This document shows positions 1 through 64,000 of a stretch of 64,000 nucleotides of DNA, piece after piece; position 1 is the stretch's first letter, and each line of letters starts with the position of its first letter. The DNA lies in contig JAGFMI010000003.1 of NCBI GenBank assembly GCA_021030905.1, forward strand, positions 806,001 through 870,000, given 5' to 3'. The notes under the pieces are model-generated. The model did no database searches, was not told where the DNA came from, and saw only the letters and a list, made by a program, of their open reading frames with translations. Source of the stretch: Pyrenula massariospora. Lineage: Eukaryota; Ascomycota; Eurotiomycetes; Pyrenulales; Pyrenulaceae. The translations under genes were made by a program, and so were the position numbers.

Positions 1-1150
1 CCGCTGAGCATGGCGTCATTGGAGCAAGGTTTGGGATCGGAAAGCTCCCTGCGGTCAAGGAAAATTCGTGTCTTCTGCCACAAAAGCCAGTGCACTTTAC
101 GCCAAAGATTTTCATTTGTAATGATCCCACATATCGGGGACGCGATAAGAGATGGCTAGTTACGACATCTTTGCATCGCTGGAAATGGCTTTCGCACACT
201 GGAGTTTTTCTTTGTGAGCATTTTGTGTTTGTCTGCAGGCGCGGTTATGATCAATGCATTGTAACATTATAGTTTCCATGGCAGGTTTTCGATCTGACGG
301 CCATACTCAGTCGCCTTGATGGGAGACGACCTGTCCTGATCGAGACATGCCAGAATCAGCCCGCGGTGGTGCCAGGGCGTAGGAGATGTAGAGGAAGAAA
401 ATCAATCATGCAATTTCTAATCCGATCACCGTATGATAAATCTTGTATGCGTCTTCCCGCTCCAAGGTAACACCAATCCAACGTATAGGGCTGGAAGGGT
501 GCATACCCTGCCGTGGTAGACAACCCTAAATTCTGCATCGATCCACAATGAGAAAGGGCGGGTACGCGATCTCTCAGGGATCGGCAAGGCTTGGCACAAT
601 GACGCATGGACGCTTTGCTGCATCTCGAAACTGGGCTGCCTCGTACATGAGGTACTCCCAGCGTCCTTTCCACAGCTGACTAGCTGTATGGAAGTAATCT
701 TTGTGTGAAGTCTTTACCCTGAGCGCGTTGCAAAGCAGACCGCCCGCCTTCCGCTCGCCAGGACCCCTCGCCCCTCCCCGCCCTGCGTACCTTCCCTTCC
801 ACGAACACCGTGAACAGCCCGCCGACAGACCGGTGCAACGTCTTCGCAACTCCCTCCTAGAGCTCACTTTCCCTCCTCGCGGTAGCGGCCTCAAAAATGC
901 CGACCTGGGATCGGATCCGCAATCGCGTTAGCGGTCACTCTGTATGCCTCCCTTTCCTTTCATCTAGATACATAATGTCCAATGCACCATCCCGCTCTAC
1001 TCCACAATCAAGGGAACAACTAGGATATTCCATGCTACGTGCACATCGCTCATGGCTCTCTGCCTCTGGCCCATCCCCTGCTTCTCCTTCTCCCGCAGAC
1101 TACCTCCACCCACATCAACCTCAGAGTCGCGGCTCGCGCAACCGCACCAG
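1..1150. other. Window edge, no supported gene
   Basis: Only short overlapping open frames with no recognisable protein are present on either strand. The last 200 bases are pyrimidine-rich and probably hold the promoter and 5' UTR of the NEDD8-protease gene that starts at 1151. An upstream gene may end to the left of the window. Confidence 0.4.
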
Positions 1151-2436
1151 ATGCCTCAGCGGAAGTCGACGAGCAAAAATGTCGCGCCGCTGCCGGAGGA
1201 TGTGCGGACGCCGCGGCGCTCCATGAGGCTGTCTGAGAAGGCGGAGGAGACGCTGAAATGGGAGTGGGTGCAGAACAAGCAGCGCCGTGAAGCAAAAGAC
1301 CGGAGAAAGACAACAATTGAGGCGGATTTTGACCCATGGGCTGACAAGGAGCTGAAACAGCTGAGCGCAGATGAGGCTTATTTGAGCTGTGAGTATGCAG
1401 CAACCACCCGCAAATACGATGTCAATTGGTGGAGATCAAGACTAACTTGAAGTTCTGGCTAGATTACGATGTTCGCTGTGAGCTTCACAAGCCTTACTCT
1501 TGGATTGGATTGAAAGCTCACTCTCTGATGCGGACAGTAACAAAAGAGGACATGTACACATTGAAAAATGACTGGTTAACCGATAATGTATGCACAACTT
1601 TCTAGTGCTCCCTAGACCTCCTCAAGCTCACTAACATCATTTTCGTAGGTCATCCAATTCTGGGAAGAGTACGCACAAATCAGCACTTTTCCCTCAAAAA
1701 TGCCCCCCCGCAATACCACCCAAATCGACTAACAAAGTCAGATACCTCGAACGCGAAGTCCTCGTCCACTACCCCAACTCCAACATCGTCCTCCTCCGCC
1801 CCGCCATGTCCCAGCTCCTCAAACTCACCCCGGACCCCACCACCATCGCCTCGGCGCTGGGCGACTTCCGGCGCACCACGCACATCTTCCTGCCCGTCAA
1901 CGACAACACCTCGCCCTCGGAGTCCGAGGCCGGCACCCACTGGTCGCTGCTGCTCGTCAGCATCGTCGACGGCGTCGCCTTCCACTACGACTCCCTGCCC
2001 CCCGGGAATACGAGGGATGCGCAGCACCTGACCAACAAGATCGCGCAGCTGCTGAAGATGAAGCACGCGCTGCGGTTTATTGAGCTCGAGGACAGCCCGA
2101 CGCAGGAGAATAGCATGGATTGTGGGGTGTTTGTGTGCTACGTGATGCAGCATCTGCTGTTGAAGAGGCTGTTGATGGTTAAGAGCGATCAGAAGGTGAA
2201 TATGAGTATGGGGGGGAGGAGTGTGGATGCGAGGGAGGTGAGGAGGGAGATTGCGAAGATTATCGATGGGTTTCGGAAGGAGGGGGTTAGGAGATCGTGA
2301 GTTTTTGTCACCTCTTTTACGCTGGTGGTTTGAGAGAGAGCTGACAAAAGTTATGGGAAATAGGAGAAGCGCGAGCCCGATGGTCAATGGACGGCATGCC
2401 AAGTCAAAAAGTCCGCCGCGGTACGCGCATCCATGA
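1151..2436 (+). CDS. nep2: NEDD8-specific cysteine protease (NEDP1/SENP8/DenA type, C48 family)
   Basis: Five exons can be read in frame: 1151-1388, 1463-1587, 1649-1668, 1742-2296 and 2364-2436, giving 336 residues. Each junction has GT..AG ends and restores the frame. The core reads as a Ulp/SENP fold with 'WLTDN', 'FLPVNDN', 'GTHWSLLLV', 'HYDSL' and 'SMDCGVFVC'. The catalytic residues are His194, Asp211 and Cys255; the spacings of 17 and 44 residues equal those of human NEDP1. The family cleaves NEDD8 precursors and removes NEDD8 from cullins and other targets; the Aspergillus homologue DenA acts in development. The N-terminus (about 75 residues, Lys/Arg-rich) and a short Ser/Lys/Pro tail lie outside the fold. 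The upstream in-frame ATG at 1052 adds an unconserved stretch, so 1151 was chosen. The first intron holds a good CTAAC branch site. The third exon of only 20 nt is the least certain part, although the protein motif runs cleanly across it. Confidence 0.85.
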
Positions 2437-3444
2437 CACGGGCTAGAGGGGGGAGTGGGGACTGGCCTTTTGAGTTCCCCAGTCGCCCAGGATAGGCGTG
2501 GGCAATTTTGGCTGGGCTGGCTGACTGAGCGGCTCGGTACGAAGGCTTGAAGAGCAGGTTAGCTTGGGGGCATGGGTGAAATGAGCGATGAGATCATGGA
2601 TGGATGATTGCAATGCAATGCAATGCGCCGGGCGGCGGGCGGGCGGGATGATGCGATGCGATGTCTGTTTTCTGTTCGTTCTGTCTATTTCAATGTGGGA
2701 ATGGCATGGGAAAAAGAGCATGGCGTTACACGATCGGTGGTTTACATTATCTTATTTTAAGCTATGAATTAAGGTAGTTTCGAGCTGGGTCTGAGTCGGT
2801 TCGACGGCTCTACCTAACGGAACAAAATATTCCGAAAACTGCGATCCAAGCTGTGTGTGTGTGTTGTGAATCTATCACGTCTTATATAAGCCTAAGACTA
2901 AGAATAAGACTAAAACACAGGGTAAGGAAAGCGCTTGGCCAAAGAGGGTTTTATCGAGATGTAGATAACAAGTACCTCAGTAAGCGATGCGGTATTCTGT
3001 CGTAAAAGGTGTTAAGGGATGGGATGGGATGGCAGGGGTTTAGCACGGAACTAGGTATGATAAGTGTTAGGAACGAAAGGTGGGCTCGAAGACGCTGTAG
3101 AAGTCGTGGTTGTTTCTGTGGTTCTGGAGGATACGGTTGATCTGATGATGAAGAGTGTTCACCGCGGAGGTCGACTCGTCTCGCTGTGAGAGGGTGTTGC
3201 GAAGGAGGAAAACGGGACTGTGACGTGAATTGTGGCATTGAGAAAGCGAAAACGGGGGCGCTGGGAGACGCGGTGGAGTTCTATGTTAGCGGTTAATAAT
3301 CAGGTAGAATTCGAAGCTAATGAAACGAGCTATTACGAAAGAGATGACAGATCTATTTAGCGAGTGATCGACTACTATATAAAATCAAACCGAAAAAAAT
3401 ACACCGCGATTCCCGCCCTTTTTCAAGACCCTAAACCTGTCACA
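2437..3444. other. Intergenic, 3' ends of converging genes
   Basis: No convincing coding frame. It contains a short GCAAT microsatellite near 2610-2630 followed by a GGGC-rich run. The plus-strand protease gene and the minus-strand Cys-rich ORF converge here, so both 3' UTRs are expected. Confidence 0.4.
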
Positions 3445-4143
3445 CTACAATCTAGATCTATACCCCTCCCCTCGCTTGCGCACTTTCTCCGAGTACGTCT
3501 TCTCGTACTTCCACTGCTGGTACCATACCCTCTGCTCCTGGATCTCCATCCTAGTCAAGTGCTTCTTCAGCCGTCGACGCTTCTCCGGACAACAGAGCCG
3601 GCAAGACATCCTCAGGTCCGTATTTCCGGGATGAAAGTTTCCGTTACACTCCTCACATGTATTGATCCTCCGTCCCTTAGGCTCAAGATTCAAATACCGA
3701 TGCTTACAGCACTCGCATTCCGTGGCCCTGTCGCACACAGGGGCACGGCGTTCGTCCCGGCACTGGTCGCTGAAGAGATATCAGTCTTGGCCGCAGTGGG
3801 CGCAGTAGAAGAGGGCATAGGCGAAAACACAATAATTGATGCGTGCATCTTCTTCAGCGCTGTCGCAGACTGGGTCATCGTCGTCTATGCTGTGGGGCTG
3901 GCGGCGATCGTGCTCATGGGATTCTTTTGAGCGGTCTTGGTAGGAATCGTAGGTTGTATTCTTCTTGGGGGAACGCCGATGAGCATCGCTGGCTTTCGGA
4001 CAGGTATCTCGAGAGCGCGTTTGCACATTCTGTGGTGTGGAATTGGAGTATGAGCGAGCGCTATTGTGATCACGGCGGGCGATTTTGTCCGTGTAATAAT
4101 TTTTTTCTTGTTCCTTAGAGACGACATATATTGTTTTCTTCAT
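3445..4143 (-). pseudogene. Cys-rich zinc-binding-like protein interrupted by an in-frame TGA
   Basis: Two minus-strand open frames, 4143-3781 and 3780-3445, lie in the same reading frame and are separated only by a TGA at 3783-3781. Before the stop the protein is basic and Ser-rich and ends in an acidic stretch followed by 'YCAHCGQD'. After it comes a run of Cys pairs ('CECCKHRY', 'CEECNG', 'CRLCCPEKRRR'), then a Lys/Arg-rich tail. Cys pairs on both sides look like one zinc-binding module, so the simplest reading is a nonsense mutation; CGA to TGA would be one CpG transition. An alternative is a 66-nt in-frame intron with a poor donor (GTTTTC) and a CTGAT branch site, which would delete the first Cys pair. 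I do not recognise the family. It may be a living gene with a mis-read intron, or a pseudogene. Confidence 0.45.
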
Positions 4144-6573
4144 CTTTTCAGTGCTAATGTTTGCTCTACGGAAAGCATGTGTAGGCTGAGGTAGGCGTCG
4201 AAATGGGGATCGGCGTTAATATTCAAAACAGATTGTCGATTTGGTTGCTGGTTCGATTTGATATACAAATTTAGGTATTGTTAAGCACCCGCGCTAGAAA
4301 GACGGAAATCAGAGACTACCGATTTCAAGGCTTCAGATACTTGAACCTGGAGCTCGTAACGTGTGGAGAGTTTTTGGAGAGAAGTCAGAGCGTATCTTTG
4401 CAGCCCTTTATACTATGACGGGAGTAATGGGTCGAGTCACGGGTTGAGTCAAGGTTGATGCTGTCATACAGTGCTTCGACTCAGGGCAGTGTTGAGCCAT
4501 TTTACGGACCCAAGAGTGACGCTTCAATATTGCGTTTCAAGGCGTGGTGAGCAGACAGTCTAAATTTCCTTTTTTATGCAAGCGAAGCAAGAGACAAAAT
4601 GGCCTAAGAGAAAAAAAGGGTTCATGTGTCATTAGATCATGCTCAAATTCAAAGCTACCTTCGTAACTTCACGAGTGGAATACATGCTTACATGGCACCT
4701 GAAACAGATCAAAGAGATATCAAGAAACGCTAATATGAAAGCAGACGTGGGGCACATCCGTCGAACTATTCTCATGAACCTCTCCTCACCTACGGAGCGG
4801 TAGACCTTTAAATGATATCTACGCATAGGCTTACAATTTTCCGTCGGGACGAAAAAAGCTTAGCAATTCCGAACTTGAGCCCGATTGATGAGCGCGGTAC
4901 TCCAGCTTGCATAACAATTAGCAGGTACTTAGAGATGTGGTAGATTCTCAGTGTGTACAACGTAAGTGAAAATGAAAGGGCTTTGTCCACTCAGTTGGGG
5001 AAATGAAGTAATGTTTCTCATGGCTTACATTTTGAAAGCTCGAGACGTTATGTGAATCAGCATTTGGAGGATCATCATAATGGACATGTATCCAAGCCAT
5101 AAGCTAGGGGTAGGGAAGAATGAAGCAGGGAGACACATCTGCAGGACGTAGTGAAAAGTCAACATACCTGTGAGCCACGGTATCAATGATCAATGTCCAG
5201 CCAGAGGTGTCGTGGAGGTCACTTTGCGACGATGGTATCATCGTCCTTATCATACTCATCTTGGCTGGTCCGGTGTATGCGAACATCTATTATCGATAGT
5301 CTAGTCGCCAACGACACCTTCATAAAGGTTCGTGCATGCTTGTGTCCCTCATTATTTATACAGCATCTGACCGTCTTTAAATTCCAACAATACCATCTCT
5401 TCCAAAATGCAGTCATGTAGGTCACCGAGCCCGTTCGTAGCTTTTCAACGTATCCATTCAGTAGCTTAAGCGATGGGTTGGTTCAGATTGCTCGGCGGCA
5501 TTCGATGTTGTACGGACGAATAGGCGGTGCAACATATTTTGGTAGGTCAGCCGCAGACAAGAGCAAACAGTTGCCCAAGGTCAGTCGGTGGAGCTCCATG
5601 GGACTCCTGTGATAGACGAAGGTAGATGGTACCAGTACTGAGAAGATCCGTGAAAAACGACTGAGTCAGCTGAAGGCCAGGTTCTCAAAGGCGTTTCTAC
5701 TAGATCCTGCACATTGCATGACTCGTGCACAGTCAGAAAGCCTTTTAAGAGGCGTTTAATGGATGAGTATTGCCGTGCGAAATATTGAAGATGAGGCAGA
5801 CTTTCGAGTGTTCATGTTGTGTTGAAATTTTAAGTGTCGCCAAGCAATTCACGGATTAAATGCGAAGTTTATTCCTGCAGAGGGCTGCTGTCGAACACAA
5901 GACTACTTAAACGATACACTAGACGCATTCTACTTCCACCACCGACTCTTTTATAATCAGAAAATTGGCTCATGGCTACTAGAAGGGTACCAGCTAATTT
6001 TTAAGCGTCTGTAAAATCGCCCCCAGTGCAACAACGCCTCCTTGCCAGGTCTCAACCCACGCACCACAACATTAGAGAAATTCTTCGCACGAAACGCCTT
6101 GAGATCGAAAGGAGCGAGGACAAGATGTAGGTCATTCATATCCGTCAAATAACAATCTCATTGCGTTCACTATTTAAATGCACTTGTCACTACTCCTTCG
6201 CGTCTTGGAGTTTGATCTGTCCTAGCCTTCTGACTTTATTCCATTCCCCAACTCCCGTCCTGTTGGGTATGCTGATCGGGGAAGTGCCCACATGGATGAT
6301 AGACGATTGTGTATGTCGCAAGGAACGATTGGGTAATGGCCTAGGTTGCTACTAAAGCGGGAAATAGACCGATCCTAACTTTCGAGATATTCAGAGAAAG
6401 AGGTATATTGAAAGCTAATGAGCGTGACGTAACAGGTCGTGTTAGTGCAGTTGAGCATCTTGGTCTTTTGGAGTAGACTGAGATCTCCGAAAGAAGATGC
6501 TTCGTCAAGCAGGTTCTGTAAATGCAGTGTTTGCGCTTGTGAACCCTGCAGTATAAGAAGACGTGGAGCGAGG
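4144..6573. other. Gene-poor region, 2.4 kb
   Basis: No supported gene. The longest suggestive piece is a minus-strand frame near 5957-6148 with a coding-like composition but no ATG and no recognisable family; it could be a relic or a missed exon. The left part should contain the promoter of the Cys-rich ORF. The rest is AT-balanced sequence with short frames only. Confidence 0.35.
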
Positions 6574-7584
6574 TTACAGAATATCGAAGTCGACTGTCTC
6601 CATGTCTTCATCATCGTCTCCGTCGACGCTTGTCCGCTGCCTCTTCGCTGCTGGTGGTGGGCTTTGGTGCATCGGCACGCCGTGGGTACTGGATTCGATG
6701 ATTAGCTTCCAACTCCGAAATGATGTATTTCAAATTATGACCTGAGAGCCACGACTTGATCCACTCAACTTTATATACAGAGCCAGACAGGCAAAACGCG
6801 TAGATGGCAAAAGAGGGCGAACTTACTCGACGGCGAACTTGACCGTAACATCCATACTCATCCTTACCTCCTGCGGCCGAAACTCTAGCTCACTCTCATC
6901 CTTCTCATCTGCGCCCTTCGACCCTCCCCCAGCAGGTGCCATCTGCTGCACCTGCAACTGCTGTGGTTTCTGGAAGCCCGTCATGCCCATGAAGTTGCCC
7001 ATTCCCGTTCTACTGACACTACCTTCATTCAGCTCGAGCGGTCGAATCCGCACCTCCTCCCCATCCCGCTGCGAGCAGAGAACTTCGCAGTAATCTCTTG
7101 CCTTCTGAAGTGCATTAGCGGCTGCCTCCGTGCGCAGACGGGACTGAAACGTGCGCCTTGTAGCGGGCGTAAGAATCCAGTCTATACGTGGGAGCTCAAC
7201 GTGTGGGAGCGAAGAAACTTTCTTCGCAAACGGGCCGAGCGCTTCAAAATCCTTGAACCGGATGTCAAAGCTGACACTCGCGTTGTACTCTCTTAGGTTT
7301 AACTTGTTGGGCATGTTCGAATATCGGAATGGCAGGTAACTCGACACGGATAGCGAGGTTTGGGTCCAGTGCGCCAAAGCCGAGGCAGCCTTAGCTTCTG
7401 GAGATGAGTCTTGTGGAGAAAGCGAGCGACAGAGGATAGAAATTTGTTTTGCAGTGTCGAGGACGTTCGTCGTCACAGAGTCCTTGTACTGGGAAGTATC
7501 CGAGACGGTGAGGGCGAGGACGGCACGTTCGGCAGGGTGGGGGATTGTGGACCGGCCCGGGAGAGTGAGAGTAAAGGGGGACAT
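6574..7584 (-). CDS. SIMPL-domain (DUF541) protein
   Basis: Two exons on the minus strand, 7584-6827 and 6712-6574, encode 298 residues. The 114-nt intron has a consensus GTAAGT donor, and splicing extends the frame into an acidic tail ending 'METVDFDIL'. Without splicing the protein stops just inside the intron. The body carries the SIMPL/DUF541 pattern: an N-terminal 'GRSTIPHPAERAVLALTVSD', a central segment 'YNASVSFDIRFKDFEALGPF' and a later helix 'AAANALQKARDYCEVL'. The family is found from bacteria to animals; the mouse member associates with an IRAK-type kinase, but the biochemical role in fungi is not established. The C-terminal tail has a 'KRQR' basic patch followed by Asp/Glu residues, which suggests a nuclear or chaperone-binding tail. 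The start at 7584 was preferred to upstream codons because the domain begins right after it. Confidence 0.75.
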
Positions 7585-8217
7585 TATTGGATTATTTGAC
7601 TGTCGAATCACAGAGTATTGGGTGCCTACAGTTGAGATAGAGGTGGAGTAACGCCTTTTGACTACCGGAGATCTGTAAAAGTACAATAGAGTAGGTGACT
7701 TCGGAAGGTCGACGGATACTAGGCAGTGATCTAAGCAGTGATACAAAGTAATAACACTAAGCCACAACTGCAGAAACTGAAAAAGGATTCAAATTGAACA
7801 GGATGAGATTGAGAACAATAAGAGAAGAGAATCGCGAGGGGACTCGTGCGACTATTATACCTACGTGCTACAGTATGGGCAGATTTGAGAGCTGCCTGGA
7901 GATACTCCGCCACGTCCCCCATACTCTACTGTCACCTGACTCCACGTGACTTTCTAAGTATAGATTCCACTTTCGAGAATCCAGGAAAAGCGGTATGAAT
8001 TCGAGGCGGAGGAAGCACAACTTGTCTGCGGAGTCAGTTGATACCTTAATTTTAACTACTTTGTCTATGTTTTCTAAGTTTCGAGGCCTATTCCTCGTTG
8101 AATGAAGATGGGACAAAGCCGCACGCCTGAACGGAGGCTATTATGTACAGTACATAGTATGACATTTGTATTTCCCTATCCTGACTTTATTGAGATGCTT
8201 CAATACAATTGCCAAGT
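7585..8217. other. Intergenic, promoter of the SIMPL gene
   Basis: No gene is supported here. The region lies between two minus-strand genes and should hold the SIMPL promoter and the 3' UTR of the SNF2/RING gene. Confidence 0.4.
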
Positions 8218-11200
8218 CTATCTCTGCACTTCCACTCTCTTCAGGGCTGCATCCTCCCTTAGCCACCTTCCACCCTCTCCATCTGCCTCACCAAGCGCCT
8301 TCTCCAGAGGTACGTCCCTCTTCTTCGCATCTGCCTTGCCAAACAGACAGCCCCAAAGATCCGCGTCTTTGACTAACTCTCCTCCGCCTTTACCCGAGGT
8401 GACCATCTTTGAGAGAATAGCATCCCTCAGCTCTTGACTGTTTGCCTGGTCCAACGTCGTCTCCTGCAATCCTTCCACTAGTGTTCCAGTACCTGTCTCA
8501 GACCTCGATATCTGCTTTGATTTCTGTGCTTTTATGTTCTTCTTCTCAGACCTCCGAACATGCTCCAACCTTCTCGCCACAGATATGTCGTAAATAGCCT
8601 CCTCGACCGTGTCACTCACAAGGTACATCCATACCGCGGTATTTCTTCTTTGTCCAATTCGATGTACTCTTGCGATAGCCTGTAGCTCAATTGCTGTGTT
8701 GACTAATGGCTCGCATAAGAACACATGGTTGGCAGCCGTTAGATTCATCCCTGCAGCATGAGCTTTCGCGTGCAGGAGGAAACACTCCGTGGCGGGATTC
8801 GATTTGAACTCAGACAAGCCGTTAGCAGATTCGACTGAGGAGTGGCTGATTTTCTGGTGGGTGAGGGCGCGGGAGAGGATAGAGAGAAACTCGCGGTATT
8901 GGGAGAAGATGAGGGATTTAGAGCCGGGGTCAGAATGGCGAAGCCAGACGAGGTGGCGGCATAGCATAGAAATTTTAGTACCAAAATGAGGCCCTGTAAG
9001 GTCAATGGATTTGATTTGGGAGAGATTCGAGGGGGAGATCGAGGAATAGATTGAGATGGTGGGACGATCGCTATTCGGGTTAGGGCTTGAGTGATTTGAA
9101 GATGAGGATGATAACGGAGGTGAGCCAGTGGATGGCTTTTCTTCGCTGATGACAGCCAACTCCTGGGGTTTATACGATATGTCATGAAGGTCAGCCATGT
9201 GGAGGCGGCGTTTACAGACCGGGCAAGTACGGTGGTCGTGATACCAGAGTTTGATGCAATCCTTACAAAACTGGTGGCCACAGACGGTCAGCGTACCGGT
9301 CTCGAAGTCAGATTGGCAAATGATACAAATTCTCGACTCTTGTGAAGTAGATTCTTTGCGAAGGTGGATGAGGTAACGGCGTTTTGCTTCGAGCTTCGAA
9401 ACTTTCTGGCCCGCCATTGATTCTTCCCGGAGTTTGGCGTCAAACAAGGCTTGGTCAAGCGCTTGGCCGACTGATTCTTCATTCCAGGGCGCAACAGTGT
9501 CCGATATCCTTTGCAGTTGGCGGTAGTATTCTAGTCGAAGGTTCATGGTGTCTCTGAACAATTCCAATTCCTTCTCAAGCGCATCGACGATCTTCGTCTG
9601 GTCCCTAGACATCTTAGTAGCAGCCTGCATGATATGGTCAAGGATGACAAGCTCATTCTTGGCACGAGAGTTCCCCAGACCCTCGCGCCACTCCAAGGAA
9701 TTCATAACTGCGCGTAACTCAACGATAATGCTGCGTAATGAGCCTAATTTCTTTGTGTCAGGTTTCATCCTCTGTCGAGCAGCGAGAACTGTCATAAACA
9801 GTTCTGGAGCAGGCCCAGCTCCTTCTTTCGCCATCCTCAAGGCCACCTTCATTTCATTTGTAATGAGCAAATTTTCTTGCCCAGTGATAGCTTCGTGGCG
9901 ATCGGCGAAGAATGCACGCAAGGCCTCCATATATACATACATCTCGTCCTGAAGCTTCGTTGAGGCCTCATACTCATCTCCCTTTAATTCGACACCTTCA
10001 TCCTCGTCTACCAGAGAATGAGATAAGAAATCGATCATTTTTTGCTTGTACTGAGCAAATGGCTCAGCCTGGGCATTCATGGCCTCACAGAAATCATCCA
10101 ACTTCTCTACCATGCGACGATTCTCGATGCCTTCCTGGAAGTCTGGCGATTGCATTTGAAGTATTGATGAAAACTTTGGACCAGCAAATTTATTTTTTAT
10201 CATTTCCATGTTCTTGTTAGCCTTCCCCAGGATTTCCACCAGCATTTCTGTACGAATGGTCTTGGCTTTTTCGTATGCATCCTCTTCTTTCTTTTCCCAC
10301 TCTTTGAAATCAGGGCTATCCGGCTTTGTCAATTCCTCGTTTGTTTTGATCTGGTAGCAAGCGTTACCGATGAAGAAGATGGCGATATGCTGCACTTCTA
10401 AAGCAGACCTCAGACGGACTCTTGCAGCCTGTAGGTTGGCAGGGTCTTCCTTCGCTTCGTCGAGAGATCCAGAAGATGTGCCCGCACTTGACGCAGAGGT
10501 TGCTTCGTGTCTCGCTGTCAAAGTCTTCAAATGCTCCCTACACTCATCAACAATAACGCTAGACCTTTCATATGCATCTTCCCACAATCGAAGAGCATTG
10601 AAAGGCTCTTTAGCGTTTTCAAATAGCTGCCCACGCCTTAACTGGGACAAAAGCACCGTCCGCTGCTCCGATCGCATAATCCCGTCGTTCTGGTCGATCA
10701 TGACCTCTAGCACGTCCATGACCGTCCGCAACGGGCCTCCACTCGCGCCCAGAGCTCTCCTATTTCGCCGGCCAACTTCGGGATGTAGGCATGTCTGGCG
10801 AAGTCTGATCAGCCATGTTCTCATTTGCTCAAGGGTTGAAGGTGAATTGGGGTTCCAATCATCTCCCACAGGTCCGCCACATTCGTCGAGACCACATGCT
10901 TCGCACATTTGCCGAAATTGTTCAAGGTAATGTTGCTCTTCAATAGGCGTAAACGGAACTGTGATAACATTGCGAGTCTGCGGAGGCAGCTGCAGATCTT
11001 CTCGGACAGCGTCCTTATTGTGACGAATAGCGATGCTGCTGATCATGGACTTGAAGGCCGCGGTATGAGATGAGAGCAACCGAGACCACAAATTCAAAGA
11101 ACGTGACCATGGTTCGCAATGTAAGAATAGGAGGAGCCCATAAAGATCTTTGTGGTCTTGCCTCAAGGGCGTTCCGGAGACTGCCCACGCATTTTCCCGT

Positions 11201-12680
11201 GGGATGAGCCTCGCGACCTTAGCAGCGTTCGATACACCGCTTTCAACCATCTGCGCTTCATCGAGACAGACTCGCCACCACAGGAGTTGCACGAGTGGGC
11301 TACGCCTTGGCTCAAATCGCTTCTGGTTCCTGAAATTGCGCTGGGGTTTTTCGTCGGCATAATATATCTCATTCGATAGCACATTGTACGTCGTAAGAAC
11401 CACATCACTAGAGGCTAAGGCACCGAGGAGCTGCTTATCATTCAGACTGCTATGCTTGAGCCCTTGGTAATGGAAGACTTCGAGGCTGGGTGAATGTGTC
11501 TGAAGCTCCTCTTTCCACTGCTCAAGAATAGATGGAGGCGTAATAATGAGTGTCGAACCTGTCCTCCTCAGTCCGGTTGCAGCATCGTTGATCTCCAATT
11601 CCGGACGCGACAGCCGGTGTAAGCAAATCAAGGCAATCATCTCGACAGTTTTCCCAAGACCCATCTCCTCGGCAAGGATGCCACCCTTCACTTTTGAATG
11701 ATGAAACTGGGCTTGCTGCGCTTCATCGGTGACAATGCCGAGCGCGTGACTAACATGACATTCGCGGCCGCGGGCATCGGTCATCTTCAGAAAGACGTTC
11801 TCTGCTGCTACAGCTTCAAGCTGTGTTTGAGCAGAAGCCTCAATACGGTCATGTTCCCACCTTACCCCTTCTCGGCTCAAAAGCCATCTGACCGCCCGTC
11901 TCTGAAAGGGATACAGGTCGAATGAAATGAGCGGATGCCGAATTTCGGTCGAAGAGGATTCTGTCTTTTCGGGAACATGGACATTGTCATAGAAATCCCG
12001 AGGACTCCATGAGCTGATGAGCTCGGAGTCTTGATCTTGTCGAGGGAAATAACGATCGAGGAGCTGGGAGAGGTGTCGAGGAAGACTGTTCAATATTATA
12101 CCTGACTTTCTCCAGAGGAGACTGATGATGATCTTGAAATTGTCTTGATGCCTACTCCTTCCAGTATATACCAAGTCTGCACTGTAGCAGGCAACGGGCG
12201 GAGCAGTAAGGTCGATGTTGTGAAGAGATTTTAAGCTAATCGCGTCTCTGAGCGCCTGCGCGTCTCCATCGATGGAAAGCTGAGAAACACTGAAAGTCCG
12301 TATAATAGCCTTTTTGCTCCTACTCTGAAATCGAAAGGTGAGGAAACGGTCCTCTTCAGATTTAAGGGAGACAGGAGCGGCAACAGGATCAGATATCGGG
12401 AGCGATGTGCTATGATCCTGTTGTAAGCCGATATGAGTCTCTGCGAGAAGGAAGAAGTCCTGATCAAGGGCTTGTTGTCCTTCCGCTGTCCTCGGGCTTT
12501 CGTGACTTGTCTTTCTCCTCTTCAGCGCAGGCTCGGCTTCAGTGGTATCATCATTCTGCTCAGGCGCAAACTGAAAGACGGTCTCAAGTAGAGACACTAG
12601 TTAGAGCTCGTCAGTCACAATAGTTTCGTGGAGATGGCATTGTGCTCACCTTCGGAGTCCACAAGGCCGTGAGCAGCCAT
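8218..12680 (-). CDS. irc20: SNF2-family ATPase with embedded RING finger, Irc20/SHPRH type E3 ligase
   Basis: Two exons: a 31-nt first exon 12680-12650 (MAAHGLVDSE) and 12596-8218, separated by a 53-nt intron with a CTAAC branch next to the acceptor; 1469 residues. The long frame alone begins only with GTG, which supports the extra exon. Domain order: variable N-terminus; SNF2 ATPase with Walker A 'GGILAEEMGLGKT' at about residues 315-327, a DEAQ Walker B and 'VSGTPL'; a long helical insert; a C3HC4 RING at about 1098-1138 ('CIICQSDFETGTLTVCGHQF' onward); then the helicase C lobe with 'LIFSQYREF' and 'AIARVHRIGQRR'. A RING between the two ATPase lobes is the mark of Rad5/SHPRH-class enzymes, which link chromatin remodelling to ubiquitin conjugation in DNA damage tolerance. 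The DEAQ box and domain spacing favour Irc20/SHPRH over Rad5; no HIRAN domain is visible. Nuclear location is inferred. Confidence 0.88.
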
Positions 12681-13510
12681 GATGTGCAACAAGAAAAGCC
12701 GGTGGTTTTACCAACTCATGTTGAGCAGTTCAAGATAGGCAGAAAGTCGAGTTGAAGAGAGGGATGCAAGCTCGCCACATCGAGGCTAATCGATAAGGAA
12801 CCGTTTCGCCGCTGCCTGGAGCTTAACGCCGCCAACTATCCCCGACAAAGCAAACAAGAGACGCCATCTACCGACGCATACTCTTGACTGCGACGTGACT
12901 GCTATGGACGTTGACATTGATCTCATTTTTTTTTCCAGGATCGCGCTATTCTAATCGACATTGTGAATGAGGGAAATTGTTCCATTTCCCGGCCCAGTCC
13001 CCTTGCAACGTTCTCTTTCCTCAGATCTTTACTGTACAACTATTTATCCTGCATCACGATCAAATTTCAACTGAGTATTTTCTATCTAAGCTAAACTTCT
13101 CTAATTTCACGTTCTCTATCAATTCTATTACTAGCATCTCCATCACTGATGGATACGCGAACCCTCCACCCCCCGCCCCTAACGTAGACGAACGGCGCAT
13201 CCTAATGGTCCCATGTACGGCGTAGGAATCACAGCCTTCGCCGTAACCCAGAACCCCATCCCACATTGAGAATTCGCAGACAACGACCTACCTAACTTAT
13301 GCAGAATGCCATATTTACTACCCTTTGCCAATGTCTTAGGGCTGTTTACATTCGCATTTCGAGTACGGCTCATTTGAGCCTTGATCGAATCTACTGCATC
13401 TCTCATCTCTGAGAGCCCATTTACTCTCGTTCCCCGGCCTTGCCTCGCATTTCCCTAGCGTACTATTGAAAGTCTTTCTAACCAAATCACATAACCAACA
13501 TCTGCTCTCA
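12681..13510. other. Divergent promoter region
   Basis: This lies between the diverging SNF2/RING and ankyrin genes. Small frames occur (for example 12977-13225) but none has family features. A T-rich run sits at about 12926-12938. Pyrimidine-rich sequence just before 13511 fits a fungal core promoter. Confidence 0.45.
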
Positions 13511-14511
13511 ATGAACGAAACCCCAAACTACGAAGGAGTCCTCAACTCCCTCCGCGACGCCACCGCCGCCGGCGACCTCGATACCGTCGAACAACTCTTC
13601 CCGCAACTGGAACTCTCCACCCTCAATCCCGCCCGCTATCGCCAAACCCCCGCCGCCGCACACCGCGAGAACCTGCGCAATCTCCTTGACCGTGCAGCCT
13701 CCGCTGGCCACCTCTCCCTCGTTAAACATTTCCTCGCCGCGGGCGCGCCACTCGAGGGCTGGATGGGGGGACACTGTATAGAGTTCTGCCCCAGCGATCC
13801 CCGGGAGATTCTGGAGGTGTATCTGCGGTATGGGTGGGATATCAACGCCGACAATAGGAACGGCACGGCTCTATAGTATTTCTCCTTTCTTCCCTTCTCC
13901 ACCTCCAATCTCTCGAAACATCGACTCGGCTAACCACCAGCTCCAGCCGTGCAGTCCGCGCATCCAACCTCCCCCTTCTCACCTTCCTCCTCTCCCACGG
14001 CGCCGACCCCAACGCTCCTTCCGCCGCCATGCGCGATCGCTTCCGCGCCATCCAGGACTTCATACGCTCCGCATTTCCCCGCCGCCCGCTCGACTGGGCC
14101 GCCGGATACTACTCCCTTGCTACGGTACAGCTCCTCATTGCGCATGGTGCAGACCCCATGCGCTCCAACGCCCTGCACGCCGCAGCCGGCTCGGCCATTG
14201 GAGGCCGCGTACCCGTGCTCGAGTATCTGCTGGGGCTAGGAATGGAGGTTGACCGGGTGGAGTTTGAGGGGGATGAGGAGATGGGGTGGGTCGGCGGGTT
14301 GAGGCCGTTGGGGACCCCATTGCATGTTGCGGAGGAGATGGGGGTTCGAGAGAATACCGTGTTTTTGAGGCGACATGGGGCGGATGAGGGGGTGAGGGAT
14401 CGGATGTGTGGGCTGACGGCGGGGGAGTGGGGAGCGCTGGGAAAGGGATGGAGGAGGGACGTTGCCATAATGAGGAATGAGGAGTCGTTAGGGGGAAAGG
14501 AGGTAGGATAG
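13511..14511 (+). CDS. Ankyrin-repeat protein
   Basis: Two exons, 13511-13875 and 13947-14511, give 309 residues. The 71-nt intron (GTATTT donor, CTAAC branch, CTCCAG acceptor) joins 'NGTAL' to 'YRAVRASNLPLL', which completes an ankyrin unit exactly. About five degenerate repeats are visible: 'AGDLDTVEQLF', 'AGHLSLVKHFLAAGA', 'SNLPLLTFLLSHGADPN', 'YSLATVQLLIAHGADP' and 'GTPLHVAEEMG...LRRHGADEG'. Ankyrin units bind protein partners; no catalytic domain is present, so the partner and process are unknown. Codons end mostly in C in the first two thirds and mostly in G in the last third. The first in-frame ATG with a reasonable context was chosen; an upstream in-frame ATG at 13466 would add 15 residues. 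Confidence 0.75.
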
Positions 14512-15731
14512 GCGGGTGGTAGTGGTGGGGTTTTGGGCAGGTCAGGGAAGGAGACGAGAGGCTCTGGGGAAGTGCCTACTACCTACCTACCGAATGACTC
14601 CGGTGATGACCGGGAATTTTAGACGTGCTGCATTGGATACCGGGCAAGAGAGACCTTTGTTTCTTCGATCCCATCAGAACATCAATATTCCCTCAATCTC
14701 CCGCCCATGCTCTCCGAGCCCACATCGATGCAAACCCCGTACGTTTCAATATCGACCTAATCGTGCCTGGATCCTCCAACACGCTCCAACCCAACCCAGA
14801 CAGCCACTCGTAATCACCAAGCACTCGTCCCGCTTAGACTCTCCATCCCCCATTCATATGTTTACCAAAAGCTAATAGCCGAACGAACGAATGTGTTCGA
14901 TTGCCCATCCTAAATCACTCTCTACCATACCAGCGGAGAACGTACGAAGTACAGTACAGTTGTGTGTACATGCGAGTCTATCTATCTGAATAACCTCGAT
15001 AGATATTTGTCTGCATTTGTAGAATGTCGAGCATGATTGGGAAGAGTGACAAGATTTGTGGCGTAGCATATCTGTCTTTGATTGATTCGCAGATCTCGCT
15101 TCGAGCAGGACTTTTATTATGACTCCGTGTCGTATGCTAGCAATAGGGAATTGGCCACGTCTAGTTTGGGGATAAGGTTGATATAGCCACCTTCGATAAT
15201 TACATCATTACTTGATTCTGATATTCCAAATATTATAGTTGGTGTTCCGACATCCCTATCACCTAAGCTGGGATGCTAAAGCGGCGAGCTCTGGGTAACT
15301 GTGGACCGAGCTCGGAGCAAGGTTCTGTACTCTTTTAGATGTCAAGGCTCGAGACAGGATTTACTCTTCTGTGATGACGGCATTTGTATTAATCAAGAGA
15401 ATAGGAGAGGAAGAGGCGCGTGAAATCAGCTGAATGTCAGGCTAAATCTTACGCACTTCATTGGCTTCGGCCAACATGGCTGACGGTGGCGCCGAACCTC
15501 CGTCAGGCTTTTAGGTTGTATTACTTGCAACTCGCATTTTGTATTCATATGCTAAACCTTCAATTATTATCATGACATCCGCATCTTTGCCTAGCAATGT
15601 CCTGCTTACCACTCACAGGTCGCTCTAGATGGGTAGCCTTAAGCAACCCCGTAACAACTTCTGCCGCCTAACAAGATGGACGTCTTCGAATCGCTCTAAC
15701 TCAATATAAGCTTTCAACTCGCTCTGAGTCG
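14512..15731. other. Intergenic containing a HET relic
   Basis: No intact gene. The interval 15245-15425 carries a degraded HET-domain fragment, listed separately. The remainder has no recognised content and includes the promoter of the HET gene that starts at 15732. Confidence 0.45.
15245..15425 (+). pseudogene. Degraded HET-domain fragment
   Basis: The stretch 15351-15417 matches 16001-16067 in the intact HET gene 650 bases downstream at about four of five positions. It translates residue for residue as 'RQDLLFCDDGICINQEN' against 'RQDVLFWVDGICIDQEN', the second HET motif. It then runs into a TGA. About 90 bases upstream, 'YHLSWDAK' looks like a shortened remnant of the first HET motif (YALSYVWG). 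No open frame joins the two. This is a relic of a tandem HET copy, not a functional exon. Confidence 0.6.
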
Positions 15732-17486
15732 ATGGATACCTACAAATATGAGCCGCTTCCGTCTTCACAGCATATACGTCTTATCAAGATTATCTATGAG
15801 ACAGACTGCGATGAGCTCATATGTCAAATTGAAACTACTTCTCTTGATAGCATAAATGAATACTACGCTCTATCCTACGTATGGGGCATTCCGCTTAAGA
15901 CACATGGTATTCGTGTTGCCAATCAAGATGGACGCACGCTATTGATTACAGCTTCACTATTTGAAACTTTGACAGGCGTACGCGACTGCGGAGACTTGAG
16001 ACAGGATGTATTGTTCTGGGTTGATGGTATTTGTATTGATCAGGAGAATAAGACAGAAAAAGGCCATCAAGTGGCCCTAATGCTTGAAATCTACAAGCGA
16101 GCAAAGGGAGTGATCACATGCATAGGGCCGGCTCCCCACGACCTAGACCATGCGATCTCAACGATGGATCAATTGTGGAGCTTCTGGAAGTCTAAGATTC
16201 GAGAGAATAAGCATGCGTACTTCTTTGATTCTTATAGCCTGGACACTTTGGAACAGGTTGGTCTTCCTAACCGAACAGATCCGAGATGGCTTGCTTTTCG
16301 AAGACTTCTTGCTCGCTCCTGGTCACGACGAATTTGGATCATTCAGGAGTCAATTGTCAATAAAAACATGATAATGCTCTGTGGTACAAGACTCCTGGAC
16401 TGGCACCGCTTGGTGACGATCGGTCATCTGAGCAGGAGAGGACCGCTTAGAGTTTGCGTTGTTCTGCCAGCAGACGGTATATACAATGTCGAGTTCAAAG
16501 GCATAGATTATGTCTACAGGATTCATCGAATGAGGAAGTCTAAATTTTCGGTACCACTTGTCCAATGGCTTGAATGGGCTCGCCCTTATAAATGCAACGA
16601 CCCTAGAGACAGAATTTTTGCTTTTCTTGGGCTCGCCAGTGACCGCGACACGCTGAAAATCTCTCCAGACTACGAAATTTCCACTGACGAATTATATACA
16701 AAATGTACCGCCCGCATACTGGAGGTCGACAATCGTCTGCGGTCTCTCGAGAACGCCCCTGTTCGAAGCGACCTTTTTCTGCCATCTTGGGTCCCTGATT
16801 GGTCCGTAAACCCGAGTTGGGTGAATTTGCCCTCTTATCTTTTCACAGCCGGTGGGGATCGTGATACGCAGCCTAGTTTCTCCGATCATCTATCTCGATT
16901 TACGGTTAACGGTATTCTTGTTGAGGAAATTCACGAAATTTGGGACTTATATATAGACTTGCAAACTAAGAGCTCAATCGTCGCAATTCTTGAGATTCTG
17001 TGGAGATTGAAACGATTCCCAAGACACGAACAACCTAAAAGCGCGTTTACAACGCTGTGGAAGACACTTATTGCCGATGTACATATCGCTAACAACGTTT
17101 CAAAGAGATCAACGAATGAAGATGAAAGACGCTTTGAATCGGTTCTATATTGTGCAGTAAAGTCTCTCTTCGCGGAGAGTAATCGAGAGATGAGGAAAAT
17201 GTTACTTGCTCAACGAAGGGAAGCGCGTCATTTCTATTCTTTTACTCAAAGCTATGGGAGAGGGCGACGTATTTGCATCACTCAGTCTGGATACTTGTGT
17301 CTAGCTCCCAAACAGGCTCGAAAGGGTGACTATTTCTGTGTTCTCGCCGGGGCGAGGATCCCCTTTATCGTGCGCGCTATCCATGATAAATACGAGCTGA
17401 TTGGAGCAGCATATGTCCACGGAGCAATGGATGGAGAGCTTATAAATCAATGGGAAGGGCCGTTGCAGCGAATTACGTTGATCTGA
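15732..17486 (+). CDS. HET-domain (heterokaryon incompatibility) protein
   Basis: A single uninterrupted frame of 584 residues starts at an ATG shortly after a pyrimidine-rich leader. The HET domain is at the N-terminus: 'YALSYVWG' at 45-52, 'LFWVDGICIDQEN' at 94-106, 'EIYKRAKGVITCIG' at 119-132 and 'RSWSRRIWIIQESI' further on. This spacing is usual for the family. HET domains are TIR-like modules that trigger regulated cell death on recognition of non-self in filamentous ascomycetes. The C-terminal two thirds has a typical HET-gene layout with 'NDPRDRIFAFLGLA' but no NACHT, WD40 or ankyrin part, so this is the short 'HET only' class. The specific recognition role is unknown. A degraded relative lies directly upstream. 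Confidence 0.85.
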   Translation: MDTYKYEPLPSSQHIRLIKIIYETDCDELICQIETTSLDSINEYYALSYVWGIPLKTHGIRVANQDGRTLLITASLFETLTGVRDCGDLRQDVLFWVDGICIDQENKTEKGHQVALMLEIYKRAKGVITCIGPAPHDLDHAISTMDQLWSFWKSKIRENKHAYFFDSYSLDTLEQVGLPNRTDPRWLAFRRLLARSWSRRIWIIQESIVNKNMIMLCGTRLLDWHRLVTIGHLSRRGPLRVCVVLPADGIYNVEFKGIDYVYRIHRMRKSKFSVPLVQWLEWARPYKCNDPRDRIFAFLGLASDRDTLKISPDYEISTDELYTKCTARILEVDNRLRSLENAPVRSDLFLPSWVPDWSVNPSWVNLPSYLFTAGGDRDTQPSFSDHLSRFTVNGILVEEIHEIWDLYIDLQTKSSIVAILEILWRLKRFPRHEQPKSAFTTLWKTLIADVHIANNVSKRSTNEDERRFESVLYCAVKSLFAESNREMRKMLLAQRREARHFYSFTQSYGRGRRICITQSGYLCLAPKQARKGDYFCVLAGARIPFIVRAIHDKYELIGAAYVHGAMDGELINQWEGPLQRITLI

Positions 17487-17602
17487 GAATCCTGCTAGGA
17501 TGCTAGGCTTAGCAGAGCCGCGCTCTCTCTTATCAGACATCATATTGCCTTCACTTTTAGCAGGCAAAACAGAGCATAATCGGGGTAGACAGACAGACTT
17601 GA

Positions 17603-17947
17603 TCAAAAATAGTCGAAGGCGACCACTTCTCCCATTGAAGAATTAAGATCAAACTCTATTGCAATAGTCAAAGGGTCGATGTAAGGGGGAATGCCGACGT
17701 CGTGGTAGAGGGACCCATGGGGTTGAACTCGAAGTCCGGGCCGACTGTGCCTATGTCTTCGGTGTCAAAAATCGTGCTGCATTCTGTATATGCCACGGGC
17801 GTTAGTATTAATAATCAGATATGTAGTAATGTCCAATCCAACTTCCTAATACTTAGCAGCAAGCTTCTCAGACCCCGGGTTATCCGTATCCATGTTTGTG
17901 AGGCGAAGTGGCTCGTACTTCAATCCAGCCCCTCCGACTCTATTCAT
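17603..17947 (-). pseudogene. Frameshifted gene fragment of unknown family
   Basis: On the minus strand a coding-like frame opens at ATG 17947, reaches a donor at 17852 and resumes at 17783 after a 69-nt intron with a perfect TACTAAC branch site and an ACAG acceptor. It continues as 'CSTIFDTEDIGTVGPDFEF' and then 'NPMG'. Here the sense switches frame: the next frame reads 'SLYHDVGIPPYIDPLTIA' and 'EFDLNSSMGEVVAFDYF' and stops at 17603. Both halves look like real protein, so a one-base loss is the simplest account. The 5' side ends four bases from a strong palindrome, so upstream sequence may have been lost. I do not recognise the family. Confidence 0.55.
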
Positions 17948-17950
17948 GTG

Positions 17951-17988
17951 GACCTAAATTCGTTGGACGGATCCGTCCAACTTAGGTC
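17951..17988. repeat. Near-perfect 38-bp palindrome
   Basis: The central 20 bases (17962-17981), GTTGGACGGATCCGTCCAAC, are a perfect palindrome. They are flanked by GACCTAA on the left (after a 4-base spacer ATTC) and TTAGGTC on the right. It could be a fused or collapsed terminal inverted repeat, a transposon footprint or a dyad binding site. It lies just upstream of the first codon of the adjacent gene fragment. Confidence 0.75.
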
Positions 17989-18283
17989 AAGTAGGATTTA
18001 ATTGTCATAAGTTGGCAGCATTAGAAGCTGGAAATGGCAGTAGGTACACCAGGCGATGCGGACTTGTGCAATAACCTATCATAGAGAAATGAGAGGTACC
18101 AATACAGGGAAGAGTTATTGCAAGTAGCATTACAATGACTCAGGCTCCTGAGAAGTTGTTAAGAGATTCAGCTACTGACGGCCACCCGACAGTTTCAACG
18201 TTGGCCTTACGAATAGGACGGCACGTCTTGAACTTAAATGCTATCGGTCCCGCAATTGGACCGCTGACTTTGAGGGTGATATG

Positions 18284-18293
18284 ATTGGCCAAT
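18284..18293. promoter_or_regulatory. Double CCAAT box upstream of SDH2
   Basis: ATTGGCCAAT is two overlapping inverted CCAAT boxes about 170 bases before the SDH2 start. The HAP/CBC complex binds CCAAT boxes in promoters of fungal respiratory genes, so a role in SDH2 expression is plausible. Function is inferred from motif and position only. Confidence 0.4.
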
Positions 18294-18465
18294 TTGGATC
18301 GATCGGGAGAAAGTCGGCCAAGACCTCGGCCCCAGAATCGACGCCACCGAGCATCATGACCCTAATACTTCCATCCCACCACTGTAGTTGATCTTTGTTC
18401 CTTCACCTAATTTTCTCGATCAAGTCGCGATCATATTTGCAGTGAGCTCTACAATTGCCGACAAG

Positions 18466-19473
18466 ATGGCATCCCTACGAACAACTTCACGGCTCCTCGC
18501 ATCCTCCAGACCTATATTCCGCCCGCAGAGCTTGTGCCGATCATATGCCACTGTAGAGTCACCTTTGAACACGTCGGCATCACGCCCACCAATCCCCGAA
18601 TCTAAGACCACGACCGTTAAGGAGCCTGCTTCGGGGCCTGGGACAAAGATCAAGACCTTTCATATCTACCGATGGAGTCCAGACGAACCAACCTCCAAGC
18701 CACGGATGCAGAGCTACACATTGGACTTGAACAAGACGGGTCCAATGATGCTAGATGCTTTAATCAGAATTAAAAATGAAGTTGATCCAACCTTAACTTT
18801 CCGAAGAAGTTGTCGGGAAGGAATTTGCGGGTCATGTGCAATGAATATTGATGGAGTCAATACTTTGGCATGCCTTTGGTAGGTTCTGCCTGCAGCCTTC
18901 TACGCAGGATGTTGAGGGGTTGTTCCTGCTAACACAGTTACAGTCGCATCCCAACAGACACCTCGAAAGAGACACGCATTTATCCTCTTCCGCACACCTA
19001 CGTCGTGAAAGACCTTGTACCCGATCTCACCCAATTCTATAAGCAATATAAATCAATCAAACCATACCTACAAAGAGACACTAAGTCACCAGACGGCCGC
19101 GAGAATCGCCAATCGCCCGAAGACCGAAAGAAGCTCGACGGTCTCTATGAATGCATTCTATGCGCTTGCTGCTCAACATCATGTCCGTCATATTGGTGGA
19201 ATTCCGAAGAGTATCTTGGTCCTGCTATACTACTTCAGGTTGGTTTCTCTGTCATCACAACCATGATTGTAGCTGATGAACGCCTTTTAGTCCTACCGCT
19301 GGCTAGCTGACTCTCGCGATGAGCGCACGCACGAACGGAAGGAAGCGCTTGAAAATAGCATGAGCCTTTACCGATGCCACACTATTTTGAACTGCAGTCG
19401 GACTTGCCCGAAGGGTCTCAACCCGGCGAAAGCTATCGCAGAGATTAAGAAGAGCATGGCTTTTGGGGCTTGA
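18466..19473 (+). CDS. sdh2: Succinate dehydrogenase iron-sulfur subunit, mitochondrial
   Basis: Three exons, 18466-18878, 18944-19238 and 19291-19473, give 296 residues. The start is an ATG followed by a Ser/Arg-rich, acid-poor presequence typical of matrix import. The 2Fe-2S cluster cysteines lie in '[10 protein letters not shown]' and the following 'LAC'. The 4Fe-4S and 3Fe-4S ligands lie in '[12 protein letters not shown]' and '[12 protein letters not shown]'. The protein carries electrons from the flavin of SDH1 to ubiquinone in complex II, joining the TCA cycle to respiration. The quinone-pocket residues known as carboxamide-fungicide targets are in the sensitive state: the Pro of 'CPSYWW', the Asn of 'WWNSEE' and the His of 'RCHTILNC'. 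Intron 1 falls inside the 'ACLCRI' segment. Homology is clear along the whole length. Confidence 0.95.
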
Positions 19474-20924
19474 TCGTTAAGGTGATATTTGCAAGTAACG
19501 GAGTTTGGGAAGGACCCTTGCATGACAATGAAGGGTTGTGTCAGTTTATGATGCTGTATATATTGAATTTCAAATGTTAAAATTTGAGAGAAACGTTCTG
19601 TGATTCTTCCCTTTCATCTAAGCTTGGTCCCCTTCCGGTGTCTTTTCGGGATCTTCGTACCTTATATCGGTTCGCTCTTTCCTCCTACAGAGCCGTGCCA
19701 TGATGTACATTCCTAACCTGGCCATAAAGAACTACGGGCGACTTGTCAGTCAATTTCCATGGACATGAAGGCACTTGAGGTGATTTTTCCATCCATTATA
19801 CACCACTCTCTCCGTAGAAGCCCTGAAATGGAAAGATCCGCAACCGACGGGCTGCACAACATATACGTTCCCGCTCGACGTCAGCAGATCTGAAACAGTC
19901 ACCTAAATGGATGGTTACACGAAATTAAGCTTAAGAACCTTGACAAAATCAGCCCTATGTTGCCAATGCTCCAAGTCGTTGATGGTCGGCCGATTTCATG
20001 CATGCGTAGTTTGCCCCCAACTCGTTCCAATGCAGAATGATCGGCCAAGAAGTACGTTCGTCTTGATCTGTGACGATGCTTGTTTACGCGTCTCTGCCTT
20101 ATGATAAGGTGAGGATTCCAAGCATTGTGATCCAGAGAGCAGGAGTTCCAATAAGGAGACAGCAAAGCCGAGCGGTTCTAGCCACGCTACAAGAGCCGTG
20201 AAGCTGGTAATCAGTGCACTGCTTGTCTTCACTCTCGATAGGGCTGAACAAGTCTCTTACAAATCTTCTAGTGTACGAGATCCTGCATGCCGAGCGACGA
20301 CCATCCGCCTAAGTTGAAGCCCGGCTCGGGCCTCTTCCAATGGGTTTGCTCCAAAAACGGTCAACCGCAGCAGCTGTCCTTGGCACCTTTGCTGTACAAG
20401 GTCTGGACAAACAAGCCGAGGCCACTCTACGGGCAGCCTACAGCACAGATTTTCCTGAAGAGGTCGGAGTCTCGCTATTTTGGCCGTTAAGAGACGGTGA
20501 GACCATCTATTCACAGGATCCTTATCGTACACATTGCCAATGACGGTTTGTAAGGAGTCGGAACCGACTGCACTACGCACCTTGTCACCTGCATCTGCGT
20601 GTACATCAAGATCGCCACGACCATTTGCCACGTCCGGCTGCAATCCTGGCACAATGCAGGAGATCTCACCCACGGCAATAGAGTCTTCGACCGATTCAGC
20701 CATCCTCAAGCCCTGCGGACATCTAGAACTGCCGTTCAGACCTTGGCATGAGGACGGCTGAATGAACTACTCTATGGCTGGCGGCCATTTATCGCAGCTC
20801 TCCTACTTCACTATCCGATAGCTCCTTGTTTTCTTGTCAATACTTGAGGCTTCTCTCTCTTGCTTTGTTGTGTCACCATTGTCTTGTCTCGTTGTGTGTT
20901 GACGAAGACCGCCGATTTCTCAAC
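19474..20924. other. Intergenic, 1.45 kb, uncertain ORFs
   Basis: The left part is the SDH2 3' UTR; the right part is the permease promoter. A minus-strand frame of about 148 codons spans 20257-20703, and plus-strand frames overlap it, but none shows a family motif or splice-supported extension. A relic or an unannotated small gene is possible. Confidence 0.3.
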
Positions 20925-22922
20925 ATGGCTGAGAAGGCAGAAGCAGCCATGCATGTTGAGACCGAATATGTTATCGCAGATGCCGACCTTAGCCCAGAAA
21001 AGGCCGGGACATTTCAGGACCAGCGGGACATGCAAAGGCTAGGGAAACAGCAAGAATTAAAGGTATGTTGACCATTGAGTCGTCGAGACAAACGAGAAAC
21101 TTATATCAAGTAGCGAAACTTCCGATTCATCTCGACTATGGGTTTCACTGCTGTCCTGATGTGCACGTGGGAAGCGGTGCTCATGTAAGTGCCTGGATCA
21201 TGAAACACGAATGCACATGTTGAATGAGCCTGTCAAGCACCTCTTCTTGGGGTCTCATCAATGGTGGCCTCGCCGGAACGGTCTGGATCTACCTTATTGG
21301 CGTTCTCGGATTTCTTGCAGTCATCCTTTCTATGGCTGAGATGGCTTCTATGGTATGTCATTGAAGCGTCTTTGCCGGCTGAGTATCGAAGCATAGTCTG
21401 ATCAAGTAGTAGGCGCCGACATCTGGTGGGCAATATCATTGGGTTTCAGAATTCTCGCCGCCGAGGGCACAAAAACTGCTGAGCTTCATGACTGGTAGGA
21501 GGCATTTAACCTCTTTGCGCTCTCCCTTGCCCAGTCTTAAAATGTCACTTTCACATCTAATCTCGTCAAGGATGGCTCGGTCTACTCGGATACGTCGTCG
21601 GGGCAGCAGTGGGAGGCTACACTCCTGCGATGATTATCGACGGGTTGACCGTGCTTTTCGCTCCAGACTACGACTACCAGCGCTGGCATGGGACATTGAT
21701 TATCATCGCTGTTGCTGTTTTCAGTGTTGGTTTCAACACGTTTCTAGCGCGACACCTGCCCAAGATAGAGCTTTTTATGCTTGCATGTCATGTCCTTGGT
21801 TTCTTTGCGGTCCTCATACCGCTATGGGTGTGTGGCCCACATACCTCCGCTTCAGAGGTCTTTACGACGTTCACAAATAGTGGAGGCTGGTCAAGCACTG
21901 GCTTGTCTTGTCTTGTTGGATTGACTGCTCCGGTCTTCTCACTTATTGGTCCGGACTCCGCCGTTCACATGGGTTAGTTATTACCCTTACCGCTTCGAAT
22001 TTTACAGACCATGATTCTGACTCAAATCTACCAGCTGAGGAAATCAAAGACGCATCATGGGTTTTGCCGAGGTCAATGCTTTGTTCGATGTTTCTGAACG
22101 GCACCACTGGCTTAGTTATGATCATAACATTCTGTTTCTGCATCACAGATCTGGAAGGTGTATTATCAACCGATACGGGCTTTCCATTCATCCAAGGTGT
22201 CTAACCCTCCATTTAGTCTTCATTAATCAAGTTACTGATCTATGGCCTGTAAAGTCTTCTACGACACCACCCAATCTAAAGCCGGCACCATAATCATGTC
22301 CTGTATAATAATGTTCATGGCCATCTGCTCCGCCATCGACAACGTTGCTGCCGGTTCAAGACAGCTTTTTGCGTTTGCTCGTGACCGCGGCTTACCATAC
22401 TCGAGTTTCATTAGCAAGGTATGTCTTCTTCCGTCTGCCTATTTAATACACTCTACATACGCCTTGATCCCGGCTGATTTCTCCCAGGTCTACCCCAACT
22501 GGTCTATTCCCCTCCACGCCGTTTTCCTCGACTTCGTCCTCGTCTGTCTCCTGTCTCTCATCAACATTGGCAGCTCCGTCGCCTTTAACGCTATCGGCTC
22601 CCTCGGCGTCGGCACTCTTCTCACCACATACATGATCTCCGTCGGCTCGGTCTTCATCCGCCGGTACTGGGGCGCACCGTTCCCGCCCAATCGATGGACT
22701 ATGGGCTCAGTCGGACCATACGTGAATGTCATAGCCTTGGTGTTTATGGTTGTGACGTATATTTTCACCTTCTTCCCGTTGGCGGTGCCAGTGACCCCGG
22801 AGACCATGAATTGGAGTTGTCTGATCTATGGATCGGTGATTATCTTTGCGCTTGTGTATTATGTTGTGTATGGGAGATTTGTGTATAAGGGTCCAGTGGT
22901 GCTGGTCAAGCGGGACGAATAA
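20925..22922 (+). CDS. Amino acid permease of the APC superfamily (GABA/choline-permease-like)
   Basis: Eight exons are supported by frame and protein continuity: 20925-21062, 21114-21184, 21238-21352, 21413-21494, 21571-21972, 22035-22196, 22255-22418 and 22488-22922; 522 residues. The order of motifs follows UGA4-type permeases: 'RNFRFISTMGFTAVLMCTWE', 'SSWGLINGGLAG', 'SMAEMASMAPTSGGQYHWVS', then 'SAVHMAEEIKDASWVLPRSM', 'NVAAGSRQLFAFARDRGLPY' and hydrophobic C-terminal spans. About twelve membrane segments are expected. The family imports amino acids or related amines (GABA, choline, polyamines) across the plasma or vacuolar membrane; the exact substrate cannot be read. The N-terminal 40 residues are acidic and cytosolic. 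Most introns are only 48-77 nt. The gene appears intact. Confidence 0.88.
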
Positions 22923-23841
22923 GGCGCGAGAATACCTGTCATAGGTCTCGATGTATTGAATGAGACTGCGGTCTCACCTGCCTAAAATGCCCAAGTCAAG
23001 GCTGCACTTTTGTGCGCACATTCAAAATGTGGGAGATGTGTGAAAATGGCGCTCTAAAGATTAACAAAGCTAAGTAATGATGCGCTCTCTAACGCTCTCC
23101 AAATGATAGAGGAATCAAACTTGTGGCTCGTGCCTTGCAGCGCCAGTACTGTTGACGGCCACAGAAAGTGCCGCAGCGGGAAATCTTCACGCGTGCAAAG
23201 CCTCAAAACTGCGGAGTTTTTTGGGTGGGGATCCATGCCTTCTCTTAGCCGCCAACCCCGCCATTACCCCTGGGCGTTAAGCAGATGATTCCCGGGATAA
23301 ATCTTGAGATGCTCCTCCCACTAGAGTCAAGCTCCCGCAGGACCGTTATCTTCAACATGCCTCTTTGGGCAAGGCACGATGCAGGATCCTGCAGACCTAC
23401 CAACCTGGGACAATCTTGATGATCCTTGGACGACGTTGCAGCGTCCAGCGCCTTTTATAGATGGCGGGATTGGCGGAGATGGCGCTCGATGTGAGCCTTT
23501 TTGAACTTCTCGAGTATTGCGCTGTTGTGTATCTTGGGTTGTTTGTTGTTGTTGTGTTTGTGTCTGTCTGTTTGAGAGTGTGTCTGAAGGTTGAGAGGGA
23601 AACACTGCAAAGGTTACGGCCGGCTTTGGATTTGGTGAAGGAAGGAGAAAACCAGGTTACTGAGGAAACTTTATATTCCGCGACCGTGACGGAGAAACAG
23701 CGTCTTGTGAATGCTCAAAGCTTTCCAAACCAGCACCAGAAGACACACCTCTGTCCTTGGAGAGACTTGTTCAGCAAGACAAGATCCGCGGCGCCGACCA
23801 TCTACAGGCCGACACCACGCGTCAACCCTGACTCGTTTGTG
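22923..23841. other. Intergenic, promoter of the amidase gene
   Basis: A plus-strand frame opens at 23461 in phase with the downstream gene. It adds a hydrophobic, poorly conserved-looking stretch, so it was treated as 5' UTR. Nothing else is recognised. Confidence 0.4.
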
Positions 23842-25816
23842 ATGGGGAACCGACCGCAGTTGCTCGCACTTTCCAGTGCCATATACCTCATCGTTACTTC
23901 TATCCTTACCTCCAGCACTCGTGGCCTCGTGCCCCACCGTCGCCAGTCAACCAACTCTTCTGCTGTCCTCGATGTCTTCCAAGTCTACAAACCGGTCTTC
24001 ACTCCGCCAGCTGGCAGCACCTACAACGGTGCCTGCGTCAGCGAAGTTCTCCTTATGGACCATGTCTTTGCTTTTAGTTACGGCATGCCTTTTGTTGGTA
24101 AGTACCTTTCCTCCCTACCCATCCCCAATCGCACTCTTAAATTTCAATCTAGGCCCGTACACTCCCCCACCATGTACTTTTAATGCCGTGACTATGACCC
24201 TTACCGTCACTTCCGCGGGCCGTCAATTCGACCGCCTCGCGCTTATGTACATGGGCGACATTGAGGTGTTCCGGCATAGTACTGCCGAACCCACTGCCGC
24301 AGGAATCATCTACACCTACACCAAAGACATGACCGCGTACCTCTCCCTCTGGCGCGAGCCACAAACCATCATCTTCGACCTAGGAAACCTCATAGACAGC
24401 ACCTACACTGCCTCCTTCAATACCACGCTAACCGCAACCTTCTTCACGCGTGAAGAGACCGCCGAGACCGCCGACCTCATCCTCCCCATCAGCGCAGAAC
24501 GCGGCTCTCAAAACGCCGCCTCCGCCTTCAACGTCCCGGGAGACAACGCCTCAGTCGTGCAGACAATCCCATCAACTGCCACTCGGGCGCTCATCTCAAT
24601 CTCCGCCTGCGGCCAATCGACCGAGGAGTTCTGGTACAGCAACGTCCTCCCCAGCTACACCGACACCTTCACCCCCAGCACGGGCGCCCTCTACGGCTCC
24701 GGCGCCTTCCGCGAAGTCCAAGTCTTGATCGACGGCCACCTCGCGGGGGTGGTCTGGCCCTTCGGCATCATCTTCACGGGCGGCATCGTACCTGGGTTCT
24801 GGCGGCCCATCGTCGGAATCGACGCCTTCGACCTCCGCGAACCCGAGATCGACATCACCCCCTTCCTCCCCTACCTCGCCGACGGCGCCCCGCACACCTT
24901 CTCCCTCGCGGTCCGCGGCGTGGACGACAGTTCCGCGCCCGGCGGCAACGGCGAAGCCACCCTCTCCGACACGGTCGGCAGCTACTGGGTCGTGACGGGC
25001 AAGATCTTCCTCTTCAACGGCCCCTCCAACACCACCACCCCCCCATCATCCAACTCCACCCCACCAACAATCCTCGCACCACCCCCCCTCCTCACCCTCA
25101 CCTCCTCGTATGAGTCTCTCCCAAACGGCACAAACACAACCCTAACCAACACAATCACCGCCTCCCGCTCCCTCACCATCACCTCCCCCGCCGGCGACAC
25201 TTGGTCCCAAACCCTAACCTACGCCTCCCTCAACCTCCTGACCGCAGAGGGCCTCACCCAGCGCACCACCCAGTCCACCCGCGGCACCTTTACGTCCCCC
25301 TTCACCGGCGACACCGCGTTCAGCTACCCGCTCGATGTTAACTCGAGCTACACGCTGCCCCCCGCCGGCGGCATAACCATCGACGCGACGATATCAAGGG
25401 GGCTGGAGATTGATGTTAAGGGTGGGGAGGCGTACCAGTCACTTTATAAACTAGTCTACGGCGACGTTAGTCTGGATACGAGCCAGGACGGCGCAGCGAA
25501 ATATTCTTCTGTTCCTAACGCGAGCTACTCGTTCGGGGACACCACCCAACACTTCAGCGAGAGCAGCGAAGGCGAGACTTATGCACGGGACGTCGAGGTG
25601 CGGAATAGCACGATTATTTTTGACACGAATCCCAGCGGAGAGGAGACGCCAGTCGGCGGTGCGGCGGGGGCGGGGGTGGGGGTGGTGGTCAAAGGGAATG
25701 GGAATGTGCGGGCGATGCTGGGGAGAGGGCCGGGGGTGGAGAGTCAGGTGGAGGTTGGGGGTGGGCCGGGGATGGGGAGGGTGAAGCGGTGGAGGGCAAG
25801 GGGGTTGAGGAGGTAG
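23842..25816 (+). CDS. Secreted peptide-N4-(N-acetyl-glucosaminyl)asparagine amidase A-like protein
   Basis: Two exons, 23842-24097 and 24153-25816, encode 639 residues. The N-terminus has a hydrophobic segment typical of a signal peptide or anchor. The body resembles PNGase A family proteins: 'VFQVYKPVFTPPAG', 'PYTPPPCTFNAVTMTLTVTS', 'GRQFDRLALMYMGDIEVFR', 'TYTKDMTAYLSLWREPQTI', then 'FREVQVLIDGHLAGVVWPF' and 'GGIVPGFWRPIVGI'. Plant members release N-linked glycans from glycopeptides; fungal members are presumed secreted but few have been tested. Many N-glycosylation sequons fit passage through the ER. The last 60 residues are Gly/Arg-rich low complexity. Codons end in C for most of the gene and switch to G after about 25390. 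The start at 23842 was chosen because it places the signal peptide first. Confidence 0.82.
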
Positions 25817-26433
25817 GAGATCGGATTTCGGGGGCAAGAAGGGATGGGTGTTGTGAGTGTGGACGCCGTGTGTACGTACACACATAGCTCGATAGCCACC
25901 TGCTAATACGGGGAGCGGAGATCGGGGGCAAAGGATGACTTACGCAGGAAATCGTCTCTAGACCGGAAGGTTGTTCTTGTGAAATCCAGTAGTGGTGGGG
26001 TGTATGGCCTCGCTCCCCCTGTCGGTTTTCGTTTCATGGACTGAAAAGCCGTGTGTGGGAACACTAGGCTGTCGGGTTTGGCTGGGAGCGTATGTGTGTC
26101 TGTATATATGTATGCGGATCCGTGAACTGAGACTAGTTGGAAAATACGCGTTCGATGAAACATAAGACATAAAGACCCTTAGGGTTTTGGCGCTGCATCG
26201 CCAGAGGGAAGAGGATGGCAGTCCTCGCTCTGTTCATGTGGATCGAGATGAATTAAGTCTATCGGCATGGTTTCTGGTGAATATGCGTTCTTCGTCTGTA
26301 TGGTACTGTACATTCAAACAGGACGGTTTTGGAAGCTGTCTATCCACTCCCATCCATCGTGGCTCTTTCGATCCACTCCACAAATCTCCAGTCCACCACA
26401 ACCCCCAACCTAACATCACCATCAATATTGTTA
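25817..26433. other. Intergenic, converging 3' ends
   Basis: Nothing coding is seen. The amidase gene and the minus-strand mS41 gene converge here. Confidence 0.45.
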
Positions 26434-27189
26434 CTATTCCCTCGCCTTCCTCCTCTCCTCCACCCTCCTCTTCGCCCTCACCTCCGCCCTCCGCCTCTCC
26501 CCCCCATCCACCTTCCTCCCCCGCCGATGCTCCCACATCCCCTCCCTCACCCTCACCACCCCCCTCCCCCCCTCCCACCCCTTCGTCGCCTCAAACCCCG
26601 GCCCCCGAATCTCATTCCCCCGATGCAGCTTGTACCCCCTCGGCTTCCTCAACTCCCCGGGCTGCCCCTCATACGTCTCCGCCTCCTCCGGCAGATTCAC
26701 AACCAGCTTCGTCATCCCGGGGCTCCGCGTTACCGACGTCGTAACCTCTGTCCCCTCTTCCCCCCCATCCCCCTGCGGGCGGGGGAGACTAGGAACCTCA
26801 ACAACCCTCAACCCCGCCACCCCGTCCTGCACAAACTGCAGATCCCCCCCAACCCCGAACTCGCCCTTGCGGTACTTTTCCCTCCATCTTAACAAGTATC
26901 TCCGGGTCCGTGTGTCGGTGAGGCCGGCGCGCTCGAGCTGGGCGGAGGACATGCTGAAGAGGGCGGACCAGGAGGGGAATTTGGCGGCGTGGCGGGAGAG
27001 GGAGCGGCCGATTAGGGTGAGGAAGGTGGGGACGTCGGGGACGAAGGGGATGGGTTGGGGGATGGGTTTGGGCGGGTAGGGCTTGTGGAGGTGGCGTTTT
27101 GTGGTGGTGGGGAGGGTGGAGGGTCGGGGGAGTTTTGGTTTGAGGGAGAGGGAGAGGGTTGGTCGGAGGGGGGAGGAGAGGGGGGGCAT
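26434..27189 (-). CDS. fyv4: Mitochondrial small-subunit ribosomal protein mS41 (IGR motif, Fyv4)
   Basis: A single exon of 251 residues. The N-terminal 40 residues are rich in Pro, Ser, Arg and Lys and lack acids, as in a matrix presequence. It is followed by the IGR domain: 'VPTFLTLIGRSLSRHAAKFP', 'SWSALFSMSSAQLERAGL' and 'DTRTRRYLLRWREKYRKGEF'. In yeast this small SAM-like domain defines Fyv4/mS41, a protein of the mitochondrial 37S subunit. The C-terminal half is a long basic tail ending in a Lys/Arg-rich stretch, longer than in yeast but common in filamentous fungi. Codons again change from C-ending to G-ending along the coding strand. No intron is needed; an alternative start was not seen. 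Confidence 0.82.
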   Translation of the reverse strand: MPPLSSPLRPTLSLSLKPKLPRPSTLPTTTKRHLHKPYPPKPIPQPIPFVPDVPTFLTLIGRSLSRHAAKFPSWSALFSMSSAQLERAGLTDTRTRRYLLRWREKYRKGEFGVGGDLQFVQDGVAGLRVVEVPSLPRPQGDGGEEGTEVTTSVTRSPGMTKLVVNLPEEAETYEGQPGELRKPRGYKLHRGNEIRGPGFEATKGWEGGRGVVRVREGMWEHRRGRKVDGGERRRAEVRAKRRVEERRKARE

Positions 27190-27797
27190 TGCGGGTGGTG
27201 GTGATGGTGGTGGTTTTTGGAGGGGAGGAGGATGAAGGAGTGATTGGCGGTGTTTTTTTAGCGGGATTGTAGGATGTGCATCTGGATTGCAGAGATGACT
27301 AGATCTTGCAGAGTGGAAATTGAGATATTAGATTGTAGGCTGCAGCAGCGCAGTGTACTGTGGTCAAGCTTTACGATCTCAAAAAAGTTGAAGCTGCGAG
27401 AAATTTGGAGGAAGCTCCGAGGCCTTGGCGGTGTTATGTATTTCCGTCACCGAAGAGTATCCCTGCAGCCTCAATTGGAAGGCTCCGGTCTCTTCCTTTG
27501 AAGATAACTGCGGTTTCTATGATTTTCATGACCCTTTTCGTCGCAAACCATCTCTGAACACCATGAATAAAGCTCGAAAAGGCCGAATTATGCATCGGAG
27601 GTTGGACGCTGTAGGGTGTTCAAAGTAGCAGGATTTCCTCAGAGCTAGTACGGGCTTCCAGAAAATTTCATCTTCCGACTTGAATGTCTTCACCAGAAGA
27701 AAATCCTACATTGAGCCATTTTGCTTGAAATTCGCACATCTTTGATTGTTCGTTTGGAATAAGGAACCAAACCATTTGTGAAAGCATACCACGAATC
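27190..27797. other. Divergent promoter region between mS41 and kin28
   Basis: No gene. A G-rich stretch directly upstream of mS41 is followed by mixed sequence; both genes fire outward from here. Confidence 0.45.
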
Positions 27798-29050
27798 ATG
27801 GCCGTCTCTCCACTACTTCCACGTTCCCCATCAGCTATCAATGCAAATAACACAGCGGCGAAATTTAAATCCTTAAGTGTACGCAATGCGGCTCCGTCTC
27901 CGCGAGGTAAGGGTACGCCCTCGGCGGCACCCGAGGGGGACTTGATGGAGAAGATGAATGAAGAGGCTTCGAGCAAGTACGTTAAAGGTACGATATAAAA
28001 ATGCCATTAGTGGAGAGTCTACGCTTACTTCCCATAGGCAAGAAATTGGGAGAGGGAACATTCGCCGTCGTCTACCGTGGCCATCTCCGCTCGGATCCCA
28101 ATAGCCTAGTCGCGATCAAGAAGATCAAAGTCCAGGAGAACTTTACGGATGGGATGAATGTTGACTCCATCCGTGAGATCAAATATTTACAGGAACTGTC
28201 GCATACTAACCTTGTGAGCTTGATTGACGTCTTCTCTACCAAAGACCAGAATATCAACCTCGTGCTGGAGTATTTCCCATGCGGCACTTTAGAGGATGTG
28301 ATTAGAAATCAGGACATTCATTACGGCGCAGCTGATGTAAAGGCTTGGATGGGAATGCTTGCTCGAGGCGTGTTCTTTTGCCATGAAAACTTTGTCCTCC
28401 ATAGAGATATAAAACCGAACAATCTACTGATCGCCGCCGACGGAGAGGTCAAACTTGCCGATTTTGGACTTGCAAGAAGTTTTGCAGATCCTTACTGGAA
28501 CATGACTCACCAGGTTATTACTTTGTGGTACCGGCCACCGGAACTGCTCTACGGCGCGCGACATTACTCCGGAGCTGTTGATGTGTGGAGCGTTGGAATG
28601 GTATTTGCCGAACTGTTGCTGAGAGTTCCATTTGTGCCAGGGGAGTCAGATATCGATCAGCTAACCAAAATATGTCAAGCAATGGGTACACCGATGGAAA
28701 GTAACTGGCCGGGTGTTTCATCTTTGCCGAACTATGTCTCAACTGGTGATGTCGTGGCCTTGAGGGATAAGGCAGGGTTTGAGGTCCTATTCCCAACTGC
28801 TGGACCTGTCGGAGTGGATCTACTGATGAGCATGCTAAAGCTTGACCCAAGAAGGCGGATCTCTGCGAAGCAAACCCTGATGCATGATTGGTGGAGTGCC
28901 CACCCGCGTCCCTCCAACAAGGACCGACTACCCAAACAGGGCGGGGGAGAAGAGAAAGTGGGTGAGAATCTAGGGGGAAAGGCAGGAGTTGTCGACGAGG
29001 AGAAGCTGAGAGGACCCGCGAGGAAGTTGGATTTCGCTGGGATGCGATGA
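27798..29050 (+). CDS. kin28: TFIIH-associated cyclin-dependent kinase Kin28/CDK7
   Basis: Two exons, 27798-27987 and 28038-29050, yield 400 residues. After a 60-residue Ser/Pro-rich lead, the kinase starts with 'KYVKGKKLGEGTFAVVYRG'. Landmarks are 'VAIKKIK', 'HRDIKPNN', 'DFGLARSFADPYWNMTHQ' and 'VDVWSVGMVFAELLLRVPF'. The T-loop 'NMTHQV' and 'GESDIDQLTKICQAMGTP' are specific for CDK7/Kin28 rather than cell-cycle CDKs. The enzyme phosphorylates Ser5 of the RNA polymerase II C-terminal repeat and, in many species, activates other CDKs. It is expected in the nucleus with cyclin H/Ccl1 and Mat1/Tfb3. The residue after the activation-loop Thr-rich segment is Leu ('ITLWYRPPEL') where Kin28 homologues I know have Arg. 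The 50-nt intron falls in the glycine-rich loop entry. Confidence 0.92.
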
Positions 29051-32000
29051 CAGGACAGGAAAAAGACAATCAACGGGTGTGGAAAAATTGGATCAAAAGA
29101 AATATCCAAGATGGTTGAAAATGGGCAGGTTCTTCTTTGAAGATCGACAGGAACTGGGGAACGGTCGGTAAAGCGAGAGCTAAGAAGCATGGGACCCAAA
29201 GCTTTGGATAGCAAATGCTGCTAAGGAATAGCAACCAAGATCGGCAAGCCAGCGGCAGACGCGGACTTGATAGAGCTATCCACGGCTCAGCAATTGCGAG
29301 GTTGTTCTTGTCAACAATATGACCTTTGGAGGACTCGTCTCAGAGGGAGATTTTTCGAAACTGTTTCAAAGAGGAAAATGTTCCGCAACTGCCGTTGAGG
29401 CGGTTCATGCAATATCAACAGCCACGTTCTTTATGAAGCGCAGCCCTGCAGTTATTCGGGATAGCGCAGGGGACAAGGGTCTCAGGCCCGTTGATAATGG
29501 TAAGCATGTTGCGGATCTTACTAGAAATGCTTGTTGATCGCGGATAGCGCGTCAATAGTCTCACAATCTCTAGATGGATCCATGGGTTTGGCATGGAAGC
29601 GTGATCGTTCGTGTAGTCGTTTTGAGTTTAGGCTGCACTGCAAGAGATTCTTGAAAGCTCCGAATACGTAGTTGTGCATTGCCTAATTGAATCGCGAAAG
29701 AGGCACGTCCTAATTACGTGGTTCCTAATATACCACAGGGGAGCTCGGTCAGCTTTATCGCAAGGAGTCTAGCCAGGGACGATGCATAATCGGGGGACGT
29801 TATCCGTATTCGCTAGGGATTCGACCGCGTAAACGTATGTTTTCTTGGCAGATAGAGACACATGAATTTGATAGCGTCCCGAGCGTAGATATTATAAAAT
29901 GCCGATATCGAACGATTATGCACATTCCAATCCGATCGTGTTGTCGCAAACGTGGTCAATTGGGATCTCAAGTTTCAGGTCATCACATCACAGTGTGATA
30001 AGCGATAGCCTCCAGTACTGATGGTCTGTGCCGATGCCAATCTGGACGATGTGGGGGAAGGCTTGCGCCAGCACCATGGGCCTGCGACTGCCAGAACATG
30101 GGATGCAGCAAGCTTTCGGGGATCTTTTCAATTGTGCCGTCTGAGTTTTTGTTGGAGACGCCATCCCCTTGAGCAGACTCCAACTTGTGACGAATCTCCG
30201 AGAGCCGGGCCCCGCCCTGGACCGTCTCCAAAAAAGGCGTTGACTACCCGAGATAGCGTACCTAGCTTACTAGCGAGATGAATTGGGGTTGGTAAAGACT
30301 AGCTCGAATTTCGATACGGCTTCTGGATGCGGATCAGGAGCTGATAAAGCAAAGGAGCCTTGTGGTCGTGAGTGTTGGGGCGTGGAGGAAGAGCTAGGGT
30401 GCTGACTTTAAGCCCAAGCACGCCGAAAATTGGCCAATGACGGAAAGGACGAAGTGAGGGTGCCCGAAATTTCGGAGGGCTGAAGCGTGTGATTTGCTGC
30501 TGGGAACCGGCAAACGTAGATTGCATCTGGATTCTCAAATCAACGCAGAGTGTCGTGTGATAGCTGGGCATGAGCAGTCACTAGTTCAGAAATCCCATCT
30601 GGTCAAGCCTTGAAGGCGCACCGTTGAGCCGGACCACAGTTTGGGAGAAATTGCGGTGGCGGCATGGGGGTTGAAGGTAGAGAGTGGTCGGATTTGCATT
30701 TGGCAAGGAGGCACAGTGCGCTCGGAAGGTCTGAAAAAGGAGGCCGACCCACGCGACTGGGGACAACAAGGAAGGATAGTAGATGCATGCCCGTACCACC
30801 GGTGCTTGTATCGTGAGATGGGTCACGGGGGGGAAGGGGAGAGGGGAGAGAGGAGAAGGATAAGCGTAGATTGACGGTCGCTAGGGGAGGCCGTGAGCAG
30901 AAACAGCCATAGAGAAGCCGCCGTCCCCCAGCGGAGCTTCCAAGTGTCCCTCTTAGCGGCCAATCGCGGTGCTGCCTCCCGCTCTTAGTGCTCAATTGGC
31001 CGTGGCCGCCAGGTCCCCCAGCCCCAGAGTCGCCAGAACCACCACTTCCACCACCTCGATAGGTCTGGGAAGCCTTCACATGAAAGGAGAGTCCCGCAGA
31101 CCTCTTTTCTTCCCCTTCGTTCTTGCAGGTCGACCTCTCCAGTCAATTCGCAGACGGATTGGAGACCGCCTCACTCTCAGCAGCGCAGTCGCTCTCGCCT
31201 CTCGCCGTTATTGTGTCCTACCCGGCGCACTCTCGTAACTGCAGAGCACCCCGAACATCGCTAACGCGCCCGCTGCCCACACCTACCTCTGGCGACCTCA
31301 ACATCAGACTCGTCTGGTCTGTGTGATCCTGACGTTTTCCTGCTTCTTCGAATCTGCAGTCCCTCGCAGATCGCCAGCGACTGGCGTCCACGTTGAATTG
31401 GGCAAAGATCCTAGACAATCTTTCGGATAGATCCCGCCCGCCAACTTGGAAGCTTCTGCATGCAACGTAAAATTGATAGGTCAACCTCACCTTGTCATAC
31501 GAGTTCGACAGTGCACCCAATATCCGAGACCAATTGCACGTACGACAGAGCGGAAGCTGTGGCACGGAGCCTGCTTTTGACAACGCTGTGGCCTCTTACT
31601 GCCTCAAGTTGAAGCGGGATATTTAGAGATCGACTCGGCACTGCACTCGCTCTGACCAGCTCTGAGATCCACTAAATACAACTTTGCGCCTTTGGATTAA
31701 TCAGGAGGATTTCGAAGACAATTAAATCGTCAAGTAAGCGTCTTTCCACCCCTCAACCCCCGTTACACGAAACTTGGGGAAGTGGTGCAGTGCAGCCGTT
31801 TCGGCGCGCACAGGCATCTCATAACGGGAGATCCCTGCTAATTTATGTGCTTTTATCACATAGGAACAGGGTCTCCCTCATTATTACCAGTACCAGGAAG
31901 ACAAATATTCCTTTCGTCTCGAACAGAATTCCTGCAGCAATAACCTTCTTTTTGCATTCCCCGCCTTGCTTTTTCTCCGAGCGCTGTCCTAGACCACACA

Positions 32001-32162
32001 ACACCACCCTACTACCAGCAAGCAGACTCATACTCCGGTTTCTTCTTCCCAGCACACAACGGAATTAACGTATCTTGATGGATGTGAGGCACAAAACTAG
32101 CTCTTCGTAAATACCGAATTACTGCACCAAGAGTCACGCATAGGCGCGAGTCAACCTTTCCC
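29051..32162. other. Gene-poor region, 3.1 kb, upstream of kinesin
   Basis: No supported coding sequence. Short frames at 29319-29537, 30599-31079 and 31218-31583 lack family features and codon consistency. The right half contains CT-rich tracts just before the kinesin start, so a long 5' leader or an unannotated noncoding transcript is possible. Confidence 0.35.
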
Positions 32163-35100
32163 ATGGCAACTACGCTCCCGCCATCAACAATCCCCCAACC
32201 CTCGATAGAGCCGCCGTCTTCTCCTTTACCTGCGATCCCGAAGAACTCTAGTAAACCGAGAAAAAGTCTGCCCGTTCCTTCTGGTACATTGTCGAGAACT
32301 CCGTCCAACTCTTCAACACCATCCAAGTTACGTGCTCCTTCAAGCTCTCCACGACCCACCGCACTTCCCACGCCGCAGAACTCTGTCTCGACTCCAGCTG
32401 TACCGACTCTTGCCAACCTTCGCTCTGCCTCTTCTGGCGCAAAGACCAATAATGCCGCAGAGAAGACTATCCGAAGAGTCATCAGCATTGCTGCCTTCCC
32501 GCAGCCACCGACAGCTCTTATGAGTCCAGGCTCGCGCCCGACGACGGCATCGTCGCTAAGCTCGGCTGTTTCAAGTAGGAAGCGGCCGTCAGAAGCATAC
32601 AGCTCGACACCACCGTCTGCTGGTCCTCGCTCAAAGCGGCCCTCAAGAACGAGTTCAAGCACCAATGGCAGTATGTTCAGCTCACAGACTCCAAGTCTAC
32701 TAAATGGAACTGGTGATGGCAAATCGATCTCATCTAACTCGCGGGGCCACCGCATCTCCGAAGGCCAACTTAGCATTCCTTCCCCACCACAAAGCCGAAG
32801 CTCTTCAGCTCAGGGATCATATTCGACGAGTGCCACTACCTTTGAAGATACCGATGAGCTTCACCGGGGTCGTGATGATGCTGATGAGAGCGTGAACAGT
32901 AATAAAAGGTCATCGCACGGGAAGGAAGCAAAAGGAAACGTGCTAGTCAGTGTTCGTGTCCGCCCAGATGCACCTGGACCGGAAAACTTGCGATCGGCAG
33001 GCGAATGGCTTGTGGATGGAAGAAAGTCACTGGTTTCGTATCGAGGGAAAGAGGGTGGTGACTACTTCTATGGTAAGCTCACTGCAGAATTTAAGTTGCT
33101 TATTAATCACTGTACTGAGAGAGCCTACAGATAATGTTTTTACTGCGCATGACCAGAATGCCAAGGTGTATGACGCTTCAGCAAAGCGCTTGGTTCGAAG
33201 AGTCATGGAGGGTTTCCATGGTACGGTATTTGCCTATGGTATGACAGGAACTGGGAAGACATTCTCCATGCAGGGGACTGCGACCAATCCTGGTGTCATT
33301 CCCCTTGCCATCACGGACATTTTCTCGTTCATCCGAGAAACGCCACAACGGGAATTTCTTCTCCGCGTAAGTTATTTAGAGATTTACAACGAGAAAATCC
33401 ATGATCTCCTATCGGCGCCTCTCGCAGCCAGCACTGGCGTTGGCGCTCCTCAACAGGAAGAGATTCAATTGCGTGAAGACAGCAAGCGGGGCGTGTACGC
33501 TACGCCGCTAAAGGAAGAAATTGTGCAGAGCCCTACCCAACTTCTACGGGTCATTGCTCGCGGTGATCATGCAAGGCGTACCAGCAGCACTCAATATAAT
33601 GCAAGAAGCTCCCGAAGCCATGCTGTCGTGCAGATCGTTGTCGAAAGCAGAGAGCGAGCGTCCCTAAACGGCAACTTGCATGATGGCAAACGCGTCGGTC
33701 TTCCTCCGGGTGGCGTTCGGGTGTCGACACTTAGCCTGATCGACTTGGCAGGGTCCGAAAGAGCAGCAGAAAATAAAGAGAGACGAACAGAGGGTGCTCA
33801 CATTAACAAAAGCTTGCTGACCCTAGGAACGGTCATTGCTAGACTTTCCAGCGACAAGGATAGGAATGGCAATCCAACTGGCAAAGATGGAAAGCACCTT
33901 CCTTACCGTGATAGCAAGTTGACCCGTCTTCTACAACCGGCGCTATCCGGCAATTCGTTAGTCAGCATTCTTTGCACAATACAGACCGGATCTCAGGGGA
34001 GCTCTGCAGCAGCGAACAGTCACACTGGCGAGACTCTTAACACGCTTAAGTTTGCTGCAAGGGCTAAGAACAATATTGTCAGCCATGCCAAACGGCAGGA
34101 AGAAGCCGTGGGCACCGGTGTCAATGCTGGCCTCCTTGAGAGGTACCGAGCGGAGATTCAGATGCTTCGAAACCAGCTAGATGGTCAGCACAAGGCTCAA
34201 ATTGAGAAGGAAGAGAAACAATTGGAGAAGGAAGCTGAACAAAGACACGAAGAACAAATGCTGGAAATGCAATTAGCTCGCACTGCGCTCAAAGAGAGAA
34301 TTGAACATCTTAACCGACTTATCCTTTGCTCCAAGTCCACGGGTGTTAACTCATCAGCAGGCACCGCGTCGGCGCTTGGGATGCATGGCCGTCTGTCTTC
34401 TGGGACTATGGAATCGAACTCGCGGTCTCTCCGGTCTTCCGCAAGTCAGTCTACTCTTGGTGCCAACGGACACTCTCTTTACCGCGCCCGCTCTATCACG
34501 TCCCTCAGGGAGAATCAGAACGTGGCAATGCCTTATACCCCAGTCAATGACGAGGATGAAGCTGGTGGAGAGTTTGCCGACGGTCTCGCCTCTCTGCAGG
34601 CACAGAACCGAGCGCTGCAGGCCGATCTGCAAGACAAAACCCGCTATATCAGTACACTTGAGAGGAGACTATTACAAGCAAGACGGTCTAGCCATTCTCG
34701 CATGTCAATGGGACTCTCTGGACACAGTGAGAGCGAATCGGCGAACCTGCTGAAGGAAAAGGATGGTGAGATCACAAGCTTGCGTGCTCAGCTCGACGAT
34801 AAGGAGCGCATGATCGCAGCCCTACGATCAGCCGCGCGGAAACGAGATTACGCAGAATTGACACCTGACACCTCTTCAGCCGAGTCCCGAAAACCTTCTG
34901 TTCACCAAAGCAACGACAGCCACAGCAGCCTGAACAGCTCGGTGGGGAGTGGAGGCTTGGCGAATGGGCAGACGGCCCGCGCATGCCCGGTCTCTCTACT
35001 GTCGCCGCAGAAGGCGACCGATAAGAGGAGGAGCGTCGATGAGATGTCTAAGATGCTTGACGAGATGATCTTGGAAAAGGTCGAGACTGGGGATGTGATC

Positions 35101-35241
35101 AAAGGCCGGAGTGGCTCTGTTCGCCTGGCGAGACATCCATCTAAACGTGAATCGGCTGCAGTTGCAAGCCTACCTCCGCTTGAAACCATGATTTCAGCGT
35201 TGCGAGGATCCGTCGTGGAAGTGAAACCTTCATCCGCCTAA
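32163..35241 (+). CDS. Kinesin motor protein, kinesin-7 / KIP2-like
   Basis: Two exons, 32163-33072 and 33131-35241, give 1006 residues. A Ser/Pro-rich, unstructured N-terminal extension of about 265 residues precedes the motor. The motor begins at 'GNVLVSVRVRPD', has the P-loop 'GMTGTGKT' at about residue 340, switch I 'NARSSRSHAVVQI' and switch II 'DLAGSERAAENKERRTEGAH', and ends near 'TLKFAARAKNNI'. A coiled-coil follows ('ERYRAEIQMLRNQLDGQHKA') and a second one nearer the C-terminus. The N-terminal extension and the neck order fit KIP2/kinesin-7 proteins, plus-end-directed motors that stabilise cytoplasmic microtubules in fungi and help nuclear positioning. Assignment to KIP2 rather than CENP-E rests on size and layout. 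The 58-nt intron lies inside the motor. Confidence 0.85.
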
Positions 35242-35741
35242 TGAATACTACACATTCGAAAGAACAACGCATGAAAAGTGTTTGAATATGGCTTTACTGG
35301 GAATATTATGTTTGATAATTTTTGAGGTCATGGGAATGCTAGGATCTCCTTCGGAACGATACTTGATACCCTAGAGAGATGTCGCTCACGCGCATTTGTC
35401 AGCGCTTTGTTCGTTTTTCTGTCGATATGCTGCGCCACAATTGATTCTTGCATTTACTTCGGTTTGTTCTACGTTAATGTGTCGCCTGTGCGATGAAAAG
35501 ACAACATTGGGACCTGGTTGCGGTGTGTTTGTAAACAGGGAACTTTTATTACTATCATGACCATATTATATTCAAGCTGCGCAAGCGAGAGATGGTAATG
35601 CAAATATTCGACACAGATGATGCAGCTAAGCACTTAGCCGTGTAGTGGACAAAGGCCTTTCAGCCCTGCTTTCCCCGGTGTCGACCGGTAGTTGCTGCAG
35701 GTGGGTAACACTGTATGCATGCAACTTCACTTAACGTTGCC
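35242..35741. other. Kinesin 3' region
   Basis: No gene is supported. This holds the 3' UTR of the kinesin and the 3' flank of the minus-strand ORF beyond it. Confidence 0.4.
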
Positions 35742-36164
35742 CTAAGGTAGGGGTTCAGAAGCCATAGCCGCTGCGATCTGCGGGTGGCTGAAAGTTGTAG
35801 ATGACTTGCTGCCAGGGAAAACTGCAAGATAGCGCCATCCACCCCTGATCGTGCACAATATCTCTACGCGCCAATCCCACAAGGCGAATGTCGTGCCAAG
35901 GGTGCCAAGAGCCCGCCGATAAGCTCCGCCAAGCTGTGATCCGTTGATCTCTTGCGTGCAGCGGCTCCCCGCGGCCTTGACCTCTACCTCCTTCCGCATT
36001 CTGGAAATTCCGAGGGTGCTTTTGTTCGTCCACGCGATCATAATATTCTTGGCAGTCGCCAGAGAGGCAAGTGGTAAGCTTTTGCCATGGACCAAGCATG
36101 GGCAGAGATGCAGACGGATTTTTTCTCGCCTACATTCCTTGTTACTCCAGCTCTTGAAAGGCTC
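35742..36164 (-). CDS. Orphan exon-like ORF, unknown protein
   Basis: A minus-strand frame of 140 codons without an ATG start is open from 36164 to the stop at 35742. The peptide has a protein-like composition, including 'RREKIRLHLCPCLVHGKS', 'SLATAKNIMIAWTNKSTL' and 'GGAYRRALGTLGTTFALWDW'. A CTAAG and TTTCAAG signal at its 5' edge (acceptor near 36153) suggests the last exon of a gene whose earlier part I cannot find; upstream lies only 250 bases before the next plus-strand gene. It may therefore be a truncated relic. Family not recognised. Confidence 0.3.
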   Translation of the reverse strand, partial: EPFKSWSNKECRREKIRLHLCPCLVHGKSLPLASLATAKNIMIAWTNKSTLGISRMRKEVEVKAAGSRCTQEINGSQLGGAYRRALGTLGTTFALWDWRVEILCTIRGGWRYLAVFPGSKSSTTFSHPQIAAAMASEPLP

Positions 36165-36410
36165 TTAGTTGCAGATTGCCCCGAGCGAAGAAGGCCGCTG
36201 GAAACTAGGCAACTACGAAGATGCCGATAAGGTCAAGAGCTCGAGGATTTCTCTGCAAAATATGGACTTGTGCTATAGACAACTAGGAGTGGGAGAAGGA
36301 TTGCGCATGGACTAGGTAGGTATAAATTACCCCTTGCTTCTCTCGCCTTCGTTGATTCCTCTTCGCTTCCCCTTCTGTCCGCTTGAAGCAATTCCAATTC
36401 GCTCTACAAA

Positions 36411-37890
36411 ATGTTGTTCGCACTGCCTCTCGGCGTTCTTGCAGTCCTTTTTTCTCTATCCCAGGCCAAGGAACTACCAAAGAACGAAGCACTTGCGGCT
36501 CAGCTGTACAACAATGGTTTGAGACATTCCCAGATCATTCAAGCGAAGGAGGAAACGTGGTCGAAACAACGAGCTGCTGGAGCATTTGCCTCCGAGCAAT
36601 ATCCCGAACTTGGATATACCGCCTGCGTAGATGGCGTGGCAGCAGCTATTCCTGGAGATGCTAACAATACTTTCCGCTGCAACAACATTGACCTCTACCA
36701 CTTCCGGTCTCATGTAGACCTGGGCAGCAACCAAGGAGAGGGTTCTTCGTCATGGGGTTGGACTGCTCCGGACGGTCGGGAATTCGTCGCGTTTGGCCAA
36801 ACAGACGGTGCGGCCTTCGTTGAGATCAGCTCAGAAGGCAAGCTGATCTACTTCGGCCGCCTCCCACAATATTCCACACCCATCATCTGGCGAGAAATTC
36901 GCGGGTACAAGAACTATATGGTCATCGGCAGTGAGGCTGTCGGTCACAATATCCAAATCTTCGACATGACCAAGGTCAGTCCTTCCTTCATGCCTCTAAT
37001 CCTAGAGCCGGCTTCTAACAAATCTTCAGCTCCTCGATGTTGATCCTGCCAGTCCCGTGACCTTCACCAACGAAGCCGACCTCACCGGGCTCTTCACCGG
37101 CCTACCAGTTGGTCGTACCCACAACGTTGTCGTCAACGAAGCCAAATCATATGCCGTAGCCGTTGGTGCTCAACCTCGAAACTCCACCTGCAAGGCCGGC
37201 CTTATCTTTATCGACCTCACCAACCCTGCCAATCCAACCTCACCTGGTTGCGCAGCGCAAGACGGCTATGTCCATGATGCGCAGTGCGTCGTCTACAATG
37301 GACCTGACACCGAGTTTGTGGGGAAAGATATCTGCTATGCGTACAATGAAGATACACTGACAATCTACGATGTGACGGACAAGGTGAACGCGACGGTGCT
37401 CTCCAGGACAAGCTACGAAGGTGCAAGCTATACCCACCAGGGCTGGCTTCTAGACACAACCTGGCAAACACACCTTTTGCTCGACGATGAATATGATGAA
37501 TATGACAAGGCTGGTCTGGCTGCAGATGGTCACCCCGTGACGTACATCTGGGACATTTCAGACCTTCGTGCGCCCAAACAGACAGGCTACTACAAGTCCG
37601 ACGCGTACTCCATCGACCACAATCAGTATATCTTCAACGGAATCAGCTATCAGAGCAATTATGGATCGGGACTGAGAATTCTCGACGTGAGTTCGATCCC
37701 CGCGGACCCGTCCGGGAAAGGGGTGAAAACGGTAGCGTATTTTGACATTTATCCCGAGGATGATGCGGAGCCGAACGGTGGAGTGATTGATTTTGTGGGG
37801 AGCTGGAGCAGCTATGCGGGTTTCAAGAGTGGGTTCATCTTTGTAAATACGATTGAGAGGGGGGCGTTTGTGGTGAAGAGGACGGGTTGA
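36411..37890 (+). CDS. Secreted choice-of-anchor-B / LVIVD-repeat protein
   Basis: Two exons, 36411-36974 and 37030-37890, give 474 residues. A clear signal peptide occupies about residues 1-19 (hydrophobic, ending 'SQAKE'). The mature part has beta-propeller-like LVIVD units: 'DLYHFRSHVDLG', 'SSWGWTAPDGREFVAFGQTD', 'GAAFVEISSEGKLIYFGRLP', 'WREIRGYKNYMVIGSEA', 'IQIFDMTKLLDVDPASP', 'THNVVVNEAKSYAVAVG' and 'YTHQGWLLDTTWQTHLLLDD'. This is the signature of the choice-of-anchor-B family, found in secreted or surface proteins of bacteria and fungi; the biochemical role is not known. Four or more N-glycosylation sequons are present. No GPI or membrane anchor is seen at the C-terminus. The short second-exon junction 'MTK|LLDV' keeps the repeat pattern. 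Confidence 0.8.
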
Positions 37891-39614
37891 TAGGTGTGGA
37901 GGACATCTCAACAAATGGCGAAGCGGTGAGAGATAGTGGTCTGGATATACTTTTGTGACGAGCTACGTAACATGTACTAGGTAGTCAATGGGATGTGAAG
38001 ATATCTACCACTACGGCAGTGGATATATGAAATGCATACGCGTGCATGGCCTTGGCAATGCTTCAGCGCCGGCGACGGTCTCATCAGGAAACAACCCTGA
38101 TGAAAAACATGACTCGGGTAAATGGGAGCGAAGCGTCCGGATAGGAAGCCGTTCAGCTTTGCATAGAACTTTAAAGAAGAGGGTAATATGTAGTTAATGT
38201 AGGCGGACGAAACGGTCGATCCCAACCTCGGTAGCAAAAGCAGTGGGACGGGCGGAGCTTGGCCGCTTCGAGTTTAAGGATGATCGCCTGTGCAGGCTGC
38301 GTCTCCCTGAAACTCAACGCAGATCAACTCCTCTCCCCTCCTCGTCTCCCCTCCAATCCTCTCCCCGCCCTCAACCGCATCGCCACCCGGGTGGGAAACG
38401 AAAAAAGCTCCCTGCACGCCAGATTCAGCAGAGCCCCGGTCTTGGAGATGATTGAGTTCTTAGCCTCGTCTATCCGACGACGCAGATTCATCTGCCTGCG
38501 ACTCAACGGTGTCAACGCCTGCGGACCGTCAGATCTCCTGGGAGCCGATCTACGCTCATTGGCCTCAGCCCGTCACACCGTCTGTTTCATCCCTCCTCAC
38601 ATCCCAGTCGCCTGCTGCTCCGGGTCGTAGCCATCCTCGTCGCATATCCCCCTGTCCCCTGGCCATCTGCCCTATCCTCCTCCTCCACCACCGCCATGCT
38701 GCTGGTGCTCCGAAACCTCTGTTCCACTTGGGCCACCCGCCGCCCAACGAGGTGCGGAATGCGTTTTGCCTTCTCCCCATGTCACCTATCATCGTGGATC
38801 CGCTTTATGCACTCAGTGACGCCAGCAGCATGAAGGAAGCTCCATTCGCTGCGTGGTAGTCGGAGCGTCCTCCGCCTCGTTGTTCCTCTCCCGTCGATCA
38901 CTCACATGGCAGCATTCTTTCCTTGACTCGTATCTCGCGCTTTCGGATGTTTTAGTTCTGGACTTTCCTTCAATTCCTGTACCGGTTTTGCTTTTGGGGG
39001 TGGCTTACAAAGAGGCGCCTACCGCTGCTGGAAACATTCCTTAATTTTCCAATCGTGATCAGAGCGCTGTTTGAGCCTCGTGGTCCAATTAACAAAGCCT
39101 GGAGCTTTGTTACGGACTGCTGAAAAATCGGTGACCTTGCATATTGTGACAACCACTTAATTCTTTCGCTGCAGACTTCGCTTCAGATGCCCGACGCATC
39201 TTGACGGAGATTCTAGTACGACCTAGAATCCTTCTACTACTATTGACAGTATATGATTTTATTCCCACCGGCATAGATTCACGCTTCCGCGCATTGGTTT
39301 TAATTCGGCAGCCTGGAGTACGAGAGGTAGATCTCAGACTGCAGGTTTCCACAGCCTCCGTCATCCCTCCTTTATCTGCTGCAATTAAACGGCACATGAC
39401 TCTCTCCTGGTAGCCGCAGTCATTGTACCAGATACCAGACACTGGATTTTGTCCGTCCTTTACCCACCGGCAACACCACAAACGAGTTCCTAATCAACTT
39501 ATGCCGACTAAATATGAGTCTTTGATTCTGCTTCTGGATGTCTCAACCGTCAGACCTTAGGTCGTGCTGATCTGCTGCTCTTTTGCGACTACCCGTTCAC
39601 TGTCCTCTTTCAAT
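37891..39614. other. Intergenic, 1.7 kb
   Basis: A plus-strand frame from ATG 38280 to 38630 (116 residues) has no family motif and overlaps other frames of similar length. The composition is CT-rich near 38330-38700. No supported gene. Confidence 0.35.
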
Positions 39615-41468
39615 ATGATTCTTTCATCACGCCAGAATCCCCCAAGGATGTCGCTACGAAGGACCAACTCCTCGTCTCTCATCGCACAAACTAAGCAGCA
39701 TCTGCTTGCGGAGAGCCCCCTACCATCGCCTAGCCTGCCTTCGATCATTCCCCGGCATGGCAAGAAGAAAGTTCATTCCCTGACAAGGAAAATTCTCCGC
39801 CTTCTATTCTGGCTCATCGGAGTCACTGTGCTTCTCTGGGGTACCGACAGGCTGCTACGAACAGGACGGCCGGCCGCTATCAGCTATTTGTCCTCGGACG
39901 GCGGCTCGTACGAGATAATCGGCGAAGATGACCTCCCAGACACCCCCACACCTGTCATGGTCACGGACCGGCGCGGACGCTCGAAATGGACGATGTCAAT
40001 ACCACCCTCCCTCAACTTCCCGCTCAAACCTGTCGACTACCAAAATATGTGTGACCTTTCCGATAAGGTAGCACAGCACGTCCGCGACACAAAGACAAAC
40101 GCCATCAGCCACCATGGCTCCTTCGGCTACTACCGCGTAGACCCGAACTATATGGACGTCGATGATGCTGAAGACCATAACCTTCTCCCTAGCACGTCGA
40201 AAAACTTGGGACACGACATCTCTATGTCTATGGTTGGCTCATCGCAGGATTCAACAATAACACAAGAAATTGAAACGACCGACAGCACCCTTCCAATCTG
40301 CCCCAAATCCCTTACTTTCCTTCTCGAAACCTCTGACGCCGGCATGGGTGCCACACTCCTCTCCCTTTGGCTTTCATACGGCCTCGCCCAACGAGAGAAA
40401 CGCGCTTTTTTCCTCGACGATACAAACTGGCCCTACGGGTCCTACACAACATACTTTAGTCCACCTCCAACACCGTCGTGTCGTCCGCCACCGAAAACGC
40501 AGCGTATTCCATGTCCACACTACGCTCGGCATCTAATTGTCAGCGCAGCAACGACGAGGTACACGTTTGGACATGCTTTCAACGAGGAATTTGAGGATCC
40601 GAAGAAGATGGGGGTTGAGCGGCAAAGACCGATTTTTGAGATGATGCGGCAGGGGTATAAGGCATTGTTTGACATCCCCGGGGAGGACGGCGCGTTCTTG
40701 ACGACGAGGATTGGAGAATTGAATGACACCATCCGGTCGAAAGGAGGCATTGAAGTTGGTGTGCACGTCCGACATGGGGATCGGCATCCCCTCGAGTTTC
40801 AGTACCAGAAGAGCTATATCCCGCTTGCGAACTACGTAGAGGTGGCGAAAGATTTAATCTTCGAGAGATTTGAGAAGAGTGGGAAGGATGGAGGAGAAGA
40901 TAAGGAGAGGGAGATGGCGAGTCGATTTGTTGTCGCTAGTGATGATCCGGAAGTGTATGATGCGGAGGAAATGAAGAGGGGTGGAGTGCGGGCGCAAGGA
41001 AGGATTAGTCTGGCGAGCAAGTCGAAACTTGAGGATGGCGCGAAGGGGAATACGAAAGGCAAATTAGGGGAGACGCTTGGCTGGGAGGGTGGGTTCTTCA
41101 AATCGGTCTTTTGGTCCCTGGGTCTGGGGCCGCAGATCCCAAAGGTTGAGGGAGCCCCGGCCCCGTCAAGGAGAAGAGATGCAAGCCCGTCTTCCCAGAC
41201 TGATCTCGTTAAGCGGGACGACTTCGCAACTCGGGAGGAGAATTCACATGCGCATCCGTCGCCTCAATCGTTGCAGTTGAGGGAGTTGGTTGGCAGGGCA
41301 TACATGTTGGACCTCGCGATTGTCGGGCAGGCGGATCGGGTGGTGTGCACGGTGAGCAGTGCTGGGTGTCGGATTTTGGCGGTGATGATGGGTTGGGAGA
41401 ACGCGATGGAGAAGGGGTGGTGGAAGAATGTGGACGGGGACTTTGAGTGGAAGGGTGTTGTCTGGTGA
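39615..41468 (+). CDS. Type II membrane glycosyltransferase-like protein (alpha-1,6-fucosyltransferase-like fold)
   Basis: A single exon of 617 residues. A short basic cytosolic tail leads to one transmembrane span at about residues 61-80 ('LLFWLIGVTVLLW'), so the protein is a Golgi-type II membrane protein. The lumenal part has 'FLLETSDAGMGATLLSLWLS', 'EKRAFFLDDTNWPYGSY', 'EVGVHVRHGDRHPLEFQY' and near the end 'DLAIVGQADRVVCTVSSAGC' plus 'RILAVMMGW'. The 'VHVRHGD' and the C-terminal 'VCTVSS' elements are the nucleotide-sugar-binding signatures of the FUT8/NodZ (GT23) superfamily. Donor and acceptor cannot be inferred; many fungi keep such proteins without known core fucosylation. A low-complexity Lys/Ser-rich loop of about 70 residues interrupts the domain after 'VVASDDPEVYD'. 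The frame opens at a GTG 17 codons earlier, but 39615 is the first ATG. Confidence 0.7.
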   Translation: MILSSRQNPPRMSLRRTNSSSLIAQTKQHLLAESPLPSPSLPSIIPRHGKKKVHSLTRKILRLLFWLIGVTVLLWGTDRLLRTGRPAAISYLSSDGGSYEIIGEDDLPDTPTPVMVTDRRGRSKWTMSIPPSLNFPLKPVDYQNMCDLSDKVAQHVRDTKTNAISHHGSFGYYRVDPNYMDVDDAEDHNLLPSTSKNLGHDISMSMVGSSQDSTITQEIETTDSTLPICPKSLTFLLETSDAGMGATLLSLWLSYGLAQREKRAFFLDDTNWPYGSYTTYFSPPPTPSCRPPPKTQRIPCPHYARHLIVSAATTRYTFGHAFNEEFEDPKKMGVERQRPIFEMMRQGYKALFDIPGEDGAFLTTRIGELNDTIRSKGGIEVGVHVRHGDRHPLEFQYQKSYIPLANYVEVAKDLIFERFEKSGKDGGEDKEREMASRFVVASDDPEVYDAEEMKRGGVRAQGRISLASKSKLEDGAKGNTKGKLGETLGWEGGFFKSVFWSLGLGPQIPKVEGAPAPSRRRDASPSSQTDLVKRDDFATREENSHAHPSPQSLQLRELVGRAYMLDLAIVGQADRVVCTVSSAGCRILAVMMGWENAMEKGWWKNVDGDFEWKGVVW

Positions 41469-42423
41469 ATGGAGCCGGCGAAAAAATGGAAAAGATAACA
41501 AAAAGAGATCTGACTCGTCATTCTACACCGATCGACTGGGTTGAGGGCGGTTTATTGTCATGAACATGCCGGCCTTACGTCACACATCCTGACTTCTTAC
41601 AGGAAGTGAACAGATCTTTCTCACTCGTTGCAAAGAGTTAGGTCCCAATACCACGGCCCAAGCAACATCCTGAATAGCCATTTGAGCACCACGACATCGA
41701 AGCATCGAGAAGTCAGGCAATCCAAGGAGGAGAGATCCTTTGATTTCAAAAGGATGGGCCACAGCAACAAGCATTAGCCTCAGCGTTACTTGCGCTTGCA
41801 TAGCACGGCAGGGCGGATCAACAATCATCAACTGGCATACACGGGTATGGGCGAACAAGAACTAATCATATTTTATTGAATAGTAAAAAAAAAACAAATG
41901 CTTTCTTCATCTATAGCATACCCTTAAGCTCCAAGGAACAAGATTGAGTAAACCGTGAAAAAATCGCAGCGTGCTTATGTCTCGTTTGTAGATAACGAAG
42001 TCTCCTATACCCCTTATTTGAGACTCAGAGTAGGCAAGAATGAAGACCGCGTTACAACTCAAATTGTACCCTAGCATGCACTGCCGTTATGGAGTATCCA
42101 GAGACTTCAATCCTTTATATCAGAGACAATCTGTCTAAGGTGCTATAGGGCGCGCATACCCATAATTCAACTTGGGGAAGACGGAATGGTACTCGAATAT
42201 GGGTTCCAATTCTTGCCTTACGCTGAAACGTAAGCCTCAGCAGCTCTGGTTGATGCATGCTTAATGTTGATCATTGATCCGGTTAGCCTCCTACCTATCC
42301 TAGTCGCCGTGAGAAATTTTCTAATAAGGTAGGTCATCCGAGGCCGCACATCACATCAGTCAATTCGCAAGAGCCCGATTTTTCTATTGAGACCTATCCA
42401 CGCCTGTCTAGTCAGGGCTCGAC
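41469..42423. other. Intergenic
   Basis: Nothing coding was recognised. An A-rich run lies near 41886. The right side holds the promoter of the Pxr1 gene. Confidence 0.45.
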
Positions 42424-43600
42424 ATGGGCCTCGCAGAACCGCGCAAGTAAGCAGCTAACATCCCATATATGCTCTTCTGTTTCCCTATGGATTAGCCCTA
42501 TCTCACCCAACCAACCGATAGCTTTCCCTTTTACAATGCATAAGTCAATTCACTTTGATTCCATCGAGATCTCATCAGCATGACAGCCACTAACAATCCC
42601 ATCCCAAATATCCAGGCGCCAGAAACTCTCACACGACCCCCGCAACACATCATGGTCCTGCAACCACAATAACTACGGACACCGTCTGCTTACCACACAA
42701 GGCTGGACCCCTGGATCCCGCCTCGGCGCTTCTAAATCCCCCCACACGTCTTCCTCCGGCGCAGTAGCAGCGGGCGCGAGCATAGTGAAAGCGGTATTCA
42801 AGGATGATAATTTAGGTCTAGGGGCGACGGGAAGAGGGAGCGGGGATGCGGATGGGGCGGGGGATATGTTTGCGGGGTTGCTAGGGAGGTTGAATGGGAG
42901 GGGAGAAGAAGTAGAAAGGGACATTGAAAAGAAGAGGGCGGAGAAGTGGATCGGTCAAAGGGGAAAAGGATGGATGACCTTCGTGCCCGGGGGGCTGCTT
43001 CGGCAGGAGGAACGGGGCAAGGAAGGTGAAAAGGTTGTAAAGAAGGATGATGATCTGAAGAGTGAGGCGACAGGACCAGCTATGGTGGCTGGAGAGGTTG
43101 GCGACGATAAGGCTGCGAGGAAGATGAGGAAGGAAGAGAAGAGGAGGCGGAAGGATGAGAGGAGGAAGAGGAGGGTGGCGAGGAAGCTAGTTGAGGGGAT
43201 CGCTTCGGAGCCCAACGACATCGCCAAGAAAGAAGTGGAAGGCGGAGCCAAACCATCGACCCCAAATATCGTCGTGCCCGATGAACTGGACGCAGCCCTC
43301 CCCAAATCGGAGACCCGTCCCAAACCCCCCAACCCAAGCCAGGACCAGAGCACAAACAAGAAACATGAGAAAAAGCGAAAACCACCTAAACCTCCCCACC
43401 AATCCTCTCAACCATCACCTCCTCTCACACCCACCACCCCTAATCCCCCATTATCGAACCGCCTCCCATCCACCCCGTCAAAACCCCCGGCTTCCAACCC
43501 CCGGCACCTCCTCCGCGCCCGCGCCATCGCGCAGAAACGCGCAGCCTTCGCCGACCCATCCTCCCTTGATTCTATATTCTGGGTCAAGGCCAAGACATAG
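42424..43600 (+). CDS. pxr1: G-patch protein Pxr1/PinX1 homologue
   Basis: A 23-nt first exon (42424-42446, MGLAEPR) and a second exon 42616-43600 give 335 residues. The 169-nt intron has a GTAAGC donor and an ATATCCAG acceptor. The N-terminal pattern 'KRQKLSHDPRNTSWSCNHNN', 'YGHRLLTTQGWTPGSRLG' and 'FKDDNLGLGA' is the PinX1/Pxr1 G-patch. Downstream comes the TID-like 'GDMFAGLLGRLNGR', then a Lys/Glu-rich helix with 'RRRKDERRKRR' and a Pro/Ser-rich tail. In yeast Pxr1/Gno1 activates the helicase Prp43 in pre-rRNA processing and restrains telomerase; nucleolar location is expected. Without the tiny first exon the protein would lack its universally conserved MGLA start. Base use is unusual: G-ending codons first, C-ending later, the reverse of several neighbours. 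Confidence 0.87.
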
Positions 43601-46600
43601 TCTCCCTCCATATATCCGTTCGGTACGGTCAGTGCTGTGCTTGGATATTTACCCTGTAGGTAGAACAGTACGACACTCGGGAAATCTCTCCGATAGGGTG
43701 GAGGGGATGGATATGTGAAGATAAAGATTGTAGATATATGGTTTAGTCTATAGACAGCCACAGAATCCTATACCTACGCGAAGGAGGGTATGGCAGATGC
43801 CCATCCCCGTCCCAAACCTTTACTTTACTTTACCTCTGCGGGGATTTCTTCCTACCATGATAACGTGATCCCGTGGATAAAATGAATCTTGTAACCCACG
43901 TCCCGCAGTGAAATTGAAACCGAACCAACGACTTCAACCAGTTATGTGTGCTTGGTCTACATTCAGGTTTGATAGCGTGTTGGGTGGTGGGCTTTGAAAT
44001 AATAAAGCAGCTAATTATTGGGACCGCGTCGACAGTCAACCGGGTGTTCGGGGGGGGATGATGGATGATGGATGTGACTATGATCGTGACGGGAGAACTT
44101 CGGAAGGAAGAATGGTGGTGATAATGAGAAAGAGAGTGGTCATGGTAGGTAGGTAGGTGGGGTTGGGGCGTGTGGATGGGCAGGATGGAGGATGTTTTTC
44201 GTCTTGAGATATTCATGGATAGGACAATTGCGAGGGGAGCTGTAGTGTGGGGGCGGCGTGGATTCCTTGCTTGTGTCGAGGTAATGAATGGGTGGGTGGA
44301 TGGAGGGTGGAGGGGCAACAGTGCTCATCATCAATTTGGGTGAGTGGTCTCGTGACATGTTCAAGATGGGGATTTCGGACAGCGGAGGTCACTTGTGCGT
44401 ACCAGCATTATCATTGGCAACACAGCGGCCTTGGGAAGTGGAGGTGAGGCTGAGACTGCGGTGACATAGAATCAATTCAAGATACATCCCCAGTCGCTGT
44501 TATGACTTTATCATATTGGGCTGCATAGAGGAAAACGGATTATTATTCGAGGTAGAGGCCGTGAGTTAGGCTTCTGAGAATTCTATTTCAACAACTTGAC
44601 AGGTCAATCTATAGATGTCGGAAGACAGGCGTTGGATCAAGGAAAGGTGGTCCCAAGGTGGTGCATTGCCTGCTGCGATTGAATTGGATCATCGCCATAT
44701 TCGGGGAGTCATGATAATGGATAGGAACTTATGCATTTAGCTGCTGAGGGTACAGAATAAGGGGATATTAGAGTTTTGGAATAAAGAGGTTCGCTCCGGG
44801 GGTATCGGACTCCTCGAGGTAAATGAAAGCCTAAAAAGTCGGTGGAATTGACAGGCATATCCGAGATTGGGGTTCCATAGAGCAGGCCCGACATGCATGA
44901 TAGTATTGACCTGACGATTAAACTTTCGGGGAACTAGCGAATGACGCGTAATGATCAGGCTCATGGTTTGTTGCTGATCTTGAGGGGTGGGACAAAATTT
45001 TTCAGCCGCACAGGTAATTAGTTCACGTAATGTAGATAAATAAACTTTGGATTACACGTAAGGATGACTGACGAGAACGCATGAGTCGTGTCAAAGCACT
45101 GAAGGACGAAAAAGGTTCTGGCGATGGGAATAAAGTACAAAACGACAGCGCGGAGCGTCCGCATCTAATGGTACACAGACCAGGTCGTCACAGAATGCTT
45201 CATGCATTAGAGTATCGCTTCGGGGTGTATATTCCAATTTAGGCGAAGGATATAAGGCCTCCCATCTCGAACTGGACTGGGTTCTGTCTGTCATGTGTAT
45301 TTCAAGAAATCGTTCTCGCCGATCATCTGCAGGAAGAAAGTGATCAGCATAAGCCGATCCAGATTCGCTCATGGATCAGCCGTGGTGAAACGCTGATTTT
45401 GTTGACAAGCTTTATCGATAGTCTGGGATGATGGCCCCCTACTTGTCAGGCACCAAACAGGTGACTGGAAGTTGGCCATTCGGTTCAAGAACCGAGCATG
45501 GCACTAGGCTGCTCTTGCTGAAAAGGCGACATACAAATTTCACGATATTGGCCTCTTGGCGCTGGCGGGCAGACCGATGTACCGAGATTTAGATGCTAGA
45601 TGGTTCCGTTCAACAACGGGAAGCCGCATATGGCGAACCAAAGGTCCCACGTGCATTGAGTTCCACGGGACGGGTCGCTAAAGAGAGTTCTGAGGCGTCC
45701 AAAGGATGCGATCGGGATGTTGCTGCGAGGGGTGGAAGAGGGAGAGGTGGCGTTGCCTAGACTGGGTCAAAAAGCCGTGGCTGATCAGATGCCGATTCAA
45801 CGTCGGTCATTATTCAACCTCAGCGGGTTTTCTCATCTCAAAGGGTGGGAGCCGTACATGAAAGCAAAATTCAAGCAGGAACAGATAGAGCTACTCACTG
45901 TGCGCTCGCAATATGTTGTCACAAAACCCCCTTGGTTGATGTACCTTACGTTTACCTTCCCTTTTGGTTGTCCAATGAAGTGCAATGCTAGTTGATGGCT
46001 GACATTAGCCCATTCTCAACAGCCCCGCAGATTGGTTCAAGGTCCGATCCAGATCTGATAAGGTGTTATCGCATGAGGCTTGGACGCCATGCTCGTCGTG
46101 AAACACAACAAATTTGGTAGGGTTGTAACAACATGTCCTGACTGTGGCCAATAATCCCCGATTGATCAAAGCCGCAACCTTTGAAGAGTCCCGATGAGAG
46201 AGACTCCGAGAGAACGGCCTCGGATCGCAGTGACAGAGGCCACTTGGAGGCTTCGCAGCACGCGTGTGGCAGGTCGGACAAGCATGCCGCAAAGGCCACG
46301 ATTCATGAAGCCAGCGGTCAGAGTCGTGCGGTTCACATGATTGGGGCGCACTCGGTAAGATAGCAAATAGAAAAAGAATTTATACGTCTTGATGGAGATG
46401 TCCGCACATCTCTAGCCGAGGATCCCGATGGAGATTTGCTGGATCCTGCAGAGCTTAGAGGCTCCTGACTGGTTGAGGAGGTATTCCTGAGCAGATATCA
46501 GTGCCGAAACCGAAGTGGCTGATCGGGCGATGGAAGAGCGGGAGGCCTATCTATCATCACGAATGGGAAAAATTTTGGGTAGAGATGGGGTTCCAGAACG

Positions 46601-48061
46601 ATAGATCTGCGGTTCGCAAAAGTTAAAAAAGAAAAGGGGAAAGACGGCTCGGTAGTGGCTTGGAAAGTCTCCGATTGCCTGGTCGCTCAGAGACGTCAGT
46701 AGAGTTTGCGTACGAAAAAAGCGAGTATCAGTCCGCCGTTTTTGGATGATGGTAGATGTTCGATTGTCCCCTCTGTTGCTTTTCCGGTCCGCGCCGAGCT
46801 CAGACGCACCCCAGAGATGAAGATCGACGACAGACATGGCTGTTTCGAGCGTGACCCACACACCGATTTGTGCCCAACGTCTTTTCCCGCATTTGGTGGT
46901 TGAAGGAGATCCAGCGAGCTTATTGTGACGGGCGGTGGTGGGGTCGACATGCTCACCGTCCGGCTGCCGTATATCGCGTAAAGTACGAGCGGGGCACAAG
47001 ATGCGGTGACGAAGACGCAGAAGATGGCGGTGATGTCAGCGGGGTTTTCGCTGCAGAGCTTTCCGATCGATTGATGGCAGCGGTGTGATGGGGGAGCGCT
47101 GACCGAGTCGTGAGAGGGCCATGATGGGACCGTGTGGGCAGTCGTTGAGTCGCATGTGAGCGGCTACACCAGAAACGCCGATAGTCCAGGCCGCGGTACA
47201 GAATCTGGCGGCTCTCTGCCGGCAGGGGGGTCGCCCGTTCGACGCGTTCTAGAACGTGGCCCGCCTGCAGGATCGCCCGCCACTCCAGATTTCCGCCCCC
47301 GTGGCCCTCCATGACGGTGCACAAGCCCCTCTATCACCATCCAGGCAAGCCGGCATCCCAGCTGCACATTTCTCAGCTAGGGAGAATAAACAGCTAAGCA
47401 GCAGCAGCAGCTCAAACAAATCTTCCGGCCCTCCTGTGGTGCTCGGTGCCGAGTGTCATCATCTTACTCCCCATCTCCTTCGCTAATTATTCCTCCCGCA
47501 TCCTAGCCTGCTCATTTACTGCCCGTCGAGAGCTCTCAACCTTCCTATCCTGCCTGTATTGGCGGACCCAATTCGCCCGGTTAATAGAGAGACCAGAGAC
47601 ATCAGCCGCCGTTTGTGCTCTCAAGCTTATGCGACTGCTTTACGACCCACGCTACTGCAGCCGGATCGTGCAAGACCGAGATGTAACATGCCTCGACATA
47701 ACTCACATTGACTTCCGTACTCGTACTTGCGGTCACCGGCCGTTGACCACCTGTTTTCCTGCTTTAGTCATTTTTCTGAGACCTGCAGTTCCAACACCTG
47801 CCACGACGCAACGAGTTCCGGTCTATTGATGCCGTACGAGCTATGACTGTAAACGTGTCGCCGCCGTCTATATCCTACGTGTTCAGCTGTTGCATGAGAC
47901 ATCCCTGTCCGCACCACGAGAAACCTGGTCGTTGACAAATCCACACACCCGATTTGTACGAGGTCCAAGGCGAGTGTTGGAGTGAGGAGGGCTGGGCGGG
48001 TGGTCAGGAGAGGTAGTGACCAAGGTCAAAGAGAAGGAGCAAAGAAGGAATCTTCGTTGAG
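43601..48061. other. Long gene-poor region, 4.5 kb
   Basis: No gene is supported over this span. Isolated frames exist: minus 45091-45372 with an ATG (93 residues), plus 45717-45995, and minus 46547-46999 without an ATG. None has a recognised motif. A GGTA-type simple repeat is at 44144-44161. Part of the right side may be a long 5' leader or regulatory region of the histidine kinase. Relics too degraded to see by eye cannot be excluded. Confidence 0.35.
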
Positions 48062-51034
48062 ATGATACCGTCACCTCTGGGAAGAATGCCTCCTGTGGAG
48101 CGGGCCACGCTGTGTCTTTCCGGCCCAGACCCAGGCATCACTGCTCATGCAGGGGAAGACGGCTTTATAGAGCGGATTGCCCATCACTTTCCCACTCCAG
48201 AGAACAATGCCACAGAACAGCTGGTACAGCTAAAGGCAGAGCTCGAGCAGGCGGATACGGAAACTTTCTGGAAGCGGCTGATGGAAGGGATGACAGAGAT
48301 ATGCAATGCTCAATATGCCTTTGTAGCAAAAAGAATCCTGGTTGATGATCATGACACTGCGGTCGAAATGCCTCCAATTGGGGAGCCCGGGTCATGTTTG
48401 ATGGGTGTTGCTTTCTACTACAACGACGGTAAAGAGATTGAAGCGCTGCATCGTGATTACAAGTATCTTGCCTGGGGCTCCCCATGCGAACACATGAAGC
48501 ACGATAAGGTCTTTCTGATCCCAGGAGAGATGGGGAAATTCATTACCCATAATCCTAATCCATTTCCCTTCCCGACTGAAGGCTACCTAGGAGTTCCACT
48601 GTTCTCGGAAGGGAAATGCTTCGCTCATTTCGGCTTAATGTGGACGAAGGAGGCAATAGAAAAGCGCGAACTTTCTTGGGGCTACATCGAGACGCTTCTT
48701 CATTCCCTTGAAGATCTTATTCTTCAACGCTTGCTGGCAGGAGAAGGCTTTGCTAAAGATGTTTCAAACAATAAATCGAAAGAGGCTAAGGTCATTCCGC
48801 AAGAAGCTATTACTGCCACCCAGTCGCTAAAACCTTACGCGCGGAGTCTATCACATGAGCTTCGGACTCCGATGCAAGGTGTAGTGGGAATGCTCGATGT
48901 TATGCACGCGACAGTGCAAGAAGCGATTGAGGGGCAAACCAGCCCAGCGCTTCGAAATATCTTCCGAGCCCTCAGAGAGAATATTGAAGTGGTTCAAGGT
49001 ACTGCTTCATTGCTAGTGTTAAAACCATCCCACTGACTGTTTGTAGATAGCTCTAGAAGAGCAGTAGAAGCGGCGGACAATGTTGTGCATGCTTACGACC
49101 TCAACATGCAGGTCCCAGATACACCTGAGAACGACGATGAATCGCCCGATCCAGCTAGCCTGTCTTCAACAGCGGTTTTTGATAGTCGGCCAAATATTCT
49201 CATTGAGGGAAGCAATATTCCAGTAAATCCATATAAACGACGAAGAAGTAGCCCCGTGTCATGGGCCTACGGCACAACTCCAAAGCATCGCCATATGAAA
49301 TTAAGTCCTCGGCCAGAAGCGAATGTTTCGCCTCGTTCTCCTAATCCGGAGGCTGCTGAGTCTAGATCGATGATGAGAGAAAGTGATAGGATAGTACAAG
49401 CTTCGGGTGACTCCCCACGAGACGTTGGTCCTTCTAGTCCTGGAAAGGAGAGGCCAGCGTTCGGCACACGAAGATCATCTACACGAACACCATTTGACTC
49501 TGATACGTTTCCAACAGCTGGTCTTCGCCATTGTAAATTGCGAGATCTCCTGCATATTATCATTAATGAAAATTTACGATCTGGCGGGCGTCCTGACTCC
49601 GCCATAGCGGAGGACATCGAACTCGGAGAACGTATAGAAATCCGAACACGATCCTCCAGTGGTGAAATCTCAAGCAAGACAATCGAATGGTCTGTCGACT
49701 CTGAAGTTCCAGAAACTCTACTTATCGACGAACGTGATCTTGCTAAGCTAATATCCTGTGTCTTCCTCAACGCTGTCAAATTCACCGAAAATGGACGCAT
49801 TACTCTTAGTGTGCACCCAGCCCGGAACAATCGTTTTATTCTAATCAGCGTCACTGATACCGGCTCTGGTATCCCCGCCGCTTTCCTCCCGGAGCTCTTC
49901 AAACCTTTCTCCCGTGAAGATGATTCCTTGACCCGAACCAAAGAAGGCCTTGGACTTGGCCTCATGGTTGGCAAAGGCATCGCCCGTAAGTTAGGCGGAG
50001 ACCTGGAGTGTATCCGCTCCGACACTTCCGGACCAAATCGCGGCTCTGAGTTTGAAATTAGATTTCCTATTGCCCCTTCTGAAGCCTCCAGTAGACCCAG
50101 TACACCCTCAAATCGAACACCAACCCCCGGCGGCGCTAGCAGAAGGTCTATACACTCGCCCTACTATGAATCTCATAGACCCGCTCCTACCTCTCACGCT
50201 CGACAAACACGAGAAAACTCCACTACAAAAGGCTTCTCATCCTCACCTTCACAACGAGGCAGTGCCGGCCCCCTTCAACCAACCCATTCAAACACTCTCG
50301 ACCCACAATCGGACCACCCCTCCCACCGCCCAACATCCTCCACCAGCGCAACGGGCAAAAAGACCCCCCTAACCGGCGCAAGCGACACCTTCGACCGCCG
50401 CCTCGCCCACAAACACCCCCTCACCTTCCTCGTCGCGGAGGACAACAGAATCAACCGCAAGCTCCTGGTCAACATGCTCGGCAAGCTCGGCTACAAGGAC
50501 GTCTACGAAGCGTATGACGGCAAAGACGCCGTCCGCCTCATGACTGAGATCTTCGAGTCCGCCACTACTACTGGTGTAGCCCCTACTTCCGCCCCGACCA
50601 GCACCAGCACCAGCAGTAGCAACGGCTTCCCGCGCCGCCGGCCCTCTTCCACCACCACGTCGGCCCGCCCCCCCGCCGCCCCGCTCAAGCAGGTCGACGT
50701 CATCCTGATGGACCTGTGGATGCCGGAGATGGACGGGTACGAGGCGACGGAGAAGATTTTCGAAGTCGCTGCATCATTATCCTCATCAAACACAGCAGCA
50801 ATAAAGCGGAGCAGCGGCCGGACGAGAAGAGGGGCGGCGGGACCGGTGCAGATCAAGGAGCCGACGGTGCTGGCGGTCAGCGCGGACGTGACGGGGGAGG
50901 CGATCCATCGCGCGACAACGTGCGGGATGGAGGGGTTCATGACGAAGCCGTTTAAGCTCGGGGATTTGCAGCGGTTGATTGAGGAGTTTTGCGTGAGGAG
51001 GGGGGAGAAGCAGGGGGAGGGTGGTGGGGGTTGA
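48062..51034 (+). CDS. Hybrid histidine kinase with GAF-like sensor and receiver domain
   Basis: Two exons, 48062-48998 and 49047-51034, give 974 residues. The N-terminal part (about 60-240) reads as a GAF-like sensor ('FWKRLMEGMTEICNAQYAFV' to 'EGYLGVPLFSEGKCFAHFGL'). The phospho-acceptor His is in 'SLSHELRTPMQG' at about residue 265. The ATPase N-box Asn is at about 554 ('FLNAVKF'), followed by 'VTDTGSGIP' and 'GLGLGLMVGKGIARKLGG'. The receiver contains 'FLVAEDNRINRKLL', the acceptor Asp at about 868 ('VILMDLWMPEMDG') and a Lys in 'MTKPFK'. Such kinases start phosphorelays to Ypd1 and the response regulators Skn7/Ssk1. The His-to-Asn spacing is about 290 residues, far above the usual 110-130, because a Ser/Pro-rich linker is inserted. 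No transmembrane span is present, so a soluble sensor is likely. A second in-frame ATG at 48086 is possible. Confidence 0.88.
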
Positions 51035-51905
51035 TGGGGAGCGGGGTGGGGCGGGGGAATTGGTTGAAGAAAGAGATGTGGTTTTCAAAGCAAAGCGGAG
51101 CACACACAGCATAGGGGAGATGTTTTACGGCATGAATACGATGCATAGCATAGCTAAGGCGTTTTGGATGGGGGCATTGGATCGATACAGCCGAACTTGG
51201 CTTGGCTTGGCTTGGCTGGCGACTGCATTTGCATTACATTACATTATATCACATTATAGGGCACGTTGGTGCATATCAAGCGGCGGGGGAGGGCTTGTTC
51301 CTGGATGGTAGATAGGGCAGATAGATACGGAGAATATCGAGGAAAACGAATGTGAATGTCGAGCCTGATCCGCTGCATGGTATTGACCATTTATTGAGTT
51401 TCGTAGGGAGGGGGTTATAGTTGGGGTTTTAGGGTGGTTGTAGTTGTAGGAAAATCCCAAAAGCACGAATACACTACCAGGCCTGGTAGTTACTTGAGGA
51501 TCGAACTCTCGCAATTAATATCCATTCCACCAGTCCAGTAGTGATAGAAGAGGTGTTGTGTCCTGGTGATAACTAGTTTAGGGTATTAAATTAGATATTA
51601 GTGTTGATCTATTTCTAAAACATATACATGTATGTATTTGTATCCATACAAAACCCTCATGACAGATAAAGCAAAATGGTCACTTTCCGTTCTAGGAAAG
51701 ACCTTGCAGATCTATACAACGTCGAAGATGGTGCGATCGAATGTGCGACCACTCAAGCGTCGTTCGGTGATTGTAGTCCGTCTTTGCGCATAGGCTTCGC
51801 CACCGTGGTAAAATAGCTCGACGGGTGTTTGAAGACCTTGATACGAGCCGACGCGTCTGTGTAACCTAGTCGCATGCCCCGATATCGTGTCCTTTGATTC
51901 TTCCC
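51035..51905. other. Intergenic, converging 3' ends with simple repeats
   Basis: No gene. CTTGG pentamers occur at 51195-51219 and ATTAC-type repeats at 51230-51255, just after the kinase gene. The DUF4396 gene converges from the right. Confidence 0.5.
51473..51490. repeat. Perfect 18-bp palindrome
   Basis: ACTACCAGGCCTGGTAGT reads the same on both strands. It lies between two converging genes. A transcription-terminating hairpin or a dyad protein site is possible; function unknown. Confidence 0.6.
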
Positions 51906-52963
51906 CTACGCACAAGGCTCCTTGATCCCCCTGCTAATCAACCACCAATTCACCGGAAACGCCGTCGCAGCCCCTAGCACCATCCCGACCTGCATCATCC
52001 ACCAGTACGTCCACGACACTACATCCAGCCTGTAATCCCAAATGCCGACCTGGTAGATGATCATCCACCCAAACAGCCCCACCTCGAAGCTCGTCAAGCT
52101 GAGGATATCGGCTTTGATCGCGCGGAGGATGGTCGCGGGGCCGTATGCGCCGCTCATGGGCGCGATGGAGAAGTACTGGAAGACGACACCGAAGAGGAGG
52201 GCGAAGGCGTAGTCGATGAGCAGCGAGGCCCAGATCATCTGCCCGCCAAGGGTGGCGGAGGTGGCCTGGACGAGCCACTCGCCGACCAGGTCGCCGAGGA
52301 CGCAGCCAGCGCCGCAGTGGGAGACGCCGATGAGGACGGTGGCCCACATTGGGCGGTCGTTGGTCATGTCGTGGTGGTGCGCGTGGTTGTGGGAGGTGGG
52401 GAGGGATTGATTTTCGATGTCGGGGGATGGGGAAGAGGAGTTGGTGCTGGGCAGTGTGGGGCGTTGAGCGTGCGGTCGATGGGTTTCTTCCTTCCCATTG
52501 TGGCTCTGGTGATGGTCGTGGTGTGAATTAGGACGTGTTGACTCAAGTTTCTCGTGGCAATGACTCCCATCCGTTGCATCTTTTTCAGCCTTTGCTTCTG
52601 AATTGTGGCAATGCGATGTCTTCTCAGCGTCCACAGCGTCGACGTCTGAAGGATGTATCGGTCGCCCGTACTTGAAGTAAAGGTATAATGTGAGGGGCCC
52701 GAGGTACGTCGCATTAATTGGCCAGACTGGGATCCTTTGGAATGCGTTAGATAGTCCTCAAATCGTTTCATGGACATTCAAGAGACATACATTATCCACA
52801 TCATCGAGCGCCATCCTCGCCTCCATATAATATCCACAATAGGTATTATCATAAACACCGCTCCCAGAGTGAGAAATATACCCGAAAGTACTATCAAAGC
52901 CGTAGGCTCGCGGTATGCGGCGGCCATGGGCATGTCGCTTATAGCGTGGTGTGCAGAATCCAT
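51906..52963 (-). CDS. DUF4396 membrane protein with His-rich loop
   Basis: Two exons, 52963-52791 and 52734-51906, separated by a 56-nt intron; 333 residues. The first exon encodes an N-terminal span ('ALIVLSGIFLTLGAVFMIIP'). The second continues 'IPVWPINATYLGPLTLYLYF', then a hydrophilic loop with many His ('SHHDHHQSHNG', 'SHNHAHHHDM') and the DUF4396 core 'GVSHCGAGCVLGDLVGEWL' followed by several more spans. The conserved 'SHCGAGC' motif and the His clusters suggest binding or transport of a metal ion, which is inference. Bacterial and fungal DUF4396 proteins lack a proven role. Codon use switches from C-ending to G-ending on the coding strand. The C-terminus 'KEPCA' is close to the last span. 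Confidence 0.75.
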
Positions 52964-54132
52964 GAAGCTCGACGCGGGAGAGGAGTGAAATGTGGACTAA
53001 TTGAAGCTATTTTGGTCGTGAGCGACAGGCAAGTGCCTGCGCCAAAGCGCTGATTTAAATCACATGGTGGAATGGTGGTTGCGAGATTTGTGCGTAGAAG
53101 TAGAAGCTTCTGCTGTTAGCAATCGGTCGCAGAACGCTGTCACTGCTACGTCATAGTTTTGTGCTGGGAGGATGACAAATCGGGTAACTTTTATGCTGTT
53201 ACCAATCGTCGAGGCTCGGTGGCAGAAGTCGTGGCCCATCTGATTATTAGCCCTAGCGTCCGCCCGGCGTACATGGGATGCGCCATGACTTCTGACACCG
53301 AGCCTCGCGTGTCGTTTGAGGTAACATCATGCCGCTATTCTAGGAACGAGTTCTAAACACGATTTTTGTTGCTTAATCGTAGCAAGACATATGACGCTTC
53401 GACCTAGAGTTTTGTGGCATAGGAGCTACCGTGAGAATGCATGTTCCTCTGCCTATTTGTCCCTCACAATTGTAGACAGTAAGGGTAGTACTCGTATATC
53501 TGGCTCTGGTCTTCCCACGTCGTTTTCATACGTCCGCTAGTTGTATCCTTATGCACTTTGCAAACAATGAAATGACCGATGAATGGGAAACGGTTTCCTA
53601 TCTTGGATGTTAAGCAGGGTAAATGGTAACGCTGCTAACTTAGGCTGGGTATGTCGGAACGGAGAGCTCCTCTATTTTAAGATTAGTTTCAAGGCACATA
53701 TTTTCGGCTTAACCCCAGGAAAAGCATCTATGCCAGAAAGATTTTGGGCTCTGAATACGATTAGTAACCGCGCTGGTTATTTAAGAAGGGCATGGTAACC
53801 CTTGTTCAACGTGAACAATTCGCCGCCACGAGGCATACCTTTCGGAACGTGCCTTTTAAGGTATAATGGGCCCCTGTCTGGTCAGGTACTGCACCCTGGT
53901 GCTGGCACTCGTCTTTTTCGCAGCATAACCTTGGAAATTGTGACGAAACCTCTTTCCTTTCTTTGACTGTTTCAAACGGAACATAGTCTCTAATCATTCA
54001 GCAGGTATTGCCTAGGCCTGCATATGGACACCGTTGGTCTTTCATCACGGTTTCAGTGTTACGCTTAACCCCTCAAAGTACGATAATTGTATTCTATAGC
54101 TACAGCTCGAATAGAAATGATTGGATGAGACA
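52964..54132. other. Intergenic with imperfect hairpin
   Basis: No supported gene. The hairpin-forming inverted repeat at 53210-53307 is listed separately. Other short frames show no family features. Confidence 0.4.
53210..53307. repeat. Imperfect 31-bp inverted repeat with 36-base loop
   Basis: The left arm 53210-53240 and the reverse complement of the right arm 53277-53307 agree at 28 of 31 positions. The spacer is 36 bases. The RNA would form a long stem. Possible explanations are a small MITE-like element, a structured noncoding RNA or a gene-fragment inversion; no transposase is near. Confidence 0.65.
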
Positions 54133-56350
54133 CTATACTATGGTGATGACATACCGCTCATCTTCGTATTCTGGGTTTTCAAGAGTGTAAGCACAATCTG
54201 ATTCGGCGGTCTTCTTCCCGGCTTTTTCCAGTAACTTGCAAAGGCGAGCATAGTACGTATCCCAATCAGCTGTGACGAAAGTACCAATCCTATGATACTC
54301 GCCTATTCGAGCGTTCGTCCGTTGAAGACATAGACCTTGGAAGTTCTCGAGGGAGTAATTTGCCCAAAATAGGGGCAAAAGGAAAACAACAGAACCGACA
54401 CTTGCTTCACAGTCTAAACTGATCATTGTCCTCAGATCTCCTAATGACTCGACACAATATTCAAGGTCTTGATCTTTCATGAGCTTTCCACTAAGCATGA
54501 ACTTACAACCAACGGTGAGGGTTCCACCCGAGACTTGTCCAAAATGGTCTGGTCCACAAAGTGTTACTTGAGCATCAAGAACATGGGTACAAAGATGCAA
54601 GCCGCTTGTGTCTTCCATATGCATTAGCTCGTGAGTCCTGAATATCAATCCACCCTCAACGGAGGCCCATGACCAGCTAGGTGCTACGTCGGTCCTGACT
54701 GGAGGTCTTTGCCCACTACGACACCTTGCGGACCAACTTAACTGGAGCTCAATCTTTCTCCTCCATAAGCCGGCCAGATATTGGTCGTTGTTCTCTTCTT
54801 GCATAGCGCGAGCTATCCCGGCTATAGCGAATAGCTTATCCCTTTGGAATGTGAGCCTTGCTTTGCAATAAAGCTCCAATATTGCATCCCAATCGTCGCA
54901 AATTGGTCCCTTCTTGACGCGGAATTCAGGCGAAAGGGGATATGCGTGTCGAGGGAGCATGTCTGGAAAAGTTTCGCAACAGTCTTTAACTCTACAACTC
55001 CAAAACATTTCCGTGCCTGTAAAGTAAAGGGTCCGAGGAGCTAATATACGCTCCTGTAAAGCCCACCCTCTGTCTGCAAGAGGGGAGAAGTCCACTGAAC
55101 CAGTAAACGTAATCCCCGATGTGAATTTCCAGGCGCCCCCATCAGGGGTACCCATAGACACGTTCCCAACGTACCTTTCTGGCTTGAGAAAGCAACCATG
55201 GCTACCATCAACAGCACCTGCTGCCGCAATGTTGATGGTTGAACCACGATAAACTGAGCTCATAGTCGCTGATTCTCTCTCCCAGTCTAAGATCGAATCT
55301 TGTATGATGCAGAGTGAGTCAATCCATAAATAGTCGAGCCCGAGTTTTTGGGTGATCTTAATAGCGTCCTTAAATGTTTTTGTGAGCTCGATTACTGGCA
55401 CCATTCTCTGGAAAGACTGTAATGATCCTTCCTTAAGTCTTTTAAACTTCTGCTCTCCCCAGCAATGACTTAATGTGGCATATTTCGGTCGCGTCTCCCA
55501 ATTCTCGGTTGTGACTAAGCGCACCGGTATTGCGCTGACGTTAAGAAGTCTTGTGGGTAGTTGGTGATGCCTTTGTTCATTGCAACGGCTGTGGCTGGCT
55601 AAACACGCATCAAGCCATGCTCTTGCTAACTGAAGTTGTGTCGAAGCTTGCTGCAGCATTCGTTCTCCAGAGACTGGGCAGTCTATCAGATGATAATTAG
55701 TGATGATGCTATTGAACATAGGGATGTGTCTCACATGTAGCGTATACTGATGGGCTCCTTCCGCATCCACTGGTCGAAATACCTGGGGATTGCAATTTCA
55801 GGTCATAGTAATTTACCCGCTCACTGACCAATATTGAGACCCCCGAAGGTTTTTGAAGGCACCTCAGGCGATTTTCAATTTTGCGGAATGCTTTCAAATA
55901 TTGTGGAGCCAGTATATCTTGTAAAAACCGTAAACAAAAGTGGCATCCATTCCTCTGTGAAGCCTCGAACTCGGCAATGCTTCGGAAATGCGGCCGAGAG
56001 TGGTCTTTGTGTCTTGAGAAGGAGACGGCACGCATGGTCTCAGGCCAGCTGTCCAGGAAGTTTCGACATTTAGCGCAACGTCCGTCGGATACTGTAACCC
56101 TGACCATTAAGCTCTGGATCTCTTCTTCGACTTCCGTCTCGTTCAATTCGTCTTCCGTCTCGTTCAATTCGTCTTCCGTCTCGTTCAATTCGTCATTCTC
56201 AAGAAAATACTCATAAAAATCATGACTTTTGATATATTTTTCATACCACTCCTTTAAGTTAATGTGACCTGGGTTCCCACAGCAATAGCTCGATTGCAGC
56301 TTGTCACTAGTTCCATTACTATCGTGATGAAAACGATTCTCCGTTTCCAT
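54133..56350 (-). CDS. HET-domain protein with N-terminal Cys region and acidic repeat
   Basis: Two exons, 56350-55829 and 55782-54133, joined by a 46-nt intron (GTCAGT donor, CCCCAG acceptor); 723 residues. The junction reads 'GVSIL|VFRPVDAEGA'. The N-terminal domain has an acidic stretch with three ELNETED-like units at 54-73, then CxxC pairs 'CAKC' and 'CHFC' that are common in this HET class. The HET domain follows at 'YATLSHCWG' (275-283), 'DYLWIDSLCIIQDS' (324-337) and 'VYRGSTINIAA' (351-361). After it, 'DRGWALQERILAPRTLYF' is another class hallmark. Members act in non-self recognition and cell death, but the ligand is not known. The donor and the very short intron are the least certain elements; a frameshift instead of an intron would make this a pseudogene. 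Confidence 0.8.
56131..56193. repeat. 21-bp perfect tandem repeat, 3 copies
   Basis: Three identical 21-base units lie head to tail inside the first exon of the HET gene and encode the seven-residue acidic unit ELNETED on the minus strand. The identity of the copies points to recent expansion by slippage. Confidence 0.85.
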
Positions 56351-57836
56351 GTCGAAGAATGGATAGTGGCATCACAACCTGTGCCACCGTGGATAAGTAG
56401 AAGAGTACTTGCTCCGAACTTCAAGAGGCTCAGTGAAGCGGGGTTCTTGTGTAACCACGATTTATGAACAGATCAGGGTAGGTACTGAAGATAAAAAAGC
56501 ATGAACCTCCAACGAGTTAGAAGGAGGCGAGAAGTTGCGTTAACCTTAATGATTGCAAGGAAATTTTTGTGGAAATTCTACGTAAACATCATAGAGCCCT
56601 TTTGGTTGTATGCCTCGGTCTTTTGCCTTCTCAGGCGAGGTCAAACTTCCACTACGATCGCCTGCTGGAAGCCTCTCTGCAGTCGCACTAGCTCTATACC
56701 ATTGCTGCGATACGATTGCAATGATTCCACTTATATTCGATACAGGCTCCTCGATTCCAATTCCACCGCTACATCGCGCTCTACTTCGTACCATTCCCCC
56801 CCAAACTTTACCAGACTGCTTTTTGGCCAGTATCATTGGCACTTGTGCCTCTGTCTTCGCGCCTTCAATTTCCTTTCTCTACGAGTTTCATAGTTGCACA
56901 CTGCCGTCAGCTTGCGAGGTGTGGCTTGATTCGGCTTCCAACTGCTGGCGCTTTGGCCATTGCTTCTTCTCTTCTAGGCGTTAGTCTTTGAGCCCGACAG
57001 TATGAGAGAGCTCGTCGGTCCGTCTCTCGGGGAACATCTTTCCGCGAGCAAGTTGTTGAATTAGAGAGCTGGTAAAACACTGGATCTTCCCATGCCTGTA
57101 TCTAGTGTAATATTTGACAAGGCGGCTGAGCTTTCGGAAAACATCATTCTCTTTATTTCTACTCTTAGATCTGACCAGCCTTGTTATTTAAATCTAGCTA
57201 GGCTCAGAAGGGTACTGTAGAAATGAGGCAGCTTTGAACCTTAAAACAGGCTATTACTGAGTATCTATCTTGTAGATCTTGCACGCAAAGGCGCACGACG
57301 AAAAGCTTGGAGCTCCCCTTCATCACGGGCATCGACGCCTACCTCCCAAGTCTAGACTTCAACGTACATGCTCAGCGGCTTGACTGGGCTATAACTGCTT
57401 CTGTGGAGAGACATTGATCTGACGGGTTCTAAATCGCGTGATCCGGCGGCGAAAAGTCGTCAGAGCAATTCTCGGCTTGGTGCCGATTGGTCCACCAGTA
57501 GACTTCCAAAGTTTGACACACTCCAATCAGGTTAGGATATATATCAACGACCTCTTTACCTTGCGGTGATTGTCTTAGGAAGTTTTTAAGAAACGTTGAA
57601 CCTCAAGTTTATTGAGATGCGAGATGAACGGGAGCGTCACGGCACGGAGCCGAACTGGCGCCGATGCCGACGCGATGATGTCGGAGATCTTATCTGCTTG
57701 ATAATTGTGAGAGCGCTGCGATAACTCCTGTTCGAACCCTAATAGTAGGTCTACTGTTGGTATATTGACCTTTGTTATTGTCTTTTCCTTGTCGTTGAGC
57801 GTGGGTGATCGTTGTTTCTCTGTAATCCTTTCTACT
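56351..57836. other. Intergenic, 1.5 kb, divergent promoters
   Basis: A plus-strand frame 56610-56984 (124 residues) starts with ATG but has no recognised motif and seems accidental or relict. The region separates the HET gene and the cyclotransferase gene, which fire outward. Confidence 0.35.
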
Positions 57837-58955
57837 ATGTCCTCCGGCTCGATTCCGCAGGAAATGGGCTCTTCCCGAGCAGTGCAAAGCTGCATGCTTT
57901 CAGAATTAGAACATAGCATCCCCCCCCTTTTCAGACGAGTCAAAGCCACAGAGACTGGCAGGAGCGTTTGTCGTCCTTCCCAACAGCGCCTCCATCAATC
58001 TCTATCCGACCATCCGATCTCCAATCTTGCTGACCTCAGCTCCCAATCTGAGACCGTCCTGTACCTCGCCTATGGCTCCAACCTCAGCGCTGAAACCTTC
58101 CGCGGCTCCCGCGGAATCAAACCCCTCTCCGAGTTCAATGTCGTCGTCCCATCGCTAGTAATGACCTTTGACCTCCCCGGCGTCCCCTACACCGAACCCT
58201 GCTTCGCCAACACCGCCCGCCGAGATCCCAATCCCCCCTCAGAGAAAGACTCTCCAACAAGCAACGATTACCACAAGAACCGCTGGCACAAGGGCCTCGT
58301 AGGCGTCGTCTACGAAGTCACAAAATCAGACTACGCCCACATCATCGCCACCGAGGGCGGCGGCAGCGGCTACCAAGATATCCTCGTCGATGCCTTCCCA
58401 CTCCCCGAAGACTCGTCTGCTGCCGTCCCGGAAAATCCAGACAGCACGCCCTTCAAATGCCACACCCTGTTCGCGCCCGTGGGGGAGAGTCGCGCCGCAC
58501 GCCCAGATCCCGCATGGGCGCAGCCGAGTTCGCGCTACAAGAAGCTGATCACCGATGGCGCGGATGAGCATGATCTCCCGACGGAGTACAAGGAATACTT
58601 GCATGGGTGCAGGACATATAGTCCGACAAGCACCCGGCAGCGGCTGGGTCAATTCGTGTTCCTGTCGATATGGCTGCCCGTCATCACGACGTTGTTCACG
58701 AGCGCAAGAATGTTTGCAGATAAGGACGGGAGGTATCCGCCGTGGCTGGTCAAGATATCTGAAGCGGTTTTTACGGGGATGTGGGCGAGCTATGACGGCT
58801 TCTTTAAGCCGTTGTTTGGGGAGGGGGAGCGGACTGTGGGGGATCAGGAGGAGAGGCGGAGACCTGAGGGGCGGAGGCTACTAAGGAAGAGACGGCCTGA
58901 TAGTTGGAGAAGCTATGGCGCGCTTGACCCGGAGAAATGGGGCGATATGATATGA
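57837..58955 (+). CDS. Gamma-glutamylcyclotransferase-like protein
   Basis: A single exon of 372 residues. After an 85-residue variable lead comes 'TVLYLAYGSNLSAETF', the conserved start of the GGCT fold that binds the gamma-glutamyl group. It is followed by 'PLSEFNVVVPSLVMTFDLPG', 'PYTEPCFANTARRDP', 'KGLVGVVYEVTKSDYAHIIA' and 'EGGGSGYQDILVDAFPLP'. GGCT enzymes form 5-oxoproline from gamma-glutamyl peptides in glutathione turnover; this fungal subgroup is longer, with a hydrophobic segment 'FVFLSIWLPVITTLF' near residue 285 and a basic C-terminal region, so membrane association is possible. Activity is not proven. The ATG at 57837 was chosen as the first ATG after a non-ATG frame opening. The stop codon lies within a GATAT microsatellite. 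Confidence 0.78.
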   Translation: MSSGSIPQEMGSSRAVQSCMLSELEHSIPPLFRRVKATETGRSVCRPSQQRLHQSLSDHPISNLADLSSQSETVLYLAYGSNLSAETFRGSRGIKPLSEFNVVVPSLVMTFDLPGVPYTEPCFANTARRDPNPPSEKDSPTSNDYHKNRWHKGLVGVVYEVTKSDYAHIIATEGGGSGYQDILVDAFPLPEDSSAAVPENPDSTPFKCHTLFAPVGESRAARPDPAWAQPSSRYKKLITDGADEHDLPTEYKEYLHGCRTYSPTSTRQRLGQFVFLSIWLPVITTLFTSARMFADKDGRYPPWLVKISEAVFTGMWASYDGFFKPLFGEGERTVGDQEERRRPEGRRLLRKRRPDSWRSYGALDPEKWGDMI

Positions 58956-58970
58956 TATGATATGATATGA
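58944..58970. repeat. GATAT microsatellite across a stop codon
   Basis: Five units of GATAT run across the last codons and the stop of the cyclotransferase-like gene. Unit gain or loss would alter only the final residues. Confidence 0.8.
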
Positions 58971-59602
58971 CATAATGTAATTTTCGAACCTGGTTGAAAC
59001 AACGCTTAGACTAAGCTTGAGTTCGTTACGCAGTACTCATTTCTACTACTCTTTCCAGCTTGTCTAAATAACGTCAATCTTTTCTTTAACCCCTCTCTAA
59101 CATCTATCTCTACATCTCATCACCACCTTAACCTCTGTATTTTCATATTCCTCCCCCCTCAACCCTCACAAGACACACAAATCGGGAAGCTCCCTGCGTC
59201 TCGCCTTCTCGAGGCTTGGTTATAGACGTACGGCGCTGCCGAACTAACCATGGCCGGCTGGCGGGACAAGGGGATGTGAGCACGGCTGTCGTTTCGTCCA
59301 TTAAGTGAGCCACATGTCACTGATTAACGCTGTAAAACCACTCTAAGCTTCAGCACGCACTAAGAATGACTTTGAAATATGATATTATGAGATAAGTATG
59401 CTAATATCTATCCATGTTCATGTAACCGTCTCTCCATATGTCTTCAGCAAACGAATGACCGACCGACCGACCAACAAGCCCAGGAAATCTGTCCACCATC
59501 GAGATCTATACTTAAATCTATCGACCAAGAAAAAGGAAAAACAACCCAAGTCGTATCACATCATGTCATGTCATGCACGTCCGCCTCCCTGTATCCATTC
59601 CT
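58956..59602. other. Intergenic, converging 3' ends
   Basis: No gene. The cyclotransferase-like gene and the repeat-precursor gene converge here. Confidence 0.5.
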
Positions 59603-60351
59603 CTAGTCGACATCAGGCGCTGGGGTCACGTCGTAGCCGCCTCTGGCGATATCATCGTCTCGCTTATCGACATCAGGCGCAGGCGTAACATCATACCCAC
59701 CCCTCGCAATCCCATCGTCTCGCTTGTCAACATCGGGGGCTGGTGTCACATCGTAACCTCCTCTAGCGATCCTGTCTTCTCGCTTGTCGACATCAGGGGC
59801 TGGCGTAACATCATACCCACCCCTTGCGATGCCGTCCTCTCGCTTGTCAACATCGGGGGCAGGAGTGACGTCGTAGCCGCCCCTAGCAATTCCATCTTCT
59901 CGCTTGTCGACGTCAGGCGCTGGTGTCATATCATACCCGCCCCTCGCGATCCCATCGTCTCGCTTGTCAACGTCTGGGGCTGGGGTCACGTCGTAGCCGC
60001 CCCTGGCGATATCGTCGTCGCGTTTGTCAACATCTGGGGCTGGCGTCACATCGTACCCACCCCTAGCAATCCCATCATCCCGCTCGTCAACCCACGGACT
60101 AGGCGCAGGAAGAACGCCGTGGCCGCCACAACAGCTCTTGCTGCCGACGTAGGGAGTAGGAGGCTCCGGGTCGACGCAGTAGCACTCTAAGGCGTTCGGG
60201 GCACGGGCGCTTCGGCCGCTAAGGGGAGGAGAGGTGTTAGGATTTGGTACTTGAGAGGGTTGGGGTGGGAGGCTTACCGGGGAAGGGAGTTGACAGCGGT
60301 GAGGAGGGAGAGGAGGGAGATGATGGTGAGGAGGAAGGGGGTTTTGCCCAT
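59603..60351 (-). CDS. Secreted Kex2-processed repeat precursor with eight peptide units
   Basis: Two exons, 60351-60278 and 60218-59603, separated by a 59-nt intron (GTAAGC donor, CCTAAC branch, CCTTAG acceptor); 229 residues. Residues 1 to about 22 are a signal peptide (MGKTPFLLTIISLLSLLTAV). A leader of 50 residues with CYC and CC pairs ends in 'VDER'. From residue 72 to the end there are eight units of the form DDGIARGGYDVTPAPDVDKR, the last without KR. Lys-Arg between units is the site for the Golgi protease Kex2, so an 18-residue peptide would be released after carboxypeptidase trimming. Units vary only at position 1 (D/E), 3 (G/D/R) and 11 (V/M). This is the layout of fungal Kex2-processed repeat proteins, including dikaritin RiPP precursors (ustiloxin type) and pheromone-like peptides. 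No UstY-like enzyme is nearby, so cyclisation at Tyr is only a possibility. Confidence 0.85.
59606..60079 (-). repeat. Eight 60-bp coding tandem repeats
   Basis: Seven full 60-base units and one of 54 bases encode the peptide units. Silent positions differ between units, and several alternate every second unit (for example the Val-Asp codons and the Gly-Tyr codons), as expected if a two-unit block of 120 bases was duplicated. It is not a CRISPR array: repeats have no spacers and are in frame. Confidence 0.9.
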
Positions 60352-61667
60352 TGTGATGGTTTGGGCTGAGTTGTGTGTGTGAGAGGGCGATTCCTGTGAG
60401 TGTGAGGGTTCTCAAGGATCGGGTTGGGTTGGTTCAGAGAGACAGGTATGTTCTTGGTGGCAGGTTTGGGATAGAGGTATGTTGAGTTGAGTACGAAGGA
60501 AGGATTGATTTTGGGAAGATGAAAGGGTTTAAGTAGGGCATGTTCAGAGATAGCTCTGTCACGTCAACATCAACGCGCTTCCATGGCCACAGTGACTTGG
60601 TAAGCGGTGAGTGTTGATAAGCGCAAATATTGAAAGGAGATGAACTTTGGAAGCGGGTCATCATTGACCACGTGTGATGAGCGGCAGGAAGAAGTGGCTT
60701 TAATGTGGGGGAGATGATGGTTTGCAGGAATGACTTTTGTGGTTTATGCCATACAAATCATGATAAGGTAAGAAAAGAACTTGGACATGCAGGCGGTGAA
60801 CAGACCTGTTAGCAGAACTCTGGTAGGTTATGTAATCGACCTGGAATATTGCAGTCGGGAAGACAATGATGGAGGGAATAACCTTCGAATGCCAGTGCAT
60901 GCGTGAAACTACCTCATCATGGTGTGCCATCCCTCTCGTTTCTTATTAGCCCGTCGGTTTGCCTTGCAAAGCCTCCTTGAATGAGCTCGGTAGAGACGGC
61001 ATGGCTGATCTTGAGAATCGGTGTCGACGTGAGGAGAGTAAGGTTTACGAAACTTGGTGTAGTATTTCTCTGGGATGTAAGGATAGATCATTGAGACTGG
61101 GAAGGAATGGAGATGCCACATGATGTAACTGAAAAGACAATATGCTGTAGGAGATCATCGTCTTTTCGGCTTATGGAGTCGAAGCCAAGAAGTGGTTGGA
61201 AATGATTCGACACATACGATGTGCAGCGTTTCAACAATGATCATATTCCTGATCTCTTAGAAGAATTGGGAAGAGGAATCCTAAAATCGTGTTTTGCGAG
61301 GAGCTTTCGATAAATTTGTCTTTTGGTGCTAATCTCCTGTTATTGCTCGCTCGGCGTGGTAAATCAAGTAGAATCCAAAGGATGTAGGAAAGATCCGATA
61401 TGGCTGTATTGCAACGGATACCTAAGCTTGTGCTGGGTATCTTGGTGAGTTTCATAGATATATGGTCCTTTATTGGCATCCAATAGAGCAGAGCATGAGA
61501 TGAAATGCCTCTCGCAAAATTCGGACATGGTGCTAAGTATAGCCTTCGGAGATGAGCCACCTCATAGGACATGAGAGGATATGGGGGAAATCACTTGCCA
61601 ACTGCTGTTCTTAGTCGACCTGACTTGGCTTTCCCGATTACCGATTGAGAGAAAGCGAAAGGATTTG
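60352..61667. other. Intergenic, 1.3 kb
   Basis: The left side is the promoter of the repeat-precursor gene. Only short frames are seen; none is supported. No oxidase or tailoring gene is found here. Confidence 0.45.
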
Positions 61668-63092
61668 TTACACGGACTTTGTTCCATCACGTTGTTCAGC
61701 TTTGCGTCGTTCAGTCTTGCGCCGGGCCTGCTCTGCTCGCCTCCTGACTCGTCTCGTGTGCGAAGCTCTTTTCCAGAACTTCTTGTTGATGTTGTCCCTG
61801 ACATTACCATCTTCATATTCTATCCGTGTTGGAAAGTACACCTGTAGCATTGCCAGTCCAGCCCCGGGGACCCATTTCTCGAGCTCCTTTAATGCGCCTT
61901 GCGTCCTTACAATGTCCTGTGGGATCCGTAGTGGCTCTAACCACTCTGGAGTCCCGTCATTCTTGTCCATTGTTTCCAACCACTGTGGGATCTCTCTAGG
62001 GTCAGCTCCTTGTTCATTTACCCATTTGTCCGCGGATGACACGTCCCGAAGCGCTTCTGCCAGGTCGACATTGGGGTTTGGATCATCTTGAAATTGAAGA
62101 GACTTCCCTGTAATTGTTGGCATGCGCTCGAAAATCTTTAGCTGTAGGCCTGTGGTATGTGATCGCCGCGTCGCTCCAGCCGCATAGATATTTTGTAGCA
62201 TGCCAAGTCCACCGGCTCCGACTATGTACCAGGCATTCGCTTTGAGTGCGGAAACGCTCAATAATAGACAAACCCATAGAGCTGCAAGGATAGCAAATAC
62301 AAAAGATGTCTCCGAACGAACAGCTCCTCTGGCCGTTGCAAAAGCCTCCAAGTCGGGGGAGCCCGGGCTGCCTATAAGCACCATGATATGCTTATGGCCA
62401 TTGCCTCTCGTAATGCAAATAACGTTATCTCTAAGAAGCATTGCTCCCGCCCACTTCTCTCCTCTCCATTGTGGCAAGCAGCAGGTTATGTGTGCAAGCA
62501 TGTTACCGCATAGCACGACCATCATTGCCCCCCAGTCTCCGTGTACAACCCAAGGAGGGATCGCAAGCCCAATTTCAGCAAGAATTGTCAGCCAACCCAT
62601 CCACCAAACATGGTCCGGAAGAGGCTCTTGAAGAGGCCCAAGCTCAAAGATATCAATGCGGAGAGAGTCGTTCTTCTCGTCAATCGGGTTGCGGGCCTCA
62701 TGGTCTCTCAGAAGTCGTTCGATTACCCAAGACTTATTGTCCCGTTGGAACCCATTGGCACAATTGACCACGATAGCTGAATTTTCTGGGGCTGGCAATA
62801 ATCTCCTATCACCAACGGCGGATAGAATTTGGCTGAATCCAAATGCTACCCAGCCGAAAGAAAACGCAACAGGTGTGAGTGGAAGTACAGCAAGCGGAAG
62901 CGATGGTTCGCCAGCGTCTGTTGAAGACTGGACAGAGTTGCCCTGTCTTCGAGCCGGGAGGCGGAGGGTATATCCTACTGTCTGTGCGATGGCTTTTTGT
63001 ACGATATCGCCGCCGATGAGAAGGAGAAGGCTCAGGATGTCTGCTGGGTTTCTCCACTGCTCTCGGAGCTCGTTAGCCGTAGTATTTGACAT
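61668..63092 (-). CDS. Fungal multi-pass membrane protein, uncharacterised
   Basis: A single exon of 474 residues from ATG 63092. It begins 'MSNTTANELREQWRNPADIL' and then 'SLLLLIGGDIVQKAIAQ', followed by 'PVAFSFGWVAFGFSQILSAV' and four or more later spans ('VWWMGWLTILAEIGLAIPPW', 'AMMVVLCGNMLAHITCCLP', 'FVFAILAALWVCLLLSVSAL', 'AWYIVGAGGLGMLQNIYAAG'). The C-terminal 150 residues are soluble, with 'EWLEPLRIPQDIVRTQGALK' and a basic Arg/Lys-rich end. I have seen proteins with this N-terminal pattern in filamentous fungi, with no agreed function; some sit near non-self recognition genes. It is transcribed away from the next gene, whose start lies only 284 bases off. Function is left open. Confidence 0.65.
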   Translation of the reverse strand: MSNTTANELREQWRNPADILSLLLLIGGDIVQKAIAQTVGYTLRLPARRQGNSVQSSTDAGEPSLPLAVLPLTPVAFSFGWVAFGFSQILSAVGDRRLLPAPENSAIVVNCANGFQRDNKSWVIERLLRDHEARNPIDEKNDSLRIDIFELGPLQEPLPDHVWWMGWLTILAEIGLAIPPWVVHGDWGAMMVVLCGNMLAHITCCLPQWRGEKWAGAMLLRDNVICITRGNGHKHIMVLIGSPGSPDLEAFATARGAVRSETSFVFAILAALWVCLLLSVSALKANAWYIVGAGGLGMLQNIYAAGATRRSHTTGLQLKIFERMPTITGKSLQFQDDPNPNVDLAEALRDVSSADKWVNEQGADPREIPQWLETMDKNDGTPEWLEPLRIPQDIVRTQGALKELEKWVPGAGLAMLQVYFPTRIEYEDGNVRDNINKKFWKRASHTRRVRRRAEQARRKTERRKAEQRDGTKSV

Positions 63093-63376
63093 GATGGCTA
63101 TCAGATAGCAAATTGTGCTTTGTAATGCAAAAAGCTAGGAGACAAGCATTCCCAAGCCGAAATGAGTTTGAAGTCTCTCTTGTTGACGTTCCCCAGCATG
63201 TAGCCTCGCGATGTGCCAATTGGTCTCATTGGTGGTGGTTTGGAAGTCACGTGCTTATTCAGCTGCTAAAAATAAAATCTGGGCGTTCAGCCCAGTGCCT
63301 TGGTCGTTACCCTTTGAGTTTTCAGCAATGAGAATCGTGTAAACTAAAAACCTTAGGTACGTGTGATGGTGATACC
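63093..63376. promoter_or_regulatory. Shared divergent promoter
   Basis: The 284 bases between two outward-facing genes must hold both promoters. No specific site was identified; co-regulation of the pair is inference from spacing. Confidence 0.4.
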
Positions 63377-64000
63377 ATGGTTGACTCTCGGATCCTTACT
63401 ACTGTTCTTGTGGGCCTCCCCACCGTGTTGATCTGCGGTATCCTGCTCAAACAGATAATCGGCTCGCAGAAATGGCAACAAAACACCGGCCAACAGAAGC
63501 GAAGCGCTTCGTCTTTAGAAAACAGCGGTGTTTGGGCGCGCGAAAAGTCGACAAAGGCTGGAAATGAGGCGGATGAGGTTGAGGTCAAGCAAGAGGCAGA
63601 GCCAGTTGGATCAGTCGAAGATGAGCTAAGCCCAACAGGGACACTACAAAGCTCAACCGACACTGGAAAGATTAAGCAACGTAAGGCTTAATTCTCTACT
63701 TGTTTACAAATTTATCTATCTGATTAGGCCACTGATTGTGGTACCAGTGCTGGAAGTTCTCATTACAGAAATATGCACCGGCTTATCAATCCCTGACTTC
63801 TTTGGACGGTTGGACATGCCAAGCTTCTTCGTCATCTATGCTCACGACAATGACAAGTTTGGGAAGGCTGACGACCGAAAAGTACATAGTATTATTAGAT
63901 ACTTTAAGATGATTGGATCGAGGATTCGATCGGATAGAAGTCCGGTTCTCGCTTCTGAACCGCTTTATTCGGCGGCACGGCAAAATATCCTTGCTAAACA
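63377..64000 (+). CDS. 5' part of a gene with an NLR-like fungal N-terminal region (partial)
   Basis: Exon 1 spans 63377-63680 and exon 2 runs from 63769 past the window edge; the 88-nt intron has a GTAAGG donor, a CTGAT branch and a TTACAG acceptor, and phase is kept. Residues 1-25 contain one hydrophobic span ('ILTTVLVGLPTVLICGILL'), then an acidic, Ser-rich linker to about residue 100. Exon 2 reads 'SIPDFFGRLDMPSFFVIYAH', 'DNDKFGKADDRKVHSIIRYF' and 'RIRSDRSPVLAS'. This motif resembles the start of fungal proteins I know with later NACHT or repeat domains, in which the 'DRSP' and 'RNILS' elements are frequent. The rest of the gene is needed to confirm. It is divergent from the membrane-protein gene. 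Confidence 0.5.

Follow-up and report, generated by a model that had tools for sequence, protein, structure and literature searches.

Kex2-processed repeat precursors (KEPs) were defined by Le Marquer 2019, whose main text counts 1193 of them in 226 species and sets a minimum share of 15% of the protein for the repeats (PMC6339444). In the list of Umemura 2020, a KEP holds at least three tandem repeats of 8-100 residues between KR, KK, RK or RR sites; by its main text this list comprises 7878 KEPs, sorted into 838 types and 2560 stand-alone precursors without homologues, and 22% of the KEPs adjoin a DUF3328/UstYa gene at a mean distance of 3.09 genes (PMC7329392).

Two product classes with a similar precursor design have been described. 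Dikaritin precursors (ustiloxin, phomopsin and asperipin-2a type) are multi-unit proteins that carry KR sites together with a conserved Tyr, and for the ustiloxin/phomopsin type a YXIX core is given in the main text of PMC7329392. Ascomycete alpha-type sexual pheromones have cores of a two-Cys form, with PYGXPXG reported for Dothideomycetes (main text of PMC6339444), and nearly all pheromone KEPs are without a nearby DUF3328 gene (main text of PMC7329392). In mushrooms, Vogt 2022 detected KEP peptides that are linear and bear minimal modification, and used Pichia pastoris to express mushroom KEPs; kep knockouts of Coprinopsis are reported to have no visible phenotype (PMC9769878), so the role of a KEP such as the present one may be hard to show. 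A survey of lichen RiPPs describes two RiPP clans without conserved repeats, and the string 'trypetheli' has no occurrence in its main text (PMC12048977).

The locus described here lies in a 64-kb stretch of DNA (positions 806001-870000 of contig C27 of genome G000), hereafter the window. The best reading of it is that of an apparently lineage-restricted, single-copy, UstYa-free KEP, which would belong to a known class and whose sequence is apparently new. It resembles the stand-alone KEPs of the two lists, as characterized in their main texts (PMC6339444, PMC7329392), in its signal-like N-terminus, in its three or more tandem units between Kex2 sites and in the share of the protein that these units fill; it differs from them in a unit that found no match in the searches run, in a first border made of Glu-Arg, and in its leader, which has four Cys and perhaps a decayed unit. 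The sequence-only reading had likewise recognised a Kex2-processed repeat precursor, although its restriction of the class to pheromones, repellents and dikaritins was too narrow, 2560 of the 7878 listed KEPs being stand-alone. Taken alone, the present KEP is ordinary for its class; what it chiefly adds is evidence at the codon level, the occurrence of Glu-Arg at the first border, what may be a decayed unit in the leader, and a dikaritin test that failed here while positive controls were available in the same genome. With it, a strongly conserved and unmatched peptide, from a lineage that probably forms lichens, joins a large and functionally little understood class.

Structure of the precursor gene

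The gene is read from the minus strand (60351-59603) as two exons with a product of 229 residues, and its splicing and expression are inferred from these features of the DNA. Exon 1 (60278..60351, 74 nt) starts with the ATG of position 60351 (sequence context CACAATGGGC) and encodes the hydrophobic N-terminus and the first residues of the leader. It would be followed by an intron of 59 bp (60277-60219) that opens with GTAAGC, holds a branch-like CTAAC and ends in TTAG, and for which folding found no structure. Exon 2 (59603..60218) encodes the rest of the leader, the eight units and the stop codon (59605-59603). Removal of the intron puts the hydrophobic N-terminus in frame with the repeat exon, and the ATG frame left unspliced meets a TAA right at the intron start. 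The frame, the intron and the translation reproduce exactly the gene limits 60351-59603, and agree with the signal-like N-terminus, leader and repeats that had been proposed from the sequence.

Residues 1-22 (MGKTPFLLTIISLLSLLTAVNS; 60286..60351, minus strand) form a probable signal peptide, judged by hydropathy alone (mean of 2.51 over residues 6-20), with a cleavage point that is a guess. The leader that follows (residues 23-71; 60080..60285, minus strand, interrupted by the intron) carries C37, C39, C54 and C55 and ends in Glu-Arg (GAG CGG, 60085-60080), not in Lys-Arg. Its tail, GGHGVLPAPSPWVDER (60080..60127, minus strand), aligns locally with GGYDVTPAPDVDKR at a BLOSUM62 score of 38, which is matched by 2 of 5000 shuffles of the leader in a comparison picked post hoc. 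This tail may be a decayed ninth unit, or else the array may have grown out of the leader.

The eight units and their borders

Eight units of 18 residues account for 144 of the 229 residues (63%), with seven Lys-Arg sites between them, and Tandem Repeats Finder reports the array at 59606-60091 with a period of 60 and a score of 503. On the minus strand, unit 1 (DDGIARGGYDVTPAPDVD, 60026..60079) is followed by the Lys-Arg at 60025-60020, and a Lys-Arg also follows unit 2 (DDDIARGGYDVTPAPDVD, 59966..60019), unit 3 (DDGIARGGYDMTPAPDVD, 59906..59959), unit 4 (EDGIARGGYDVTPAPDVD, 59846..59899), unit 5 (EDGIARGGYDVTPAPDVD, 59786..59839), unit 6 (EDRIARGGYDVTPAPDVD, 59726..59779) and unit 7 (DDGIARGGYDVTPAPDVD, 59666..59719). 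Unit 8 (DDDIARGGYDVTPAPDVD, 59606..59659) runs directly into the stop codon, so that all units share the C-terminus DVD once their Lys-Arg has been trimmed.

The units fall into five variants, which begin with DDG (two units), DDD (two), DDG together with a change of Val to Met (one), EDG (two) and EDR (one); residues 4-18 are fixed except for that single Val-to-Met change. The residues directly after each Lys-Arg are DD or ED, the sequence from the Tyr onwards reads Y-D-V-T, and the net charge of the acidic 18-mers ranges from -3 to -5. For the five variants as linear peptides, the calculated [M+H]+ values are 1832.8297 (DDGIARGGYDVTPAPDVD), 1890.8351, 1864.8017, 1846.8453 and 1945.9250. The sequence-only reading had described eight near-identical units of 18 residues, which holds with the qualification that the unit it quoted is that of two of the eight, and it had expected each unit to be followed by Lys-Arg and eight peptides to be freed. 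There are only seven Lys-Arg pairs, and seven units would be released cleanly: unit 1, being preceded by Glu-Arg, remains joined to the leader unless that pair is cut. An EF-hand-like reading of the uncleaved border DVDKRDDG was considered and dropped, as its Gly varies to Asp and Arg.

Constraint on the coding frame

Comparison of the eight units shows variation at every one of the 18 third codon positions, against 3 of the 36 other positions (Fisher p = 1.4e-11), of which two are first positions and one is a second position (out of 18 each). For the described frame, pS is 0.75 and pN about 0.04 (pN/pS 0.06). Among the other five frames the ratio exceeds 3 in four, and one antisense frame has a ratio of 0.09, a value to be expected because the free positions of this frame coincide with those of the coding frame. 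The copies are thus old and conserved as protein, since their synonymous sites have changed heavily and residues 4-18 have stayed fixed. As no homologue is known, this conservation is visible among the units of one gene only.

The same mode of constraint is seen in two UstYa-linked KEPs of this genome, designated L066 (11 units, pS 0.77, pN/pS 0.03) and L008 (five units, pS 0.70, pN/pS 0.06), which indicates that constraint at the protein level is usual among such genes of this genome and does not distinguish the present one.

Searches for homologues and paralogues

When about 5.8 billion proteins were searched, the whole precursor gave 48 candidates, none at E <= 0.01, and residues 28-116 gave 163 candidates, none at E <= 10. 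This search is word-based, requiring shared five-residue words and similar length, and distant relatives can escape it. Comparison of the precursor with Pfam, NCBIfam and PDB returned only matches below cut-off or of weak E value, taken as chance. In the genome itself (37.8 Mb in 33 contigs) the array is present in one copy, and no paralogue was seen genome-wide, the two weak matches elsewhere (E 0.42 and 0.98) lying in places where inspection of the frames by eye showed no repeat precursor. A text search of the literature with pieces of the unit found as its only match a different string on an unrelated subject, and the unit matches none of the cores named in the compared text passages of PMC6339444, PMC7329392, PMC9769878 and PMC12048977. 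Hence the search for a well-described peptide family that had been proposed earlier found none at the protein, Pfam, NCBIfam, PDB or text level, and the suggestion that the core fits no known family and that the product may be new stands as far as these searches go. KEPs with unique repeats are common, so that an unmatched core is usual among them.

The coverage of the protein search was controlled with the neighbouring protein at 61668-63092, for which at least 400 matches at E <= 1e-5 were found among 8000 candidates scored. The best among the 120 matches listed is 80% identical and comes from a metagenome-assembled Trypethelium eluteriae, a member of the Trypetheliaceae in the Dothideomycetes. 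Both this family and T. eluteriae are lichen-forming. By this one protein, the family is also the probable source of the window. That no precursor was found for T. eluteriae may reflect a true absence or a small spliced gene that was missed.

UstYa and tyrosinase genes in the genome

The dikaritin arrangement was looked for with genome-wide searches. These gave 82 exon-level matches to UstYa, 79 of them over the cut-off, and none within the 64-kb window; the nearest lie 86 kb to the left (C27:779259-779567) and 428 kb to the right (C27:1294573). The sequence-only reading had proposed a check for UstYa/DUF3328 genes within 30 kb outside the window; none was found there. Tyrosinase has 26 matches in the genome, the nearest at C27:501-502 kb, 363 kb off. 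In the window and 40 kb beyond, the HxxHC motif occurs five times, in frames of 63-124 residues, and at no UstYa match. Elsewhere, a comparison of the two lists by eye places UstYa and tyrosinase within 8 kb of each other in six places (C1:33-40 kb, C4:509-513 kb, C7:111-119 kb, C8:323-326 kb, C11:2987-2993 kb and C28:1554-1558 kb).

Within the window and the adjoining 40 kb, a simple KEP finder, set to look for an open frame with at least three fragments that resemble each other and are bounded by dibasic sites, returned no gene but the present one. At UstYa loci it found a KEP in one of four fetched 10-kb neighbourhoods (L066) and in two of 30 short loci (L008 and a third KEP, L025). Its misses include L064 and L065, both of which have UstYa and tyrosinase, and may come from short stretches, introns or single-unit precursors. 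The dikaritin arrangement therefore exists and is detectable in this genome, if only at some of the UstYa loci, and the present locus does not show it.

L066 (C11:2985001-2995000; precursor at 4585-5229, minus strand) has 11 units of VGYAYTTV(E/D/Q)E, most of them separated by KR, and sits between a tyrosinase-like frame (3039-3470), which is over the cut-off genome-wide and below it when tested alone, and several UstYa frames (8379-8810 and others); it is a probable dikaritin cluster. L008 (C32 near 497 kb; 2-442, plus strand) has five units of the form DSDAA(T/S)(L/F)WDSDG(V/I)SE (DSDAATLWDSDGVSE) and adjoins the best UstYa match of the genome, and its DSDAAT start resembles the DADAATXYV motif given in the main text of Le Marquer 2019 (PMC6339444). 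L025 (C32 near 1139 kb; 28-423, plus strand) has three PHIYA(E/Q)YIREAEPE units (PHIYAEYIREAEPE) and also adjoins a UstYa match. The present KEP shares with all three its mostly KR-separated units, and with L066 and L008, the two for which this was tested, a strong constraint at the protein level; unlike them, it is not beside a UstYa gene. The occurrence of UstYa-linked KEPs and a UstYa-free KEP in one genome makes the proposed split between cyclic and linear products testable.

Proposed processing and role

We consider it likely that the precursor is a KEP whose product, after cutting by Kex2 and trimming of the Kex1 type, would consist of linear, unmodified acidic 18-mers with a role in extracellular signalling or interaction. 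The precursor would enter the secretory pathway through its predicted signal peptide, and the Golgi protease Kex2 would cut behind the seven Lys-Arg pairs, after which a putative Kex1-type carboxypeptidase would strip the Lys-Arg tails and leave every unit ending in DVD, like unit 8. A kexin gene is present in the genome, with a P_proprotein (P-domain) match at C9:270925 that exceeds the cut-off and lies in a locus where a long reading frame with a subtilisin-type domain is recognised by eye. The secreted mix would hold seven linear 18-mers in five variants; unit 1, short of a cut at Glu-Arg as well, would remain attached to the leader and its Cys residues. These peptides would probably be neither cyclised nor trimmed by Ste13: the Ste13 signature used in the main text of Le Marquer 2019 is XA or XP (PMC6339444), and with DD or ED behind each Lys-Arg a trimming of dipeptides is not expected. 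Cleavage, trimming, linear state and function are all inferred from the sequence; the 18-mers may act outside the cell, and their possible targets, in what is probably a lichen fungus, would be the algal partner or neighbouring microbes. A more specific version of this proposal, which we regard as unlikely, would make the blend of linear acidic 18-mers, with their nearly invariant IARGGYDVTPAPDVD stretch, a lichen signal specific to one lineage (Trypetheliaceae or a close group), acting at contact with the alga or with neighbours and encoded by an array amplified from the leader tail.

Alternative explanations

The absence of a homologue from the protein search, together with the fact that the plus strand is also open over the array (59573-60190), could suggest that there is no gene at all and that a chance open frame crosses a tandem DNA repeat. 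This is scarcely credible, however, given that the changes among the units are confined to the third codon positions of the described frame with the low ratio reported above, that amino acids vary freely in the open plus-strand frame, and that the antisense frame with the ratio of 0.09 is broken by a stop in four of the eight units. An uncleaved secreted protein of the surface or wall, with the KR pairs merely a part of its repeat, seems most improbable as well. Some fungal wall proteins do have internal repeats with Kex2 sites, and cleavage at KR is here itself a prediction; yet KR stands at seven of seven unit borders, the last unit ends where trimmed ones would, a kexin gene is encoded in the genome, and the C-terminus, DVD, is without the hydrophobic tail of a GPI anchor.

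The remaining alternatives concern the nature of the product. A dikaritin-type cyclic RiPP, in which UstYa-family oxidases from other loci of the genome would cross-link the conserved Tyr, has in its favour the repeat precursor with one conserved Tyr and the abundance of UstYa genes, which could act at a distance, and there is a slight lean towards modification in the enrichment of Tyr in the repeats of DUF3328-linked KEPs (65.6%, vs 38.2% of others, according to the main text of PMC7329392). We nevertheless judge it rather improbable: against the published mean of 3.09 genes, the nearest matches to UstYa and tyrosinase are 86 kb and 363 kb away, D-V-T follows the Tyr where the ustiloxin/phomopsin type has its YXIX core, and KEPs that do adjoin UstYa exist in the same genome. 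An alpha-type sexual pheromone precursor of this fungus would have the same design of signal peptide, leader and KR-separated repeats, and would agree with the lack of a nearby DUF3328 gene. This reading we hold to be very unlikely, as none of the eight units has the two-Cys form or the PYGXPXG core, and none shows Ste13 dipeptides of the XA or XP kind. In favour of the pheromone reading, a search of the genome with exact patterns revealed no second gene of this type: the patterns gave eight matches (control, six) and six matches (control, five), none of them in a KR-repeat context by eye; this pattern search is weak, so the pheromone reading is only weakened. The interpretation as a stand-alone KEP with a linear product is the one that we prefer.

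Genomic surroundings

Fifteen stretches of the window and its right flank were scanned with Pfam, in addition to the precursor. Next to the KEP gene lie the protein at 61668-63092 (minus strand), without a Pfam match over the cut-off, an AIG2-like match below the cut-off at 57765-58955 (plus strand) and a HET protein at 54133-55770 (minus strand). To the right follow a NACHT/NPHP3_N protein, an MFS transporter at a distance of about 6.5 kb, an ICMT-like methyltransferase and a further HET protein. These surroundings do not look like a biosynthetic cluster.

The region is rich in genes of self/non-self recognition. Within about 45 kb of the KEP gene there are three HET-domain proteins among those tested and one NACHT-type protein, the Pfam matches lying at 15672-17486 and 54133-55770 of the window, at 1430-2947 of locus L039 and at 845-2503 of locus L038. 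A further small repeat in the window, at 56126-56194, consists of 3.3 copies of 21 bp with 97% matches, and encodes a DELNETE repeat in the frame 55709-56350 of the minus strand.
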